64,000 nt of DNA from Actinobacteria bacterium IMCC26077. Lineage in GTDB: Bacteria > Actinomycetota > Actinomycetes > Nanopelagicales > Nanopelagicaceae. Positions 1 through 64,000 of this stretch are shown piece after piece. The stretch spans positions 496,001 through 560,000 of the forward strand of contig CP015606.1 in assembly GCA_002284915.1 (NCBI GenBank), read 5' to 3'. Each line of letters starts with the position of its first letter. The stretch's first letter is position 1. The notes under the pieces were generated by a model. That model saw only the letters and a program-made list of their open reading frames with translations. It was not told where the DNA came from and did not search any database. Made by a program: the position numbers and the translations under genes.

Positions 1-90
1 CGATATCTCGCCCCATTCATCAAATTCACTCGGCGCTCGCCGCACCGGATGGTCACTGGCGACCGCACGAATCCTCACCTCTAGAACCAT
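1..90 (-). CDS. partial unidentified protein at left edge
   Basis: An open frame on the minus strand begins with ATG at position 90 and runs off the left edge, giving 30 residues that start MVLEVRIRAV. The frame stays open to base 1 and the codons look normal for this genome. The gene would be divergent from the membrane protein starting at 128. Too little is visible to name a family; a GTG four codons downstream is an alternative start. Confidence is limited because only the first 90 bases are available. Confidence 0.4.
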   Translation of the reverse strand, partial: MVLEVRIRAVASDHPVRRAPSEFDEWGEIS

Positions 91-127
91 TTGGTAAGTC
101 TTACATAGTTCGCGAGATACTTGGCCT

Positions 128-1297
128 ATGGCCAATCTTGGAAGGCGCTTCATCAAGCTCTTCACCGATCGCGCCGTCTGGGTGCGACAGATAACTGTCA
201 CCGCAGCCGCAGCTGCGCTCGCCTGGGTACTTGGCGACCTTCTGATTGTTAACGGTGGGTTGGTAGCGGCGATTGTCGCGAGCCTTTCCACCCGAATCTC
301 CGTACATAAATCAATCCGGGAAGGCTTTGGTCAGATTGTTGGCACCACTATTGGTGCCGGTATCGCTCTGACTGCCGTCTGGTTATTTGATTTCGGATTT
401 GTAACTGTCGCAATCACCGTTTTTCTCTGCGCGGTGGTGGCACGCGCGCTTCACTTAGGGGAAGTCGCATCCATCAACGTTCCAGTAACAGCGCTAATTG
501 TGATTGGCCCTGGTTTGAGTGAGAACACTGCGATTCACAGAACACAGTCGACTCTATTGGGAGCCGCGATTGCAATTCTTTTCTCGTACTTCTCGCATCC
601 CAAGACTCCCGCTGGTCGAACTATCGACCAGATCTCGCGTTTGGGAAATAAGTGTGCGCTGCTGCTCGAGAAGATGTCCATTGGTGTAGCCCAAGGTTTT
701 ACCGAGAAAGATGCTGGTAATTGGTTGGCGCAGGCACGACTACTTGTTGAAGAGATTCCAAAAGTTCGCGCCCAAGCGCTAGAAGCCAAGAGTTTTGCTC
801 GCTGGTTTCCAACAGCCGAGTACGACCAAGCCGAGGAGTTATACGCACGTGGTGTTGCTGTAGAGCACACCGTCGTTCAAGTTCGCACTATCGCTCGCAC
901 TCTCTTTGATACCGCGGTGGAAGGGGGCATCACTGATGGAACGCGTGCGCAGATTTCACAGGCGCTTGCCACGGCAAGTAATGCGATTTCGGAGAAGGTG
1001 AAAGACTTCGCAACAATCGATGGACACGATGTCGATAATTCAGTAACTGTAGGGGTTCGCCAAGCCGGTGCCGACCTAACTGAGCGGCTCATTGAAGAGG
1101 CGAGTAAAGCCGATCCAGAACAGCTAGCCCGGAATATCTCGATTGCCACTAACCTCGAGCGGATTGCCGATTCGCTCGATCAGAGCTCTCCGGCGCTAGA
1201 TAAAGTCGCGACCCCAGATGAGCCTGCTGAACATAAGGTCATCAAAGATTTCCCGATCACCCGACGCATTGTTCGGATCTTTCGAAAGTATTTTTAG
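128..1297 (+). CDS. FUSC / aromatic acid exporter-like membrane protein
   Basis: 389 residues. The N-terminal ~160 residues hold about six hydrophobic segments (near 20-40, 42-55, 69-90, 90-108, 115-130 and 143-156), followed by a long, mostly helical, charged cytoplasmic part of ~230 residues. This matches the ArAE/FUSC-like proteins of actinobacteria, thought to be transporters of aromatic acids or other anionic compounds; the substrate cannot be read from sequence. It is a single gene, convergent with the serC side, and its stop codon overlaps the end of the micro-ORF on the other strand. The family call is fairly secure, the transport role is inferred. Confidence 0.75.
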   Translation: MANLGRRFIKLFTDRAVWVRQITVTAAAAALAWVLGDLLIVNGGLVAAIVASLSTRISVHKSIREGFGQIVGTTIGAGIALTAVWLFDFGFVTVAITVFLCAVVARALHLGEVASINVPVTALIVIGPGLSENTAIHRTQSTLLGAAIAILFSYFSHPKTPAGRTIDQISRLGNKCALLLEKMSIGVAQGFTEKDAGNWLAQARLLVEEIPKVRAQALEAKSFARWFPTAEYDQAEELYARGVAVEHTVVQVRTIARTLFDTAVEGGITDGTRAQISQALATASNAISEKVKDFATIDGHDVDNSVTVGVRQAGADLTERLIEEASKADPEQLARNISIATNLERIADSLDQSSPALDKVATPDEPAEHKVIKDFPITRRIVRIFRKYF

Positions 1298-1374
1298 AAG
1301 CCGCTTACCAAAATCATCGCCACGATTCCAAAAAGTACTACCAAGGTGACGATTCTTCGGGTGCGATTACTCAT
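1294..1374 (-). CDS. possible 26-residue single-pass membrane micro-protein
   Basis: ATG at 1374, 13 nt after the serC stop, encodes a basic head (MSNRTRRI) and a continuous hydrophobic stretch of ~17 residues, ending in a stop that overlaps the convergent gene's stop. The positive-inside, one-helix layout is typical of small bacterial membrane proteins. There is no clear Shine-Dalgarno, but a TAATCT box overlapping the serC stop lies 10 nt before the ATG. Function unknown. It could be fortuitous, since hydrophobic micro-ORFs arise by chance. Confidence 0.35.
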   Translation of the reverse strand: MSNRTRRIVTLVVLFGIVAMILVSGF

Positions 1375-1387
1375 GATTCTGCGGAGA

Positions 1388-2515
<1,128 letters not shown>

Positions 2516-2558
2516 CCGAAGATTCGATACCCCTCGATTCAGCGGGAATCTCTATGAC

Positions 2559-3236
2559 TCAAGGTGCTAAGCGCTGCCGCGACCATGTGCCATCGCTCAC
2601 TTTCGCGAAACGGATGCGGTCATGTAAACGCGAATATCGACCTTGCCAAAATTCGAATGTGTGGGGGAGCGCACGAAAGCCTCCCCAATTATCTGGAAGG
2701 GGAACGGCGCTACCTTCTGGATACCGTGCAGCGAATTCTTGGAATCTTTTTTCTAGAACTGCGCGATCGGGGATTTCCATCGATTGGTCACTTGCCCATG
2801 CGCCAATCTGACTTGACCACGGCCTCGATGCGAAGTACTCCTCCGATTCACCTCGAGAGACTTTCTCCACGCGCGCAGTGATGATGACCTGTCGCTCCAT
2901 CGCGTACCAAGGAAAGAGGAGCGAGAGCTCTGGGTTACTGTCGAGCGCCTGAGCTTTGGCAGATCGATAGTTAGTGAAGAAGGTGCAGCCGCCCTCGAGG
3001 CTATCGAAGCCCTTAAGGAGCACGGTCCGGGAGGAGATTCGCGCACCATCAAAGGTGCTCAAGACCATGGCATTCGCCTCGACCACATAGCTATTGCCCG
3101 CCGCCTCCGCGAGCCAGTTGGCGAAGAGGGGAAGGGGGTTGGCGCCAGCAAGGCCCTCTGTAAGGCCTACCTCCCCGTAGGAACGGCGCATAGCCCGAAT
3201 GGCATCGTTGATTGGGTCTGGCGCGCTCGGACTCAT
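2559..3236 (-). CDS. pdxH: pyridoxamine 5'-phosphate oxidase PdxH
   Basis: 225 residues from the ATG at 3236. It oxidises pyridoxamine- or pyridoxine-5'-phosphate to PLP using FMN and O2. Seen: the FMN-binding region SSRTVLLKGFD..GCTFFTNYRSAKA, the WYAMERQVI strand, PSQIGAWASDQS-like segment (here SSQIGAWASDQS), and the C-terminal family signature LHDRIRF...W..QRLAP. A longer frame reaches 3302, but the start at 3236 fits family length and has a TAGATT box 7 nt upstream (leaderless pattern). Divergent from citrate synthase. Confidence 0.95.
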   Translation of the reverse strand: MSPSAPDPINDAIRAMRRSYGEVGLTEGLAGANPLPLFANWLAEAAGNSYVVEANAMVLSTFDGARISSRTVLLKGFDSLEGGCTFFTNYRSAKAQALDSNPELSLLFPWYAMERQVIITARVEKVSRGESEEYFASRPWSSQIGAWASDQSMEIPDRAVLEKRFQEFAARYPEGSAVPLPDNWGGFRALPHTFEFWQGRYSRLHDRIRFAKVSDGTWSRQRLAP

Positions 3237-3243
3237 AGAAACA

Positions 3244-3249
3244 AATCTA
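3244..3249 (-). promoter_or_regulatory. -10 box of pdxH (leaderless)
   Basis: TAGATT on the minus strand, 7 nt before the pdxH ATG at 3236. It supports the shorter start. Confidence 0.5.
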
Positions 3250-3287
3250 GTCCCCTTCGCCGAAATGAGCGGTGGGAGCAGATGGGA

Positions 3288-3303
3288 AGTGGCGCGCGCC
3301 ACT
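3288..3303. promoter_or_regulatory. 16-bp perfect palindrome between pdxH and citrate synthase
   Basis: AGTGGCGC followed directly by its reverse complement GCGCCACT, in the divergent intergenic region. It starts 38 bp upstream of the presumed pdxH -10 box, and lies about 80 bp before the citrate synthase -10 (TACTCT near 3385). Position and symmetry fit an operator for a dimeric regulator; no regulator is encoded next to it. Confidence 0.4.
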
Positions 3304-3402
3304 CTCGTCAGCGGGTTTTCTGCCGTAGTTCTGGTTTGCCAGCGGTCAAAGCAGGGGCAGAATACGGGGGTCGAAAGAAGTAACTACTCTCAAGGGAGCT
3401 CC

Positions 3403-4515
3403 ATGGACGACTTCAAACCCGGTCTTGAAGGTGTCATCGCCTTCGAATCTGAGATTGCCGAACCGGATAAAGAGGGAAGTGCGCTTCGTTACCGCGGAGT
3501 AGATATCGAAGATCTCGTTGGTCGCGTTACTTTCGGCAATGTTTGGGGTTTGCTCGTTGATAACGAATTTAATCCTGGTCTGCCTGCAGCAGAACAATTC
3601 CCGCTACCAGTGCACTCTGGTGATGTTCGGGTAGATGTCCAATCGGCGATTGCGATGCTCGCTCCAGCATGGGGTTTGAAGCCGCTACTTGATATCTCCG
3701 ATGAAGAGGCGCGAAATAATCTCGCTCGAGTTTCCGTGATGGCCCTCTCTTATGTCGCCCAATCTGCGCGCGGCACCTGGCAACCAATGGTTCCGCAATC
3801 TGAGATTGACAAGGCGCACACCGTTGTTGAGCGAATGATGATTCGTTGGCGTGGCGAGCCGGATCCGCTTCATGTTCGCGCGATTGATGCATATTTTGTC
3901 TCGGCAGCCGAGCATGGCATGAATGCTTCAACATTCACTGCCCGGGTGATTGCTTCAACTGGAGCAGATGTCGCGGCGTCAATCTCTGGTGCGATCGGTG
4001 CAATGTCTGGCCCACTTCACGGAGGTGCACCGCTTCGAGTCCTGCACATGATTGAAGGCGTCGAGAAGAGTGGCGATGCCCGTAAGTACGTGAAAGATGT
4101 TATGGATCGTGGCGAGCGCCTCATGGGCTTTGGTCACCGCGTCTATCGCGCTGAAGATCCACGAGCACGCACCCTTCGTCGAACCGCGAAGGAGCTTGGC
4201 GCACCCCGTTACGAAATCGCATTAGCGCTCGAGCAGGCTGCGCTCGCCGAACTACAAGAGCGCTATCCAGAGCGCGTGCTTGCCACCAACGTGGAGTTCT
4301 GGGCAGCGGTCGTCCTCGACTTTGCGGAGGTGCCAGCGCACCTCTTCACTTCGATGTTCACATCCGCCCGAACAGCTGGTTGGGCGGCGCACATCCTCGA
4401 GCAGAAGAAGACTGGCCGCTTAATTCGTCCATCAGCGCGTTACATCGGACCAGGTCCGCGTAAGCCTGAGGATGTAAAGGGCTGGGATAGTTCCATCCAC
4501 TCGTTACACAACTAA
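3403..4515 (+). CDS. citrate synthase (type 2, CitA-like)
   Basis: 370 residues from the ATG at 3403. It condenses acetyl-CoA and oxaloacetate to citrate (TCA cycle entry) or a related 2-methylcitrate-type reaction. The three catalytic residues are present: His206 in MSGPLHGGAP, His245 in GFGHRVYR, and Asp306 in VLDFAEVPAHLF. An AGGGAG Shine-Dalgarno about 6 nt upstream fixes this start over a 68-residue longer frame. The short form lacking the N-terminal extension resembles the mycobacterial second citrate synthase, so the physiological substrate is not certain. Confidence 0.9.
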   Translation: MDDFKPGLEGVIAFESEIAEPDKEGSALRYRGVDIEDLVGRVTFGNVWGLLVDNEFNPGLPAAEQFPLPVHSGDVRVDVQSAIAMLAPAWGLKPLLDISDEEARNNLARVSVMALSYVAQSARGTWQPMVPQSEIDKAHTVVERMMIRWRGEPDPLHVRAIDAYFVSAAEHGMNASTFTARVIASTGADVAASISGAIGAMSGPLHGGAPLRVLHMIEGVEKSGDARKYVKDVMDRGERLMGFGHRVYRAEDPRARTLRRTAKELGAPRYEIALALEQAALAELQERYPERVLATNVEFWAAVVLDFAEVPAHLFTSMFTSARTAGWAAHILEQKKTGRLIRPSARYIGPGPRKPEDVKGWDSSIHSLHN

Positions 4516-4518
4516 TCC

Positions 4519-5874
4519 ATGGCCAGTGCGAGTGACCGAGTAGCAATAGTCTGGTTTCGTCGCGATTTACGGCTATCTGATCATCCGGCGCTCTCTGATG
4601 CAATCGCCAATTCAGATGCGATTATTCCGTTATTCATCCTCGATGAGAAGTTGATCAAACATGCGGGAACCAAACGCCTTGCCTATATGGCAAATTCACT
4701 CCGTGCGCTCGATCAATCGCTAAATAACAAGCTCCATATTCGGGTGGGCGATCAAGTAGCGGTGCTAAAAGATTTGATTGCGAAACACAATGTCTCTGGC
4801 GTCTACATCTCCGAGGAATTCGAGCCCTACGGTGTGGCTCGAGATGCACGAGTCGAAGCAGCCGGTATTCCACTGATCAAAGTTGGCAGCCCCTATGCAG
4901 TCGCTCCAGGTCGGGTACGGAAACCAGATGGCACGAATTACCGGGTCTACACCCCGTTTTATAAAGGTTGGGTCGTGCACGGTTGGCGTAAACCGATAGC
5001 TGCGCCGAAAGTTATCAATGCCTTAGAGCCAGCAAGTGATGCTCGAAACTTTCCAACGTGGGATTCACCTGAGGGTAGTGAGATCTTTGAAGCTGGCGAG
5101 GCAGCAGCGCATAAGCGGTGGAGTGAGTTTAAAAAAGGAGCGCTCGATTCATACGATGAAGCGCGCAATATGGCTGGCATTGATGGCACCAGCAAGTTGA
5201 GCGCGCATCTGAAGTGGGGGGAGATTCACCCACGCACATTGTTAGCAGAATTAGGCGCGAGTAAAGCTCACGAGGTCTACCGAAAAGAAATCGCATGGCG
5301 CGAGTTCTACGCCGACGTGCTCCATCACTATCCGCACACCGAGCATGAGTACTATTCGCCACAATTTGCGAATATGCGTTACGACGAACCGGGTGCAAAA
5401 TTCAAACTTTGGTGCGAAGGAAAGACTGGTTATCCCTTCGTTGATGCTGCGATGCGCCAGATAGTCAAAGAGGGCTGGATGCATAATCGAACCCGAATGG
5501 TGGTGGCATCGTTTCTAGTGAAAGATCTCCATATCGAATGGCAACATGGCGCCAACTTCTTCATGGAACATTTAGTTGACTTTGATGTGGCTTCAAATAG
5601 CCATGGCTGGCAATGGACTGCCGGGTGTGGCACCGATGCCTCGCCCTATTACCGCGTTTTCAATCCCATCGAACAAGGAAAGAAGTTTGATCCTGAAGGA
5701 ACTTACATTCGAAAGTATGTTCCGGAGCTACGCCATCTAGATAACGACCAGATACATGAACCCTGGCTCTATCTCGATGGATTTAGCCAGGGTTATGTCG
5801 AACGAATTGTCGATCACGCTCAAGAGCGAATCGAATCCCTTGCCCGTTTAGAGGAGATTAAGCAAGGAAATTAG
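4519..5874 (+). CDS. phr: deoxyribodipyrimidine photolyase / cryptochrome family
   Basis: 451 residues. The N-terminal Rossmann-like antenna domain begins VAIVWFRRDLRLSDHPAL and the C-terminal FAD-binding helical domain contains KEIAWREFYADVLHHYP, the GYPFVDAAMRQ helix, WMHNRTRMVVASFL and the WQWTAGCGTDASPYYRVFNP signature typical of class I CPD photolyases. It repairs UV-made pyrimidine dimers using light, fitting a sunlit habitat. It starts 3 nt after the citrate synthase stop, so the two may be cotranscribed. It converges on, and overlaps by 17 nt, homospermidine synthase. Confidence 0.93.
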   Translation: MASASDRVAIVWFRRDLRLSDHPALSDAIANSDAIIPLFILDEKLIKHAGTKRLAYMANSLRALDQSLNNKLHIRVGDQVAVLKDLIAKHNVSGVYISEEFEPYGVARDARVEAAGIPLIKVGSPYAVAPGRVRKPDGTNYRVYTPFYKGWVVHGWRKPIAAPKVINALEPASDARNFPTWDSPEGSEIFEAGEAAAHKRWSEFKKGALDSYDEARNMAGIDGTSKLSAHLKWGEIHPRTLLAELGASKAHEVYRKEIAWREFYADVLHHYPHTEHEYYSPQFANMRYDEPGAKFKLWCEGKTGYPFVDAAMRQIVKEGWMHNRTRMVVASFLVKDLHIEWQHGANFFMEHLVDFDVASNSHGWQWTAGCGTDASPYYRVFNPIEQGKKFDPEGTYIRKYVPELRHLDNDQIHEPWLYLDGFSQGYVERIVDHAQERIESLARLEEIKQGN

Positions 5875-7291
5875 CGAACTGCCATGGATCACTCTCGTCG
5901 TACTCTCGGTGATTCCATCCTTTAAATGGATCGAAGCGAGTAGCGAGTGGATCCCAATCGACAGGATTAGACCAGAGGGTCCCCAAGTAAGGCTCAATCA
6001 GAGGAAGCACTTCGCGCCAGGGCAGATCGTCTGGAACAAGTAAGCCAGCCTGCGGATTAGCCATCGCCCAGGCGACCGCGGCATATACCGAGGCTGCTAC
6101 TTGAAGCGTGGTCGCCGATTGACCTGGAGCGAGCAGACGCGCTTGATCAATAGAGAGTAACGAGCCGCACCACCAAGATTTGAAGGGATGGCCCATGAGG
6201 AGTACCCCGAGGCGATCCTCTCCACTAATAATCTCCTCATTCATAATGCGCTGATTCTCTTGGAGATTCCACTGACGCATCTCGGTTTCGCGCATCGATG
6301 CGATTGCAGCATCAGTTGGACAGTATGCGTAATGAACTGTCGGACGGTAAATCGCTTTCGCGCCATCCCAGACAGTGAGGTGATCTGAGAGGGTGAAGGC
6401 TTCACCGTGTCGGATAACCATTCCGGTTGTCTCGCATGATGGCACCCAGGAACGAACCCATGTCGTTGCGCCAGGTTGTGCGAGGGCAATCTGGTTCTGC
6501 GGACCAACTTTATGTGTGTACGCAGTGGGCGGGAGCGTCTTCTCGTGGGTTCCCCAACCTAATTCTGCGGGAGCAATTCCCTCTTCGTAGAAACCTTCAA
6601 CGCTCCAGGTATTAACAAATTCATCGACCTCTTTCGGTTTATCAGAGATTTGCGTATCGCGTTCTGCGATGTGGATGACCCGTACGTCGAGCGCCTGAGC
6701 TAGCGCCGGGTAATCATCGGCAGCAATCGCGCGCTCGACGGGAGCGCCAGACTTACCTTCTTTGAGCGCTCGGGTGCCGATTTCGACAAGGGCGCGCTTG
6801 ACCAGATGCGAGACCATTCCTGGATTTGCACCATGTTCGACAATTGCCGTTGCACCCGGTGATTTCCATGAGGCTTTCATCTCACGAAGGCGCATATGTC
6901 GGTAATAAAGGGTGCGCTCGATGGGATCACGAGTGGAGCCGCCAGCATATGGTTCCCACTCTTCCACCGAAGTGTTGAGGTAGAGCACGCCGTGATCGTG
7001 CGCCCAGCCGATGATGGCATTCGCATCGATATTCCACGCTAAATCGAGGAGAAAATCTCCAGCGGAGAGATACTTACTAAGGAACTCATCCATATTCTCT
7101 TTGGTAAGTCGGTCGATAATGTACGTGGCGCCGCGATTAATCGATGAGGTAAAGCGCTCTCGATTATCTTTGAAATCCACAATTGTCACTTGATGAGGTT
7201 CGACTAATTTGTCGAGAAGGATAGGAACTACACATTGGGATACGGATCCTGCACCGAGGACTAAAACTCGATTGTGGAATTTAGCGGCCAA
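5858..7291 (-). CDS. hss: homospermidine synthase
   Basis: 477 residues from a TTG at 7291, the usual length of bacterial Hss. The enzyme makes homospermidine from putrescine with NAD as prosthetic group. Seen: N-terminal nucleotide fold KFHNRVLVLGAGSVSQCVVP, the LDLAW..DA segment, YLNTSVEEWEPY, and IVEHGANPGMVSHLVKRAL, all shared with this member of the saccharopine-dehydrogenase-like superfamily. The TTG start is chosen because a full AGGAGG lies 4 nt upstream (7296-7301); the alternative ATG at 7336 has no ribosome site and adds 15 atypical residues. No other polyamine synthesis gene is in the window. Confidence 0.88.
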   Translation of the reverse strand: MAAKFHNRVLVLGAGSVSQCVVPILLDKLVEPHQVTIVDFKDNRERFTSSINRGATYIIDRLTKENMDEFLSKYLSAGDFLLDLAWNIDANAIIGWAHDHGVLYLNTSVEEWEPYAGGSTRDPIERTLYYRHMRLREMKASWKSPGATAIVEHGANPGMVSHLVKRALVEIGTRALKEGKSGAPVERAIAADDYPALAQALDVRVIHIAERDTQISDKPKEVDEFVNTWSVEGFYEEGIAPAELGWGTHEKTLPPTAYTHKVGPQNQIALAQPGATTWVRSWVPSCETTGMVIRHGEAFTLSDHLTVWDGAKAIYRPTVHYAYCPTDAAIASMRETEMRQWNLQENQRIMNEEIISGEDRLGVLLMGHPFKSWWCGSLLSIDQARLLAPGQSATTLQVAASVYAAVAWAMANPQAGLLVPDDLPWREVLPLIEPYLGTLWSNPVDWDPLATRFDPFKGWNHREYDESDPWQFANFLA

Positions 7292-7295
7292 CGAA

Positions 7296-7301
7296 CCTCC
7301 T
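7296..7301 (-). promoter_or_regulatory. AGGAGG ribosome binding site deciding the TTG start of hss
   Basis: AGGAGG on the minus strand is separated by TTCG from TTG at 7291. It is the clearest Shine-Dalgarno on this part of the minus strand and selects the TTG over the upstream ATG. Confidence 0.7.
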
Positions 7302-7396
7302 ATTGACGCATGAAGCTGCGGTTGAACGAGCTTCAAGTGACGGAACTAGAATCGGACTGCAGAATCGTAGGGCATAAATCGGGCGCCGATTACCGG

Positions 7397-8701
7397 CTAC
7401 CGGGCGCTCCGCTTCACCGCATACATCTTGGCATCGGCCGCCTCCAACGGATTACCAGATCCGGCGATGAGCGCGGCGCCAATGCTCACGCTCAGAGTGA
7501 GCTCACGTTCGCCGAGATAGAGCGGAGTCGCCAGGGCGAGCTTCAGTCGAGCAGCAAGTTGTTCGGCGCGCTCGAGCGGTGCGCTGATTAAGGCTCCGAA
7601 CTCATCTCCGCCCAATCGAGCGAGATAGGCATCGCTGGGCAACGCCGCTTGAAATCGGTGCGCCACCTCTCGCAGGATGTCGTCGCCAGCAGCGTGGCCA
7701 TGGTGATCATTGACAGCCTTAAAGCCATCGAGATCTAGCAAGAGTAAAGAGTTCGACCCATCCGTAGGAAGTTGCGATAGTCGAGCCAGAAACTCTCTCC
7801 GATTGCCGACGCCAGTTAATTCATCAGTCACCGCAAGTTGGCGGTGAATTCTCCCTTGCTCGGCTTCCTCAAGAGCGAGAGCCATCCGGATAAACGCAAG
7901 GAGCAGAGTAGCGATAGCAGGGGCGATGCTTGCTGTTGATACGGCCCGTGGATTGAGCGCATACCAGCCTAAGATCGATATCGAGAGCGCCAATGCTATG
8001 AAGATTGGTGGGTAAGTATTCATTACTCGCGCGCTGGTTCGCGGGAGCTTGGGACGTGCGGCAAGTAGGAGTAACGCGACTAACCAACCCTCATCAACAA
8101 TTCCACCAACGAGGTAGGTATCTCTGCTGTACAACCAGAGGTAACCGATATCACTGATGGTAAAGATAAATATCGCAATGAAGAGAATTGAATATTCCAG
8201 CGAGATTCCGTTGCGAGCTCCCAAAAGCAGTAGAACGAAGATCAGTAGGAGATCACCAACCGGGTAGAGCGTAAGGAGAAAAATCTCACTGGTGGAGCGA
8301 GCGTTAGATGTCGCAGCAAGAAGCAAGATAGAAAGTAGCGAAGAGATACCTATCGTAATAATTAGGGAATCGAGTACTTGAGTTCGCGAGATCTTGATTA
8401 TTTGTTGGCTTCGAAGAATGTAGAAGAAAATCAGTGGGTAGATAGCGACAAAACCAATGCCATTAACTGTAGGTGAAATCAAAATTCTGGTGAGATCTAT
8501 GAGTGCAGAGCCAATCGAAGCTACGGTCCACACGCTAATAGCGCTTGCGAGAATCCACTCTCGTCGGATAACCAGCCACACCGCCGTGCCGACCAAGATG
8601 AGGTTGTAGGCGAATACATCGACAAAATTATTGACACCAGCAATCATCGTTGTGGCGATCAGATGTATTAGCCCGGTAAGAACCGGGATAAACCGGAACA
8701 T
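7397..8701 (-). CDS. membrane-bound diguanylate cyclase (GGDEF)
   Basis: 434 residues. About 260 N-terminal residues form 7-8 hydrophobic helices, followed by a GGDEF domain starting near QLAVTDELTGVGNRR. The active-site motif RLGGDEF is intact (GGDEF at 364-368), so c-di-GMP synthesis from two GTP is expected at the membrane. The inhibitory I-site (RxxD five residues before GGDEF) reads LPSD, so product inhibition through that site is unlikely. No EAL or HD-GYP protein is in the window. The start at 8701 has a TACCGT box 6 nt upstream. The signal sensed is unknown. Confidence 0.88.
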   Translation of the reverse strand: MFRFIPVLTGLIHLIATTMIAGVNNFVDVFAYNLILVGTAVWLVIRREWILASAISVWTVASIGSALIDLTRILISPTVNGIGFVAIYPLIFFYILRSQQIIKISRTQVLDSLIITIGISSLLSILLLAATSNARSTSEIFLLTLYPVGDLLLIFVLLLLGARNGISLEYSILFIAIFIFTISDIGYLWLYSRDTYLVGGIVDEGWLVALLLLAARPKLPRTSARVMNTYPPIFIALALSISILGWYALNPRAVSTASIAPAIATLLLAFIRMALALEEAEQGRIHRQLAVTDELTGVGNRREFLARLSQLPTDGSNSLLLLDLDGFKAVNDHHGHAAGDDILREVAHRFQAALPSDAYLARLGGDEFGALISAPLERAEQLAARLKLALATPLYLGERELTLSVSIGAALIAGSGNPLEAADAKMYAVKRSAR

Positions 8702-8707
8702 AGCTCA

Positions 8708-8713
8708 ACGGTA
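8708..8713 (-). promoter_or_regulatory. -10 box of the GGDEF gene (leaderless)
   Basis: TACCGT on the minus strand, 6 nt before the ATG at 8701. Confidence 0.45.
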
Positions 8714-8781
8714 GGGGAGGATTAGCTGAGAGAGAAGGCTTTCCATTGTTCGAAGTCGCGCAGATAGGGCAAACTGGGCAG

Positions 8782-9210
8782 ATGGAAATCAATCGTAGGA
8801 ATTTCTTATGCGGCGCACTCCTCACCGCGCTCGGCACCACAACGGCTTCTGCTGAGGGCGCGATAGCTGCGACGGGCGTGAAGAAGTTGGCAAATGGCAC
8901 CGTTGAGGTAACGCCAGGCTCAATCAAAGCTTTGGCAAAAGTTGGTGGGGTCGCGCTGATCGGTGATGTCAATGGCGCGCCAACTGCTCTGGTTCGCGCT
9001 AGTGCAAAAAAATATCTCGCTCTTGATCTTCGATGTACCCATGCAGGTATCACCGTGAAACCTGAAGGTGGAAGTTTCTACTGTGCGCCGAATCAGGGTG
9101 GACATGGATCTGGATTCACACGAACTGGAAGCGTAAGCCAGGGACCAGCAACAGAACCACTGAGTAAATTGACAGTTACCGTGAAAGGGAAAAAGCTACT
9201 TGTAAGTTAG
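8782..9210 (+). CDS. Tat-exported Rieske-like protein with altered second motif
   Basis: 142 residues from the ATG at 8782 (a TTG at 8746 is in frame but would bury the signal). The N-terminus NRRNFLCGALLTALG is a twin-arginine signal, with likely cleavage after TASA. The rest matches small periplasmic Rieske proteins: first ligand motif CTHAG, and a second region YCAPNQGGHGSGF where the family has C-P-C-H-G-S-x-F. Here Cys and His are separated by six residues instead of two. It may still bind a [2Fe-2S] cluster with changed geometry, or have lost it. Divergent from the GGDEF gene; its stop overlaps the next, convergent gene. Confidence 0.75.
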   Translation: MEINRRNFLCGALLTALGTTTASAEGAIAATGVKKLANGTVEVTPGSIKALAKVGGVALIGDVNGAPTALVRASAKKYLALDLRCTHAGITVKPEGGSFYCAPNQGGHGSGFTRTGSVSQGPATEPLSKLTVTVKGKKLLVS

Positions 9211-9656
9211 ATTCCTACAGTGCAGGCAAGATCGCGCACAGTTAGCGCCATCTCGTACATATCCTTTGAGGTCTTCGAAAGTTTATCGAAGGTATCAAGG
9301 AGCGCACTCTTGGAACGTGCAAGCTCTTCCTTGTCAGCCGCAGTCAAAGAGGTGTCTGCCTCAGCGGTTGCGAATTGGGCGAGGAGATCGGCTTTCTCTT
9401 GCAGCTTCTTCGCGTAAGCCTTCTTGCCAGCGAGATACTGGTTATTGGAATCAATGCATTCCTTGATTAGCCAAGTGTTCTTAGCCCGCTTGACCGTTGG
9501 ATTTTTCTGGCAGATGTAATCAAAGCCAGCGATTTTCGCCTTTTGATTCGTCTTCTTGCATGAGCCACCAGCTTTGTTTGCGGCTTGAGCAGGAGCGCTC
9601 ATCAATCCCAAGAGGAAGATGCTGGTAGCAGCTGCGGCGATAAGTCGTCTGTTCAT
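9207..9656 (-). CDS. small secreted protein with two-cysteine N-terminal motif
   Basis: 149 residues. A clear Sec signal peptide (MNRRLIAAAATSIFLLGLM...APAQA, cleavage near residue 25) is followed by GGSCKKTNQKAKIAGFDYIC, a paired-cysteine motif of the kind seen in other secreted actinobacterial proteins, and then a charged, probably helical region of ~90 residues with one more Cys near the C-terminus. No enzymatic motif is visible and I do not recognise the family. A TAGGCT box sits 6 nt before the start. Convergent with, and overlapping by 4 nt, the Rieske-like gene. Confidence 0.7.
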   Translation of the reverse strand: MNRRLIAAAATSIFLLGLMSAPAQAANKAGGSCKKTNQKAKIAGFDYICQKNPTVKRAKNTWLIKECIDSNNQYLAGKKAYAKKLQEKADLLAQFATAEADTSLTAADKEELARSKSALLDTFDKLSKTSKDMYEMALTVRDLACTVGI

Positions 9657-9662
9657 AGCCTC

Positions 9663-9668
9663 AGCCTA
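9663..9668 (-). promoter_or_regulatory. -10 box of the small secreted protein (leaderless)
   Basis: TAGGCT on the minus strand, 6 nt before the ATG at 9656; the same hexamer and spacing as at serC. Confidence 0.45.
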
Positions 9669-9745
9669 ACTTTTCTTGACGATAAATCTCGGTATTTCCT
9701 TTGCAAACAGGTGGGGATTTCCTGTGAAATCCGGCAACTCCGCGC

Positions 9746-10507
9746 TTACCGTCGCTGTCTGCGACGAACCCCGATACCTACCTTGCGCACAAAAGCTCGA
9801 GGTAGATGACGGATGAGCAGGTAGAGAACTCGATACTGCCGTCCGGGAATGGAGAGAGCCGCGCCCCGCCGAACAGCTGCTATTCCCTCAGCTACGACGC
9901 GATCGCTATTCAGCCATAACCATTGGGGCAGACCGGACATATTCATCTTCCCGCGTTGATGGAATTCGGTATGCGTAAAGCCGGGTGCCAGCGCGGTGAC
10001 ATGTATTCCATCTGCGGCGAGATCTACTGAAAGGTACTCCGAGAATACGGTGACCCAGGATTTTGAGGCGCTATAGGTTCCACCGGCGATCCAGCCAGCA
10101 ACGCTACTCACATTGATTATGTAGCCCTTCTTTTGAGCGCGCATGTAGGGAAGCGCTGCGTGGCTTAATCGCATGACCGCACCAACTAAGACTTGAAGGT
10201 TTTCGCTTTCGCGTTCGATATCGCTATCAGCGAATCTCTTATTGATTCCAAAGCCCGCATTGTTGACGAGGAATTCGACGCCACCTTTTTCGAGTCGATC
10301 TTCAACTTTTCGTATGCCATCACGGGTTGCTAGATCTGCAGCGATGACCTCGCTCTGCACTCCATACTTTTCTTGGAGCAGCCGAGCACGCTCTTGCAAA
10401 CGAACGTGATCTCGGGCGACCAAAATAATGTCGTATCCATCGCGAGCAAGTTGTTCAGTGAATTCAGCGCCGATACCAGAACTTGCACCGGTGATTAGAG
10501 CCCACAT
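9746..10507 (-). CDS. short-chain dehydrogenase/reductase
   Basis: 253 residues. Classical SDR layout: TGASSGIG nucleotide loop (6-13), NNAG (82-85), catalytic Ser in NVSS (134-135), Tyr145 and Lys149 in TYSASKSW. The substrate is unknown; similar proteins act on acyl, steroid or sugar ketones. It starts 2 nt after the stop of the GMC oxidoreductase gene and is the last gene of a three-gene operon. Confidence 0.88.
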   Translation of the reverse strand: MWALITGASSGIGAEFTEQLARDGYDIILVARDHVRLQERARLLQEKYGVQSEVIAADLATRDGIRKVEDRLEKGGVEFLVNNAGFGINKRFADSDIERESENLQVLVGAVMRLSHAALPYMRAQKKGYIINVSSVAGWIAGGTYSASKSWVTVFSEYLSVDLAADGIHVTALAPGFTHTEFHQRGKMNMSGLPQWLWLNSDRVVAEGIAAVRRGAALSIPGRQYRVLYLLIRHLPRAFVRKVGIGVRRRQRR

Positions 10508-10509
10508 AG

Positions 10510-12183
10510 CTAATTGACAATCTTGAGGGCAGCTGGCGCATCAATCGGAACAATTGGATGCCGTGGCAGTATCGGATTAATTCTGAGGTACGGCGCACCT
10601 TGAAGAGGTCGCAGATCGGCATCGCCATTATTCGCCCATAGTGAAATAGCCCGTTCTGCTTGTGCGGTAATAGTCAGCGAAGGGTTTACACCAAGATTCG
10701 CGGTGATGGTGGAGCCATCAATGACATGGAGCGTGGGGTAATTCCAGACTCGATGATAAGGATCGATAACGCCCTCTTCCGGATTTTTACCGATGACACA
10801 TCCGCCGACGAAATGAGCTGTAAAAGGTGCGTTGACTAGGTCACCAATATGACCACCAGCGATTCCGCCGTAACGCTTTGCGATCCTACGAGCGGTCTCG
10901 TTCGCTGCCGGGATGTATGTTGCGTTTGGCCGCTGGGCATCATTCTCTGAAGTTAACCGCCAACCGAGGAAGAATCGCTTACTTTTTACACGGATAGCAG
11001 AGTCAACATCCTGCATCACTAAGGCGATAACGGTGCGTTCGCTCCACCGCTTTACATTCATAATTGTCGCTATCAATGAAGGTTTTCTAATTAGAGTTCT
11101 GAGCCATTGTTTTCTCCGTGCGGCAACGCTGCTCCCATCGGTCATCGCAGTTTGCAGCAAGCCCATCAGATTGCTCCCCTTGCCGTAACGAACCGGCTCG
11201 ACATGGGTATGTTCATCTGGGTAGAACGACGAAGTGATGGCTGCACCATGACTAAAGTCGATATCAGTGTTGGGCATGATGGCTCCAACAAGAGATTCAC
11301 TATTTGTCCGTGAGAGTTCACCTAGTCGATCAGAGATCTCTGGGAGCTTTCCTGATGATTTCATCTGATGGAGCAATTTTTGAGTGTTATACGTTCCCGC
11401 TGCGACGATGACTTGATTCGCAGTGAAATATTTTTTTCGACTAAACCAAGAATTACTCTTTCGTGATGTGACGAGCCAGACTCCATCTCGCTGCTCAATT
11501 GAAGTCACAGTGGTTAGCGGCAAGACTTCAGCCCCGGCGTTCTCAGCTAGCCCCAGATAATTCTTTGGCAGGGTGTTCTTTGCGTTATGGCGACATCCGG
11601 TCATGCAGCCGCCACATTGGAGACAGCTCACTCGATCTGGGCCAACTCCACCGAAATATGGATCAGCGACAATCTCTCCAGGTTTGTTCCCGAAATGGAC
11701 ACCCAGCGGCGCCATGGTGAAGGTGTTGCCGACCCCCATCTCTTCAGCAATCTCGCGCATCGCTTTATCAGAGTTAGTGAAGTATGGATTTACCTGTACG
11801 CCTAGCATTCGCTCTGCCTGGTCGTACCAAGGAGTGAGTTCAGATTTCCAATCGGTGATATCCGACCATTGCGGATCTTTGAAGTATCTCTCGGTTGGTC
11901 GATAAAGAGTGTTCGCGTATACAAGGGAACCACCGCCTACTCCCGCTCCGGCAAGAATCAAGACGTTGGGCAGCGCATGTATCCGTTGAATACCGGTGAG
12001 CCCTAAGCGTGGAAAGAAAAGGAAGCGATTAAGTCGCCAGGAAGTTTTGGGAAAATCTTTATCGTGGAATCTTCGTCCTGCTTCGAGGACGCCAACTCGA
12101 TATCCCTTCTCGCTGAGTCGAAGTGCGCTCACACTCCCGCCAAAACCTGATCCGATTATCAAGACATCGAAATGTGTGGTCAT
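10510..12183 (-). CDS. GMC family oxidoreductase, cholesterol-oxidase-like
   Basis: 557 residues. FAD-binding GSGFGGS at 11-17, the GMC signature AGAGVGGGSLVYANTLYRP (about 78-96), and the C-terminal DGSTITANLGVNPSLTI active-site region. It oxidises an alcohol group; the subfamily includes the mycobacterial ChoD-type proteins, but substrate is not known here. A cysteine cluster CLQCGGCMTGC (Cys187, 190, 193, 197) has iron-sulfur-like spacing and is shared with that subfamily as far as I recall. Its ATG overlaps the upstream stop (ATGA), and the SDR gene follows after 2 nt, so all three are likely cotranscribed. Confidence 0.87.
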   Translation of the reverse strand: MTTHFDVLIIGSGFGGSVSALRLSEKGYRVGVLEAGRRFHDKDFPKTSWRLNRFLFFPRLGLTGIQRIHALPNVLILAGAGVGGGSLVYANTLYRPTERYFKDPQWSDITDWKSELTPWYDQAERMLGVQVNPYFTNSDKAMREIAEEMGVGNTFTMAPLGVHFGNKPGEIVADPYFGGVGPDRVSCLQCGGCMTGCRHNAKNTLPKNYLGLAENAGAEVLPLTTVTSIEQRDGVWLVTSRKSNSWFSRKKYFTANQVIVAAGTYNTQKLLHQMKSSGKLPEISDRLGELSRTNSESLVGAIMPNTDIDFSHGAAITSSFYPDEHTHVEPVRYGKGSNLMGLLQTAMTDGSSVAARRKQWLRTLIRKPSLIATIMNVKRWSERTVIALVMQDVDSAIRVKSKRFFLGWRLTSENDAQRPNATYIPAANETARRIAKRYGGIAGGHIGDLVNAPFTAHFVGGCVIGKNPEEGVIDPYHRVWNYPTLHVIDGSTITANLGVNPSLTITAQAERAISLWANNGDADLRPLQGAPYLRINPILPRHPIVPIDAPAALKIVN

Positions 12184-13418
12184 GCCGTCAGTTCGCGAGT
12201 GATATCGCTTGCATCCTCTTCTCTTAGTCCCCAGCCTGTTCCGTACTCTTCTAATTTATCCAAATAAGGTTTCGCTGGGAACCACTCAGGGCCATTTACT
12301 CCTTCGGGCTTCCAAATGCCTTCATGGATCAGCTCCATCGCAATCACTGGATTAATGGCGGTTTGCCAGACGACCGCTTGGTCGCCGTAATGCTCCATCG
12401 ACCAGGCGTTATCCACGACGTGATAGAGGTAGACCGCTCGCGGGTCACCGTTCTTATCTAGACCCTTCACCAAAGCGCCGGCACAAGTCTTTCCTTTCAT
12501 CCGCGAACCCAAGGTGGCGGGGTCAGGTAGTGACGCAGAGAGCAAGTCCCTTGGCGAGACGGGAATTCCCTGCACATCTACGCTCTCTTTGCGATCCATG
12601 CCAAGCAAGTGGATGGTCTTCAAGATTGTGATGAATTGATCGCCAAGTCCGTATTTGAAGTTGACTCGCTTAGCATCGATTTTTTGTGGAATGAGAACAA
12701 CCTCTTCGTGTTCTACATTCACACATTGAACTTGACCAATTCCTTCTGGAAAATTGAAAGTCTCGATACCGCTAAATGGTTCGGTAGTGAACCAACCTCG
12801 ACCATCTTCCCAAACAATCGGCGGATTGAGGCATTCTTCGATTGTGGTCCAAATCGAGAAGGAAGGAGCGAATTCGTAACCTTCAACAACAATATTGGAG
12901 CCATCGAGAATTGTGATCTGATCGATTCGGGAGAAGAGCTCTTCGGATGCATATTTTGCGAAGACGTCACTTAGTCCTGGTTCGATTCCCATACCGACAA
13001 GTGCGTAGATGCCACGTTCAGACCAATTCCAATCACGGGCAAATTGTTCGTCGCCTAACTTCACGCCAGTTTCGCTGTAGGGATAGTGGGGATGCGGACG
13101 AGAGAGAGACATCGCCATATCCATATAATTTGTATTTTCGATTTCGCAGGCTAAGAAGATCGGCATCACGAATCGTGGGTCAACAGCATTGATAACTATG
13201 TCCGGCTTGGTCTTGCGAATGAGATCACGAATATCCTCGAGCTCGGCGGCATTGACCTGAGCCGCGGAGAATCGGGCATCCTTGACGCGGGTAACGGCAT
13301 CTTCAGCTCGTGCCAATGTCCGGTCTGCGATGACCATACTGGTGATAAATGGCCGTTTAGATGCGATGTTGGCTATTGCACGCCCAACACCGCCGGCGCC
13401 AATAACTAGGGCTCTCAT
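12180..13418 (-). CDS. saccharopine dehydrogenase family protein
   Basis: 412 residues from the ATG at 13418, with AGGAG 9 nt upstream. N-terminal NAD(P) fold MRALVIGAGGVGRAIAN (glycine loop 7-12), then a saccharopine-dehydrogenase-type catalytic domain (GIYALVGMGIEPGLSDVFA, FSIWTTIEECLNPP). Family members act in lysine breakdown or as carboxy(nor)spermidine dehydrogenases; sequence alone does not decide. It is first of an operon with the GMC and SDR genes, hinting at sequential redox steps on one substrate. It belongs to the same superfamily as homospermidine synthase 5 kb away. Confidence 0.82.
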   Translation of the reverse strand: MRALVIGAGGVGRAIANIASKRPFITSMVIADRTLARAEDAVTRVKDARFSAAQVNAAELEDIRDLIRKTKPDIVINAVDPRFVMPIFLACEIENTNYMDMAMSLSRPHPHYPYSETGVKLGDEQFARDWNWSERGIYALVGMGIEPGLSDVFAKYASEELFSRIDQITILDGSNIVVEGYEFAPSFSIWTTIEECLNPPIVWEDGRGWFTTEPFSGIETFNFPEGIGQVQCVNVEHEEVVLIPQKIDAKRVNFKYGLGDQFITILKTIHLLGMDRKESVDVQGIPVSPRDLLSASLPDPATLGSRMKGKTCAGALVKGLDKNGDPRAVYLYHVVDNAWSMEHYGDQAVVWQTAINPVIAMELIHEGIWKPEGVNGPEWFPAKPYLDKLEEYGTGWGLREEDASDITRELTA

Positions 13419-13511
13419 AAGAAACAACTCCTGAACTTTGTGTAAAGGCTAATGCATTCGGTAAAAGTCCGCAAAACTACTGGATAATCAGCGATAATTA
13501 GAAGTGAAAAT

Positions 13512-13585
13512 GTCCTCGTAGCTCAGTTGGATAGAGCGATCGCCTCCTAAGCGGTAGGTCACCAGTTCGATTCTGGTCGGGGACA
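13512..13585 (+). tRNA. tRNA-Arg(CCT)
   Basis: 74-nt cloverleaf. Acceptor GTCCTCG (13512-13518) pairs with CGGGGAC (13578-13584), with discriminator A13585. The anticodon loop CTCCTAA gives anticodon CCT, reading AGG. The T arm contains GGTTCGATTC-type sequence (AGTTCGATT). CCA is not encoded. It ends 5 nt before the convergent purU. Confidence 0.93.
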
Positions 13586-13590
13586 CTCGC

Positions 13591-14430
13591 TTAATTAAAA
13601 ATTACGGTGCGATTTCCAAGTAGGAAGATTCGATCCTCAGCATACATTTTTACTGCTTTTGCGAGCACTCGCCGTTCGATATCTCTACCAATGGAGATGA
13701 GATCCTCAGGCGTTGCCGAATGTGAAACATGGGCGACATCTTGTTCGATGATTGGGCCTTCATCGAGATCTTCTGTAACAAAATGTGCAGTCGCGCCGAT
13801 TATCTTCACGCCACGTTCATAAGCCTGGTGATAAGGGCGAGCGCCTTTGAAACCTGGAAGAAATGAATGGTGGATATTGATGATGTGGCCAGCGAACTGA
13901 TTACAGAATTCCTTCGAAAGTATCTGCATGTATCGCGCAAGGACTACGACATCGATGTTTAAAGATTCGATTCGAGCCATAATCTCGGTCTCTTGAGATT
14001 TCTTATTTTGCGAATCTACGGGGAGATATTCAAAAGCAATGCCGTGTGATTCGACGATAGCGCGCAATTCTTCGTGATTTGAGATGACGAGCGGAATCTC
14101 AACCGATAGCTCACCTAGTTCACGTAAATAAAGCAAGTCCCGGAGGCAATGGCTCTCTTTAGTTACAAGGATGAGGGCGCGGGGGCGCTTGCTCACTTCG
14201 CGAACTTTGAGTTGTGGATTAAAGCGCGCGAGCTGCTCGTGGAGGAGCTGCTCTGAATCGCGGAGAGATGATTCCGTTGTAAAACGAGTGCGCATGCAGA
14301 AGAGCCCGGTTAATGGATCAGTGAATTGTTGGTTCTCGATGATATTGCCGCGACACTTCAAGACCGCATCAGTCATCGTATGCACGATTCCTGAGGTGTC
14401 TTTGCAGGTGAAGGTCGCCAATAAATCCAT
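13591..14430 (-). CDS. purU: formyltetrahydrofolate deformylase PurU
   Basis: 279 residues. An N-terminal ACT regulatory domain (about 1-80, FTCKDTSGIVHTMTDAVL) and a C-terminal formyl-transferase fold (85-270) with INIHHSFLPGFKGARPYHQAYERGV carrying the catalytic His, and the ATAHFVTEDLDEGPII segment with the catalytic Asp. It hydrolyses 10-formyl-THF to THF and formate, balancing one-carbon pools. A TAGACT box 6 nt before the ATG marks it as leaderless. Confidence 0.95.
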   Translation of the reverse strand: MDLLATFTCKDTSGIVHTMTDAVLKCRGNIIENQQFTDPLTGLFCMRTRFTTESSLRDSEQLLHEQLARFNPQLKVREVSKRPRALILVTKESHCLRDLLYLRELGELSVEIPLVISNHEELRAIVESHGIAFEYLPVDSQNKKSQETEIMARIESLNIDVVVLARYMQILSKEFCNQFAGHIINIHHSFLPGFKGARPYHQAYERGVKIIGATAHFVTEDLDEGPIIEQDVAHVSHSATPEDLISIGRDIERRVLAKAVKMYAEDRIFLLGNRTVIFN

Positions 14431-14436
14431 TAGCTC

Positions 14437-14442
14437 AGTCTA
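14437..14442 (-). promoter_or_regulatory. -10 box of purU (leaderless)
   Basis: TAGACT on the minus strand, 6 nt before the purU ATG at 14430. Confidence 0.5.
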
Positions 14443-14450
14443 ATTGATGG

Positions 14451-16556
14451 TTAATGCGAGATTGACAACCGCTTTAGCTTGGCAGGAGCCCACCAGTTTG
14501 CATCGCCGAAGAGACGCATCAAGGCTGGGACTAAGAGCGCCCGAACAACCGTTGCATCTAAGAGAATTGCGAACGCGACACCAAGACCAAGGATCTTGAT
14601 TGAAGTCACGCCACTGATGACGAAGGCAGCAAAGACCACTGAAAGGATGAGGGCGGCTGCCGTGACGATACGAGCGGATTTCTGCAATCCATAGGCGACC
14701 GATTCGGTGTTATCCCCACTCTTCTCATACTCCTCTTTGATTCGCGAGAGGAGGAAGACTTCGTAGTCCATCGACAACCCAAAAGTCGTGAGCAGCATCA
14801 AAATGATCATTCCAGTGTCAACAGTTCCGGTGATTGTGAAGTCACCGAGGTACTTTGCCAAGTTGCCCTCGATGAATATCCAGGTGATTACTCCAAGAGT
14901 GGCGCTCAGCGAGAGAACATTGAGCGCAATTGCCTTAATCGGCAGAATCACTGATCCCGTGAAGGCAAATAAGAGGATGAGTACGCTCAATAGGACCCAC
15001 CCAAGGGCGAGTGGAAGCGCTCCAGCAATTCCATTTTGGGTATCTGTGTAATCAGCGGCAACACCGCCAACAAGTAGACCTTGAGGCGCAGGGATATCTC
15101 GAATCTCATTGATTAACCGTTGTGCATCAGATGTCCGCGGACTCATTTTGTGAATCGCCTGGAATCTGATGATCCCGTTCGATGTCGTGTTCTCGGTTAT
15201 GTGAGTAATTCCGGAAACGTTCTTTACTTTATTTTTATAGTCATCGATTTCGCCACTACTTAAATTCTTCTCTCCATCAATAAATAGGAATTCGACCGGG
15301 GTCGCCTCTCGACCAGGAAAACGCTTGTCGATCAATTGTGAGGTCTGGGCTACCGGATGGCTCTTCGGTAACACGGTGACATCGGTCTGACCAAAAGCAA
15401 TGTTTCGAATAGGGGCGGCAAGAATTCCGAGAAGAATCAGAGTGAGAATCGTGATGGTGAGCGGTTTTCGCATGACAAAGCGAGCCAAATCTGCCCAACG
15501 TCCATCTTCCTTTGGAGTAACCGATGATTTTTTGATTACCCACTTGTCAATCCGTTTTCCGAGAAGCGCAAGCGTTGCTGGAAGAGGAATAAGTGCGCCA
15601 AGAACTGCCAGGGCTACGACAGCGATACCTGCATATCCAAATGATTTGAGAAAGTTCAGCGGGAAGAATAGGAGCGAGGCTAATGTCACCAGCACCGTCA
15701 AGCCTGAGAAGAAGACAGTGCGGCCTGCGGTGGCAACCGTGCGAATCACTGCCTCTTGAATGCTCTTTCCTTGGTGGAATTCTTCACGGAATCGATTGAC
15801 AATCAAAAGCGAGTAGTCAATACCGAGCCCAAGCCCCAATCCGGTGATTAGATTCATCGCGTAGATACTGACGTCGGTGATGAGTGTCAATAGATAGATG
15901 ATGAAGAACGATCCGAGAATCGCACTTATACCGACAACAAGTGGCATGGCAGAGGCGATTACTCCGCCGAAAACAAAGAGGAGCAGAATAAAGGTAAGGG
16001 GAATAGCAAGGGTTTCGGATTTTTTGAGGTCATCTCCGATTTTTGTGTTGATGGCATCACCTACAGCACCGGTACCGGTGTAATAAATGACTAATCCCTG
16101 ATATTGATTGCCTACCTGAGCTTCAACTTTCTTTGCGATATCGCTCAAGCCATCAAAAGACCCGTCATTCGAGTAGGCAAACAAGTATCCCGCTTTTCGA
16201 TCATCACTCAATAGCTGTGGTGAGCCGGTATTCCAATAGGAGATTACTTCAGTGACGCCGTCAGTGGCTTTCACTTTCTCAGTGATGTCATCGACAGTTT
16301 GTCGAACTTTTGCATCGTCGACTGTGACGCTAGGCGAATCAATTACAAGAATCACGGCGGGGTCTTTAACTTGGAATTCTGATTTGAGGTATTCGAATGC
16401 TCGCGATGACTCACTCTTTGGGTCGTTATATCCGCCACCATCGAGCTTGCCGAAAGCCTGGAAACCAACAGCGCCAGCAATTGCGATCGCAAGTAGCGAG
16501 AGAACAAGTACCGCCTTGCTTCGTCGCGCCACCACACCACCGAGTCGTTCGAACAT
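14451..16556 (-). CDS. MMPL family RND-type transporter
   Basis: 701 residues with the duplicated RND plan. Helix 1 near 15-35, an extracytoplasmic loop (~36-170), helices 2-6 (~180-330), a second loop (~390-505) and helices 8-12 (~510-690). Recognisable MMPL segments are GLGLGIDYSLLIVNRFREE and FGLSMDYEVFLLSRIKEEY, which carry the intramembrane charged residues. It is likely a proton-driven exporter of lipids or hydrophobic toxins in the cytoplasmic membrane. The divergent TetR gene 60 bp away is the probable local repressor. Confidence 0.88.
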   Translation of the reverse strand: MFERLGGVVARRSKAVLVLSLLAIAIAGAVGFQAFGKLDGGGYNDPKSESSRAFEYLKSEFQVKDPAVILVIDSPSVTVDDAKVRQTVDDITEKVKATDGVTEVISYWNTGSPQLLSDDRKAGYLFAYSNDGSFDGLSDIAKKVEAQVGNQYQGLVIYYTGTGAVGDAINTKIGDDLKKSETLAIPLTFILLLFVFGGVIASAMPLVVGISAILGSFFIIYLLTLITDVSIYAMNLITGLGLGLGIDYSLLIVNRFREEFHQGKSIQEAVIRTVATAGRTVFFSGLTVLVTLASLLFFPLNFLKSFGYAGIAVVALAVLGALIPLPATLALLGKRIDKWVIKKSSVTPKEDGRWADLARFVMRKPLTITILTLILLGILAAPIRNIAFGQTDVTVLPKSHPVAQTSQLIDKRFPGREATPVEFLFIDGEKNLSSGEIDDYKNKVKNVSGITHITENTTSNGIIRFQAIHKMSPRTSDAQRLINEIRDIPAPQGLLVGGVAADYTDTQNGIAGALPLALGWVLLSVLILLFAFTGSVILPIKAIALNVLSLSATLGVITWIFIEGNLAKYLGDFTITGTVDTGMIILMLLTTFGLSMDYEVFLLSRIKEEYEKSGDNTESVAYGLQKSARIVTAAALILSVVFAAFVISGVTSIKILGLGVAFAILLDATVVRALLVPALMRLFGDANWWAPAKLKRLSISH

Positions 16557-16616
16557 GTCTACCCATTTCTCTACAGTTAATTGACCTCAACACTGCTTCG
16601 TGGCAGAATGTAAACG

Positions 16617-17231
16617 ATGTTAACACTTCAGCGCAAAGGCTCCGACTATCACCATGGCGCCCTCAAATCTGCAGCGATTCTCGCCGGTCGGAATCTGGTC
16701 GAGGGCGGCGGACTGCAAGCGCTAGGTATCCGTCGAGTGGCAACCCAAATTGGCGTAACTGCCCCGGCTCTTTATCGCCACTTCGCATCACTCGAAGAGC
16801 TGCTCGCAGAGGTGTCTTGCTATATCCGAGCCGAGATGGGCGAATTTATGATGTCGCGGCGGAATCAAGTGAAGAAATCGCGCGATATCAAGAAATATGA
16901 AATCGATAAATTCCGCGCAATCGGTGACGCTTACGTGGACTTTGCAGATAAGCATCCTCAACTTTTTGAAGTGGCATTTATCCACCACCAAAATCAGAGC
17001 ATTGGTGAGTACAACGAGTTAGCTTGGCAGATTCTCAATGAGAGCCTTGATAACTTCGTTGCGTTAGGGATGACCCCGAAGCAGAAACGGGAGACAGCAC
17101 CGCTTCTTGCCTGGAGCTCAGTACATGGACTTGCTACGCTCATTGCTAACCGTGCGATAGCTCCCGCCGAAGTGAAATTCTTTAGGGCAGCTGTGATGGA
17201 TGGCGTGCAAGATGCGCTACTGAAGAAGTGA
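16617..17231 (+). CDS. TetR/AcrR family regulator, divergent from MMPL gene
   Basis: 204 residues. N-terminal helix-turn-helix: LGIRRVATQIGVTAPALYRHF (about 36-56) after a helix beginning YHHGALKSAAI; the C-terminal part is a TetR ligand-binding domain (AdeR/WHG-like). Divergence from the transporter suggests autoregulation and control of MMPL by a transported ligand (inference). The ATG lies inside TGTAAACGATGTTAACA, which contains the palindrome TGTTAACA at 16618-16625, a candidate half-operator. No Shine-Dalgarno is visible. Confidence 0.88.
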   Translation: MLTLQRKGSDYHHGALKSAAILAGRNLVEGGGLQALGIRRVATQIGVTAPALYRHFASLEELLAEVSCYIRAEMGEFMMSRRNQVKKSRDIKKYEIDKFRAIGDAYVDFADKHPQLFEVAFIHHQNQSIGEYNELAWQILNESLDNFVALGMTPKQKRETAPLLAWSSVHGLATLIANRAIAPAEVKFFRAAVMDGVQDALLKK

Positions 17232-17262
17232 GGTGGGAATGGGACCTAACGATGCAGATGAA

Positions 17263-17463
17263 TCAACTAATGAGATAGACCAAGAAGAGAGCCAGAAGGG
17301 CTCCTCCCGCGACGAGGAAATTCTTCGAGATCGCCCGCCACATCATTGAGTGCACAATCACCGCAGCAATAAACCTCTGTAGATTTTTCCGGTCATGAGC
17401 AGTTGTCACTCGTCGAAATGCCTTCTCACAGCGAACTAGATTTCTTTCCTTTTCTCGGCGCAT
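17263..17463 (-). CDS. possible small basic membrane protein
   Basis: An open frame downstream of the FmdB gene: 66 residues from the ATG at 17463, with a strongly basic N-terminal 40 residues and a hydrophobic C-terminal helix (NFLVAGGALLALFLVYLIS). Alternative starts at 17346 or 17343 would leave only 26-27 residues, much like the micro-ORF after serC. No ribosome site is visible at any of these starts. The rest of the 270-bp gap between the TetR and FmdB genes shows nothing else. Low confidence. Confidence 0.25.
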   Translation of the reverse strand: MRREKERNLVRCEKAFRRVTTAHDRKNLQRFIAAVIVHSMMWRAISKNFLVAGGALLALFLVYLIS

Positions 17464-17501
17464 TGGCCGAGCCAATCACTTTCTGCCACAGTCAGGCAGA
17501 T

Positions 17502-17741
17502 TTATTCCTTAGATGTGGATGAAGCGCTACTACCGGAACCGCCCTCACCAGAGCTTCCTTTACTGGAACGGGAATCGGTTCGGTAAAAACCTGAGCCTTT
17601 GAAATGGACCCCAACCGGAGCGAAGACTTTTCGCGCTATGCCCTGACAATCAGGGCAGTGCTGATCGCTGGAGTCAGCAAAGGAGCGGCTTGCTTCAAAA
17701 TCGAGGGAACATGCATCGCAATAATATTGATATGTAGGCAT
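17502..17741 (-). CDS. FmdB-type zinc ribbon protein
   Basis: 79 residues from the ATG at 17741, preceded by a GGGGGTGG purine stretch. MPTYQYYCDAC begins the family signature; zinc-binding pairs are Cys8/Cys11 and Cys29/Cys32. The tail after ~55 is a low-complexity Ser/Gly run. These small regulatory-type zinc ribbons are common next to unrelated genes and their role is poorly known. In actinobacteria they are often near the 5-formyl-THF cyclo-ligase/galU region, here ~4 kb away. Confidence 0.85.
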   Translation of the reverse strand: MPTYQYYCDACSLDFEASRSFADSSDQHCPDCQGIARKVFAPVGVHFKGSGFYRTDSRSSKGSSGEGGSGSSASSTSKE

Positions 17742-17857
17742 CAGCCACCCCCGACTAATCTCTCGTGGAAACCCCACTAAGTTTAGAACCGTGGCACGAT
17801 AAGGGCTAATCCGCGATGAGCGGCGATGGAGCAGGGCTGATGAGGAGCGAGGAAGTG

Positions 17858-18454
17858 ATGGCAGGTAGCAGTAGCGGAGTTCGAGCCTTTGGCGCGTTAC
17901 TGATGACTCTTGCGCTTACTCTCGTAAGTTTGCCAGCTTCTGCATTCGAGTTGGTGAGTGCAGAACCCACCGTTGATTCCACGATTACAACCGCCCCAAG
18001 TGCAGTCACCCTCAATTTTTCAAGCGAAGTCATGGATGCTGGCAGTTCCATGAGCGTCCGCGCGCCGAGTGGAATGGCAGTTGACGATGGTTCGCTTCTG
18101 ATCGATGGTTCGAGCGCGCTGATTGGTCTAAAAAAACTGAGCGAAGGCGGTAGATACACCGTCACATATCAAATCATGAGCGTCGAGGGGGAGTTACTTA
18201 GCGGAACTTACTCCTTTACCTACGACGCACCTGCAGCAATCAGCACACCGAGTGCGAGCGCAACCTCCACCGCTTCGCCCGATGCAACTCAAGAGTCGCC
18301 GGGGCAGGCAACCGGCAAGAGCTCTCGGACGACAGATATCTTGATGATTCTTCTCTTGATCTCGTCTTTTGTCGTATTGGTGATCATTGGCCGTTCATTA
18401 CGTAGAGGTAGCTCTTCTCAGAAGTCAAAGAGCAAAAAGCGCAAGAAGAAATGA
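17858..18454 (+). CDS. CopC-like exported protein lacking usual copper ligands
   Basis: 198 residues from the ATG at 17858 (GAGGA just upstream; in-frame starts at 17816 and 17840 are possible). Signal peptide ends LVSLPASA, then a CopC beta-barrel domain (AEPTVDSTITTAPSAVTLNFS ... SGTYSFTY), a Ser/Thr/Ala/Pro linker, a C-terminal transmembrane helix (about 160-182) and a Lys-rich tail. CopC binds Cu(II) through the mature N-terminal His and a D-G-H motif. Here the mature N-terminus is Phe (ASA/FELV) and the motif reads VEGELLSG, so both are missing. The stop overlaps the next gene's ATG, so CopC and CopD/CtaG are cotranscribed. Confidence 0.85.
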   Translation: MAGSSSGVRAFGALLMTLALTLVSLPASAFELVSAEPTVDSTITTAPSAVTLNFSSEVMDAGSSMSVRAPSGMAVDDGSLLIDGSSALIGLKKLSEGGRYTVTYQIMSVEGELLSGTYSFTYDAPAAISTPSASATSTASPDATQESPGQATGKSSRTTDILMILLLISSFVVLVIIGRSLRRGSSSQKSKSKKRKKK

Positions 18455-20268
18455 TCTCGCTATTCAAATTTCTCGCTCTAGCTAGCGCTTTCTCCCTCGT
18501 CGGAATTCTTACGGCAATTGCCTTCCTGCTTCCTGAAGTCGAGGGGTATCTTCAAGACTCGGCATTGAAATTGAAGAAGTTACTCTCACCCGTTGCGGCA
18601 ATTTGGGCGCTATCGTCCATCGGAGTCTTTCTTTCAGAGCTCGCTGTCATCGTTGATCGTCCAATACTTGAAACCTTCAGTGGAAATCTCATTCGCTCCT
18701 TTGCATTACAAGTCATCTTGGGCAAGGTATTGCTGATAAACATCGTTGCTGCGCTGCTACTCGTGCTACTTGTGCCAACAATCAAAAGAACAGGTGGTGC
18801 AGTCGCACTCTTAGCGATCACTTTCATTGGCCTGCTTGCGCCCTATTTAGAGAACCATAATTCATCGGCAGGCCACCACATGTTGGCAATCGGCCTGATT
18901 CTCGTGCACATCTTCGCGCTCGCGCTCTGGATTGGCGGGCTAGTAGGGCTGGCATTGATCTCGAGAGCGGAACGTCTCTATGCGGCGAGTCGTTTTCACA
19001 CCATCGCGCTCTGGTCGTTGGTTGCGGTGGCGGCAAGTGGCTCGCTCAATGGATGGGTGCGCCTTGGAAGTTGGCAAAACATCAGCAGCAGGTATGGGCT
19101 ATTGCTCATTGCCAAATCCCTACTGTTAATCCTGGTTTTTCTCGTAGCCTTCAAATTCCGCATCCGGCAGCGCGCAGAGTATGACGACGGCGCCCTAAGC
19201 AGACAGTTAGGAATCGAAGGTGCCCTCTTTGCCGTAATCATGGGGCTGGCAGTATTACTTGGCCGAACAGCACCGCCCGCAGTAGTGACTGACAAACCCA
19301 TCAATCCAATTCTCGGTTCAGCGATGCCGGACTCACCTACTTTCTCGCGACTGCTTCTCGGCTATGAGCCCAATGGGCTCTTCTTGGCGCTACTCATTGC
19401 GCTAGTTGCGCTCTATATAAAGGGAGTGGTGGTTCTTACCAAACGGGGAGATAAGTGGCCGGTGAATCGGACCATCTTCTTCGCACTCGGTATCAGCGTC
19501 GCAGATTTTGCCGTCAATGGTGGGTTGGGCGTGTACTCCCATGTGACATTCTCTTTTCACATGGTTGCACATATGGCGCTAGCCACGTTGGCACCGATTG
19601 GGATTGCTCTTGGCGCACCCATCACGCTCGCTCTTCGAACGCTGCCCATTGGTAGAGGTGCGAATGAACGCGGAATTCGAGGTTATGCGCTGGCAATATT
19701 GCACTCTCGTTATTCACGAGTGCTGACCAACCCTATTGTTGCGATGCTCGTCTTTGATATCTCGATGTTCGCACTCTATTTCACCGATCTATTTCAGTGG
19801 CTCATGGGTTATCACTTTGGCCATTTCTTCATGGAGCTACATTTCTTTATTGCGGGATTTATTTTCTTCGCCGCAATCATGGGAATCGATCCAATTCCAA
19901 ACAAGTTGCCATTCATTGCGCGAATTGTTGTAATTCTCGCTGCGATGAGTATCCATGCTTTCTTCTCTGTTTCGTTGATGTCATCCACGGTTCTGGTTGA
20001 TGGTGGGTATTTCGCCGCACTTGATCGGCCGTGGTGGCCTGACTTACTCGCAGATCAACGGACTGGAGCAGCATTCGGTTGGGCTTTTGGTGAGATTCCA
20101 ATTTTGCTCGCTCTGGCGGCAACCTTCGTTCAATGGGTCCGTTCGGATTCTCATGAGGCGGCTCGAATCGAACGGAACGCCGAGCGCGCCAAAGCTGCAG
20201 GGATGCCAGATGAGCTCGATCGCTATAACGAATACCTACGTTCACTCGACCAGCGTGACCCGCAGTAG
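18451..20268 (+). CDS. CopD / CtaG fusion membrane protein
   Basis: 605 residues with ~14 hydrophobic helices. The N-terminal half (to ~300) is a CopD-like copper-transport domain, with the HNSSAGHHMLAIGLILVHIFALALWIGGL segment. The C-terminal half (~310-590) is a CtaG/Caa3 oxidase-assembly domain with FSFHMVAHMALATLAP, YHFGHFFMELHFFIAGFIF and the MSIHAFFSVSL helix, all rich in His and Met suitable for copper. This fusion is usual in actinobacteria and is thought to supply copper to the heme-copper oxidase. It overlaps the copC-like gene by 4 nt; SURF1, another oxidase assembly factor, is at 58 kb. Confidence 0.9.
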   Translation: MISLFKFLALASAFSLVGILTAIAFLLPEVEGYLQDSALKLKKLLSPVAAIWALSSIGVFLSELAVIVDRPILETFSGNLIRSFALQVILGKVLLINIVAALLLVLLVPTIKRTGGAVALLAITFIGLLAPYLENHNSSAGHHMLAIGLILVHIFALALWIGGLVGLALISRAERLYAASRFHTIALWSLVAVAASGSLNGWVRLGSWQNISSRYGLLLIAKSLLLILVFLVAFKFRIRQRAEYDDGALSRQLGIEGALFAVIMGLAVLLGRTAPPAVVTDKPINPILGSAMPDSPTFSRLLLGYEPNGLFLALLIALVALYIKGVVVLTKRGDKWPVNRTIFFALGISVADFAVNGGLGVYSHVTFSFHMVAHMALATLAPIGIALGAPITLALRTLPIGRGANERGIRGYALAILHSRYSRVLTNPIVAMLVFDISMFALYFTDLFQWLMGYHFGHFFMELHFFIAGFIFFAAIMGIDPIPNKLPFIARIVVILAAMSIHAFFSVSLMSSTVLVDGGYFAALDRPWWPDLLADQRTGAAFGWAFGEIPILLALAATFVQWVRSDSHEAARIERNAERAKAAGMPDELDRYNEYLRSLDQRDPQ

Positions 20269-20300
20269 CGAACTCTCGCCAATTCTGCGTTAATTGCCCT

Positions 20301-21443
20301 ATGGATTCGCTCTTTTCCCTTCCGGCCGAGTATCAGGCCCTTCGTGAGTCGGTTCGTGCTCTGGCAGATTCGAAAATTGCTCCTGCCGCACGAGAGGTAG
20401 ATGAGCAAGCTCGTTACCCGCGTGAGGCTGCGCAAGCTCTTCAAGGAGCGGGATTAGCAGCGGCACATGTGCCTGAAGAATTTGGTGGCGAAGGTGCCGA
20501 TGCGCTCGGCGTCGTCATCATCATCGAAGAGGTAGCCCGAGCATGTGGCGCATCTTCACTTATCCCTGCGGTCAATAAATTGGGTTCACTGCCGTTGGTG
20601 TTGGCAGGTAATTCAGAGCAGAAGAAGCGCTGGCTCACCCCTCTGGCAAAAGGAAGTGGTTTCTCCTATTGCCTCTCTGAATCTGAGGCTGGTTCTGATG
20701 CTGCCGCCATGCGAACCAAGGCAGTTAAAGGTGATGGTGGGTGGATTCTTAGCGGTAGCAAAAAGTGGATCTCTAATGCGGGTGAATCGGAGTTCTACAC
20801 CGTCTTGGCAAGTACGGATGCTACGAAAGGCGCCAAAGGTATCTCAGCATTTGTTGTCGAGAAGAGCGACAAAGGAGTCTCATTTGGCGCTCACGAGAAG
20901 AAGATGGGATTCCGCGGCTCGCCAACTCGTGAAGTGTATTTTGATGAGGTCTTTCTACCGGACGATCGAATGTTGGGCGATGAGGGTACGGGGTTCGCTT
21001 TGGCGATGAAGACTCTCGATCACACGCGAATTACCATTGCAGCGCAAGCGCTTGGCATTGCACAGGGCGCATTCGAAGTCGCCACAGAATATGCGCACCA
21101 ACGGAAGCAATTCGGCAAGGCGATTTTCGACTTCCAAGCGATTCAATTCATGCTCGCTGACATGGCGATGAAAATCGAAGCAGCCCGACAATTGACTTAC
21201 GCAGCTGCTGTCAAAAGCGAGAATTCCGAGAGCGATCTCACCTTCTTTTCCGCTGCGAGCAAGTGCTACGCAACTGATGTTGCCATGGAAGTGACCACTA
21301 ACGCCGTGCAGGTACTCGGTGGATATGGATATGTCTCTGATTATCCCGTAGAGCGAATGATGCGCGATGCCAAACTTACCCAGATTTACGAAGGCACCAA
21401 TCAAGTGCAACGAATCGTAATGGCGCGCAATCTGCCAAAGTAG
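20301..21443 (+). CDS. acyl-CoA dehydrogenase
   Basis: 380 residues, normal length. The three-part ACAD fold is recognisable: N-terminal helical part, central beta part with YCLSESEAGSDAAAMRTKA and KKWISNAG, and C-terminal helices with RKQFGKAIFDFQAIQFMLADM and VQVLGGYGYVSDYPVERMMRD. The catalytic Glu is in QIYEGTNQVQR near the C-terminus. It oxidises acyl-CoA to trans-2-enoyl-CoA with FAD; short- to medium-chain type by overall similarity. No electron-transfer flavoprotein gene is nearby. It starts 32 nt after the CtaG stop. Confidence 0.93.
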   Translation: MDSLFSLPAEYQALRESVRALADSKIAPAAREVDEQARYPREAAQALQGAGLAAAHVPEEFGGEGADALGVVIIIEEVARACGASSLIPAVNKLGSLPLVLAGNSEQKKRWLTPLAKGSGFSYCLSESEAGSDAAAMRTKAVKGDGGWILSGSKKWISNAGESEFYTVLASTDATKGAKGISAFVVEKSDKGVSFGAHEKKMGFRGSPTREVYFDEVFLPDDRMLGDEGTGFALAMKTLDHTRITIAAQALGIAQGAFEVATEYAHQRKQFGKAIFDFQAIQFMLADMAMKIEAARQLTYAAAVKSENSESDLTFFSAASKCYATDVAMEVTTNAVQVLGGYGYVSDYPVERMMRDAKLTQIYEGTNQVQRIVMARNLPK

Positions 21444-21449
21444 TTCACA

Positions 21450-21953
21450 TTAACGAAAGCGAGTTATTCCTAGTTCTGTTGCAGCAGCATCCATTCGGAC
21501 ATCGTGTTCTTCTTCTGGAAGGTTCTCATCACTAAGGCAAACGCTGTCAATCAACGCAACTTTCCAACCAGGCAAAGCAGGTAGCGCGCGATCGAAGGAG
21601 CCGCCACCTTGGCCAAGGCGGACGCCACGTTTGTCGATAGCTAATGCAGGAATGATGACCACATCAATTTTTTCGATGATGAGCGCACCAGCTTCTGCAC
21701 CATCTATCATCCAAGTCAGAGATTTATCGGGATTCATTCGCGGCAAAAGTATTTTTTTGCCTAATGCAGTTAATAAGGCATGTAATTCGAAGGTGTCAGG
21801 TTCCTCACCATAGGATTGGAACGAGGCAATAATCTCTGCGGCGACCAATTCCGGTGCTGCAAAAAGTACTCTGCTCGGAGCTTTTCGATCGCTCAATTGT
21901 GAATTCTTCCTCAGATTTCGAAAGCGTCCACGCGCCTCTTCCTTGCTCCCCAT
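21450..21953 (-). CDS. 5-formyltetrahydrofolate cyclo-ligase
   Basis: 167 residues from the ATG at 21953; the frame is open further upstream, but that would overlap galU and exceed family length. The enzyme converts 5-formyl-THF to 5,10-methenyl-THF with ATP. Seen: N-terminal basic helix MGSKEEARGRFRNLR, VVIIPALAIDKRGVRLGQGGGSFDRAL (the family's ATP/folate signature), and the C-terminal LPEEEHDVRMDAAATE strand. It is divergent from galU with 25 bp between starts, a conserved arrangement in actinobacteria. Confidence 0.92.
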   Translation of the reverse strand: MGSKEEARGRFRNLRKNSQLSDRKAPSRVLFAAPELVAAEIIASFQSYGEEPDTFELHALLTALGKKILLPRMNPDKSLTWMIDGAEAGALIIEKIDVVIIPALAIDKRGVRLGQGGGSFDRALPALPGWKVALIDSVCLSDENLPEEEHDVRMDAAATELGITRFR

Positions 21954-21963
21954 GGCAAGAGCG

Positions 21964-21969
21964 TAAGGT
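21964..21969 (+). promoter_or_regulatory. -10 box of galU (leaderless)
   Basis: TAAGGT, 9 nt before the galU ATG, inside the 25-bp gap to the divergent cyclo-ligase gene. Confidence 0.45.
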
Positions 21970-21978
21970 GTAACCACT

Positions 21979-22872
21979 ATGGGTAAGCAACCTCCTATCA
22001 AGAGCGCGGTCATTCCCGCAGCTGGGCTTGGCACGCGATTCTTGCCAGCCACCAAAGCCATTCCCAAAGAGATGCTCCCAGTGGTCGACAAGCCAGCAAT
22101 CCAGTACGTGGTCGAAGAGGCATACTCAGCCGGGTTCTCTGATGTACTTCTTATTACCGGGCATAACAAAGGGGCCTTAGTCGATCACTTCCTCCAAGCT
22201 CCAGAGCTAGAGCAGACCTTGCATGCGCGTGGTGATGTTGGGCGCTTACGCGCGCTCCGCGAACTCAACAAACTTCCCGAATTGCATACGGTTCGCCAGG
22301 AGAGCGCTCGCGGTTTGGGCGATGCGGTTTTGACCGCCGCAGAACATGTAGGTGATGCGCCATTTGCCGTGTTGCTGGGCGATGACTTAATTGAACCGAG
22401 CGAAATCCTGTGGCAGCAGATGCTCGAGATCTATAACGAATTCGGTGGTTCCGTGCTCGCTTTGATGGAGGTATCCGACAGCGATGTATCTAAATATGGA
22501 ATAGCCCAACTCTCCTCTACGACACCTTTGCGAGTAACAGACTTAGTAGAAAAACCAGAGAAGGAAAAAGCGCCAAGCAATTTGGCAATCATCGGGCGGT
22601 ACATCTTGTCGCCGGAGATCTTCTCAGTCCTTCGCCATACTTCAGCGGGCAAGGGTGGCGAAGTCCAGCTAACTGATGCCATCGCAACGCTTGCACGCGA
22701 TGAGCGAATCGGTGGTCCAGTCCATGCAGTGATTGCTGATGTGCGGCGTTTCGATACCGGAGATAGATTGAGCTATCTCAAGACGGTCGTGGAATTTGCA
22801 ACTCGTCGAGAGGATTTAGGCCGCGAATTCACTGAATGGTTGAAAGGATTCACGCGAGGATTACATGATTAG
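21979..22872 (+). CDS. galU: UTP-glucose-1-phosphate uridylyltransferase GalU
   Basis: 297 residues. Nucleotidyltransferase signature AAGLGTRFLPATKAIPKEMLP near the N-terminus, then KPAIQYVVEEA, LGDDLIEPSE (metal/UTP site), VEKPEKEKAPSNLAIIGRYIL and GGEVQLTDAI. It makes UDP-glucose for cell envelope glycans and trehalose. It is first of an operon with glp, a GNAT gene and possibly glpR; its stop is overlapped by the glp start. Confidence 0.95.
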   Translation: MGKQPPIKSAVIPAAGLGTRFLPATKAIPKEMLPVVDKPAIQYVVEEAYSAGFSDVLLITGHNKGALVDHFLQAPELEQTLHARGDVGRLRALRELNKLPELHTVRQESARGLGDAVLTAAEHVGDAPFAVLLGDDLIEPSEILWQQMLEIYNEFGGSVLALMEVSDSDVSKYGIAQLSSTTPLRVTDLVEKPEKEKAPSNLAIIGRYILSPEIFSVLRHTSAGKGGEVQLTDAIATLARDERIGGPVHAVIADVRRFDTGDRLSYLKTVVEFATRREDLGREFTEWLKGFTRGLHD

Positions 22873-23767
22873 CGTCGACGAATATCTCAGTGAACTCTTA
22901 GCGATTGCCCAACCACTTGCTCCGCTAGACATGCCATTACTCGATGCGCATGGCGCAACGCTCGCGACCGATGTCTATGCCGGAGATCGCTTGGTCCTTC
23001 GCGGCGGCGGTCGAATTCGTTCGACCCACATCGGACTTGCAGCATCCATAGGGCTCGATCATTTGCCCACGCGGCCCCATCCACGAGTTGTAGTGATATC
23101 GGCAGGAGCCGACCTCACTGAACCCGGGCATGCGATCGACGAGCAACATCTCTACGAGAGCAATTCTTGGCTATTGACCACGGCGGTGCGCGAGGCGGAG
23201 GCGATTGGTTACCGAGTGCACTCCATCCCGGATACCAGTGAAGAGTTGAAAGACTTGATTGAAGACCAACTTGTGCGCGCAGACCTCGTGGTCATCAGTA
23301 GTGGACCTCGCTCGGTTGAGATGCTCCGTGCGGCGCTGAGCGCCCTTGGTGAGATCCACGAGCGGGAGGTAGCGATGGAGCCAACAGGTCACCATAGCTA
23401 TGGATTAATTGGCCCCGACAAAACTCCAGTTATCACGCTTCCATCAGATTCCAAGGGGGCATACATCGCCTGCGAGCTATTCGTTAGGCCAATGATTCGA
23501 CAAATGTTAGGTCGAAAGAACCTCTCGCACCGGACATTAAGCGCCATCCTCGATGGGGAAATCACCGGTAACGCAGGTGTGCGAACGTATGTGGATGGAA
23601 TCATCACACATGACCGCGAAGTGCTTCGAGTGCAACCTGCCACTGATGATCGTCGCGCCGAAGCAAACGGATTGATTATTATCGATTCCGATAGCGCCAC
23701 CAAAAGAGCCACCAAGGAAGGCGGAACCGAAGTTCCGGTCATCTTGATCGATCGGCGCGCTGATTAA
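22865..23767 (+). CDS. glp: MoeA/gephyrin-like protein lacking domain II (Glp)
   Basis: 300 residues, about 100 shorter than MoeA. The N-terminal helix segment (VDEYLSELLAIAQPLAPLDMPLLDAHG) runs straight from ATDVYAG into RIRSTHIGLAASIGLDHL, so the middle region with the PPFDxSxMDGYA motif is absent. The MPT-binding-like domain is present (VVVISAGADLTEPGHAID), but the usual STGDEL and GGVSxGxxD motifs read SAGADL and SSGPRSVEM. A C-terminal domain IV is present. In actinobacteria the protein at this locus (Glp) is reported to bind FtsZ and the membrane receptor GlpR rather than make molybdenum cofactor. Here the domain loss makes molybdotransferase activity very unlikely. Overlaps galU by 8 nt. 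Confidence 0.82.
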   Translation: MISVDEYLSELLAIAQPLAPLDMPLLDAHGATLATDVYAGDRLVLRGGGRIRSTHIGLAASIGLDHLPTRPHPRVVVISAGADLTEPGHAIDEQHLYESNSWLLTTAVREAEAIGYRVHSIPDTSEELKDLIEDQLVRADLVVISSGPRSVEMLRAALSALGEIHEREVAMEPTGHHSYGLIGPDKTPVITLPSDSKGAYIACELFVRPMIRQMLGRKNLSHRTLSAILDGEITGNAGVRTYVDGIITHDREVLRVQPATDDRRAEANGLIIIDSDSATKRATKEGGTEVPVILIDRRAD

Positions 23768-24298
23768 GTGAAGTTGCGTGACGGAGTAATCGAGCTTCGA
23801 CCGATTGGATACCGTGACAAGCGTTGGTGGACCGATGCTCAGCGAGAGAATGCTGACTGGCTCAAGCCGTGGGAAGCTACCTATCCCGATGGCAGTGGTA
23901 CCTCACCACGATTTCGTCGGATGGTGCGAGCCTTTAAGAAAGATGCGCGCTTAGGTCGCTCGGAGAGCTACCTCATTCTCAGTGATTCGCAGCCGGTGGG
24001 CTTCATTGCGCTCGGGGGGATCTCCTACGGGCCAGCGCGAATGGCCTACATCGGTTATTGGATCGTCGAAAAATTCGCCAATCAGGGGATTGTGACGCGG
24101 GCGGTCGCACTTCTGACTGAGCACGCCTTCGTTGACCTGCGCCTTCATCGAATCGAGATCAACGTTCGCCCGGAGAACCAACCATCGATTCAAGTGGCGA
24201 TGAAATCTGGGTATGAGTTAGAGGGGAAACGTTCACAATATCTCCACATCGATGGTGCTTGGCGCGACCATCTTTGCTTTGTAGCAACACGAGATTGA
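23768..24298 (+). CDS. GNAT N-acetyltransferase, RimJ-like
   Basis: 176 residues from a GTG directly after the glp stop. GNAT fold: ELRPIGYRDKRWW start, YWIVEKFANQGIVTRAVALLTEHAF (the acetyl-CoA-binding loop in variant form), LHRIEINVRPENQPSIQVAMKSGYELEGKRSQYL and the DGAWRDHLCF end, all typical of the RimJ/RimL type that acetylates protein N-termini or small molecules. Operon position between glp and glpR is conserved in actinobacteria. Substrate unknown. Confidence 0.9.
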   Translation: MKLRDGVIELRPIGYRDKRWWTDAQRENADWLKPWEATYPDGSGTSPRFRRMVRAFKKDARLGRSESYLILSDSQPVGFIALGGISYGPARMAYIGYWIVEKFANQGIVTRAVALLTEHAFVDLRLHRIEINVRPENQPSIQVAMKSGYELEGKRSQYLHIDGAWRDHLCFVATRD

Positions 24299-24336
24299 AC
24301 CGCGCTCGCCTCCCGAATTTATGAGGCCACGCCTCG

Positions 24337-24342
24337 TATTCT
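24337..24342 (+). promoter_or_regulatory. -10 box of glpR (leaderless)
   Basis: TATTCT, 9 nt before the glpR ATG. A small hairpin, GAGGC-CAC-GCCTC at 24323-24335, sits just upstream and may end transcripts of the preceding gene weakly. Confidence 0.45.
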
Positions 24343-24351
24343 TTCTCCATC

Positions 24352-25050
24352 ATGAGCTCCGGACTTATTTATTTCGCCGTCATCGCGCTCTGGGTCGCTT
24401 ACTTTTTGCCGCGTTGGTTGCGCTCACATGATGAAGTCTCTGAGAGCAAGAGCCTCGAACGTTACCGAAGCGCGATGCATGTTGTTTCGATTGGTTCATC
24501 GCAGAACACTTACATGACCCGCGCCGAAATTGCCGAGCGCGAAGCACGAACTCTACGAAAGCGTCAGATCACGATGGTGGGGTTGGCGCTCTTCTTGTTG
24601 GTAACGTTAACCGCTGCGGTTGCCAATGCGCTGCCATTCAAATCTTTACTCCTTCCGCTCTCGCTACTTCTTATCTTCGTTGTTCATGTGAGACGACAAA
24701 AAGTTCACGAGGATGTCACCAAGCGACGTCGAATGGCGGCAAGTAGAGGTAAAGCTTCGACATATAATTTCTCGGAAATCACCTATCGCTCACCCGAGGG
24801 CGAAACGAGTAAATGGATTCCCATCGATCACTCCCGAACTGTGACGATAATTCCCAATGATTCATGGCAACCAAGTGATATGCCGCTGCCTACTTATGTA
24901 ACTGCGCCTAAGGCGCCAAATAGACCACTTGCGAATAAGGATTTACCGGTATTCGATCAAGCCGCTGAGGAAGTTCCGCTAGCGGCGCAGGTACATGAAA
25001 ACGATGGTGTTTTCGATCAAGAACAAGACCGCCGCGCGGCCAACGAGTAA
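24352..25050 (+). CDS. glpR: membrane protein, gephyrin-like receptor GlpR
   Basis: 232 residues. N-terminal helix (about 3-21) ending in PRWLRSHDE, the phrase that marks this actinobacterial family; a cytoplasmic linker with RAEIAEREARTLRKRQ; two closely spaced helices (about 75-110); then a cytoplasmic tail rich in Pro and acidic residues. The order galU-glp-GNAT-glpR matches the corynebacterial locus in which GlpR recruits Glp to the membrane at the division site. That role is established for the family and inferred here. It has its own TATTCT box. Confidence 0.78.
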   Translation: MSSGLIYFAVIALWVAYFLPRWLRSHDEVSESKSLERYRSAMHVVSIGSSQNTYMTRAEIAEREARTLRKRQITMVGLALFLLVTLTAAVANALPFKSLLLPLSLLLIFVVHVRRQKVHEDVTKRRRMAASRGKASTYNFSEITYRSPEGETSKWIPIDHSRTVTIIPNDSWQPSDMPLPTYVTAPKAPNRPLANKDLPVFDQAAEEVPLAAQVHENDGVFDQEQDRRAANE

Positions 25051-25067
25051 TTCAGCTTTCGCTCGCC

Positions 25068-26390
25068 TTATATCCACGAGTCAAACCACATCAAACTCCG
25101 CCAGTGCTCATAGGTGAGCGTAATGGCAAGGAATATCGGAGCGTGGTAGCCGAAGTTAAGCGCGATTGCGCCGATAAATGCGGCAAGCCAGAGCTTCCGA
25201 GTTCTTCGCGTGATGCGATCGGGCAGTCGTTCGTTAATCTCTTTGATGAGTGCCACTATCGCAAGGAGAAACCACGGTTCGAAAACAATCGAATAGAAGG
25301 AGAAGGTAGTTCGCTCCGGAAATGCAAACCAAGGTAACAATCCAGCAGCAACCCCTAGGAGAATCAACGAATGGTTGCGCTTGCGTAACCAGAGAATTAA
25401 CAAGGCTAAGAAGGCTATCGCCCCACTCCACCAAAGCAACGGGGTACCCATAGCGAGCACCTCTTGTGAGCACTTACTTGCGCCACACGTTGGTGACTCG
25501 TAGTAGAAAGAGGTTGGCCGAATCTGAAGCAACCATTGCCAAGCCGGAGATTTATAGTTGTGTCGAGAGCTAAGACCCTCGTGGAAATTGAGAATCTCGA
25601 ATTGATAGTGGATGAAGGAGCGCAGCGGCGCTAAGAACGTGACACCGTTATCGGCTGCCCAGAAGCGGCTCCATCCTCGTGGCGACCTAAACCAGCCAAT
25701 CCAGGTAGCTAGATAGACAATGAGCGGAACGACGAATAGCTGCAACTTTCGAAGTAGCAGTAATGAAATCACCTCTCGGCGGTCAATCTGCTGCTCCTCA
25801 GACTTGCGATAACTCTCGCGAATTTCCTTACCTACAAAGAAGATGGCAAAGATGATGATGTAGAAGAGCGCATTCCATTTAGTGCCCAGTGCTAATCCAA
25901 AGAAGATTCCGGCAAACAAGAACCTACGTTCAATCAAGAACCAAGTAGCGACTAAGAGAAATGTGGTCAGTGTGATATCTAGTAGTGCAGTTCGTGACAT
26001 CACCAAATTGAGTCCGTCAAACGCTGCTAAGAGCGCTGCAATCAGCCCATAACCTAGGGCGCCAAATATTCGCGAAGCAATCTTTGCAATCATCAGAATG
26101 GAGAGCGTGCCCAGCAGCGCCACCGCGATTCGCCAGCCAAAGGGATTGTCTCCGAAAACCTTGATACCCAGGGCAATCACCCACTTGCCCACTGGTGGGT
26201 GCACGATGAATTCCGGTTTATTCGCGCTCACTTCGACGCCGAATTTCAATAAATCACGTGCGCCATCAACGTAGTAGATCTCATCAAAGATCAATTTGTT
26301 TGGAGTGCCTAGTCGAAAGAGGCGAAGGAAAAGCGTAGCTGCTACCACCGACCAAATGGCAACCGTTCTATTTCCCAGAGCCCGAATCAT
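25068..26390 (-). CDS. polyprenyl-phosphomannose-protein mannosyltransferase (PMT, GT39)
   Basis: 440 residues with ~9-10 membrane helices. The first loop carries FDEIYYVDGARDLLK, whose Asp-Glu pair is the PMT catalytic motif, and the HPPVGKW segment. The family moves mannose from a polyprenyl-phosphate donor to Ser/Thr of secreted proteins in Sec-coupled O-mannosylation. The Ser/Thr-rich secreted proteins in this window are plausible substrates (inference). It is divergent from rsmI, as in mycobacteria, with TACGCT 7 nt before the ATG. Confidence 0.9.
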   Translation of the reverse strand: MIRALGNRTVAIWSVVAATLFLRLFRLGTPNKLIFDEIYYVDGARDLLKFGVEVSANKPEFIVHPPVGKWVIALGIKVFGDNPFGWRIAVALLGTLSILMIAKIASRIFGALGYGLIAALLAAFDGLNLVMSRTALLDITLTTFLLVATWFLIERRFLFAGIFFGLALGTKWNALFYIIIFAIFFVGKEIRESYRKSEEQQIDRREVISLLLLRKLQLFVVPLIVYLATWIGWFRSPRGWSRFWAADNGVTFLAPLRSFIHYQFEILNFHEGLSSRHNYKSPAWQWLLQIRPTSFYYESPTCGASKCSQEVLAMGTPLLWWSGAIAFLALLILWLRKRNHSLILLGVAAGLLPWFAFPERTTFSFYSIVFEPWFLLAIVALIKEINERLPDRITRRTRKLWLAAFIGAIALNFGYHAPIFLAITLTYEHWRSLMWFDSWI

Positions 26391-26397
26391 GCCTTAC

Positions 26398-26403
26398 AGC
26401 GTA
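26398..26403 (-). promoter_or_regulatory. -10 box of the PMT gene (leaderless)
   Basis: TACGCT on the minus strand, 7 nt before the ATG at 26390. Confidence 0.45.
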
Positions 26404-26423
26404 GAACCTGAGAGGATGAGAGT

Positions 26424-27275
26424 GTGAATACCGGACGATTGACGCTGGCTGGAGCCCCACTCGGTAATCCAGCAGATGCTTCAGCTCGGTTGCAAGTTGC
26501 CCTCGCGCAAGCCAGATTGATATTTGCCGAAGATACCCGCCGTCTTCGCCATCTGGCAGATGATCTGGCGCTAACCATCGTGGGTGAGGTGCACTCTTTT
26601 TTTGCGGGTAATGAGCGCGAGCGGATCGAGAGTCTGCGAGGGTATCTAAGCGCTGGCGAGCAAGTCCTTTTGATAACTGATGGTGGAATGCCAGGTATAA
26701 GTGATCCTGGGTATTCGGCGATCCAAGTTGCCCTTGAAGTTGGCGCGGAGATTGAAGTGCTACCTGGTCCAAGCGCAGTGACAACTGCATTAGTGCTGTC
26801 GGGGCTTCCTATGGAACGATTTATCTTCGACGGATTTCCACCGCGCGCTGCAAATGCCCGGCTCGACTACTTACATTCAATGAAAAATCAAGAACGGACC
26901 ATCGTGCTCTTCGAAGCGCCACATCGAATAGAAGAGCTAGTGCGAGATCTCGTTGCAGTCTTCGGCGAGAGTCGAAGAGTTGCGCTGTGTCGCGAAATGA
27001 CGAAGCGATATGAAGAAACCTTCCGCGGTTCGCTCATCGAGCTGCAGCGTTGGGTCAATGAGCGAGAAGTCCTTGGCGAGGTCACCTTGGTTATCGAGGG
27101 GGCGCAACCAACAGAGGTACTTGCTCGAGCCCCGGAAGTGATCGCTCAATTGGTGGCTGCACGAGAGGCAGCTGGCATGGAGCGACGCGAGGCGGTAGCG
27201 GCGGTGGCGCAGGAGCTAAACCTTCGCAAACGCGAGGTTTTCGATGCCCTAGTCGCCTCTAAGATGGAGCAATGA
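26424..27275 (+). CDS. rsmI: 16S rRNA (cytidine1402-2'-O)-methyltransferase RsmI
   Basis: 283 residues from a GTG at 26424, with GAGAGG about 10 nt upstream. Tetrapyrrole-methylase fold: LAGAPLGNPADAS near the N-terminus, FAEDTRRLRHL, LITDGGMPGISDPGY (SAM site) and LPGPSAVTTALVLSGLPMERFIFDGFPP. It methylates C1402 in the ribosomal P site. The C-terminal extension (EAAGMERREAVAAVAQELNLRKREVFDAL) is the helical tail seen in family members. The stop overlaps metG (ATGA). Confidence 0.95.
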   Translation: MNTGRLTLAGAPLGNPADASARLQVALAQARLIFAEDTRRLRHLADDLALTIVGEVHSFFAGNERERIESLRGYLSAGEQVLLITDGGMPGISDPGYSAIQVALEVGAEIEVLPGPSAVTTALVLSGLPMERFIFDGFPPRAANARLDYLHSMKNQERTIVLFEAPHRIEELVRDLVAVFGESRRVALCREMTKRYEETFRGSLIELQRWVNEREVLGEVTLVIEGAQPTEVLARAPEVIAQLVAAREAAGMERREAVAAVAQELNLRKREVFDALVASKMEQ

Positions 27276-28873
27276 AGAGCGAGCACGGCGCAAAGAATTT
27301 CTACCTGACGACGCCGATTTACTATGTAAATGATGCGCCGCATATCGGCCATGCTTATACGACCGTTGCTGGGGATGTCCTTACTCGTTGGCATCGCCAA
27401 CGTGGTGAGGGAGTTTGGTTCCTGACCGGCACAGACGAGCATGGGCAGAAAGTCCTGCGTACCGCTGAAGCCAATAACTCAGATCCACAGAGTTGGGCTG
27501 ATCGATTGGTAGAGAGCGCGTGGAAGCCGACATGGAATTCTCTCGACATCGCTAACGATGACTTTATTCGTACTACCGAGCCTCGCCATATGGAGCGGGT
27601 ACAGAAATTCTTGCAAGGGCTGAAGGATTCAGGCCATATTTATGAAGGTAAATATGAGGGTCCATATTGCGTTGGGTGTGAAGAGTTCAAATTGCCAGGA
27701 GATCTTCTTCCGGGGACAACTGAAAGTGAGAAACTCTGCCCAATTCACTCTCGCCCAGTTGAGTTGGTCAGCGAGACCAATTGGTTTTTCAGGCTTTCAG
27801 CATTCGTCGAGCCGCTCCTTGAGCATTATCGAAAAAATCCGCAAGCCTGTGAGCCCGCGAGCGCGCGGAATGAAGTTGTCGCCTTCCTCGAAGGCGGTGT
27901 TTCGGATTTATCTATCTCTCGATCGACATTTTCCTGGGGAATTCCAGTGCCTTGGGATACCAAGCAGGTGGTTTATGTTTGGTTCGACGCGCTTTTGAAT
28001 TACGCAACTGCAGTGGGACTAGGTGATGAGCCTGGCACCGATGGCGCCAAAACCTTTCAATCGAATTGGCCGGCAGATGTTCACCTAGTTGGTAAAGACA
28101 TTCTCCGCTTTCACGCAGTGATCTGGCCCGCGATGTTGATGGCAGCAGGCCTTCCAGTACCAAAGAAGGTCTTTGCCCACGGGTGGCTTCTGGTCGGTGG
28201 CGAAAAGATGAGTAAGAGCAAGCTCACCGGTATCGCTCCAGCAGATATCACCGATTTCTTTGGCGTTGACGCATTCCGCTACTACTTCCTCCGTGCGATT
28301 CCCTTTGGCACCGATGGTTCGTTCTCATGGGAAGACATGGTTGCTCGATACACGAGTGAATTGGCAAATGATTTTGGAAATCTGGCATCGCGTGCCATTG
28401 CCATGGTAGAGAAGTATTGCGAGGGAAAGATTCCTAATGTCGCAGATGAACCCACTTTGGCCGATGCCGCTCAGAGGGCAGCTACACGCGCTGATGAGTT
28501 GATTGCTGCTCTAGATTTCCAAGGTGGAATTCTCGCTATTCTCGATTTCTGCAAGAGCGTAAATGGCTATGTCACAGAGCGTGCCCCCTGGGTGCTAGCG
28601 AAGGATCCAGCGAAGAAGAGCGAGCTTGATCAAGTGCTGTATGCAACATGTGAATCACTACGCATCTTGGCAGTGCTCTTTCATCCGCTGATGCCAGAAA
28701 CCTCCGCGAAGTTATGGCGGGCTCTAGGCGCAGAGAACTTGGGAGAATTGAGCGCTCAACGCATCGACGATGTTGCTACGTGGGGGCAATTGAAACCCGG
28801 AACTGTGACAAGTCGTGGCGAAGTTCTCTTTCCTCGGCTACCTGAGAGCGCTAGCGAGGAGCAGCGCGGGTGA
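27272..28873 (+). CDS. metG: methionyl-tRNA synthetase MetG
   Basis: 533 residues. Class I synthetase: HIGH motif at 24-27 (APHIGHAYT) and KMSKS at 312-316. The connective domain holds CVGCEEFKLPGDL and LCPIHSRPVE, the remains of the zinc knuckle in the one-knuckle form. No C-terminal tRNA-binding (EMAP-like) domain follows the anticodon-binding helices, consistent with the short actinobacterial type. It overlaps both neighbours by 4 nt (rsmI, tatD), so one operon. Confidence 0.96.
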   Translation: MKSEHGAKNFYLTTPIYYVNDAPHIGHAYTTVAGDVLTRWHRQRGEGVWFLTGTDEHGQKVLRTAEANNSDPQSWADRLVESAWKPTWNSLDIANDDFIRTTEPRHMERVQKFLQGLKDSGHIYEGKYEGPYCVGCEEFKLPGDLLPGTTESEKLCPIHSRPVELVSETNWFFRLSAFVEPLLEHYRKNPQACEPASARNEVVAFLEGGVSDLSISRSTFSWGIPVPWDTKQVVYVWFDALLNYATAVGLGDEPGTDGAKTFQSNWPADVHLVGKDILRFHAVIWPAMLMAAGLPVPKKVFAHGWLLVGGEKMSKSKLTGIAPADITDFFGVDAFRYYFLRAIPFGTDGSFSWEDMVARYTSELANDFGNLASRAIAMVEKYCEGKIPNVADEPTLADAAQRAATRADELIAALDFQGGILAILDFCKSVNGYVTERAPWVLAKDPAKKSELDQVLYATCESLRILAVLFHPLMPETSAKLWRALGAENLGELSAQRIDDVATWGQLKPGTVTSRGEVLFPRLPESASEEQRG

Positions 28874-29727
28874 GTGATCGTCATAATCGGGATATTGATC
28901 GCATCCCAGCGCCGTTGCCGGAGCCATTGCCAACTCCCACAATTGATTCACACGCACACCTTGAGCTCATCGCAAAATCTGCCCCCGATGCACCAGAGGT
29001 AAAAGCAGTTCTTGATGAAGCAGCGTCGATCGGCATCAATCAAGTGATGCAGATTGGATATGACTTAGAACAATCTCGGTGGTCGGTCGGAGTGGCAGAG
29101 GCTTGGGTGGGTAGGGCACTTGCTGCTGTTGCGCTCCATCCCAATGAAGCTCCAGTAGTCGATGATCTTGATAATCAACTCCGTGAAATTGAGAAATTGG
29201 CAGAACACCCACGCGTCCGGGGGATTGGTGAGACCGGGCTCGACTATTTCCGAACTCCAGAGGAATTGCGTAACAAGCAGGAGTTCTCATTTCGTTCGCA
29301 TATCGCGATTGCCAAGCGAGCAAAGAAAGCGCTCATCATCCACGACCGTGATGCCCATCAAGATATTTTGCGTATTCTCCGCGAGGAGGGAGCGCCGGAA
29401 AAAGTGATCTTTCATTGCTATTCCGGAGACGCCGAAATGGCAGCAGAATGTGTTAAGGCCGGATATTTCCTCTCATACTCTGGCACAGTAACTTTTAAAA
29501 ATGCACCTGCATTACGTGAAGCCTTAATCCGGACCCCTGTAGAACAGCTATTGGTCGAGACCGACGCACCATTCCTAGCCCCAGCACCACATCGTGGTGC
29601 GCTCAATTCTCCCGCACAGATCGGTCGAACTATTCGTTTCATGGCAGAGGTCATGAACCGACCGCTGGAAACGCTCTGTGATGCGACTAGAGAGAATGCA
29701 CTTGCTCTCTTCGGCGACTTCAACTGA
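28870..29727 (+). CDS. tatD: TatD family metal-dependent hydrolase
   Basis: 285 residues. TIM-barrel hydrolase with DSHAHLE (first metal-binding HxH), GIGETGLDYFR, IIHDRDAHQDIL, FHCYSGDAEMA and VETDAPFLAPAPHRG, all TatD signatures. The family are 3'-5' DNA exonucleases or deacylases needing divalent metal. The start is GTG, overlapping metG. In mycobacteria rpfB follows tatD; here rsmA follows directly, sharing bases with the tatD stop. Confidence 0.93.
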   Translation: MSDRHNRDIDRIPAPLPEPLPTPTIDSHAHLELIAKSAPDAPEVKAVLDEAASIGINQVMQIGYDLEQSRWSVGVAEAWVGRALAAVALHPNEAPVVDDLDNQLREIEKLAEHPRVRGIGETGLDYFRTPEELRNKQEFSFRSHIAIAKRAKKALIIHDRDAHQDILRILREEGAPEKVIFHCYSGDAEMAAECVKAGYFLSYSGTVTFKNAPALREALIRTPVEQLLVETDAPFLAPAPHRGALNSPAQIGRTIRFMAEVMNRPLETLCDATRENALALFGDFN

Positions 29728-30578
29728 TGGAGACGTTAAGTGCTAGTGAAATCCGCAAGCTGGGAGCGGATTTGCAATTACGACCATCAAAATCACTCGG
29801 ACAGAATTTCGTCGTAGATGGGAATACCTGCCGAAAGATTGTGAGATTGGCCGGGCTAAAAGCGAGCGATGTGGTTCTTGAAGTTGGCCCAGGTTTAGGT
29901 TCGCTAACGATTGCATTGCTTGTGGATGCTGCCCATGTGATAGCGGTAGAGATTGATAACCGCTTAGCAAATCAGTTACCTAAGACCATGGCGGCGCACG
30001 CTCCTGAACGGGTAAACGCGCTCACTGTGATTCATGATGATGCGCTTAACGTCACAAATTTGGCGCTCAGACCAACGGTGCTTGTGGCAAATCTTCCGTA
30101 TAACGTTTCGGTGCCGGTGCTTCTGCATATCATGGAGAATTTCCCTAGCATCGAGCGCGGAATCGTTATGGTCCAAGCAGAGGTAGCGGATCGGTTGGCA
30201 GCGCCGCCCGGTTCGAAGGTCTACGGCGTTCCGAGTGTGAAATTGAAATGGTGGGCAGATTCACAGGTTGCCAGCCAGATTTCTCGTGAAGTCTTTTGGC
30301 CGGTGCCAAGGGTTGATTCCTCACTATTGGCTTTCTCGCGGCGAAGCGATTCGAGATTAGCTGATGAACCCTTGCGGAAACGTACTTTTGCCATCATTGA
30401 TAGCGCTTTTGCGCAGCGGCGGAAGATGTTACGTGCCTCGCTCGGCACTTTCTTGGGTAATAGTGAGAGCGCTTCAACGTACTTGAATTCGATCGGGATA
30501 GACCCCACCAGTCGAGCTGAGAATCTGACACTCGAACAATTTATTGCGATTGCGCGAGGCATTTCACCAGCAAGTTGA
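29727..30578 (+). CDS. rsmA: 16S rRNA adenine dimethyltransferase RsmA (KsgA)
   Basis: 283 residues. SAM-binding VLEVGPGLGSLTIAL, substrate-strand NLPYNVSVPVL, early KSLGQNFVVDG, and a C-terminal helical region ending in LTLEQFIAIARG. It dimethylates A1518 and A1519 of 16S rRNA, a late step in small-subunit assembly. The first base of the ATG is the last base of the tatD stop. Confidence 0.96.
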   Translation: METLSASEIRKLGADLQLRPSKSLGQNFVVDGNTCRKIVRLAGLKASDVVLEVGPGLGSLTIALLVDAAHVIAVEIDNRLANQLPKTMAAHAPERVNALTVIHDDALNVTNLALRPTVLVANLPYNVSVPVLLHIMENFPSIERGIVMVQAEVADRLAAPPGSKVYGVPSVKLKWWADSQVASQISREVFWPVPRVDSSLLAFSRRSDSRLADEPLRKRTFAIIDSAFAQRRKMLRASLGTFLGNSESASTYLNSIGIDPTSRAENLTLEQFIAIARGISPAS

Positions 30579-30591
30579 TTAGGGTAGAACC

Positions 30592-31500
30592 ATGACCGTG
30601 GTTAAAGCGCCTGCAAAAATCAATTTGCAGCTTTCTGTTGGGGCCAAAGGTGACGATGGATATCACGATCTAGCAACAGTCTTTCAAGCAGTCTCGCTCT
30701 ATGACGAAATCAAAGTGACTCCTGGCGAGAATGGTTCTGGTATCACTTTGAGATTTAGCGGAGATAATCCACATATCGCAAATCTTCCAACCAACAATAA
30801 GAATCTTGCTTACAAAGCTGCTCAATTATTTGCGCAGCGAAAGAAAGTCTCTTTAGACCTAGTGATTGAGATTCGGAAGCAGATTCCAATTGCTGGTGGT
30901 ATGGCAGGCGGTAGCGCAAATGCTGCCGGCGTTCTCGTCGCATTGGATTCGTTGTACGAAACGAAGATGACCAAGGATGAGCTGATTATGATTGCGCGTC
31001 AATTAGGCAGTGATGTTCCCTTCTCACTCACCGGAGGTACTGCGGTAGGAACTGGGCGAGGGGATCGGCTCACGCCAGCGCTCGCGCGCGGAACTTTTCA
31101 TTGGGTACTTGCTTACTCTTCGCAAGGTCTCTCAACTCCTGCAGTGTACGAAGAGTGCGATCGCTTACGACAGGGATTTGCGCAACGCCAGCCGCGAGTT
31201 AACGAAGAGCTTATGCACGCGTTGAGTAGTGGCGATCCTGTTTCTTTGGGGAAATCGCTAGTTAACGATCTTCAGGCAGCAGCATGTTCGCTGCGCCCGG
31301 CGCTCAAATTAGCGCTCTCAGCGGGAATGGATTCTGGCGCAATCGGCGCCTTGGTTTCAGGCTCCGGACCAACCGTTGCCTTCCTGGCAAAAGATGAAGA
31401 GGCTGCGATTGATCTTGCAGTCGCGCTCTCCTCAACCGGTGCAGTATCTCAACTTGGTCGAGCGCATAGCCCTGTTGGTGGACCGAAAGTTATCGACTAG
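30592..31500 (+). CDS. ispE: CDP-methylerythritol kinase IspE
   Basis: 302 residues. GHMP kinase with KAPAKINLQLSVG at the N-terminus (catalytic Lys), PIAGGMAGGSANAAGVLVAL phosphate loop, and a C-terminal GSGPTVAFLA motif. It is step four of the MEP isoprenoid pathway, feeding the cis-prenyltransferase encoded at 59 kb. TAGGGT sits 6 nt before the ATG and could be a -10 box or a weak ribosome site. It converges on the secreted protein gene with an 11-nt overlap. Confidence 0.95.
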   Translation: MTVVKAPAKINLQLSVGAKGDDGYHDLATVFQAVSLYDEIKVTPGENGSGITLRFSGDNPHIANLPTNNKNLAYKAAQLFAQRKKVSLDLVIEIRKQIPIAGGMAGGSANAAGVLVALDSLYETKMTKDELIMIARQLGSDVPFSLTGGTAVGTGRGDRLTPALARGTFHWVLAYSSQGLSTPAVYEECDRLRQGFAQRQPRVNEELMHALSSGDPVSLGKSLVNDLQAAACSLRPALKLALSAGMDSGAIGALVSGSGPTVAFLAKDEEAAIDLAVALSSTGAVSQLGRAHSPVGGPKVID

Positions 31501-33187
31501 TTCGAACCTTATAACCAGTGGGGCACTTTGGGTTAACGCCAGAAATCACTTTGACAGATTTACCTTTGATACAAGTGATCTTCGAGATTCTCGCTTTCGT
31601 AGGAACCTTGGTGGTTGGTACCGGTTGCGACAACTTAATCTTGATAGTTGGCGAAGAGAAGGTAAATCCTCGTGCATCGAGCTTCAGGAAATTATCTTTC
31701 TCCGACACAACGACTGTCGCAATCTGTTCTGCACCGTTACTAGAGACAACGGTAACGCGGGCTTCTATCGGAGCTTGGCTAAAACCGTAAAAACATCGGG
31801 CGGTATCTGAGCGAACGATAAATGTGTATTCGCCTTTGAACTCACTGCCATCCAGATTGTTGTGCATGCCAGCGACTCGGTAATCGAGTACTCCATCTCG
31901 AAATTTTGGTGGACCGGTTTCATAGACAGGTGCATTGGTGACCACAAGTCCGTGCAGTTTACTTTTGTCGGCGGAACACGGATTTGAATCTGCTGATTCA
32001 TATGCCGCTGATGCGAAATTCCACAAGATTGAATTAGTAGCAGGAGCTGCGTAAATACCGTTATTTTGGGCGGTAAGTTGGATTGGCTTGAATAATTCCT
32101 CGAATGCATCAAATAGCGCCCATCGATTATAGAGTTGGGAGAGCATCTTGGTATTCGCAACTTGAAGAAAATCCGGGTAGGTAAGCCAATTGCCATCAGA
32201 GCCTTTGATGTTGTAATTCATCTGTCCATCGAATTTATCTGAACCATTGAAAACTGTCTTCAAATATCGCTCTAGTCTCGGATATTTAGCGATTTCACTT
32301 TTCGGCAGCGAGGCCTTTAGTGGTGGCACAAAGGTAGGTTGCCCGCCGACTCGAATGAGGTTGAATTGGGAATCGATCGGAGTCACAGAAAATTCTGCAT
32401 TCTGCATACGTCCAAATAACCACCCAGTCAGAGATTTATCTTGGCGAATTGTTACGGCTACTTTCTCATTTCCACCAAAGTTCTCCGCAATTACACATAA
32501 GTCTTGATACGCAAAGAACTCACAAGTTGCGGCGCCAGATGGCTTTGCCTTGAGCGAGACCGGGATGATTGAACCCTTGAAATCAAAAGTTCCAGTGGCG
32601 CAGGTGTCCCCAGCGACTTTGATTGCTGCGAGTTGAGCAACGTTCCTCAGGTCTCCGCAATAGTAGGAATATCGCGCAAGTAAGTGCGCCATGTACATCC
32701 GATAGCTGCCATCGCTTGCGGCGAGATTACTTCGCCATAGCGAGATCCCACCACCTCGAGGTATCAAAAGTTTGCCACCGCTGGCAGAGTCAAGGTCAAA
32801 AGATTTACTCGGGATAGCGGCTCCAGTTGCCTCACCCAAAAGCGTTAACTTCTCTAATTCCCCATTGGCTTGGGAAACTTCAACGCCCTCAATGCATCCC
32901 CGGTCTTCTGGACCGGAGCATGGCGTCTCGATCAAATCTGCTAACAATTGTTTCGACCCAGCACAATTTGGATCATCCCAACCTGTGCAGTACGTGATTC
33001 CAGAAGACTTAACACCATTTCGTTCTGAAGCGAGCGAATAGAGGGTGGATTTCAACCAGTAGCCGAATTGTGAGTCGGTAACTGAGTATTCAACGGTGGG
33101 TACGACTTCTGCATGAACGGCAGGTAGCGCAAAACTTGAACTGAGAGCAAGTGTGATTACTAATAGCGCACCGCGTAATCTTCTCAA
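31490..33187 (-). CDS. large secreted protein, paralogue A of a three-member family
   Basis: 565 residues. Signal peptide (cleavage near AVHA, residue 26), then a long extracellular region with few recognised motifs. Shared with the proteins at 49940 and 51680: TGWLFGRMQ (near 260), TARCFYGFSQAPIEARVTV, an EKDNFLKLDARGFTFSSPTIKIKL strand block, and a C-terminal tail TCIKGKSVKVI..PKCPTGYK with two cysteines. About ten further cysteines suggest disulfides in the oxidising exterior. I do not recognise an enzyme active site. The gene is third in an operon TetR-MarR-A: its ATG overlaps the MarR stop by 4 nt. Confidence 0.85.
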   Translation of the reverse strand: MRRLRGALLVITLALSSSFALPAVHAEVVPTVEYSVTDSQFGYWLKSTLYSLASERNGVKSSGITYCTGWDDPNCAGSKQLLADLIETPCSGPEDRGCIEGVEVSQANGELEKLTLLGEATGAAIPSKSFDLDSASGGKLLIPRGGGISLWRSNLAASDGSYRMYMAHLLARYSYYCGDLRNVAQLAAIKVAGDTCATGTFDFKGSIIPVSLKAKPSGAATCEFFAYQDLCVIAENFGGNEKVAVTIRQDKSLTGWLFGRMQNAEFSVTPIDSQFNLIRVGGQPTFVPPLKASLPKSEIAKYPRLERYLKTVFNGSDKFDGQMNYNIKGSDGNWLTYPDFLQVANTKMLSQLYNRWALFDAFEELFKPIQLTAQNNGIYAAPATNSILWNFASAAYESADSNPCSADKSKLHGLVVTNAPVYETGPPKFRDGVLDYRVAGMHNNLDGSEFKGEYTFIVRSDTARCFYGFSQAPIEARVTVVSSNGAEQIATVVVSEKDNFLKLDARGFTFSSPTIKIKLSQPVPTTKVPTKARISKITCIKGKSVKVISGVNPKCPTGYKVRTSR

Positions 33188-33699
33188 TTACCCATCTCCA
33201 AACTAGCGAGGATCGAACTCAGCAGGTTGGCAAGCATTGATTGCTCCTCCGGTTCAAGGCTCTTGAGCAATTCTTTCTCACGTTGGAGCAGGCTGGCAAG
33301 GGCAGCATCAATGACCTTGATTCCTTGAGCAGTAATTCTGACCAGTGTGCCTCGGCCATCAGAGGGATCTGGATATCGAGCGAGCAAACCATCACTCTCG
33401 AGACGATCAAGTCGATTAGTGATCGTTCCACTCGTGACGAGATTCTCGTGGATGAGCTGGCCTGGAGTGAGTTGGTATGGGGCGCCGGCGCGACGAAGTG
33501 CAGCGAGCACATCAAAGCCCCACGTCTCCAAACCATGCTCTGCGAATGCTGCTCTACGAGCGATATCCAAATGCCTAGCTAATCGAGTAATTCGGCTTAA
33601 GACTTCTAGTGGTGCGATGTCAAGATCGGGTCGCTCCCGTCGCCACGCAGCAACAAGCTCAGCTACCTCGTCGTGACGTTTCTGACTTTTATCGTTCAT
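33184..33699 (-). CDS. MarR family transcriptional regulator
   Basis: 171 residues. Winged helix-turn-helix with LTPGQLIHENLVTSGTITNRLDRLESDGLLARYPDPSDGRGTLVRITAQG; the DGR wing is the MarR signature. The N-terminus adds ~25 residues of charged helix. It overlaps the TetR stop upstream by 11 nt and the secreted protein start downstream by 4 nt. MarR proteins are usually small-ligand-responsive repressors; the targets here may be its own operon. Two regulators before a secreted protein is an unusual arrangement. Confidence 0.9.
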   Translation of the reverse strand: MNDKSQKRHDEVAELVAAWRRERPDLDIAPLEVLSRITRLARHLDIARRAAFAEHGLETWGFDVLAALRRAGAPYQLTPGQLIHENLVTSGTITNRLDRLESDGLLARYPDPSDGRGTLVRITAQGIKVIDAALASLLQREKELLKSLEPEEQSMLANLLSSILASLEMGN

Positions 33700-34351
33700 T
33701 CTTCATTCGACCCTCGAACGAGAGGCGCGGCTGTGCCTCAAGACCGCTTAAACCATTCCATGCGAGGTTCACGATGTGTGCGGCAACTTCCTCGCGCGTG
33801 AATGAACGCGCATCGAGCCACCACTGTCCGGTGAGAGCAACCATGCCAACGAGCATCGAGGCGTACATTGGAGCCATCTCACCATCGAAGCCGCGAGTAC
33901 CTAATTCTTCGATGAAGATATGTTCCACTTGCGCTGCGACCTCACTCAGAAGCGTTGCAAATGAACCACTCTGACCTCCAACTGGAGAATTTCGAACCAG
34001 TAGTCGAAAACCATCGCTGCGCGTCTCGATGTAAGTCAGAAAGGCCAGCGCCGCACGTTCTGCTCGCACCCGAGGTCGACCAGCCTCAAGCGTGCTCGAA
34101 ATCATTTCGAGTAGCGCGCGCATCTCACGATCGACTACGACCGCGTAGAGCCCTTCTTTGCTCCCGAAGTGTTCGTAGATCAGGGGCTTAGATACCCCTG
34201 CATTCGCGGCAAGCTCTTCAACGCTGGTTCCTTCAATCCCACTCTCAGCGAAAACGCGGACTGCAGTAGCGATTATCTGTTCGCGCCGCGCAGCGCTGGA
34301 CATCCGCGTGCGCTGCGCCCCAGGGGGCGCGGCGGGCGAGGGTGTGTTCAT
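33689..34351 (-). CDS. TetR family regulator upstream of MarR
   Basis: 220 residues from the ATG at 34351 (TTG at 34360 is possible). HTH: REQIIATAVRVFAESGIEGTSVEELAANAGVSKPLIYEHFGSKEGLYAVVVDREMR (about 24-76). The C-terminal domain is all-helical and ligand-binding. A TACCCT box ends 8 nt before the ATG. A TetR gene divergent from tRNA-Gln/glmU is also found in mycobacteria (Rv1019), so this regulator belongs to the conserved neighbourhood. Its ligand is unknown. Confidence 0.9.
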   Translation of the reverse strand: MNTPSPAAPPGAQRTRMSSAARREQIIATAVRVFAESGIEGTSVEELAANAGVSKPLIYEHFGSKEGLYAVVVDREMRALLEMISSTLEAGRPRVRAERAALAFLTYIETRSDGFRLLVRNSPVGGQSGSFATLLSEVAAQVEHIFIEELGTRGFDGEMAPMYASMLVGMVALTGQWWLDARSFTREEVAAHIVNLAWNGLSGLEAQPRLSFEGRMKNER

Positions 34352-34359
34352 ATCTGCCA

Positions 34360-34365
34360 AGGGTA
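34360..34365 (-). promoter_or_regulatory. -10 box of the TetR-MarR-secreted protein operon
   Basis: TACCCT on the minus strand, 8 nt before the ATG at 34351; it overlaps the alternative TTG start and argues for the ATG. Confidence 0.4.
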
Positions 34366-34426
34366 GTGGCCACTGGTGCGGCTGAGGCTGGTCGAAAGCG
34401 CGGCAAAAATGAGAGAGAATATGGGT

Positions 34427-34498
34427 TCCGCCATGGTGTAGTGGCTAGCACATGGGCCTTTGAAGCCCAGGGTCCTGGATCGATACCAGGTGGCGGAG
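34427..34498 (+). tRNA. tRNA-Gln(TTG)
   Basis: 72-nt cloverleaf. Acceptor TCCGCCA (34427-34433) pairs with TGGCGGA (34491-34497), discriminator G34498. Anticodon stem TGGGC/GCCCA encloses CTTTGAA, so anticodon TTG. CCA is not encoded. Placement before glmU is conserved in actinobacteria. Confidence 0.95.
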
Positions 34499-34556
34499 CG
34501 CACGCACACCAGAGGAATTCTCGAGCCGGTGATGTGCAGGGGGAGGTCGCCTTCCA

Positions 34557-35990
34557 ATGGGCAGAGTTGTCATCCTCCTTGCGGCGGGCGAAGGAACGCG
34601 AATGCGTTCAGATGTACCTAAGGTCCTTCACACCATTTTGGGTCGCACTCTGATTGGCCACGTCTTGTGCGCAACGGAATCTCTCTCGGCTTCTGAGCGC
34701 ATCGTTGTTGTTGGAGCCAAGAGTGAAGAGGTCACTGCAGAAGTACTTAGGTACGACAGCAGAGCAAAGATTGCACACCAAGAACGTCGTGGCGGAACAG
34801 GTCATGCGGTACGTATTGCTTTAGAGCAGATTGACTGTGGCGACGATGCGACTGTAGTTGTTATCGCCGGTGACGCACCATTGATAACTGGGCATTCACT
34901 CGACCGACTAGTCGCACTTTGCGAGAACGACCAGGTTGGAGCTGCGGTACTCACCGCTGATGTGGATGATCCGCATGGATATGGTCGAATCATTCGCGAC
35001 CCGGAGAATGGAATCTTACGAATAGTTGAAGAGAAAGATGCAGACGCCGACGAGCGTGAAGTGCACGAGGTGAATTCGAGCATATATGCATTCTATGCAG
35101 GTGCGCTGAAGAGAGCGCTCGCCGATATTAAACCTAATAACGCACAAAGCGAAGAGTATTTAACAGATGCTATCGAGATCATTCGCGCTAGCGGAAAGAA
35201 AGTTGTTCCAGTAGTGGCCGATGATTATTTTGAGATTCTCGGAGTTAATAATCGGATCCAATTAGCAGAAGCAACTGCAATCATGCGTGATCGAATCAAT
35301 CTCCACTGGATGGAAGCGGGTGTCACGCTCATTGATCCGCCCACCACATTTATTGATGCGACTGTAGAACTTGAGAGTGATGTCACGATTAAACCAGGCT
35401 GCCAGATCGAAGGCGTGAGCCGGATTGGGCGAGGCGCGCTGATCGGACCGGATACCCGACTCTTCAATTGCGAGGTCGGTTCCGATGCCGTCATCACCAA
35501 ATCGGAGTGCGACGGCGCGACAATTGGTCGCCATGCGCAGGTAGGTCCCTACTCCTTCCTCCGTCCGGGGGCGCACCTCGGTGAGGGCGCCAAGGTCGGC
35601 TCGTTCGTCGAGGTGAAGAATTCGTCGATTGGGGCTGGCTCCAAGGTTCCGCACCTCTCATATATCGGCGATGCCACGATTGGGATTGAGAGCAATATTG
35701 GGGCGGGAACGATAACCGCGAACTACGACGGGGTGGCCAAACACCAGACAGTTATTGGTGACCATGTCCGGATTGGCAGCGACAACATCTTGATCGCCCC
35801 GGTCGAAGTGGGCGATGGCGCCTATACCGCCGCCGGTTCGGCCATCACAGAAAATGTGCCACCCGGGGCAATGGGCGTGGGAAGAGGGCAACAACGGAAT
35901 ATTCTCGGCTGGGTAGGGCGCAAGCGTGCAGGTAGCGACTCGGCGAAGGCCGCTGAACGTGCAGGTAACGAAGAAAAAGGAGTGAAGTGA
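34557..35990 (+). CDS. glmU: bifunctional GlmU (GlcN-1-P acetyltransferase / GlcNAc-1-P uridylyltransferase)
   Basis: 477 residues. N-terminal uridylyltransferase: LLAAGEGTRMRSDVPKVLH, HQERRGGTGHAVRIAL, GDAPLI, DPHGYGRIIRD. C-terminal left-handed beta-helix acetyltransferase from ~250 on with hexapeptide repeats (IGPDTRLFNCEVGSDAVI, IGAGTITANYDG). It makes UDP-GlcNAc for peptidoglycan. GGGGGAGGT about 8 nt upstream is a strong ribosome site. The stop overlaps the prs GTG start. Confidence 0.96.
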   Translation: MGRVVILLAAGEGTRMRSDVPKVLHTILGRTLIGHVLCATESLSASERIVVVGAKSEEVTAEVLRYDSRAKIAHQERRGGTGHAVRIALEQIDCGDDATVVVIAGDAPLITGHSLDRLVALCENDQVGAAVLTADVDDPHGYGRIIRDPENGILRIVEEKDADADEREVHEVNSSIYAFYAGALKRALADIKPNNAQSEEYLTDAIEIIRASGKKVVPVVADDYFEILGVNNRIQLAEATAIMRDRINLHWMEAGVTLIDPPTTFIDATVELESDVTIKPGCQIEGVSRIGRGALIGPDTRLFNCEVGSDAVITKSECDGATIGRHAQVGPYSFLRPGAHLGEGAKVGSFVEVKNSSIGAGSKVPHLSYIGDATIGIESNIGAGTITANYDGVAKHQTVIGDHVRIGSDNILIAPVEVGDGAYTAAGSAITENVPPGAMGVGRGQQRNILGWVGRKRAGSDSAKAAERAGNEEKGVK

Positions 35991-36967
35991 GCGAAATCCG
36001 ACTCTCATCTGAGAAACGCCTTCGACTATTTACTGGCCGTGCTTTTCCTGAGTTGGCTCAAGAGGTCGGCGACGAGTTAGGAATACCACTTACTCCAACT
36101 TCTGCATACGACTTTGCTAATGGTGAGATCTTTGTTCGCTTCGAAGAGAGCGTGCGTGGCTGCGACGCCTTTGTTCTGCAGAGCCATGCGACTCCTGTCA
36201 ATAAACACATCATGGAACAGCTCATCATGGTCGATGCTCTAAAACGAGCATCAGCAAAACGGATAACAGTAATTGCACCCTTTTATGGTTATGCCCGCCA
36301 AGATAAGAAACATCGTGGTCGGGAACCAATCTCGGCACGGTTGATGGCCGATCTCTTCAAGACTGCTGGCGCAGATCGCTTGATGGTGGTCGATTTACAT
36401 ACCTCGCAAATCCAAGGATTCTTCGATGGCCCGGTAGATCATCTTTTTGCGCTCCCGTTATTAGCAAATTACGTTGGCAGTAAAGTCGATCGTTCTCGCC
36501 TAACAATAGTTTCGCCAGATTCAGGGCGGGTTCGTGTAGCTGAGCGATGGTCTGATCTTCTAGGCGGTTGTCCAATTGCTTTCATTCACAAGACTCGCGA
36601 CCCTCGAATTCCCAATGAATCGAAGACCGGACGTGTCGTGGGTGATGTCACTGGACAAACTTGCGTTGTAATCGACGACATGATTGATACTGCAGGAACT
36701 ATTACAAAAGCTGTCGATGCCCTCTTCGATGAGGGAGCGCGCGAAGTGATTGTTGCATCCACCCATGCTGTGCTCTCAGGCCCTGCGATTGATCGCCTTA
36801 AGAATTCGCGGGTTAGCGAGGTTGTTGTGACTAACACCTTGCCTATTCCAGAGGAGTCGCGCTTTGATCGATTGACAGTGCTCTCAATCGCACCACTACT
36901 AGCTCGAGCCATTCGCGAAGTCTTCGAGGATGGTTCGGTCACCAGCCTCTTTGACGGCCATTCCTAA
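35987..36967 (+). CDS. prs: ribose-phosphate pyrophosphokinase Prs
   Basis: 326 residues, starting with GTG that overlaps the glmU stop (GTGA). It makes PRPP from ribose-5-phosphate and ATP. Seen: FANGEIFVRFEESVRG, YGYARQDKKHRGREPISARL (ATP flag region), VVDLHTSQIQGFF, and the PRPP loop CVVIDDMIDTAGTITKA. The same glmU-prs-rplY-pth order is found in mycobacteria and streptomycetes. Confidence 0.96.
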   Translation: MSEIRLSSEKRLRLFTGRAFPELAQEVGDELGIPLTPTSAYDFANGEIFVRFEESVRGCDAFVLQSHATPVNKHIMEQLIMVDALKRASAKRITVIAPFYGYARQDKKHRGREPISARLMADLFKTAGADRLMVVDLHTSQIQGFFDGPVDHLFALPLLANYVGSKVDRSRLTIVSPDSGRVRVAERWSDLLGGCPIAFIHKTRDPRIPNESKTGRVVGDVTGQTCVVIDDMIDTAGTITKAVDALFDEGAREVIVASTHAVLSGPAIDRLKNSRVSEVVVTNTLPIPEESRFDRLTVLSIAPLLARAIREVFEDGSVTSLFDGHS

Positions 36968-37009
36968 CCCGTAAAAAGGGTAGATTTTCAAAAGTCACCC
37001 CATCTGGGC

Positions 37010-37015
37010 TACTCT
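37010..37015 (+). promoter_or_regulatory. putative -10 box of rplY
   Basis: TACTCT about 106 nt before the rplY ATG. A start near 37021 would leave a ~100-nt structured leader. Confidence 0.35.
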
Positions 37016-37020
37016 TCAAT

Positions 37021-37121
37021 CCTTCCGGCGAGGGGATGAAAGTCCCGTCATCGACGGCTAGCTCTAGGGCCCGCCTCGTATCTCGCTGGTAACTAACACG
37101 AGAAGATAAACGGGGGATCAG
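37021..37121 (+). ncRNA. candidate structured leader of rplY
   Basis: The 100 nt before rplY are GC-rich and able to fold. CGAGG (37029-37033) pairs with CCTCG (37074-37078), enclosing small hairpins: GGA/TCC (37034-37036 with 37043-37045, loop TGAAAG) and CGTC/GACG (37046-37049 with 37053-37056, loop ATC). The gap is much longer than others in this compact region. An L25-binding autoregulatory leader is a hypothesis; covariation has not been examined. Confidence 0.35.
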
Positions 37122-37754
37122 ATGGCCGAAATCAAGATTGCAGCGAAGGTTCGCTCGGAATTTGGAAAGGGCGCCGCTCGACGTGCACGTCGCGATGGTC
37201 TTGTTCCTGCAGTTATTTATGGACACGGTGAGAAGCCGATTCACATTGCGCTACCAGCTCGCGAGGTAGGCATCGCACTTAAGACATCAAACGTCTTGCT
37301 TGATATCGACCTCGGTTCGCAGGTTGAACTCACCCTGCCGAAGTCAGTAGTTCGCGATCCACTAAAAGGCACCCTCGAACATATCGACTTGATCCTAGTT
37401 CGCCGTGGTGAGCGCGTGGTCGTCTCCGTTCCGGTTCACACATTTGGAAAGTATGACCAAGATGGAATTTTGGAACACGTCCATAACGCCATCGAGGTAG
37501 AGGTCGAAGCGACTTCGATTCCCTCGCATCTTGAACTTGATATGGAAGGTCTGGTCGCCGGCGATTCACTCTATGCGTCAAATGTGAAGTTGCCAGAGGG
37601 CGTAGCTCTTATCAGCGATCCAAAGATGATCGTCGTACACCTCAGCGTCCGCGCAGCTGCTGAAGAGGTAGTTGCCGCTCCCGCAGCTGAAGGCGCTGCA
37701 GCAGCTCCAGCTGCTTCAGGTGATGCTGCTGGCGATGCTGCTGCAAAGAGCTAA
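37122..37754 (+). CDS. rplY: 50S ribosomal protein L25 (Ctc form)
   Basis: 210 residues, the long CTC-type L25. The N-terminal 5S rRNA-binding domain (1-~95, RSEFGKGAARRARRDGLVPAVIYGHGEKP) is followed by the TL5 C-terminal beta domain (~96-180) and an Ala-rich tail of ~30 residues. It binds loop E of 5S rRNA; Ctc forms are often stress-induced. A purine stretch CGGGGGA is ~6 nt before the ATG. The gene follows a folded 100-nt leader. Confidence 0.95.
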   Translation: MAEIKIAAKVRSEFGKGAARRARRDGLVPAVIYGHGEKPIHIALPAREVGIALKTSNVLLDIDLGSQVELTLPKSVVRDPLKGTLEHIDLILVRRGERVVVSVPVHTFGKYDQDGILEHVHNAIEVEVEATSIPSHLELDMEGLVAGDSLYASNVKLPEGVALISDPKMIVVHLSVRAAAEEVVAAPAAEGAAAAPAASGDAAGDAAAKS

Positions 37755-37770
37755 TTAAGCGAAATCTTCT

Positions 37771-38364
37771 ATGACCAGCCATTCATCGAATGCTTGGCTG
37801 GTCGTTGGTCTTGGCAATCCCGGTGAAAAGTACGCCAGCACTCGCCATAACATCGGATTTCTGGTCGCAGAAGAGTTGGCGATACGTCTCGGTGGAAAAT
37901 TTGCATCCAATAAGTACCGCGCATTAGTCCTTGAGACTCGACTTGGCGTAGGAAGTGATTCGCCAAAGATTGTAATTATCAAACCGCAAACTTATATGAA
38001 TGATTCTGGAGATGCGGTTGCACCTTTAGCAAAGTATTTCAATTGTGCTCCGGAACGAATCATCGCGATTCATGATGAGTTGGATATTCCCTTTGATACC
38101 TTGCGAGTGAAAATTGGCGGTGGCGATAATGGCCACAATGGACTTAAGTCACTAACGCACTCTCTTGGCACTCCGGAGTATTTTCGTGTTCGAGTCGGAA
38201 TCGGGCGACCCGCCACGCCACAAGATACCGCTGATTATGTCCTCGACAGGTTCGCAAAAAGTGAGAAATTAGCGCTCAATGACTTGATCATGCGCAGCTG
38301 TGATGCCATCGAATCACTTATCGTCAAAGGTCTTGAAGTCACCCAACAGAACTTCAATCAGTAA
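37771..38364 (+). CDS. pth: peptidyl-tRNA hydrolase Pth
   Basis: 197 residues. Catalytic His in YASTRHNIGFLV, Asn in PQTYMNDSG, catalytic Asp in IAIHDELDIPFDTLRVKIGGGDNGHNGLKSL. It frees tRNA from stalled peptidyl-tRNA. It lies 16 nt after rplY and is likely cotranscribed. It converges on ppc with 2 nt between stops. Confidence 0.96.
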   Translation: MTSHSSNAWLVVGLGNPGEKYASTRHNIGFLVAEELAIRLGGKFASNKYRALVLETRLGVGSDSPKIVIIKPQTYMNDSGDAVAPLAKYFNCAPERIIAIHDELDIPFDTLRVKIGGGDNGHNGLKSLTHSLGTPEYFRVRVGIGRPATPQDTADYVLDRFAKSEKLALNDLIMRSCDAIESLIVKGLEVTQQNFNQ

Positions 38365-38366
38365 GG

Positions 38367-41063
38367 TCAACCTGTATTTCGCAAGCCAGCTGCAATGCCG
38401 TTGATCGTGAGCAAGAGCGCACGTTTGAGCACATCATCTGTTGATTGATCTTTCGATACATTTCGCACCTTTTGCAAGAGTGAGACTTGGAGGAGTTGCA
38501 TCGGACGGAGATAAACATCCCGGATTGCCAGAGTTTGAGCGAGGATAGGTTGATCTCCAAGTAGCGCATTTTTCTGTGTGAGCAAGAGAATTTCTTCGAC
38601 GGTCAATTGGTATTCGCGCTTTATTTCTTCAAAGAAATGGCGTAGCTCAGGATCCACTAAGGAGCTCACATAATGCTCCGCTGTATGTAGATCTGTTTTG
38701 GCGAGGGTCATCTCGACATTACTGATGAAGGTTTTGAAGAAATGCCACTCTTCGAACATCTGATTGAGAATCTTCGAATTACCTGCTTCACGAGCAGCCT
38801 TCAGTCCGCTACCAACGCCAAACCAACCTGGCACAATCTGGCGCGACTGGGTCCAACCGAATACCCATGGAATCGCGCGTAGGCCAGAGAGGCCCGCATC
38901 TGAATCTGGACGGCGCGAGGGGCGTGAACCGAGATAAAGATTACCCAGCTGCTCAACGGGGGTCGATTGATAGAAATACTTAGGTAAGTCAGGATGATCG
39001 ACGAGATTGCGATAACTGGCCATTGCTGCGCTGCTTACTGCATCCATACATGAATCCCACGCGGCTAGGTCACGTGTGCTTTGCCGTGGCGCCCTGTTCA
39101 GCACTGTCGCCTCAAGTGCTGCAGCCAGAATCAACTCGACGTTCTCGCGAGCTAGTGACGGCAGCGAGTACTTGTCTGAAATGACCTCACCTTGTTCAGT
39201 CATTTTTATCTCGCCAGCGAGCGAGCCCCAAGGTAGCGCCAGGATTGCATCGTATGTTGGCCCGCCGCCGCGCCCTACTGAACCGCCACGGCCGTGGAAT
39301 ATTCGTAGATGAATCTGCTCTTTGCTCGTTAGATCGCGAAGTTTTCGCTGAGCTCGGTGAATCTCCCACTGGCTAGTAGTGATGCCAGCATCTTTGTTCG
39401 AATCTGAGTAGCCGAGCATGACCTCTTGAAGTTCTCCACGCAATTCGATTATTTCCCGATAGTCAGAGATAGCGAGAAGTTGTCCAAGGATCTCATCGGC
39501 AGATTGCAACTCTGCAACAGTTTCTAAGAGCGGTACAAAACCAATGAGCGCTTTACCTTGAGCGAGATCCACTAGGCCAGCTTTGACGGCGAGCACAACT
39601 GCAGCAAGCAAGTCGCTCGCAGATTTTGTCATCGACACTATGTAGCTTTCAATAGCCTCATCACCGAATTTCTCGATGATTTCTCCAATAGTTGTGAAGG
39701 CGTCGTAACTCTGTTTTCCTCGACTATCTAGCTCCTCCCTATTGATAGAGCGGCCATTACGGAGTTCTGGGATTAACAATTCCAATCGCGACTGATTATC
39801 AAGTTCGAGATAGTTACTGACGCCGTGCGCTAGAAAATATTGGTTGAGAACATGATGATGTTGATTGGAATGCTCACGGACATCAAGAGTGGCATGTGTC
39901 AATCCAAAGGCTGATGCAGTCCTGATGAGTTGCTCAAGTTCACCGGATGCGATGAGCTCACCCTTATGGGCCAACAAGGAATCGCGCATGAGGTTCAAGT
40001 CGTCTAATAACTCTTGGGTATTTGCATAATCTCGACCAGGCTCATGCGGCGCCCGATTAGCGTGGCGACGTTGAGTAAGTACAAGCTTGTGGCGGATTGC
40101 TGTCGCCTTTAATCGATAGGGCTCTTCGATATTCAGCCGTTTAAAACGGTCTTCAAATTCGGGGATATTTTGCAGATCGGTCTGAATAGAGCGGAGGAGT
40201 TCGCTGCTTGCACCAGCAAGTCGTGCTGAGACCGACAGTGATTGGCGTAGCGCATCAAGTTTTTCGAGCAAGACGCGAACAGCATGGCCTACCTGCAAAG
40301 TAATCGTCTCGGATGTGATTTTCGGAGTGACGTTTGGGTTTCCATCACGATCGCCGCCAATCCAACTTCCAAACGAGAGTGGGCGGGCAAGCGGATCTAG
40401 GTCGATTCCGTACTTTGAAAGTTCAAAGGCAAAATCATCTAAGACTTGCGGAACGGTGTAGCGGTGCAAATCATCTAGGTAATAGAGCGCATTTGTAGCT
40501 TCATCAAGCGGCTCAGGTTGTTCTAGACGCAATTCATCGGTTTGCCATAGAAGTTCGATTGCTTCGGCTAGTTTCTTCTCACGTTCGCGAACGTTTGCTT
40601 CGTCTAGTAGTTGCGCAACTGTTCCAAGCTTGCTGAGAACCGATCGACGAGCCGCCTCCGTTGGATGAGCAGTGAATACCGGCCTCACTGAGAGTGTTGC
40701 TACTGCTCGTGCGAGTTCATCTTGACTGATCTTTGCTTCAGCAATCTTTTGAAAAGTTTGCTGAAGCCACGATTGACCATTGACGCGACCCTCAGAGAGA
40801 GTCCGAGCGCGGTGCACTTGTTCAGCGATGTTTGCCAGATGAAAGTAAGTACTAAAGGCGCGCACCAACTTGATGCTCTCATTGACATCGACCTTCTCAA
40901 GAATATTTGCGCCAAGGGGGGAGTCTTCGCGCACTGCTAGTCGAACCGATTCCACAAGGTCGAGAAGAGCCTGACCCTCTTGGCGCACCAGAGTTTCACC
41001 AAGGAGCTCTCCGAGGCGACGGACGTCGGCTCGAAGGTTCGCAGCAGGATTTTGCATGGTCAT
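38367..41063 (-). CDS. ppc: phosphoenolpyruvate carboxylase
   Basis: 898 residues, full length. Catalytic markers: FTAHPTEAARRSVL, LGYSDSNKDAGITTS, FHGRGGSVGRGGGPT and the C-terminal end GIAAGLRNTG. It carboxylates PEP to oxaloacetate, refilling the TCA cycle with the citrate synthase in this window. The ATG at 41063 (an ATG two codons on is alternative) has TACTCT 8 nt upstream, so the mRNA may be leaderless. Its position between pth and mfd is not part of the mycobacterial order and may be an insertion in this lineage. Confidence 0.97.
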   Translation of the reverse strand: MTMQNPAANLRADVRRLGELLGETLVRQEGQALLDLVESVRLAVREDSPLGANILEKVDVNESIKLVRAFSTYFHLANIAEQVHRARTLSEGRVNGQSWLQQTFQKIAEAKISQDELARAVATLSVRPVFTAHPTEAARRSVLSKLGTVAQLLDEANVREREKKLAEAIELLWQTDELRLEQPEPLDEATNALYYLDDLHRYTVPQVLDDFAFELSKYGIDLDPLARPLSFGSWIGGDRDGNPNVTPKITSETITLQVGHAVRVLLEKLDALRQSLSVSARLAGASSELLRSIQTDLQNIPEFEDRFKRLNIEEPYRLKATAIRHKLVLTQRRHANRAPHEPGRDYANTQELLDDLNLMRDSLLAHKGELIASGELEQLIRTASAFGLTHATLDVREHSNQHHHVLNQYFLAHGVSNYLELDNQSRLELLIPELRNGRSINREELDSRGKQSYDAFTTIGEIIEKFGDEAIESYIVSMTKSASDLLAAVVLAVKAGLVDLAQGKALIGFVPLLETVAELQSADEILGQLLAISDYREIIELRGELQEVMLGYSDSNKDAGITTSQWEIHRAQRKLRDLTSKEQIHLRIFHGRGGSVGRGGGPTYDAILALPWGSLAGEIKMTEQGEVISDKYSLPSLARENVELILAAALEATVLNRAPRQSTRDLAAWDSCMDAVSSAAMASYRNLVDHPDLPKYFYQSTPVEQLGNLYLGSRPSRRPDSDAGLSGLRAIPWVFGWTQSRQIVPGWFGVGSGLKAAREAGNSKILNQMFEEWHFFKTFISNVEMTLAKTDLHTAEHYVSSLVDPELRHFFEEIKREYQLTVEEILLLTQKNALLGDQPILAQTLAIRDVYLRPMQLLQVSLLQKVRNVSKDQSTDDVLKRALLLTINGIAAGLRNTG

Positions 41064-41071
41064 ATCTTGGC

Positions 41072-41077
41072 AGAGTA
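41072..41077 (-). promoter_or_regulatory. -10 box of ppc (leaderless)
   Basis: TACTCT on the minus strand, 8 nt before the ppc ATG at 41063. Confidence 0.5.
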
Positions 41078-41110
41078 AGGAAGGTAGGATTGCCGCGAGC
41101 GTCAGGAAGT

Positions 41111-41144
41111 AGCCCCCCGTGCTTACGGAAAATGGGGCTCTTTT
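41111..41144 (+). terminator. intrinsic-terminator-like hairpin in the mfd leader
   Basis: AGCCCC (41111-41116) pairs with GGGGCT (41134-41139), and inside it CCGT (41117-41120) pairs with ACGG (41125-41128) around a GCTT loop; AAAAT is bulged on the 3' side. CTTTTG follows. It lies 28 nt before the mfd ATG, after a possible TAGGAT -10 (41085-41090), so it would act as an attenuator rather than a gene-end terminator. Confidence 0.5.
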
Positions 41145-41171
41145 GCCATTTCAAGAGAGCGAGGTGTGGCA

Positions 41172-44100
41172 ATGAGTGGTCCTTTGATGGGGGCGATAGC
41201 GCAGCTCGACTTTAGCCGCTGCCATCGCGCTTTTGATTCCGGCGAAACCATCATCGCGCCACTGCCCTCAGCGGCGGTGCTGATTGCATCGTACGTTCAT
41301 GGACTTTCACAAAGTGAGCAACGCCTACCACTGGTCATCCTTACAGCAAATAATGGTGAGGATCTATACGAAGAACTTACTTCGCTCCTACCTGATACCA
41401 AGGTTAATCATTTTCCAAGTTGGGAAACGTTGCCACACGAACGCTTAAGCCCGCAGAGCGATACCGTTGCCAGACGCTTTGCCACGTTACAGTCAATTCG
41501 AAAAGGGCATAGCGATGTAGTGGTTGTGCCAGCAAGATCCTTTATCCAACCATTCATTAGAGGTTTTGGATCCGCAGAGATTCCGATTTTTCATTCTGGT
41601 CAAAGTATGGATATGGCATCAGCTATTCGCGGATTGTTAAAACTTGGATACACCAGGACTGATTTGGTCGAGAAGCGAGGAGAGTTTGCGCAACGCGGTG
41701 GAATCATCGACTTATTTCCTCCTCAGGCGCAGCATCCGGTACGAGTCGAGTTCTTCGATGATGTCATTGATGAAGTTCGATTTTTCTCAGTTGCAGATCA
41801 ACGGTCACTTCACATATGCAGTGATCCGATTTCAGCGCTACCAGCCCGCGAAATTTTGATTACCGAAGAGGTGCGGGCACGGGCTGCAGATCTAGCCGCG
41901 ACTGCATCACCACTTGCAGATGCTTTTCAGCGCATCAGCGAAGGAATTCCAGTCGAAGGAATGGAATCCCTTATGCCCGCTTTAGTTAATGACATGGAAA
42001 GTTTTGTCGAATTGCTGCCGCAGAACTCTCGCATAATCTCGGTTGGTCCAGAATTGATACGAAACCGTTCAAGCGAGCTCATTAGGACAGGAGCGGAATT
42101 TCTCGAGGCTTCTTGGTTGAATGCTGCCGCTGGTAATCAAATCCCTATTGATTTGCGGGAGCTAGAACGGTATTCATTTCGTGAACTTGAAGGAGAGCTC
42201 AAACGAGCACGCAGCCAAGCTTTGATTCTCTCTGAAATTGCTCCATTTGGTGGTGGAGAGAGCGCCGTTGATTCAACGCTCAAAGCAGTGGAACCATTCC
42301 GCGCTAACTCTGATCGACTCATCGAATTTGTGCGGGAAAAAATTGGGGAAAATTGGTCGATATTGATGACAGCCATTGGCCACGGAACTGCCACCCGTTA
42401 TGAGGAGTTGCTTCGAGCCGAAGGAATCCCAACTGCAAACGATTTAGTGGCGGGAGCGGTGTTGATTGCAAACTCACCGCTTCGACATGGCTTTACCGCC
42501 GAAAAAGCGAAATTCTCTCTCATAACCGAGCGAGATTTTGCAGGCAGTAAGGCACAAGATGGTGAGAAGTCCTCGTTAGCTGCTCGTAGAAAGAATCGGA
42601 TTGATCCACTCTCACTGAAAGAGGGAGACTTCGTCGTTCACCAAATTCATGGCATCGGTAAATTCATCGAAATGGTCGAGCGCGTTGTTAACGGCACAAA
42701 ACGTGAGTATCTCGTTATTGAGTATGCATCAAGCAAACGAGGTCAAGCCGGAGATCGCCTATATCTGCCAACGGATTCTCTAGATCAAGTGAGTAAGTAT
42801 GTGGGCGGAGAGAGTCCCACGGTCCATCACATGGGTGGCGCAGATTGGCAGAAAGCAAAAGGCAAGGCGAGAAAGGCAGTAAAGCAAATTGCTGCAGAGT
42901 TGATTCAACTATACGCAGCGCGGACAAGTTCTCCTGGCTTTGCCTTCTCTCCGGATACTCCATGGCAGCGAGAATTAGAAGATGCATTCGCATATGTTGA
43001 AACTGCCGACCAGTTATCGACGATTAGCGAGGTAAAAAAGGATATGGAAGCTCCATCTCCCATGGATCGCATCGTTTGCGGGGATGTTGGTTTCGGGAAG
43101 ACCGAGATTGCAATCAGGGCGGCGTTTAAGGCAGTTCAGGACGGTAAGCAAGTTGCAATCTTGGTGCCCACAACCCTTCTAGTCCAGCAACACCTGAACA
43201 CCTTCTCTGAGAGGTTTGCTGGATTTCCGGTAAAGGTTGCAGGTCTCTCACGTTTTGCTACAGCGGCGGAAATCAAATTAACTCTCGCCGAGCTCGAAGC
43301 AGGAAAAGTCGATGTTGTCATTGGCACGCATCGATTGTTATCTGGCGATGTTTCGTTCAAAGATTTAGGGCTTGTTATCATCGATGAAGAGCAACGTTTT
43401 GGGGTCGAGCATAAAGAGAAATTAAAGCGATTTCGCGCCTATGTCGATGTGCTTTCGATGTCGGCAACTCCGATTCCTCGTACTTTAGAGATGTCCATTA
43501 CTGGCATTCGCGAAATGTCTATCATGGCTACGCCACCCGAAGAGCGACATCCGGTTCTCACATACGTCGGTGGATATGAAGAGAAACAAATCACTGCCGC
43601 GATACGGCGAGAACTGTTACGCGATGGGCAAATCTTTTATATCCATAATCGAGTCAACACTATCGATCGCTGCGCTGCACGCCTCGCCGAATTAGTGCCA
43701 GAGGCGCGCATAAGGATTGCTCATGGCCAAATGAGCGAGAGCGCTTTGGAAGAAGTGATTCTTGCATTCTGGGAGAAAGAGTTTGACCTATTGATCTGCA
43801 CCACAATTATCGAAAGTGGTATCGATATCCCGAATTCGAACACCCTGATTGTTGAGCAGGCGGACAAGATGGGGCTTTCACAGTTACATCAACTCAGGGG
43901 AAGGGTTGGGCGTGGACGTGAGCGTGGTTATGCATATTTTCTCTACGACACAGAGAAGCCACTCACCGAGACTGCCCATGACCGTCTCGAGACAATAGCG
44001 GCAAATACGGAATTGGGGTCGGGGATGCAAGTGGCACTCAAAGACCTAGAGATTCGCGGCGCCGGAAATTTGCTTGGTGGAGAACAGTCGGGCCATATAG

Positions 44101-44636
44101 CTGATGTGGGCTTCGATCTTTACATGCGAATGATTGGCGAGGCCGTCGCAGACTTTAAAGGCGAAAAGCATCAAGAAATCGAATGCAAGCTGGAACTTCC
44201 AATCGATGCTTTCTTACCTCATGATTACGTGGAAAGCGAACGAGTGCGTCTTGATATCTATCGACGCCTAGCTAGCGCGACCAACCCTGATCAAGTTGAT
44301 GAAGTGGAACAAGAGCTCAACGACCGATTTGGTGGCGCTCCCGAGGCGGTTGTCAGTTTGTTGAAGATTGCAAAATTGCGGGTTTGGGCTAAGGAGCTCA
44401 ACCTCGCAGAGGTGGTGGTTCACGGCAAACACCTCCGGTTGGCGCCAGTGACCCTTGGCGATTCCCTGTCGGTGCGGATGGCGCGCCTCTACCCTGGACA
44501 TATATATAAGACGAGCTTGGCGACGCTGTTGCTGCCACTGCCTGAGCAGACTGGGGTGGCTTTCGAGCGGGCAAAGTTAGGCGATAATTCTCTCTTGGAG
44601 TGGGTGGCGCAGGCTCTCGAGTCGACCATTCGCTGA
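41172..44636 (+). CDS. mfd: transcription-repair coupling factor Mfd
   Basis: 1154 residues from the ATG at 41172, with GAGG 7 nt upstream (an in-frame GTG lies at 41166). Domains in order: UvrB-like N-terminus (1-~360), RNA polymerase interaction domain (~450-530, GDFVVHQIHGIGKF), superfamily 2 helicase (Walker A DVGFGKTEIAI, DEEQ box IIDEEQRFGVEHKE, SATPIPRTLEMS, QLRGRVGRGRERGYAY) and C-terminal TRCF domain. It removes RNA polymerase stalled at lesions and recruits UvrA. The photolyase in the window is the other repair gene suited to UV exposure. Confidence 0.96.
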   Translation: MSGPLMGAIAQLDFSRCHRAFDSGETIIAPLPSAAVLIASYVHGLSQSEQRLPLVILTANNGEDLYEELTSLLPDTKVNHFPSWETLPHERLSPQSDTVARRFATLQSIRKGHSDVVVVPARSFIQPFIRGFGSAEIPIFHSGQSMDMASAIRGLLKLGYTRTDLVEKRGEFAQRGGIIDLFPPQAQHPVRVEFFDDVIDEVRFFSVADQRSLHICSDPISALPAREILITEEVRARAADLAATASPLADAFQRISEGIPVEGMESLMPALVNDMESFVELLPQNSRIISVGPELIRNRSSELIRTGAEFLEASWLNAAAGNQIPIDLRELERYSFRELEGELKRARSQALILSEIAPFGGGESAVDSTLKAVEPFRANSDRLIEFVREKIGENWSILMTAIGHGTATRYEELLRAEGIPTANDLVAGAVLIANSPLRHGFTAEKAKFSLITERDFAGSKAQDGEKSSLAARRKNRIDPLSLKEGDFVVHQIHGIGKFIEMVERVVNGTKREYLVIEYASSKRGQAGDRLYLPTDSLDQVSKYVGGESPTVHHMGGADWQKAKGKARKAVKQIAAELIQLYAARTSSPGFAFSPDTPWQRELEDAFAYVETADQLSTISEVKKDMEAPSPMDRIVCGDVGFGKTEIAIRAAFKAVQDGKQVAILVPTTLLVQQHLNTFSERFAGFPVKVAGLSRFATAAEIKLTLAELEAGKVDVVIGTHRLLSGDVSFKDLGLVIIDEEQRFGVEHKEKLKRFRAYVDVLSMSATPIPRTLEMSITGIREMSIMATPPEERHPVLTYVGGYEEKQITAAIRRELLRDGQIFYIHNRVNTIDRCAARLAELVPEARIRIAHGQMSESALEEVILAFWEKEFDLLICTTIIESGIDIPNSNTLIVEQADKMGLSQLHQLRGRVGRGRERGYAYFLYDTEKPLTETAHDRLETIAANTELGSGMQVALKDLEIRGAGNLLGGEQSGHIADVGFDLYMRMIGEAVADFKGEKHQEIECKLELPIDAFLPHDYVESERVRLDIYRRLASATNPDQVDEVEQELNDRFGGAPEAVVSLLKIAKLRVWAKELNLAEVVVHGKHLRLAPVTLGDSLSVRMARLYPGHIYKTSLATLLLPLPEQTGVAFERAKLGDNSLLEWVAQALESTIR

Positions 44637-44709
44637 AGAATTGTTGTTAGCCAAAGAACTGAAGAAGCACAGAAGAGTATCGAGCCTTAATTGAAAGCGG
44701 GTTAACCAG

Positions 44710-45342
44710 ATGAGCAGCGTAAGACGCAGATTAGGTAATCGAGCAATTGGATCTATGTTAATTGCAGGTATCGCGTTGATGCTCTCCGGGTGCAGCAACC
44801 CTTCTGATGCAGCTTCTCTCAAGAGCGGAAATATCTCGATCGAGAAATTACAGGCAAGCGTTTCGAAGATCCTTGAAGAGCGGATCACATTCAATACCAC
44901 TCCTGAGGATGGATTATCGGGTGAAGAGCTAACTCGGAACACTCTTGGATTTCACATTTTCAGTGCGTTGCTCAAGCAAGCGGCAAAAGAGCGAAATGTG
45001 GTTGCGCTCCCGGGCGATATCTCCGCTCGACGCGCTGAGGTACTTCAAAATGTTGGGGGCGAACAGGAGCTCTCCGTAGCTTTGGTCAAAGCTGGTATTG
45101 CATCAACTGATTTTGAAGAGTACCTCGCTCTGATTGTGCTGCAAGATAAAATCCGTCAAGTTATTGCACCTACTGCGACGGAAGACGCCCAAGTGGTCGA
45201 GGCGCTGCAAAAGATGCTCTCCGATACCGCGGCAAGCGAGAACCTAGACGTCAATCCTCGCTACGGAGTATGGAATACCGCTAACAACAGAGTAGAGCCG
45301 GCAGATCCCACTGGCGGAGCGTTGCCGTCAGGCAAGCAATAA
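44710..45342 (+). CDS. lipoprotein with SurA-N-like domain
   Basis: 210 residues. Signal peptide with lipobox LSGC, lipidated Cys28. The remainder is mostly helical and resembles SurA/PrsA N-terminal chaperone domains (NTLGFHIFSALLKQAAKERNV...), without a rotamase domain. It may act as a surface chaperone. Between mfd and mazG it takes a place where other actinobacteria have similar lipoproteins (mycobacterial lpqU lies near but is unrelated as far as I can tell). Confidence 0.8.
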   Translation: MSSVRRRLGNRAIGSMLIAGIALMLSGCSNPSDAASLKSGNISIEKLQASVSKILEERITFNTTPEDGLSGEELTRNTLGFHIFSALLKQAAKERNVVALPGDISARRAEVLQNVGGEQELSVALVKAGIASTDFEEYLALIVLQDKIRQVIAPTATEDAQVVEALQKMLSDTAASENLDVNPRYGVWNTANNRVEPADPTGGALPSGKQ

Positions 45343-45358
45343 ACAGAGTCGTAACTCT

Positions 45359-45997
45359 GTGACGCAAAAGAGCAATCTCCTTCGCCTCGTAGAGGTGATG
45401 GATACATTGCGCTCTCCTGGGGGCTGTCCTTGGGATGCAGAGCAAACTCATCAATCGCTCCTTACATATCTGCTTGAAGAGAGCTACGAGTTCATTGATG
45501 CAATCGAACGTGGCAACCGCGATGACATAGTCGAGGAACTTGGCGATGTCTTACTTCAAGTCTATTTCCATTCTCGAATTGGTCAGGAGCGTGCCGATGC
45601 TCCCTTCTCTATCGAAGAAGTTGCGGCGTCAATTTGCGAGAAACTCATTCGCCGCCACCCACATGTCTTCGCAGAGGCTCAAGAGTTGACTGCGCGACAG
45701 GTTGAAGGCAATTGGGAACAGATTAAAGCCGCTGAGAAATCTCGCACCTCTCCAGTTGATGGTGTTCCGTTAAATCAACCTGCACTCTCACTCACAGCGA
45801 AATTAATGCATCGCGCTGAAAAGCATGGACGTGCCATCGATCTGAGTGAAGAGATTCGCACGCCGAATCAAGTAACTGAAGCGAGTATTGGTGAACTCCT
45901 TTTTGCAGTGGTTGCGCTTGCGAGTAAACATGGCATTGATCCCGAGTTCGCCCTACGTGCTCGGGCTCGACGTCTAGAAGGTGAACTGCGAAAGTAA
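45359..45997 (+). CDS. mazG: nucleoside triphosphate pyrophosphohydrolase MazG
   Basis: 212 residues from a GTG. GGCPWDAEQTHQSLLTYLLEESYEFIDAIE and DDIVEELGDVLLQVYFHSRIGQE carry the metal-binding Glu/Asp residues of MazG. It is shorter than E. coli MazG (263), with a reduced second half. It hydrolyses non-canonical NTPs to NMPs and PPi. It begins 16 nt after the lipoprotein stop and is likely in one operon with eno. Confidence 0.93.
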   Translation: MTQKSNLLRLVEVMDTLRSPGGCPWDAEQTHQSLLTYLLEESYEFIDAIERGNRDDIVEELGDVLLQVYFHSRIGQERADAPFSIEEVAASICEKLIRRHPHVFAEAQELTARQVEGNWEQIKAAEKSRTSPVDGVPLNQPALSLTAKLMHRAEKHGRAIDLSEEIRTPNQVTEASIGELLFAVVALASKHGIDPEFALRARARRLEGELRK

Positions 45998-46004
45998 GTA
46001 TTAG

Positions 46005-47315
<1,311 letters not shown>

Positions 47316-47340
47316 TTCGCACGAGTAAGGAGATCATCAC

Positions 47341-47751
47341 GTGGCAATTAAGCGTGGCGTTACCGCTCGGTTTGTCGCGATTTCAGTTGTCATCTTCATT
47401 ATTGCGCTGACGATTGCACCCCCCGCACAGCGATATTTCACGCAGCGCGCTCAGATAAATGCAATCGAGGCTGAGATTCAAGTGCGACAAGAACGCCTAG
47501 AGCAAGCTCAAAATGAGTTACAAAAATGGCGCGATCCTAACTATGTGAAATCGCAAGCACGCGAACGCCTTCACTTTGTCTTGCCAGGGGAGCGGCAGTA
47601 CATAGTTGTTGGTATTGAAACTACAGAGAACGCAGCTGAAAAGAAGAAGACTGCTGTCGCGACGAAGCAATTTGGTAGTGCGCCCTGGTATACCAAACTG
47701 ATCTCATCGATCCAACAAGTGGCGGCAAAATCAGGTGCTCCGAGTGAGTGA
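47341..47751 (+). CDS. septum formation initiator FtsB/DivIC-like
   Basis: 136 residues. A single transmembrane helix (about 10-30) followed by a coiled coil (about 38-66, INAIEAEIQVRQERLEQAQNEL) and the WRDPNYVKSQARERLHFVLPGE segment that defines the family. It is a bitopic divisome protein linking FtsQ/FtsL-type partners at the septum. Position after eno matches Rv1024. It is 25 nt after eno. Confidence 0.9.
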   Translation: MAIKRGVTARFVAISVVIFIIALTIAPPAQRYFTQRAQINAIEAEIQVRQERLEQAQNELQKWRDPNYVKSQARERLHFVLPGERQYIVVGIETTENAAEKKKTAVATKQFGSAPWYTKLISSIQQVAAKSGAPSE

Positions 47752-48274
47752 GGCAGAACTTCCAACACCCCACGATTTAGCGGTGATAAGGGAACAATTA
47801 GGTCGGCCACCTCGCGATGTGCACGCAGTAGCTCATCGTTGTCCCTGTGGCGAAGTAGATGTCGTTGAAACTCCGCCTCGGTTAAGCGATGGCAGTCCAT
47901 TTCCAACTTTTTACTACGCAACATGTCCGCGTCTGACTGGAGCTATCTCGACGCTAGAGAGTTCCGGATTGATGGCAGAGATGAATGAACGCTTAGCTGA
48001 GGATCTGACTTTGCAAGGCCACTACTACTCAGCCCACCTAGACTATATGGCTGCTCGTGCGGCGCTGAACATGGATGTGCCTGAGGTGGTCGGGATTTCT
48101 GCTGGAGGCATGCCTGAACGGGTCAAGTGCCTACATTCATTGATAGCACACTCCTTAGCAGCGGGCGAAGGGGTCAACATTCTTGGGGACGAGGCGTTGG
48201 CTCAGTTACCAATGTGGTGGAGCGATCAACCATGTGCGCAAATTTTGAATGAGTCTGGTGATTCCAATAACTAA
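47744..48274 (+). CDS. DUF501 protein
   Basis: 176 residues from a GTG at 47744 (GTG at 47735 also possible); both overlap the ftsB-like stop. Family marks: LAVIREQLGRPPR near the N-terminus, HRCPCGEVDVVETPPRL, and PTFYYATCPRLTGAISTLES. Three cysteines in conserved settings suggest metal binding. Function unknown, but the ftsB-DUF501-ppx order is conserved in actinobacteria (Rv1024-Rv1026). It overlaps ppx by 26 nt. Confidence 0.85.
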   Translation: MSEAELPTPHDLAVIREQLGRPPRDVHAVAHRCPCGEVDVVETPPRLSDGSPFPTFYYATCPRLTGAISTLESSGLMAEMNERLAEDLTLQGHYYSAHLDYMAARAALNMDVPEVVGISAGGMPERVKCLHSLIAHSLAAGEGVNILGDEALAQLPMWWSDQPCAQILNESGDSNN

Positions 48275-49169
48275 CGTCGCAGCGATAGATTGCGGTACAA
48301 ATTCGATTCGTCTACTGATTTCCAGTTCGAGCGGAGCAGAGCTCGTTCGGGAAATGGAAATCGTCAAACTCGGAGAAGGCGTTGATCGAACAAAAAACTT
48401 TTCGCCCGAAGCGGTAGCTCGGACGCTCAAAGCACTTCGATATTTCAAAGAGTTAATTGATCAAAACGATGTCACTCACGTACGTTTCTGTGCGACAAGT
48501 GCTACGAGGGATGCTCAGAATCGAGAGATCTTCACCATTCCAGTCGAAGAGATACTCGGGGTTGCCCCCGAAGTCATCGTGGGCACGGAAGAGGCCAGAC
48601 TCTCCTTCCTTGGCGCTACCGCCGAGCTCTCTCGAGAGCTCGCGCCATTCTTAGTAGTTGATATCGGCGGAGGATCGACCGAATTCGTGCTTGGCACTAG
48701 CGATGTCATTGCTGCAATCAGTGTCGACATCGGGTGCGTGCGAATGACCGAACGCCACTTTTCGCAAGATCCACCCAGTGCTGATGAGATTGCTAATGCG
48801 CGACGAGATATCAACAAGGCTATCGACAGAGCAAGCGAAAGCGTGGCTATTTCGTCGGCGAAAACTCTGATTGCTGTTGCGGGTACGGCAACTACGGTTG
48901 CTGCAGCGGCATTGCACCTGCCGGAATACGACCGAGTGCAGATTCATGGTGCGCGAATTCCTGCCGAACGCGCTATCGAGATCTCCGAGTGGCTACTTTC
49001 ACTCACGAGAGTTGAACGGGCTGGATTGGGTTACATGCATCCAGGCCGAGTCGAGGTTATCGCGGCCGGATCATTGGTCCTAGCCGAAATTATCAAGCGC
49101 ACTGGGGCGCGTGAATTTGTCGCTAGCGAACGGGATATTCTCGATGGCATCGTTGCAACACTTAGATAA
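48249..49169 (+). CDS. ppx: exopolyphosphatase / GppA family protein
   Basis: 306 residues, the short single-catalytic-module form typical of actinobacteria (Rv1026-like). Actin-like ATPase folds: AAIDCGTNSIRLLISS phosphate loop, RFCATSATRDAQN, LVVDIGGGSTEFVLG and VAVAGTATTVAAA-type loop (here IAVAGTATTVAAAAL). It hydrolyses polyphosphate or (p)ppGpp 5'-phosphates. A GTG at 48258 may be the true start. Confidence 0.9.
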   Translation: MSLVIPITNVAAIDCGTNSIRLLISSSSGAELVREMEIVKLGEGVDRTKNFSPEAVARTLKALRYFKELIDQNDVTHVRFCATSATRDAQNREIFTIPVEEILGVAPEVIVGTEEARLSFLGATAELSRELAPFLVVDIGGGSTEFVLGTSDVIAAISVDIGCVRMTERHFSQDPPSADEIANARRDINKAIDRASESVAISSAKTLIAVAGTATTVAAAALHLPEYDRVQIHGARIPAERAIEISEWLLSLTRVERAGLGYMHPGRVEVIAAGSLVLAEIIKRTGAREFVASERDILDGIVATLR

Positions 49170-49824
49170 GCAGATTATCAGCTGCCAAAAGTGTCCACGC
49201 CTTGTGCAATGGCGTGAAGAGGTTGCGGCGCTAAAACGGAAATCATTTCGCGATGAAAAATATTGGGGAAAACCAGTTCCTGGATTTGGCCCGGTCGATG
49301 CGAAGATTGTGATTGTCGGGTTGGCACCTGGTGCGCATGGTGCAAATCGCACGGGGCGAGTCTTCACTGGCGATGCATCAGGGGATTGGCTTTACGCAGC
49401 GCTTCATAAAAGTGGATTGGCAAATCAACCAACAAGTACTGCTAAAAATGATGGCTTGATTTTGAATTCCGTTCGAATTCTCACGGCGGTCCGTTGCGCA
49501 CCCCCTGGAAATAAACCTTCAACAGAGGAACGAGATAACTGCGCTCCTTGGTTCAAAGAAGAATTGCAACAGTTGACATCAGCTCGAGTATTTATCGCTC
49601 TCGGCTCTTTTGCCTGGGATGCGCTCTGGCGCGCGCTTGGTGAACTCGATCATCCGCTTCCGCAAAAGAAGATTTCGTTCGCGCACGGAGCCAGCGTTCG
49701 CTTTGGTGAGCATTTGCTACTGGGTTCCTACCATCCAAGCCAGCAGAACACCTTTACCGGAGTACTCAAGCCGGGGGCGATGGAGAAGATCTTCGCCAAA
49801 GCCGGTAGATTTGCGCTCCATTAG
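49144..49824 (+). CDS. uracil-DNA glycosylase, family 5 (UdgB-like)
   Basis: 226 residues from the ATG at 49144, overlapping ppx by 26 nt. Motif 1 GLAPGAHGANRTGRVFTGDASG and motif 2 GSYHPSQQNTFTG are those of family 5, which lacks a polar residue in the first motif and acts on uracil, hypoxanthine and xanthine. Four cysteines (Cys14 and Cys17 in CQKCPRL, then those in RCAPP and NCAPW) are placed to bind a 4Fe-4S cluster. It begins base excision repair. Confidence 0.9.
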   Translation: MASLQHLDKQIISCQKCPRLVQWREEVAALKRKSFRDEKYWGKPVPGFGPVDAKIVIVGLAPGAHGANRTGRVFTGDASGDWLYAALHKSGLANQPTSTAKNDGLILNSVRILTAVRCAPPGNKPSTEERDNCAPWFKEELQQLTSARVFIALGSFAWDALWRALGELDHPLPQKKISFAHGASVRFGEHLLLGSYHPSQQNTFTGVLKPGAMEKIFAKAGRFALH

Positions 49825-49839
49825 TACCTTCTAAGAAGC

Positions 49840-49912
49840 GCCCCGGTAGCCCAATGGCAGAGGCAGAGGACTTAAAATCCTCCAAGTGTGGGTTCGACCC
49901 CCACCCGGGGCA
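49840..49912 (+). tRNA. tRNA-Leu(TAA) with short variable loop
   Basis: 73 nt. Acceptor GCCCCGG (49840-49846) pairs perfectly with CCGGGGC (49905-49911); discriminator A49912. Anticodon stem GAGGA/TCCTC encloses CTTAAAA, so anticodon TAA reading UUA. The variable region is only CAAGT (49883-49887) before the T stem GTGGG/CCCAC. Bacterial tRNA-Leu is normally class II with a long variable arm, so charging by LeuRS is inferred from the anticodon alone. Confidence 0.85.
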
Positions 49913-49939
49913 CTGCAAGACACTAGGTCAGGAGCGAGA

Positions 49940-51679
49940 ATGCGTATCAGGAACCGGCTCACATTCGCGATAGTTCTAATTGTGTCCGGAGCGCTAACTT
50001 CTCCAGTGCAGGCAAGTTCCACATATCTCGTTGATGAAACCAAACCGATTGCGCTCTACTGTGATTCAACGCTGTATGCCTGTAATGGCTACATCGCACC
50101 TTCTGATGAGCAGTACTTGCCTCCTTGGACTTCAGAATTTAGAAATGTCCAAGGCTACTATCGCAACGATTTAGCGGGTCTCTATCGCTTTCCTTCGTAT
50201 GCAGTAGCAATAACCCGCGATAGCGCTGGAAATGGCATTCGAGTGGTTGCATGTACTGACATCGCGGGTGTGGATTGTGTTGGCGATGATGTGCAGTTTC
50301 GCGCTGATCTGCCCATGTGCTCAAATTCGGTGACAGTAGATTGCATGCGCGATGTCGTTATTACCGATGCGAGCGGAAAGATTCTGGATTTTTCAGTAGT
50401 TGGTGAGTTCCCATCAGGTAATCCGCAATACTTCAAAGGAAGCGTTGCATTGAAGATTCCCAATGGCGGAGGACCAACTCTCATTAAAGTGCCCGGAGCG
50501 CCACACAATGGTGGTGACTTATACCTACTAAAAACCCAGATGACCGGAGCAAAGTGGAAAGTAAATCAACCATTCCAAATGGATGGACTTGCTATCAGTA
50601 TCACGGCGGTTAAGTTGATTGATGGTAAGTATGTTTTCAGTGGTGCGAGCACCAATCCTCAGTTATATACAAAGGGCTTTGACAATATCGGTGCTGAAAC
50701 TGGAACTTATCCGTCAACGTGCGCGATAGCTTCACCTACACAATGCGCCGCAAAATATTCCCTTCCGATGGGATTGCACTTCGGTCTAACAGTTGACTTA
50801 TCTCGAAAGATTACTGGTTGGCTACATGGGCGTGTGAAAGCTCCAGAGATATTGGTGACAAGTAACAAGAGTGGCGGCAGCACCATCGCCGTCAAAGCTG
50901 AGCCCATCAAGATCCCCGTGAACGCCATTTGGGTAAATAACGACACAGCCGCACAGAGCATCAAAGATTTCTATGTAGGTAAGAGCAACGCAGGCTCTCC
51001 ACTCTTTGGCTCTGAGAATAAATCGAAACCGCTAAGTGAGATTGCGCTGATGCACGATGGCAATACTGGGCATAATGCCGAGACTCTCAAGGAGTATTTG
51101 GCCTGGCTCACGACTTTGGGAGATAAAGCGCAAGCGCTACCCACTGCATGGACCATCCAAACGATGGGCAATTACCAAGTCTCCGACCAAATCCAAAAAT
51201 GTCTTTCTCAGAGTGATTCGCTCGCTGGCATAGTCACCACTAACGCGGCGGAGTATCTCGACGGTCCACCTACATTCGATAAGTCGCTGGGGACTCTTGA
51301 TTACAAGGTTGCTGCGACTCACTTTGAACCTGACGGTAAGACAGTCTTCAAAGGTAATTATGATTTAGTGATGAGCTCTACGGTAGCTCGATGTATTTAT
51401 GGCTTTACTAATGCTCCGATTAGTGCAACTGTCTCTATAACTTCCGATAGTTCAGAGTCAAATGTGGCTGTCACGCAAGTTAATGAGAAGGCTGGATGGC
51501 TCACTTTGAGCGCATCTAATTTCACATACTCCTCACCAACAATTCGGGTGAAGCTCAGCGGAACTCCCATAGGGCTCATTAAAATTGCTAAGTCCAAGAA
51601 GATCACCTGTATAAAAGGAAAATCAATGAAAGTGGTTACCGCAACCAAATGCCCTGCGGGCTACAAGCGAAAAATCTAG
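49940..51679 (+). CDS. large secreted protein, paralogue B of a three-member family
   Basis: 579 residues from the ATG at 49940, with AGGAG 5 nt upstream. Signal peptide (cleavage near VQAS, residue ~27), then an extracellular region rich in Ser, Thr and Gly. Shared with paralogues A and C: ITGWLHGRVK (near 295), GTLDYKVAATHFEPDGK, VARCIYGFTNAPISATVSIT, GWLTLSASNFTYSSPTIRVKLSG, and the two-cysteine tail ITCIKGKSMKVV..TKCPAGYK. No catalytic motif is recognised. It directly follows tRNA-Leu and its stop codon abuts that of the convergent paralogue C with no bases between them. Confidence 0.85.
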   Translation: MRIRNRLTFAIVLIVSGALTSPVQASSTYLVDETKPIALYCDSTLYACNGYIAPSDEQYLPPWTSEFRNVQGYYRNDLAGLYRFPSYAVAITRDSAGNGIRVVACTDIAGVDCVGDDVQFRADLPMCSNSVTVDCMRDVVITDASGKILDFSVVGEFPSGNPQYFKGSVALKIPNGGGPTLIKVPGAPHNGGDLYLLKTQMTGAKWKVNQPFQMDGLAISITAVKLIDGKYVFSGASTNPQLYTKGFDNIGAETGTYPSTCAIASPTQCAAKYSLPMGLHFGLTVDLSRKITGWLHGRVKAPEILVTSNKSGGSTIAVKAEPIKIPVNAIWVNNDTAAQSIKDFYVGKSNAGSPLFGSENKSKPLSEIALMHDGNTGHNAETLKEYLAWLTTLGDKAQALPTAWTIQTMGNYQVSDQIQKCLSQSDSLAGIVTTNAAEYLDGPPTFDKSLGTLDYKVAATHFEPDGKTVFKGNYDLVMSSTVARCIYGFTNAPISATVSITSDSSESNVAVTQVNEKAGWLTLSASNFTYSSPTIRVKLSGTPIGLIKIAKSKKITCIKGKSMKVVTATKCPAGYKRKI

Positions 51680-53224
51680 CTACTTTTTCTTCCATCCTGT
51701 GGGGCACATCGGCTTTGGTGCAATAATTTTTTTGACTAGCTTGCCTTTTACGCATGTCATTGTGTAATCCTTAGAATTACTCTTCTTCGTTGGCTGACTA
51801 GGTTGCGTATTAGTTGGCGTGATTGTCTTTGGAACCCCGTTGAGCTTCACTCGCAGTATCGGACTAGAAAAAGTAAAGCCGTAGGCGCCAAGGTGGAGCC
51901 AGCCATCCTTTTCCTTGAGTACGGTGGTCGAAATCTGCTGTTCGCCACCATTAGCCGTTGTTACAGTAACCGACGCTGAAAGTGGAGCGTCTGTGAAGTT
52001 GTAGAGACACCGTGCAGTAGCTGAGCGCATCAAAAGATCATATGTCCCTAAGTTTGGAGTCTTTCCATCTTGCTGAAAGTGCAATCCACCGACTTGATAG
52101 TTCAATTGTTTGCCATCGAATTCTGGAGCACTAGGGGCGTAAACTAATGAATTAGTCATCACCATTCCGAGCAGCTGGGAGTTGTCATCGAAACATTTAC
52201 TTCCCCCACGATTATTTGGAATTGTTGAGAATGACCAGGTGGAGTGCTCCCCAGTGGCGGTGTCATTAAGAGGTTTGGCAAGTTGCTTTACCCATTCAAG
52301 GGCCGCTGGATTTCCTGCGTTGACGCTATTCCATTTCATGCCATTTGGTCGGAAGTAGGCAGGATTCGGTAATGAGTCAACCTGGGCATCGGTGAATACG
52401 GTATTGAGCTCCGGAACCTTTACATTCTCTGCCGCGACATTGATTGTATTTTGATTTGCATCATATTTTGTCACCGATATCGAAGCGCCTTTGAGGCGGC
52501 CATGTATCCAACCTGTGATGGTGTTGGGGAGTCGAATACTCAGTTGTGCTTTCTGTCCATCAACAAAATCCTTGCGTACGCCACATGCAGTACCTGATTG
52601 CCATGAAGTGCACGTAGCAGAGGTATAGGAGCTTGAAGTAGTTTCTGCATACGGCTCGATTAGCGCGCTCACTTGGAATACGAATAACTTCGATGATGTG
52701 GCAGATAGGAATCCATCCAAGAGCACCTTCGCCGCGTAAGTGTCGGTTCCTGCGCCGTTGAGCACGCCAGGAACTTTCCAACGCGAAGTAGTTGCGGATT
52801 CTGGAACGCCTCGAGTCGAATCTGCCGGATAGCTTCGCGCACTCGTGTAGCCGATTAGTGATCCACTTTGAAGTTCAGCGGAATTCGATGATGAGATAGC
52901 GAGTCCATTAATGCAGTAATTCACCACGGTATCCGTACATTGTGGAAGATAAATTCGAAGACTTAACCCGGTGGGTGGTTTACAGTTATCCGAATTGAGA
53001 GTTTCACAGAGTTTTCGCAGAGGTAGGTAATTCGAATTCTCATTGTTGATGACCTTTTGGACCTGTTCCTCGGGAATCGCGTAAATTTCTGAACCGCTAC
53101 TAATTCCCTCTGAGAATGCATCGACGATCACCATTCGATGACCCTCATCTGCGGATGTACTCGTGACACTTCCTCCGGCGAGGAGAACTACTCCTAGAAG
53201 GACCACCAACGCGCGTGATTTCAC
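51680..53224 (-). CDS. large secreted protein, paralogue C of a three-member family
   Basis: 514 residues from a GTG at 53224, chosen because GGGAG lies 5 nt upstream; a longer frame reaches 53308 but would bury the signal peptide (KSRALVVLLGVVLLAGG..., cleavage near TSA). Shared core: ITGWIHGRLK, KQLNYQVGGLHFQQDGK, TARCLYNFTDAPLSASVTV, KDGWLHLGAYGFTFSSPILRVKL, and the tail MTCVKGKLVKKII..PMCPTGWKKK after a Thr/Pro/Gln/Ser linker. Function unknown. The convergent pair B/C looks like an inverted duplication, though the copies have diverged strongly. Confidence 0.85.
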   Translation of the reverse strand: MKSRALVVLLGVVLLAGGSVTSTSADEGHRMVIVDAFSEGISSGSEIYAIPEEQVQKVINNENSNYLPLRKLCETLNSDNCKPPTGLSLRIYLPQCTDTVVNYCINGLAISSSNSAELQSGSLIGYTSARSYPADSTRGVPESATTSRWKVPGVLNGAGTDTYAAKVLLDGFLSATSSKLFVFQVSALIEPYAETTSSSYTSATCTSWQSGTACGVRKDFVDGQKAQLSIRLPNTITGWIHGRLKGASISVTKYDANQNTINVAAENVKVPELNTVFTDAQVDSLPNPAYFRPNGMKWNSVNAGNPAALEWVKQLAKPLNDTATGEHSTWSFSTIPNNRGGSKCFDDNSQLLGMVMTNSLVYAPSAPEFDGKQLNYQVGGLHFQQDGKTPNLGTYDLLMRSATARCLYNFTDAPLSASVTVTTANGGEQQISTTVLKEKDGWLHLGAYGFTFSSPILRVKLNGVPKTITPTNTQPSQPTKKSNSKDYTMTCVKGKLVKKIIAPKPMCPTGWKKK

Positions 53225-53365
53225 GGTTACTCCCATCCATCTATTCTGCGCCAATCCCGACTTTTGGGATAGCCAACCCGCCCAAATAGCCGCTTGTGCC
53301 CTGTTCACGCTTTGGATTTTATCGAGACCTAATCCCCTTCTCAGGAATATTTAATCTCGCTCTCC

Positions 53366-53371
53366 TACTAT
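53366..53371 (+). promoter_or_regulatory. -10 box of the BI-1 family gene
   Basis: TACTAT about 58 nt before the ATG at 53430. Predicted start near 53377, at the foot of the hairpin below. Confidence 0.4.
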
Positions 53372-53375
53372 TTAA

Positions 53376-53403
53376 CTCGTGCCTGGAGCTTCCAGGGCAC
53401 GAG
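53376..53403 (+). promoter_or_regulatory. strong hairpin at the 5' end of the BI-1 gene leader
   Basis: CTCGTGCCTGGA (53376-53387) pairs with TCCAGGGCACGAG (53391-53403), 12 base pairs with one bulged G and a GCT loop. No T run follows, so it is not a terminator. It lies 26 nt before the ATG with AAGGAGAG in between, and may protect the mRNA 5' end or bind a regulator. Confidence 0.45.
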
Positions 53404-53429
53404 AAATGCTTTATAAGGAGAGAAATACG

Positions 53430-54215
53430 ATGCGTAGTTCTAACCCTGTCCTTGGTCGCGCTTTTGGAAACAAACGTGGCTATGCAGCTTTTGAACCACG
53501 TTCCACAGATGCACTAGAAGAGATGTACTCATCTCCCAGCGCATCTCCACTTCAAACTGGTCGAATGACGATGGATGATGTCGTTGCTCGTACCGGATTC
53601 CTTTTTGCAATCCTGGTAGCCGCAGGTGGAGCTGCCTGGACCTTCAATGTGGGCTTTGGTGTAGCGATGATCGCGCTTCTCGGCGCATTCGGTCTTTCGC
53701 TCGTCATCTCATTCTCAAAGACTGTTCGACCCGCTTTGGTCGTTGCGTATGCCGGCCTTGAAGGACTTGCGATTGGTGCCATCAGCCGCTTTTACAACGA
53801 TGCCTATCCAGGAATCGTCAGTCAAGCTGTAATTGGAACGCTCGCAGCTTTCGTCGGCGTGCTTGCGCTCTATCGAAGCGGCAGATTGCGCGCCACCCCA
53901 CAATTCACTCGAATCTTGATGGGCGCACTCATCGGTTATCTCGTTCTCGGAATTGCAAGCCTCATCGCATCATTTATGGGCGTTGGTGGCGGATTTGGTT
54001 TCTACGGCGTAAGTGGCCTTGGGTTGCTCCTCGCAGCTGGCGGAGTTGTCCTTGCATCACTATTCCTCGTTCTCGATTTCAATCAGATCGAAGAAGGAGT
54101 ACGCCAAGGTGTACCTGAGCAAGAATCATGGCGAGCGGCATTTGGCCTCATGGTCACAATCGTCTGGCTCTATCTTGAAATCTTGCGCCTCCTAGCGATC
54201 CTTCGTCGCGAATAA
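53430..54215 (+). CDS. Bax inhibitor-1 / YccA family membrane protein
   Basis: 261 residues from the ATG at 53430, preceded by AAGGAGAG at 7 nt. An N-terminal soluble segment of ~60 residues (MRSSNPVLGRAF) is typical of the actinobacterial members, then seven helices. AYAGLEGLAIGAIS and the last helix region VLDFNQIEEGVRQG with acidic residues match the BI-1 pore and latch. The family are calcium-leak or pH-sensitive channels in the inner membrane. A strong terminator follows. Confidence 0.9.
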   Translation: MRSSNPVLGRAFGNKRGYAAFEPRSTDALEEMYSSPSASPLQTGRMTMDDVVARTGFLFAILVAAGGAAWTFNVGFGVAMIALLGAFGLSLVISFSKTVRPALVVAYAGLEGLAIGAISRFYNDAYPGIVSQAVIGTLAAFVGVLALYRSGRLRATPQFTRILMGALIGYLVLGIASLIASFMGVGGGFGFYGVSGLGLLLAAGGVVLASLFLVLDFNQIEEGVRQGVPEQESWRAAFGLMVTIVWLYLEILRLLAILRRE

Positions 54216-54233
54216 TCAGGACGCCGATATTCA

Positions 54234-54269
54234 GGGGGCCGCTCAGCAATGAGCGGCCCCCTCTCTTTT
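54234..54269 (+). terminator. rho-independent terminator after the BI-1 gene
   Basis: GGGGGCCGCTC (54234-54244) pairs perfectly over 11 bp with GAGCGGCCCCC (54251-54261), loop AGCAAT, followed by TCTCTTTT. It ends the BI-1 transcript, and may also stop the convergent MFS transcript imperfectly because the reverse side lacks a T run. Confidence 0.9.
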
Positions 54270-54279
54270 ACTCGAATCT

Positions 54280-55482
54280 TTAGGGCTCGTACGGTGGCGG
54301 TAGGTGTGATTTCCGCGTCTCGGAAAGCCGCAATGCGCGAAGTGCGATGGGCACTATCAAAAGAATGGCAACTAAGAATGCTGCTTTATAACTCTGCTGA
54401 TCTGCTACAAAACCCATAGCGATTGGTCCAATAACAAAACCCAAATCGCTACTCATCTGCCAAACCGCGACGACCCTGCCGCTCTGTCCGGTCATCACAT
54501 CGCCAACGAGCGCTGCCGGAGCGCTCGCTAGAAATGAAGCACCCAATCCAGCAAATGCCATCGCAACGATAAAGCCACCGTAGTTTTCTACATAAGCAAA
54601 GATCAAGAGCGCAGCTATCGAGAGCATTGACCCAATAAGTAACCCCTCACGCCGACCGCGACTATCAACGAACTTTCCGGCCGGAATCAGCGTCAATCCC
54701 TGGCAGATTGTTGCCGCAGCTAAACCGGCGCCAAGTGCGACTGGGCGCAATCCCAAACCTTCGGTGACATAGAGCGGTACAAGTGAGATCCGCACGCTTG
54801 TGACAGCCCAAGCTAAACCAAAAGCAGCGAGAATTGCGGCTTGGTATCCAGGAATCTTCAGCGCTTCTCGGATTAACATCGTCGCATCACTACTTGCAAC
54901 CGTTAATTTCTTTGCGCTCTCAGATTTTGCGAGAAAAAGCAGCGCTACCACGCCAGCGCTGGCAACGGTGAAGGAATAGACAAAGAACGGAGCTCGCAGT
55001 GAGACTTCTACCAGAGCGCCACCAAAAAGTGGTCCACTGATTGAACCGAAGAGATATCCTGATTGGAAAGTTGATTGGGCTTGCCCTCGCTGATCATCCG
55101 AAGTTACGCGAAGCAAGATTGTCGTGGCAGAAATCGTCCATACTGCCGAGCCGAAGCCGCCAGCACCACGAAAGAAGAGCAACTGATAATAATTCTGGGA
55201 GAAGGCTGCAAGGAGCGCCGAGAAGGACACGATAAACAGACCGATTGCCATCATCTTCTGTGCGCCAAAGCGATCGACTAATCGCCCTCCGGTAAGCGCG
55301 GTACTAAACCTGGCAAATGCAAAAAGACTTACTACTGCGCCCGCGGCTGCTTGTGAGACGCCAAAAGAGCGAGCAAAGATCGGAGTGGCTGGCGCGATGA
55401 AACCAAAGCCTGCAGCAACAAGAAAGGCGGCAGCGGCGAGCACAGGAACTTCCGCGGGCAGGTCACGAAATGGCGTTTTCAT
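54280..55482 (-). CDS. MFS transporter, drug efflux type
   Basis: 400 residues from the ATG at 55482 (the frame is open upstream, overlapping the divergent gene). Twelve helices. LAAAAFLVAAGFGFIAPATPIFARSFG begins helix 1, GGRLVDRFGAQKMMAIG is the loop 2-3 motif of the MFS and RAPFFVYSF lies at mid-protein. Likely an exporter of small hydrophobic compounds; substrate unknown. A TAGCCT box is 10 nt before the ATG. Divergent from the ABC exporter. Confidence 0.87.
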   Translation of the reverse strand: MKTPFRDLPAEVPVLAAAAFLVAAGFGFIAPATPIFARSFGVSQAAAGAVVSLFAFARFSTALTGGRLVDRFGAQKMMAIGLFIVSFSALLAAFSQNYYQLLFFRGAGGFGSAVWTISATTILLRVTSDDQRGQAQSTFQSGYLFGSISGPLFGGALVEVSLRAPFFVYSFTVASAGVVALLFLAKSESAKKLTVASSDATMLIREALKIPGYQAAILAAFGLAWAVTSVRISLVPLYVTEGLGLRPVALGAGLAAATICQGLTLIPAGKFVDSRGRREGLLIGSMLSIAALLIFAYVENYGGFIVAMAFAGLGASFLASAPAALVGDVMTGQSGRVVAVWQMSSDLGFVIGPIAMGFVADQQSYKAAFLVAILLIVPIALRALRLSETRKSHLPPPYEP

Positions 55483-55528
55483 CGGCTTTGAGGCTATCGT
55501 ACGCGAGTATTGGAATTTTAGGAGTGAT

Positions 55529-56524
55529 ATGAGTGCAGCAATCGTTGCGGAAAATTTAGTCAAAACTTATGGTGGCGATCACGAAGTCCGTGCGCTCGAT
55601 GGCCTCTCGCTCACTGTAGAAGAGGGCACTGTGCTCTCCTTGCTTGGTCCCAACGGATCAGGCAAGACAACAACGGTTCGAGTGCTGACGACCTTGCTCC
55701 GTCCTGATTCTGGACGCGCAACAGTAGCTGGCATCGATGTGATGAAAAATCCACAACAAGTCCGCGAGATCATCGGTCTCTCCGGACAATATGCCGCGGT
55801 CGATGAGACCTTAACTGGCTGGGATAACTTGATCATGTTTGGTCGGCTCTACCACCTTTCTAGTCGTGGAGCGAAAAGCCGAGCTGAAGAGTTGCTCGAG
55901 AAGTTTTCGCTCACTGATGCCGCAAAGCGTCCAATCAAGACGTACTCGGGAGGAATGCGCCGCCGCTTAGATTTGGCAGCATCGCTGATCGTCAAACCTA
56001 AAGTCTTGTTCCTTGATGAACCAACTACAGGTTTAGACCCCCGTGGACGGCAAGAGATGTGGGAAGTCATCAACGAGTTGGTCAAAGGTGGGGTGACCTT
56101 ATTACTCACCACCCAGTATTTAGAGGAAGCAGATCAACTCGCTGATGAGATTGTCGTTATTGATCGCGGCCATGTAATCGCCAAAGGAAGCGCTGATTCT
56201 CTGAAAAAGGATGTCGGGGGAGAACGGCTAGAGATTTCACTCCCTGCTGCTCATTTGGGCCAGACGCAAAGAATTGTTGAAGGGATCACAAAGAGCATCG
56301 CGACGACTGATCTACAGATGCACAAGGTCTCCGTAGCGGCACCAAACGGCACCGCGACCCTTATTGAGGCCCTTAGACAGTTAGATGCAGCAGGAATCCA
56401 ACCTCTCGATATCGCATTGAAGCGACCATCTCTTGATGATGTCTTCCTCGCCTTAACCGGTCACATAGCTGAAGAGAAGATAGAAGAAGTCGTTGGTGCG
56501 AAAGGAAAGCGAGGCAAGCGATGA
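55529..56524 (+). CDS. ABC transporter ATP-binding protein, DrrA type
   Basis: 331 residues from the ATG at 55529 with AGGAG 4 nt upstream. Walker A LLGPNGSGKTTT, signature TYSGGMRRRLDLAASL, Walker B KVLFLDEPTTGLDPRGR and the switch LLLTTQYLEEADQL are intact. The C-terminal ~90 residues match the daunorubicin-resistance DUF4162 extension. With the next gene it forms an exporter of drugs or lipids. The stop overlaps the permease start. Confidence 0.93.
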   Translation: MSAAIVAENLVKTYGGDHEVRALDGLSLTVEEGTVLSLLGPNGSGKTTTVRVLTTLLRPDSGRATVAGIDVMKNPQQVREIIGLSGQYAAVDETLTGWDNLIMFGRLYHLSSRGAKSRAEELLEKFSLTDAAKRPIKTYSGGMRRRLDLAASLIVKPKVLFLDEPTTGLDPRGRQEMWEVINELVKGGVTLLLTTQYLEEADQLADEIVVIDRGHVIAKGSADSLKKDVGGERLEISLPAAHLGQTQRIVEGITKSIATTDLQMHKVSVAAPNGTATLIEALRQLDAAGIQPLDIALKRPSLDDVFLALTGHIAEEKIEEVVGAKGKRGKR

Positions 56525-57303
56525 AAGATGCACTCATAATCACTAAGCGCCAATTACTTCAACTTTTCCGAGTTCCTGAAGTTTTCATCTTCTCGACTAT
56601 TCAACCTGTGATGTTCGTACTCCTCTTTCGCTACGTTTTTGGCGGAGCAATCAACACCCCTGGCGTCGATTACGTTCAATTACTAATGCCAGGAATCTTC
56701 GTCCAAACCGTGGCATTCACGGTTGCGGGTACCGCACTTGGTTTGGCCGAGGATATGCAGAAGGGATTGATTGATCGATTCCGGTCGCTGCCAATTGCAC
56801 GCTCTGCTGTAGTCGTCGGACGGACTCTTGGCGATGCAACCTTGAACGTTGTAGTTCTCGTAGTGATGGCGCTAACCGGAGTGCTAGTTGGTTGGCGACC
56901 AAGTTCCAGCACCTTTGAGATTATCGCGGGATTCCTTTTGTTACTCATTTTTGGGTATGCGATGTCATGGATGGGCGTCCTGGTCGGACTCTCAGTACGC
57001 GATAGTCGAGTGGCTAACAGCGTTGTTTTCCTCTTTGTCTTTCCGATGACCTTCTTGAGTAACGCATTTGCGCCGACCACAGGCATGCCACGCCCACTGC
57101 AGTACGTTGCAGAGTGGAATCCGGTATCCACAATGGTCGCGGGGGTCCGTGATCTCTTTGGCCTAGAGCCGATGTTTGGTGCGACTGCTAATTCATTCCC
57201 ATCACAAAATCCTCTAGTGATGTCGTTGATTTATATTGCAGCGCTGATGGCGATTTTCATTCCATTAAGCGTGCGTAAATATAAGAATGTAGCGCCGAAG
57301 TAG
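56521..57303 (+). CDS. ABC-2 type permease, DrrB type
   Basis: 260 residues with six helices, including PGIFVQTVAFTVAGTALGLAEDMQKGLIDRFRSLPIARSAVVVGRTLGD, the ABC-2 signature region, and VVFLFVFPMTFLSNAFAPTTGMPRPLQYVAEWNPVS near the end. It is the membrane half of the exporter with the overlapping ATPase gene. The stop lies 2 nt from the convergent greA stop. Confidence 0.92.
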   Translation: MKDALIITKRQLLQLFRVPEVFIFSTIQPVMFVLLFRYVFGGAINTPGVDYVQLLMPGIFVQTVAFTVAGTALGLAEDMQKGLIDRFRSLPIARSAVVVGRTLGDATLNVVVLVVMALTGVLVGWRPSSSTFEIIAGFLLLLIFGYAMSWMGVLVGLSVRDSRVANSVVFLFVFPMTFLSNAFAPTTGMPRPLQYVAEWNPVSTMVAGVRDLFGLEPMFGATANSFPSQNPLVMSLIYIAALMAIFIPLSVRKYKNVAPK

Positions 57304-57305
57304 GT

Positions 57306-57788
57306 TCAGCCCAAAAAAGGATTGACCGAGAGAATCTTCACCGTATTACTTTTTCCATTTGGAAGAAGATAATCTGTGCTCTCGCCAACTTTCTTGCCGA
57401 GAACTGCGCCACCTAATGGTGATTTTTCGCTAAAGACCTTGACATTCTCCGCAGCGATTTCGCGCGAACCGAGAAGGAATTCTATTTTTTCGCCACCCAT
57501 CTCGACCGTGACCATAGATCCCAACGAGACGACTTCCATATCTCCTGCTGGTGCGCTACCAACCTCTGCGTTCTCGAGCATCGCTGTTAGCTGACGGATT
57601 CGAGCTTCTAGCTTTCCTTGCTCTTCTCGAGCTGCGTGGTATCCACCATTCTCTTTGAGGTCACCTTCTTCACGCGCAGCCGCGATTCGGGCAACGATTT
57701 CTTCGCGCCCTTTCGTAGAGATGTGGGCCAACTCAACTTTGAGGCGGTCGTATGCCTCTTGGGTCAGCCATGTCTTTGAGGAGCTCAT
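57306..57788 (-). CDS. greA: transcription elongation factor GreA
   Basis: 160 residues. The N-terminal coiled coil (about 8-80, KGREEIVARIAAAREEGDLKENGGYHAAREEQGKLEARI) carries the acidic tip that enters the RNA polymerase channel, and the C-terminal FKBP-like domain ends GKSNTVKILSVNP. It rescues backtracked polymerase. TAAACT lies 9 nt before the ATG (leaderless pattern). It converges on the ABC exporter. Confidence 0.95.
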   Translation of the reverse strand: MSSSKTWLTQEAYDRLKVELAHISTKGREEIVARIAAAREEGDLKENGGYHAAREEQGKLEARIRQLTAMLENAEVGSAPAGDMEVVSLGSMVTVEMGGEKIEFLLGSREIAAENVKVFSEKSPLGGAVLGKKVGESTDYLLPNGKSNTVKILSVNPFLG

Positions 57789-57797
57789 AATCAGGCG

Positions 57798-57803
57798 AGT
57801 TTA
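57798..57803 (-). promoter_or_regulatory. -10 box of greA (leaderless)
   Basis: TAAACT on the minus strand, 9 nt before the greA ATG, overlapping the last codon and stop of the DUF4307 gene. Confidence 0.4.
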
Positions 57804-58163
57804 CCTATCTTTCGGCAAGCAGCGCACGACGGCTGCGGTCACCGCCCGAGAGCGCGTGGGAATTACCTCTTTGAGCTCGATTGACCCGGCTGATGTCGCA
57901 GCAATCTCGACAAAACGATCGCCCACAATTGCTGTGGTTATATCTCGGGCGATTACTCTGCAGGTAATTGGCTTATCAGGACTCTTACGTGTGACCGAGA
58001 ATCTAATCGTGGTCTGCACATCCGAATCGATTGTGAACGCGACGAGATCGGAGCGGATCTCTGGGTTTGCGAAACGCAGACCAGCGATACTCACTGCCCC
58101 GGCAAAGACGATAAAGAGCAAAGCCAGAATGATGGTTTTGATTCGCTCTTTAGGGATAGCCAT
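57801..58163 (-). CDS. DUF4307 membrane protein
   Basis: 120 residues from the ATG at 58163; the frame is open further but would cross the divergent gene. One transmembrane helix (about 10-30, IILALLFIVFAGAVSIAGL), then an extracytoplasmic beta-rich domain with IDSDVQTTIRFSVTRK and TRSRAVTAAVVRCLPKD. It lies next to greA as in other actinobacteria (Rv1081c-like). Function unknown. Confidence 0.85.
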   Translation of the reverse strand: MAIPKERIKTIILALLFIVFAGAVSIAGLRFANPEIRSDLVAFTIDSDVQTTIRFSVTRKSPDKPITCRVIARDITTAIVGDRFVEIAATSAGSIELKEVIPTRSRAVTAAVVRCLPKDR

Positions 58164-58166
58164 AGG

Positions 58167-58172
58167 TAGATT
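58167..58172 (+). promoter_or_regulatory. -10 box of the small membrane protein (leaderless)
   Basis: TAGATT, 7 nt before the ATG at 58180. It lies in a gap of only 16 bp between divergent start codons. Confidence 0.45.
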
Positions 58173-58179
58173 ATTGCCT

Positions 58180-58329
58180 ATGGCCGCAACTCCTGACCCC
58201 TCAATCGTCAATCCGGGGACCGTTGGCTCAATCGTAGTTCTCTGCCTGTTCATCGCCGTAGCCCTCGTGATTCGAAGTGGATATAAGCGAATCCAGAATT
58301 TAGAACGTAAACGCGAAGAGGATAAATAG
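58180..58329 (+). CDS. 49-residue single-pass membrane protein
   Basis: 49 residues starting MAATPDPSIVNPGTVG, then one hydrophobic helix (about 17-32) and a basic, acidic-ended tail (RIQNLERKREEDK). The N-out C-in small protein sits where mycobacteria have the small Rv1083-type gene near greA, so it is probably conserved. It is divergent from DUF4307 with 16 bp between starts, and SURF1 follows after 7 nt. Function unknown. Confidence 0.65.
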   Translation: MAATPDPSIVNPGTVGSIVVLCLFIAVALVIRSGYKRIQNLERKREEDK

Positions 58330-58336
58330 TTTCGTC

Positions 58337-59005
58337 GTGGTAAGCCGGCAGAAAATTGGTCTGATTTTCCTCTCTCTGATTTTCGCCGTAATCTTCTTCC
58401 GACTAGGAGTATGGCAATTAGATAAAGCGCAATTAATGCAGGAGATTGCAAAGCCACAAACTGAGCGTCCTACAATTTCTCTAACAGCAGTGGCGCAACC
58501 AAATAAATCACTCGATACGGATGCGCTCAATCGAAACGTGACCTTGCGCGGTCGCTATATCGCAAACGTCATTGCCCCAAATCAAGAAGATAGCAATGGC
58601 AAAGTAGCTACGTGGTTGGTTGGGATTTTTCAAGTCAATGGTTCAGGAAAGATTGCAGTAGTCCGCGGTGTTTCCGATTCGATTCCTAATCCTTCAAATA
58701 CTGAAATAGATGTCGAAGGAAGATTAGTTCCAAGTCAGATCAATAATAAATTTGGAGAGGTGCGGCCGGGAGTGCTTTCGCGAGTAGATTCGGCGCTGCT
58801 GCTCTCCGAGTATGGATCTGATTTCTTCGATGGCTACGTGATAGCTCGCGCTGAGAACCCTGAGAGCAACTATGTGAAAGTTCCCTCTCCGATACCGGTG
58901 GTCAAAGTTGCCGGTTTCTACTGGCAGCACATCTCATATGTGGTGGTTTGGTGGCTCTTTGCGCTTCTGGCCTTAGCGGCGCCATTCATCCGCTCAAAAA
59001 GATAG
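58337..59005 (+). CDS. SURF1 family cytochrome oxidase assembly protein
   Basis: 222 residues from a GTG. Two helices, N-terminal (about 5-22, GLIFLSLIFAVIFFRLGVWQLDKA) and C-terminal (about 197-216, HISYVVVWWLFALLALAAPF), flank a soluble domain with LRGRYIAN and VVRGVSDS, the classical SURF1 arrangement including FRLGVWQLxKA. It aids heme a insertion into the oxidase. Its partner copper factor CopD/CtaG is 38 kb away. Confidence 0.9.
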   Translation: MVSRQKIGLIFLSLIFAVIFFRLGVWQLDKAQLMQEIAKPQTERPTISLTAVAQPNKSLDTDALNRNVTLRGRYIANVIAPNQEDSNGKVATWLVGIFQVNGSGKIAVVRGVSDSIPNPSNTEIDVEGRLVPSQINNKFGEVRPGVLSRVDSALLLSEYGSDFFDGYVIARAENPESNYVKVPSPIPVVKVAGFYWQHISYVVVWWLFALLALAAPFIRSKR

Positions 59006-59014
59006 TATTTAGGC

Positions 59015-59320
59015 ATGCGCTCAGTCCTCACTCGGTATCGAATCATGTGTTTTGCCGCAGGAGTGATGTCCTTGCTGCTCTGGTTTGTTGAGCTTCCTAT
59101 TAAGTATCTTCTTAATCTCCCTGAAATCGAGGCCAAAGTACTCTGGATTCCGATTGTTCATGGATATGTATATGCGGTCTATGTTTTAGCAACGGTAAAT
59201 CTCGCAGTTAAGGCCAAATGGCAACCAATACGAATCATCAAATTCGTACTTGCTGGCACATTGCCCGTTGCTTCATTTATCACAGAAAGACGTGCTCAGA
59301 AGTTAGCTGAGAATTTGTAG
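59015..59320 (+). CDS. DUF3817 membrane protein
   Basis: 101 residues with three helices: YRIMCFAAGVMSLLLWFVELPIKYLL, IPIVHGYVYAVYVLATVNLAVKAKW and IIKFVLAGTLPVASFITERRA. The HGYVY segment and final ITERR are family features. Function unknown. Genes of this family are often beside oxidase assembly genes in actinobacteria, as here with SURF1 9 nt upstream. Confidence 0.88.
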   Translation: MRSVLTRYRIMCFAAGVMSLLLWFVELPIKYLLNLPEIEAKVLWIPIVHGYVYAVYVLATVNLAVKAKWQPIRIIKFVLAGTLPVASFITERRAQKLAENL

Positions 59321-59326
59321 CGCTCG

Positions 59327-60103
59327 ATGCGATTCTTCAAGGGAATTCTGAAAAGCATCCTCTATCCGATTTATGAGGCAAGGCTCTTTCGAAAATTATA
59401 TAAGGAGTCGACACCAAAACATGTTGGTGTAATTCTTGATGGCAATCGACGATGGGCCAAAGCAAACCTTGCTTCATCGAAGAGTGGACATAGCGCAGGA
59501 GCCAGAAAGATCATCGATTTTCTGAATTGGTGTGAGGAATCAAAGGTCAGGGTAGTTACCTTATGGATGCTCTCCACCGATAACTTGTCTCGAGAGAAAT
59601 CTGAGTTACAACCACTTCTCGAAATTATCGCAGAGACCGTCGAAGCCCTATCTAAATTTGGCCGCTGGAGATTGCAAGTAGTGGGGGCGACAGAAATTCT
59701 TCCAGATTGGCTCAATACCCGGTTGCTTGATGCAGTCGCTACGAGTCCAAAGCGCGAAGAGCTGGTGGTGAACCTTGCAATTGGATATGGCGGTAGGCGA
59801 GAGATTACCGATGCCGTTCGGCAACTACTTCGCGAAAATCTCGCTAAAGGCGAGAATCTAGAGAGCGCTATCGATTCGATGTCTATCGAAGAGATCTCAC
59901 GCCATCTCTACACTGCTGGGCAACCTGATCCAGATCTGGTGATCCGCACCTCGGGCGAGCAGCGGCTCTCTGGCTTTTTGCTCTGGCAGAGCGCCCACTC
60001 TGAGTTTTACTTTTGCGAGGCGTTTTGGCCCGACTTCCGGCGTCTTGATTTCCTTCGTGCACTCCGTTCATACGCTCAGCGAAATCGGCGTTTCGGGAAG
60101 TAG
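59327..60103 (+). CDS. uppS: cis-prenyltransferase (isoprenyl transferase, UppS family)
   Basis: 258 residues. VILDGNRRWAKAN holds the catalytic Asp, followed by GHSAGARKIIDFLNWCEE, LWMLSTDNLSR, NLAIGYGGRREITDA, and DLVIRTSGEQRLSGFLLWQSAHSEFYF. It makes Z-prenyl diphosphates. The position next to greA/phoH resembles mycobacterial Rv1086, a short-chain Z-farnesyl synthase, rather than the decaprenyl enzyme, so product length is open. Confidence 0.92.
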   Translation: MRFFKGILKSILYPIYEARLFRKLYKESTPKHVGVILDGNRRWAKANLASSKSGHSAGARKIIDFLNWCEESKVRVVTLWMLSTDNLSREKSELQPLLEIIAETVEALSKFGRWRLQVVGATEILPDWLNTRLLDAVATSPKREELVVNLAIGYGGRREITDAVRQLLRENLAKGENLESAIDSMSIEEISRHLYTAGQPDPDLVIRTSGEQRLSGFLLWQSAHSEFYFCEAFWPDFRRLDFLRALRSYAQRNRRFGK

Positions 60104-60135
60104 CGTGTCGCGCCTAGATGCGGCGTGGCCAGTTC

Positions 60136-60141
60136 TAGATT
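60136..60141 (+). promoter_or_regulatory. possible -10 box of phoH
   Basis: TAGATT, 7 nt before a GTG at 60149. It supports that GTG over the GTG at 60125, since the box would otherwise lie inside the gene. Confidence 0.3.
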
Positions 60142-60148
60142 ATCTGCT

Positions 60149-61474
60149 GTGCCAGTCGAGTCAGGCAACGCTCGCGATTCGCGCAAGAGCTACGTGCTCG
60201 ACACCAGCGTGCTCTTGGCCGATCCAGCCGCACTCAACAGATTCCAGGAACATGAGGTAATTCTCCCCATCGTTGTTATCTCGGAGTTAGAGAGTAAACG
60301 CGACCATCCCGAGCTCGGCTACTTCGCTCGAGCTGCCCTCCGGATTCTCGATGATTTACGAGTCGCGCATGGTCGACTAGATACCCCGATGACTATCAAT
60401 GAGAACGGTGGCACGTTAGCAGTCGAACTTAATCACAGCGATAGCACTGGCTTGCCGGCCAGTTTTTTTCGCGATGGCACCAACGACTCGCGGGTATTAG
60501 CGGTTGCACGCAACTTGAAACGTGATGGTCGAGATGTCGTATTGGTAACGAAAGATCTGCCATTGCGCGTTAAGGCCTCAGCAGTAGGAATAGTCGCCGA
60601 GGAGTACCGCGCCGAGTTAGCAGTTAGTAGTGGATGGACTGGTATCATTGAAATTACCCTTGCATCTGAGGTAGTTGATCAGCTCTATCAGAACGAGCGA
60701 GTTGCGCCAACGGAAATTGAGAATCTACCGGTACATACTGGAGTGGTCATTCACTCGAGTAAGGGAAGCGCTCTGGCGCGCGTGACCCATGACCATAAGT
60801 TGAAATTGGTCCGGGGCGATCGCGAAGCCTTTGGACTTCATGGCCGTAGCGCTGAGCAACGGATTGCCCTCGACCTACTTCTCGATAATGAGATTGGCAT
60901 CATCTCACTTGGCGGTAGAGCTGGAACTGGCAAGAGCGCCCTTGCAATCTGCGCAGGTCTCGAAGCTGTGATGGAGCGACGTTTACATAAGAAGATAGTC
61001 ATCTTCAGACCGCTATATCCAGTTGGTGGTCAAGAGCTTGGATACTTACCAGGAAGTGAAGGCGAGAAGATGTCGCCGTGGGCACAAGCGGTCTTCGATA
61101 CGTTGGGTGCGTTAGTGAGCCAACATGTTATCGAGGAGATAATGGCGCGTGGTTTGATTGAAGTTTTACCGCTGACGCATATTCGCGGTCGCTCACTCCA
61201 CGATTCATTTGTTATCGTCGACGAAGCGCAATCATTAGAGCGCGGGGTACTTCTCACTGTGCTTTCGCGGATTGGCCAGGGCTCGCGAGTGGTGCTTACT
61301 CATGATGTCGCGCAGCGCGACAATCTTCGCGTGGGTCGCTACGACGGAGTGGTTGCAGTCATCGAAGCGCTCAAAGGCGATCCGCTCTTTGCCCATGTGA
61401 CCCTGGTCCGCAGTGAGCGCTCAGCCATTGCAGCGCTTGTTACCGAGATGTTGGAGCGACCCCCCTCAAACTGA
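60149..61474 (+). CDS. PhoH family protein with N-terminal PIN domain
   Basis: 441 residues from the GTG at 60149 (GTG at 60125 possible). N-terminal PIN nuclease domain: [24 protein letters not shown] and [11 protein letters not shown] carry the acidic residues. C-terminal PhoH ATPase: [18 protein letters not shown] Walker [14 protein letters not shown] Walker B, and [13 protein letters not shown]. The PhoH2-type proteins of mycobacteria are RNA helicase/ribonucleases. It ends 24 nt before tRNA-Thr. Confidence 0.92.
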
Positions 61475-61498
61475 GGTACCCTTTTCCCCTCAAGTACT

Positions 61499-61571
61499 GC
61501 CCCCCTAGCTCAGTAGGTAGAGCGTTTCCATGGTAAGGAAAAGGTCAACGGTTCGATTCCGTTGGGGGGCT
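61499..61571 (+). tRNA. tRNA-Thr(GGT)
   Basis: 73 nt. Acceptor GCCCCCC (61499-61505) pairs with GGGGGGC (61564-61570), discriminator T61571. Anticodon stem TTTCC/GGAAA encloses ATGGTAA, so anticodon GGT. CCA not encoded. Confidence 0.95.
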
Positions 61572-61572
61572 C

Positions 61573-61649
61573 GGCGGGGTAGCTCAGCTTGGTAGAGCAA
61601 GCGGCTCATAATCGCTGTGTCGCCGGTTCAAATCCGGCCTCCGCTACCA
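61573..61649 (+). tRNA. tRNA-Met(CAT)
   Basis: 77 nt including an encoded CCA (61647-61649). Acceptor GGCGGGG pairs with CTCCGCT (G-U at the first pair and another at the sixth), discriminator A61646. Anticodon loop CTCATAA gives CAT. The anticodon stem AGCGG/TCGCT lacks the three G-C pairs of initiators and the first pair is not mismatched, so it is elongator Met; a lysidine-modified Ile2 type is not excluded. Order tRNA-Thr, tRNA-Met, rpmG is conserved in actinobacteria. Confidence 0.9.
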
Positions 61650-61727
61650 GATTTCCGTAAGGGGCAGGTGGGCAGGTAGCCTTCCTCCCGCAGCACGAGG
61701 TTCTGTGACTATATAAGGAGTACGACG

Positions 61728-61898
61728 ATGGCCAGCAAGAGCGCGGATATCCGCCCCAAGATCACCATGGCCTGTGTGGAGTGTAAAGAGCGCAATTACA
61801 TCACCAAGAAGAATCGTCGCAATGATCCAGATCGTCTTGAGATGAAGAAGTTCTGCCCACGCTGCAAGGCGAGCACCCTCCATCGGGAGAGCCGCTAA
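61728..61898 (+). CDS. rpmG: 50S ribosomal protein L33
   Basis: 56 residues. AAGGAG lies 7 nt before the ATG at 61728. The basic protein carries two CxxC pairs, CVEC and CPRC, so it is the zinc-binding C+ form, and has the [20 protein letters not shown] segment of L33. It sits between tRNA-Met and the MaoC genes as in other actinobacteria. Confidence 0.95.
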
Positions 61899-61901
61899 CC
61901 C

Positions 61902-62303
61902 ATGTCATTGCACGGCCCCGAATTGGTCGGGCGCCGGTTTTCATCAAGTCACCGCAACCACATCACCGCTGAAGCACTCGCTGCATTTGCACGCGCGATT
62001 GGTGCCCGAGCCGACCTTGCTCCACCAACTTTTTTGATCACCTTCTCCGTGAGAGCAGCCGAAGAATTTTTACCGTCGCTAGGTTTTGACTGGTCTCGCG
62101 TAGTCCACGGAGAGCAACGCTTCAAGCATTACCGAAATCTCAAAGTCGAGGACGTTCTTAGCTCAGTGAGTGAGATAGAGAGCTATAAGAGTATGGCCGG
62201 GAATGAATTCGTAACTGTCAGAACAGATTTTGCTGAGAGCGAATCTGGAGACTTAGTCTCTTCGACTTGGTCGACGCTGGTGTTTCGAGGAGCGCCCGCA
62301 TGA
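61902..62303 (+). CDS. MaoC-like N-terminal dehydratase subunit (HadA/FAS1-like)
   Basis: 133 residues, hot-dog fold without the catalytic hydratase signature: GRRFSSSHRNHITAEALAAFARAIGA, PPTFLITF, RVVHGEQRFKHYRNLKVEDVL and TVRTDFAESESGDLVSSTWSTLVFR. In mycobacteria the HadA-type stabilising subunit is encoded here before a catalytic HadB. It starts 3 nt after rpmG and its stop overlaps the next start. Confidence 0.88.
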   Translation: MSLHGPELVGRRFSSSHRNHITAEALAAFARAIGARADLAPPTFLITFSVRAAEEFLPSLGFDWSRVVHGEQRFKHYRNLKVEDVLSSVSEIESYKSMAGNEFVTVRTDFAESESGDLVSSTWSTLVFRGAPA

Positions 62304-62698
62304 GTTTTGACATCGGTCATGAATTTAATAAAGCGACCTTTTTTGTGAATCGGGACAAGCTGCGCGCTTATGCTGATGCTAGTGGCGATCAAAATCCCAT
62401 TCATCAAGATGAGGATTTCGCAAAATCTGTTGGGCTTCCCAACGTCATCGCACATGGCATGTACACCATGGCGCTCGCCGGAGAGGCCGTTCGGAGTTGG
62501 ATTGGCGATGATAAGAGCATCATCGAATTTTCAACAAGATTTACCAAGCCGGTAGTCGTGCCAGAGAATCAAGAAGTTCCTATCGAATTCACCGGGAAAA
62601 TTGTCGAAGTAAATCACGGTGAAATAGCAGTTGAGGTCAGCGCGCTTTGTGAGGGCATCAAGGTACTGGGTCAGACTCGAGTACGAGCCTGGGTTTGA
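62300..62698 (+). CDS. MaoC-like catalytic dehydratase subunit (HadB-like)
   Basis: 132 residues from the ATG at 62300, overlapping the previous stop, with GAGGAG upstream. The hydratase 2 motif is intact: YADASGDQNPIHQDEDFAKSVGLPNVIAHGMYTMALAG, with catalytic Asp and His. It would pair with the previous protein to dehydrate 3-hydroxyacyl substrates in fatty-acid elongation. Mycolate synthesis is not implied; the pair occurs widely in actinobacteria. Confidence 0.9.
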   Translation: MSFDIGHEFNKATFFVNRDKLRAYADASGDQNPIHQDEDFAKSVGLPNVIAHGMYTMALAGEAVRSWIGDDKSIIEFSTRFTKPVVVPENQEVPIEFTGKIVEVNHGEIAVEVSALCEGIKVLGQTRVRAWV

Positions 62699-63402
62699 GC
62701 GCGATTGAAATGAATGCGATTACCGAACAGGACATCACGGTACATCTGATACTCGATGGTTTTATCGATGATTTTCTCGAATCGCTCCACTCGATTCTTG
62801 AATTTTCCTCGGTGCCGATTTATGTCGTGGTAAACGGGAAGCAGGACTTTGAGCGAATCACAGAGCTATCTCCGCGAGTCACTATCGATTATCAGAAGCA
62901 ACGCTTAGGTTGGTCCAACGCAGTCAATTTGGCTTTGACGAAGATAACGACCGAATACATCGTACTTATGGATCCTTCGACGCGTTTTATCGCTAACCCA
63001 TTTCCAGAGGTGATTAAAAGTCTTGAGCTGGGTTTCGCCGGGGTTGGTTGGCGCGGGGGATTAATTGACCTCGAAGACGAATGGCGTTCAGTAATTGATA
63101 AAGGGCCAGGCGAGGTGGATGTCCTCTTTGGTTATTTCATGGTTCTTCAGCGAAGACTTGCGAGCGAGGTCGGGGCGAACCCGAGCGCTAAGTATTATCG
63201 AAATGCAGACCTAGAACTCTCACTAGCGCTGCGCTCAGCTGGGGAGAAGTTGATTCAAATTGAACTTCCACTAGTACAGGAGCGTCACCATGGATATCAC
63301 GACGTCGAGAGTGGATATCGAGAGAAACATTCAAAGGAGAATTATCAGCGGCTACTCAAGCGTTTTCGGGGAAACCTAGGGATTCTCGCGCCGCGCCGGT
63401 AA
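62695..63402 (+). CDS. glycosyltransferase family 2-like protein
   Basis: 235 residues from a TTG overlapping the HadB-like stop; an ATG at 62710 is an alternative and no ribosome site decides. GT-A fold: IYVVVNGKQ, RLGWSNAVNLALTKITTEYIVLMDPSTRF, GYFMVLQRRL, and YYRNADLELSLALRSAGEKLIQIELPLVQERHHGY, matching the rhamnosyltransferase-like GT2 pattern. The usual metal-binding DxD region reads MDPSTR, so metal binding is uncertain. Mycobacterial synteny lacks a gene here, and murB follows 9 nt downstream. Confidence 0.75.
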   Translation: MSAIEMNAITEQDITVHLILDGFIDDFLESLHSILEFSSVPIYVVVNGKQDFERITELSPRVTIDYQKQRLGWSNAVNLALTKITTEYIVLMDPSTRFIANPFPEVIKSLELGFAGVGWRGGLIDLEDEWRSVIDKGPGEVDVLFGYFMVLQRRLASEVGANPSAKYYRNADLELSLALRSAGEKLIQIELPLVQERHHGYHDVESGYREKHSKENYQRLLKRFRGNLGILAPRR

Positions 63403-63411
63403 TCTTTTCTT

Positions 63412-64000
63412 ATGAGATTCTCTGACCTCACCACATTTCGAATCGGCGGGGAGATTAGACGTTTCATCGATGGCACGTCAGAAGAGATCATCCTTCAAGC
63501 GCTTACTGATTCGCAGGTTGATTCCGAATCGATTGAAGTAATTGGTGGGGGCTCTAACCTATTAGTGGGCGATGCAGAATTCGACGGAACTGTTCTTCGG
63601 ATCAGTACTAGCGGAAGTCAATTAGATTACGACCCTTGCTCCGGTGGGATGATTACGGTCGCAGCCGGTGTTGAGTGGGAGGCATTTGTTGCCCAGAGCG
63701 TTACTTCTGGTTTTTCTGGTTTGGAGACCCTTAGCGGTATTCCTGGAAGAGTCGGTGCGGCGCCTATTCAGAATATCGGCGCCTATGGGCAAGAGGTTTG
63801 CAATGTGATTGCTCGAGTTCGCGCGTGGGACCGGCAGGAACGAGAGCAACGAACCTTCACTGCAAGCGAGTGTGGATTCGGTTATCGAACATCACTTTTC
63901 AAGGAAGAGCCTCGTCGATATGTGATTCTCGATGTTACGTTTCAGTTGAAAAAAGGGGAGCTCTCGATTCCGATTACCTATCCTGAACTTGCGCGAGAGT
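63412..64000 (+). CDS. murB: UDP-N-acetylenolpyruvoylglucosamine reductase MurB (partial)
   Basis: 196 residues visible; the gene runs off the right edge. FAD-binding features: TTFRIGG, EVIGGGSNLLVGD, GVEWEAFVAQSVTSGFSGLETLSGIPGRVGAAPIQNIGAYGQEV and CGFGYRTSLFK. It reduces UDP-GlcNAc-enolpyruvate to UDP-MurNAc in peptidoglycan synthesis. The YGQEV and FGYRTSLFK forms place it with the type I enzymes. Confidence 0.95.
   Translation, partial: MRFSDLTTFRIGGEIRRFIDGTSEEIILQALTDSQVDSESIEVIGGGSNLLVGDAEFDGTVLRISTSGSQLDYDPCSGGMITVAAGVEWEAFVAQSVTSGFSGLETLSGIPGRVGAAPIQNIGAYGQEVCNVIARVRAWDRQEREQRTFTASECGFGYRTSLFKEEPRRYVILDVTFQLKKGELSIPITYPELARE

Follow-up and report, generated by a model that had tools for sequence, protein, structure and literature searches.

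The glp gene described here encodes a gephyrin-like protein (Glp) that lacks the whole of domain II, and we consider it probable, at roughly 0.7, that its product is a pure divisome scaffold made of domains I, III and IV and devoid of enzyme function. The stretch of DNA that was analysed, referred to as the window, comprises 64,000 nucleotides (G000:C1:496001-560000) of a genome assembled as a single contig of 1.55 Mb, 99.93% complete.

In the window, glp and glpR lie on the same strand with one GNAT gene between them (Table 1). The galU and glp genes overlap by 8 bases, and the start of the GNAT gene abuts the stop codon of glp. The initial annotation had recognised in the succession galU, MoeA-like gene, GNAT gene and PRWLRSHDE membrane protein the locus of Glp and its receptor GlpR; the coordinates proved correct and GlpR does carry PRWLRSHDE. 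This arrangement is not confined to the window: galU was found 5' of glp in most class representatives examined, and glpR downstream of glp in all relatives whose flank extends that far. The limits of the Glp parts listed in Table 1 were derived from the alignment with Corynebacterium glutamicum Glp and from the domain limits given in PMC10522489.

Table 1. Features of the galU-glp-GNAT-glpR locus, in window coordinates
Feature	Position	Strand	Basis or remark
galU, UTP-glucose-1-phosphate uridylyltransferase, first in conserved locus	21979..22872	+	TIGR01099 313 bits, slightly below cut-off
glp, 300-aa gephyrin-like divisome protein lacking domain II	22865..23767	+	NF045515, phmmer 8bve, fold match, tree
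N-terminal piece of domain III, Glp residues 1-19	22865..22921	+	C. glutamicum Glp alignment
Domain I first half, Glp residues 20-39, up to junction	22922..22981	+	Alignment
Deletion junction between Glp residues 39/40	22979..22984	+	Alignment; same place in L002-L009
Domain I second half, Glp residues 40-70	22982..23074	+	Alignment
Pro-rich hinge 2, PHPR, Glp residues 71-74 (C. glutamicum P182-R-P-R185)	23075..23086	+	Alignment
Domain III main part, MoCF_biosynth fold, catalytic motifs altered to SAGADL and SSGPRSVE, Glp residues 71-218	23075..23518	+	PF00994 5.7e-9; alignment
Domain IV, Glp residues 219-300	23519..23764	+	Alignment and predicted strands
Hairpin equivalent to the C. glutamicum FtsZ/GlpR-binding loop, Glp residues 240-258	23582..23638	+	Model strands 240-250 and 253-258; alignment
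GNAT acetyltransferase (RimJ-like)	23768..24298	+	PF13302 4.7e-17; conserved neighbour
glpR (SepX/GlpR), 232 aa membrane protein	24352..25050	+	NF050099 107.5 bits (cut-off 150); hydropathy
GlpR tail motif WQPSDMPLPTY (W-x-P-x3-P-x-P-x-Y)	24865..24897	+	Widespread in GlpRs
GlpR C-terminal pentapeptide RAANE	25033..25047	+	Class-wide [RK]-A-[AVS]-[NG]-x

The protein encoded by the window gene is a Glp and not a MoeA. It scored 227.6 bits with NF045515 (NCBIfam Glp_gephyrin), its best family, as compared to 149 bits with MoeA_actino; the former value is below the full-length cut-off because domain II is deleted, and the match is confined to profile positions 138-394. A phmmer comparison with 8bve gave an E value of 3.9e-28, and the best fold match of the AlphaFold model of the monomer (pLDDT 79.6, pTM 0.79, built from nine sequences) was again C. 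glutamicum Glp (8bve/8bvf, E 1.6e-26). When the tree was calculated without the domain II columns, the Glp clade, which includes window Glp, separated from MoeA with a support of 100/100, and the truncated group had as its sister the full-length Glps from the genera g5 and g6 (100/98). The truncated group of the family to which window Glp belongs was itself supported at 100/100. Moreover, the PxPR hinge was present in all the Glps aligned and in 0 of the 5 MoeAs aligned.

When window Glp was aligned with E. coli MoeA and C. glutamicum Glp, residues 40-150 of the latter had no counterpart in it. Domain II of C. glutamicum Glp spans residues 46-145 (PMC10522489). The alignment shows that domain II is wholly missing together with the linker ends, that domains I, III and IV are kept, and that the first half of domain I runs directly into the second at the junction, so that the four-domain MoeA architecture is no longer there. 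Hinge 1 is represented by P20, and the Pfam MoeA_N match covers just the first 41 of the 160 profile positions. These results bear out the initial annotation, which had described a 300-residue Glp devoid of domain II, with a junction that turns out to be common to the relatives, and with altered motifs (STGDEL has become SAGADL, and GGVSxGxxD has become SSGPRSVE). A profile search of the whole genome found no MoeA_N match anywhere, so neither a relocation of domain II nor its splitting off to a separate gene explains the truncation.

The product of glpR shows the three membrane helices, the conserved N-terminal motif and the tail that are typical of GlpR/SepX proteins, with an NF050099 score under the cut-off. 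On the basis of hydropathy, the helices are predicted at residues 1-19, 73-91 and 93-111, followed by a cytoplasmic tail; a short loop (about 50 residues) connects helices 1 and 2. Two conserved elements of the tail were considered as possible docking sites for Glp. The first, W-x-P-x3-P-x-P-x-Y, is missing from the GlpRs of families f4 and f41 and from those sampled in f15. Since f4 and f41 are, as we assume, Mycobacteriales, the group of C. glutamicum, the absence from these two families weakens the case for this motif. The second is the C-terminus itself, where [RK]-A-[AVS]-[NG]-x was found in strict form in 49 of 68 GlpR C-termini (a set that includes L163-L178), most of the others being close to it, and in 0 of 420 control ends; this ending is shared by the f4 GlpR. 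In C. glutamicum, the deletion of the GlpR C-terminal region partly mimics the loss of Glp (PMC10522489). By inference from this conservation and from the corynebacterial precedent, the GlpR C-terminus is a good candidate site for the docking of Glp.

As far as the contact with FtsZ is concerned, the C-terminal peptide of FtsZ, DELDVPDFLK, is intact, and its L, V, P and F residues, which are the contacts of C. glutamicum Glp, have identical spacing. Domain IV of C. glutamicum Glp harbours both the FtsZ site and the GlpR site, distant from the Mo active site (PMC10522489). In window Glp the hairpin of this domain, whose counterpart in C. glutamicum is the FtsZ-binding loop delimited by M361 and Y369, carries the changes M361 to T, Y369 to L, L370 to R and L343 to D (C. 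glutamicum numbering), and the pocket stays hydrophobic at three positions, V338 being changed to L (L225), L360 to I (I247) and F414 to L (L294). Y369 is missing in 29 of the 29 truncated Glps aligned and in several full-length Glps as well; several truncated Glps have a shortened hairpin. As judged from these substitutions, FtsZ binding by window Glp may be weak, rewired or gone. The same genome encodes SepF near ftsZ (ftsZ-sepF-yggT), and downstream of these genes no wag31/DivIVA gene was found between yggT and ileS (L131:6550-10041). The wag31 gene usually sits after yggT in actinobacteria, and its product is the second GlpR partner in C. glutamicum. A reading that deserves to be taken seriously, although we judge it unlikely, is that Glp abandoned FtsZ binding and now has a role only with GlpR, as its cytoplasmic partner or by stabilising it, with SepF alone anchoring FtsZ. 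The replacement of M361, Y369 and L370, the shorter hairpins and the presence of SepF speak for it; the hydrophobic L225, I247 and L294 and the intact FtsZ tail speak against it, but SepF is expected to hold this tail too.

The residues on which MoeA activity depends are for the most part lost. Eleven functional residues of E. coli MoeA were considered, chosen in the light of the mutant work on that enzyme, and most of the positions correspond to mutants named in the titles of E. coli MoeA entries in the PDB. D228 is the only one retained in the aligned window Glp. D59, T100, R137, D142 and S371 have no counterpart, and E188, D259, K275, K279 and R350 are replaced. Half of the MoeA active site resides in domain II. 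The absence of molybdenum cofactor (Moco) genes, which had been noticed in the window, extends to the complete genome for the families searched, namely MoeA_N, MoCF_biosynth, MoaC and the Molybdopterin family PF00384. In fact, MoeA_N and MoaC gave 0 matches, Glp was the sole match of MoCF_biosynth, which leaves no other MogA/MoaB, and the sole PF00384 match was NuoG (1216 bits). A complete Moco pathway without a second moeA, which the initial annotation had named as evidence against its proposal, is thus not what the genome contains, since MoaC and any other MogA/MoaB are missing. Window Glp falls short of a MoeA in domain II, in the catalytic residues and in the pathway families searched, and the sequence evidence indicates that it is not a cofactor-synthesis enzyme. 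It is very improbable that it is a reduced molybdotransferase, still active in cofactor synthesis or metal handling: its descent from MoeA and the retention of the MoCF_biosynth fold and D228 would suit such an enzyme, but the domain II half of the active site is deleted, most of the other catalytic residues are replaced, and the one PF00384 protein of a genome with neither MoaC nor another MogA/MoaB-type protein is NuoG.

The closest matches of the window are from freshwater actinobacterial MAGs, one of which is named Nanopelagicaceae. The glp gene is under purifying selection (dN 0.026 and dS 0.60 for the pair L002-L003); this, together with the same junction in other assemblies, excludes an assembly error or a pseudogene as the source of the truncation. 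A decaying remnant in a streamlined genome can be practically discounted, in that the reduced genome size and the strongly altered motifs are outweighed by the strong purifying selection, the clean frame, the truncation in 15 genera and the constant pairing with glpR. Two contigs that code for Glps 73-77% identical to window Glp, L004 and L005, come from MAGs bearing the names Bifidobacterium breve and Candidatus Fonsibacter lacus; these bins are probably mislabelled or mixed. Separately, one g7 genome has Glp as two overlapping open frames (G042:C1:355682-356472), due to either a sequencing error or a gene break.

The loss of domain II proposed for this genome is real, but it is a trait of most of the order and is not specific to the genome. 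A match to Glp was found in 282 of the 296 genomes of the Nanopelagicales sample, which covers 17 genera. Among the matches listed, only 4 genomes, all from g5 or g6, reached the full-length cut-off, and all the other Glps start at profile position 137 or beyond. When representatives of every genus were checked, Glp was truncated in 15 of the 17 genera and full length in g5 and g6 only; in the genomes sampled elsewhere in the class, full length is the norm. A further case was observed in family f34, where domain II is missing in four genomes of genus g81 (L112-L115) and present in genus g82. The right-hand breakpoint in f34 corresponds to residue 146 of C. glutamicum Glp as compared to 150 in f1, i.e., four residues apart, and the AU test against one loss common to f1 and f34 gave p = 0.031. 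A single shared loss is disfavoured by the differing breakpoints, by the tree and by this p value, which is modest and comes with long branches in the tree; two independent losses of domain II are likely but not certain.

The organisation of the locus in the relatives gives indications on how this state was reached. The set galU-glp-moaC-mogA-GNAT-glpR was observed, whole or in part within the reach of the flanks, in most of the full-length class representatives examined, and is complete in g5, whereas the locus of the truncated families contains neither moaC nor mogA. Families f4, f5, f12, f25, f27, f37 (in part) and f41 also have no moaC or mogA in the locus, and have retained domain II; for this reason, the exit from the Moco operon and the loss of domain II look like separate steps. 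Moreover, about 69 genomes of the order contain both a separate MoeA, detected by MoeA_N, and MoaC, and among these the complete or near-complete G128, G135, G255 and G271 have a truncated Glp in addition to the full-length MoeA, so that the deletion is not a simple result of Moco loss. The proposal of a minimal scaffold freed from its enzymatic ancestry is thus supported in part, namely in the Glp/GlpR locus, the missing domain II, the vanished catalytic residues and the absence of the other Moco proteins searched in the genome; a bridge from FtsZ to the membrane would still be putative. In a quick tree, the MoaC proteins of the Moco-competent relatives (L070 and L151-L160, from g2, g7, g10, g11, g12 and g14) were apart from the operonic MoaC of g5 and g6; this grouping fits a second pathway, separately inherited, kept as a second copy or regained.

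The full-length Glps of g5 and g6 (L132:4063-5277 from G034, L014, L016 and L017) are of particular relevance. The g5 protein retains 9 of the 11 E. coli MoeA residues, K275 and K279 being replaced; glp adjoins moaC in both genera and also mogA in g5, and no second MoeA_N was found in these genomes by profile search. Gephyrin does two jobs, and as a working hypothesis from these sequence data, the g5/g6 Glp may likewise serve both cofactor synthesis and division.

On this basis, the scaffold reading can be laid out as follows. In the ancestor, glp would have been part of galU-glp-moaC-mogA-GNAT-glpR and would have encoded a protein with all four MoeA domains. In most Nanopelagicales, moaC and mogA would then have left the operon and glp would have dropped domain II but kept the Pro-rich hinge and domains I, III and IV, the part bearing the FtsZ-tail and GlpR sites in C. 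glutamicum. Window Glp would be expected to dimerise, to bind membrane GlpR through the GlpR tail and to help place GlpR at the FtsZ ring, the link to the ring being either direct, by a remodelled domain IV groove, or indirect, by GlpR. A more elaborate account, which we advance tentatively and with less than even confidence, is that a bifunctional stage like that of g5/g6 gave rise to the three-domain scaffold at least two independent times (in most of the order and in part of f34), with the FtsZ contact rewired or abandoned. If this is true, the history of a repurposed enzyme could be traced through moonlighting, freed and trimmed stages in living relatives. The g5/g6 Glps, with moaC alongside and no other MoeA found, offer a test of whether Glp once did both jobs. 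A loss that extends across most of the order and recurs in a second lineage suggests that domain II is dispensable for the division role, and the three-domain Glp provides a shorter protein on which the binding of FtsZ and GlpR could be mapped. The conserved C-terminus of GlpR is a defined peptide that may act as the docking site.

PMC11733289 describes the four-domain plan as highly similar across all MoeA-type proteins and takes Glp to have dropped the enzyme role without abandoning this plan. Neither Nanopelagicales nor a Glp without domain II is mentioned in the searched passages of the Glp paper (PMC10522489) and of the MoeA evolution paper. Among the known systems close to window Glp, C. 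glutamicum Glp (Cgl0883, PDB 8bve/8bvf; PMC10522489) shares with it the clade, PxPR, domains I, III and IV and a degraded active site; the neighbours galU, GNAT and glpR are also common to the two loci. Window Glp differs from it in the absence of residues 40-150, which include domain II, and in the hairpin, where M361, Y369 and L370 are not kept, and the loop between helices 1 and 2 of GlpR has about 50 residues as compared to about 190 in C. glutamicum. E. coli MoeA, the gephyrin E domain and Cnx1E share with window Glp the ancestral fold in domains I, III and IV; window Glp differs from them in having neither domain II nor an intact active site. Streptomyces SepX (PMC8748795), the GlpR orthologue, belongs with window GlpR to one NCBIfam group and is likewise a divisome protein of the membrane. 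Its partner Glp, unlike window Glp, has four domains in the sampled f17 genome G638, presumably a Streptomyces. Finally, the full-length Glps of g5/g6 are sister to the truncated group in the tree and have glpR in the locus where the flank extends (G034), but differ from window Glp in having four domains, moaC alongside (with mogA in g5) and the sole MoeA-type N-domain found in their genomes.
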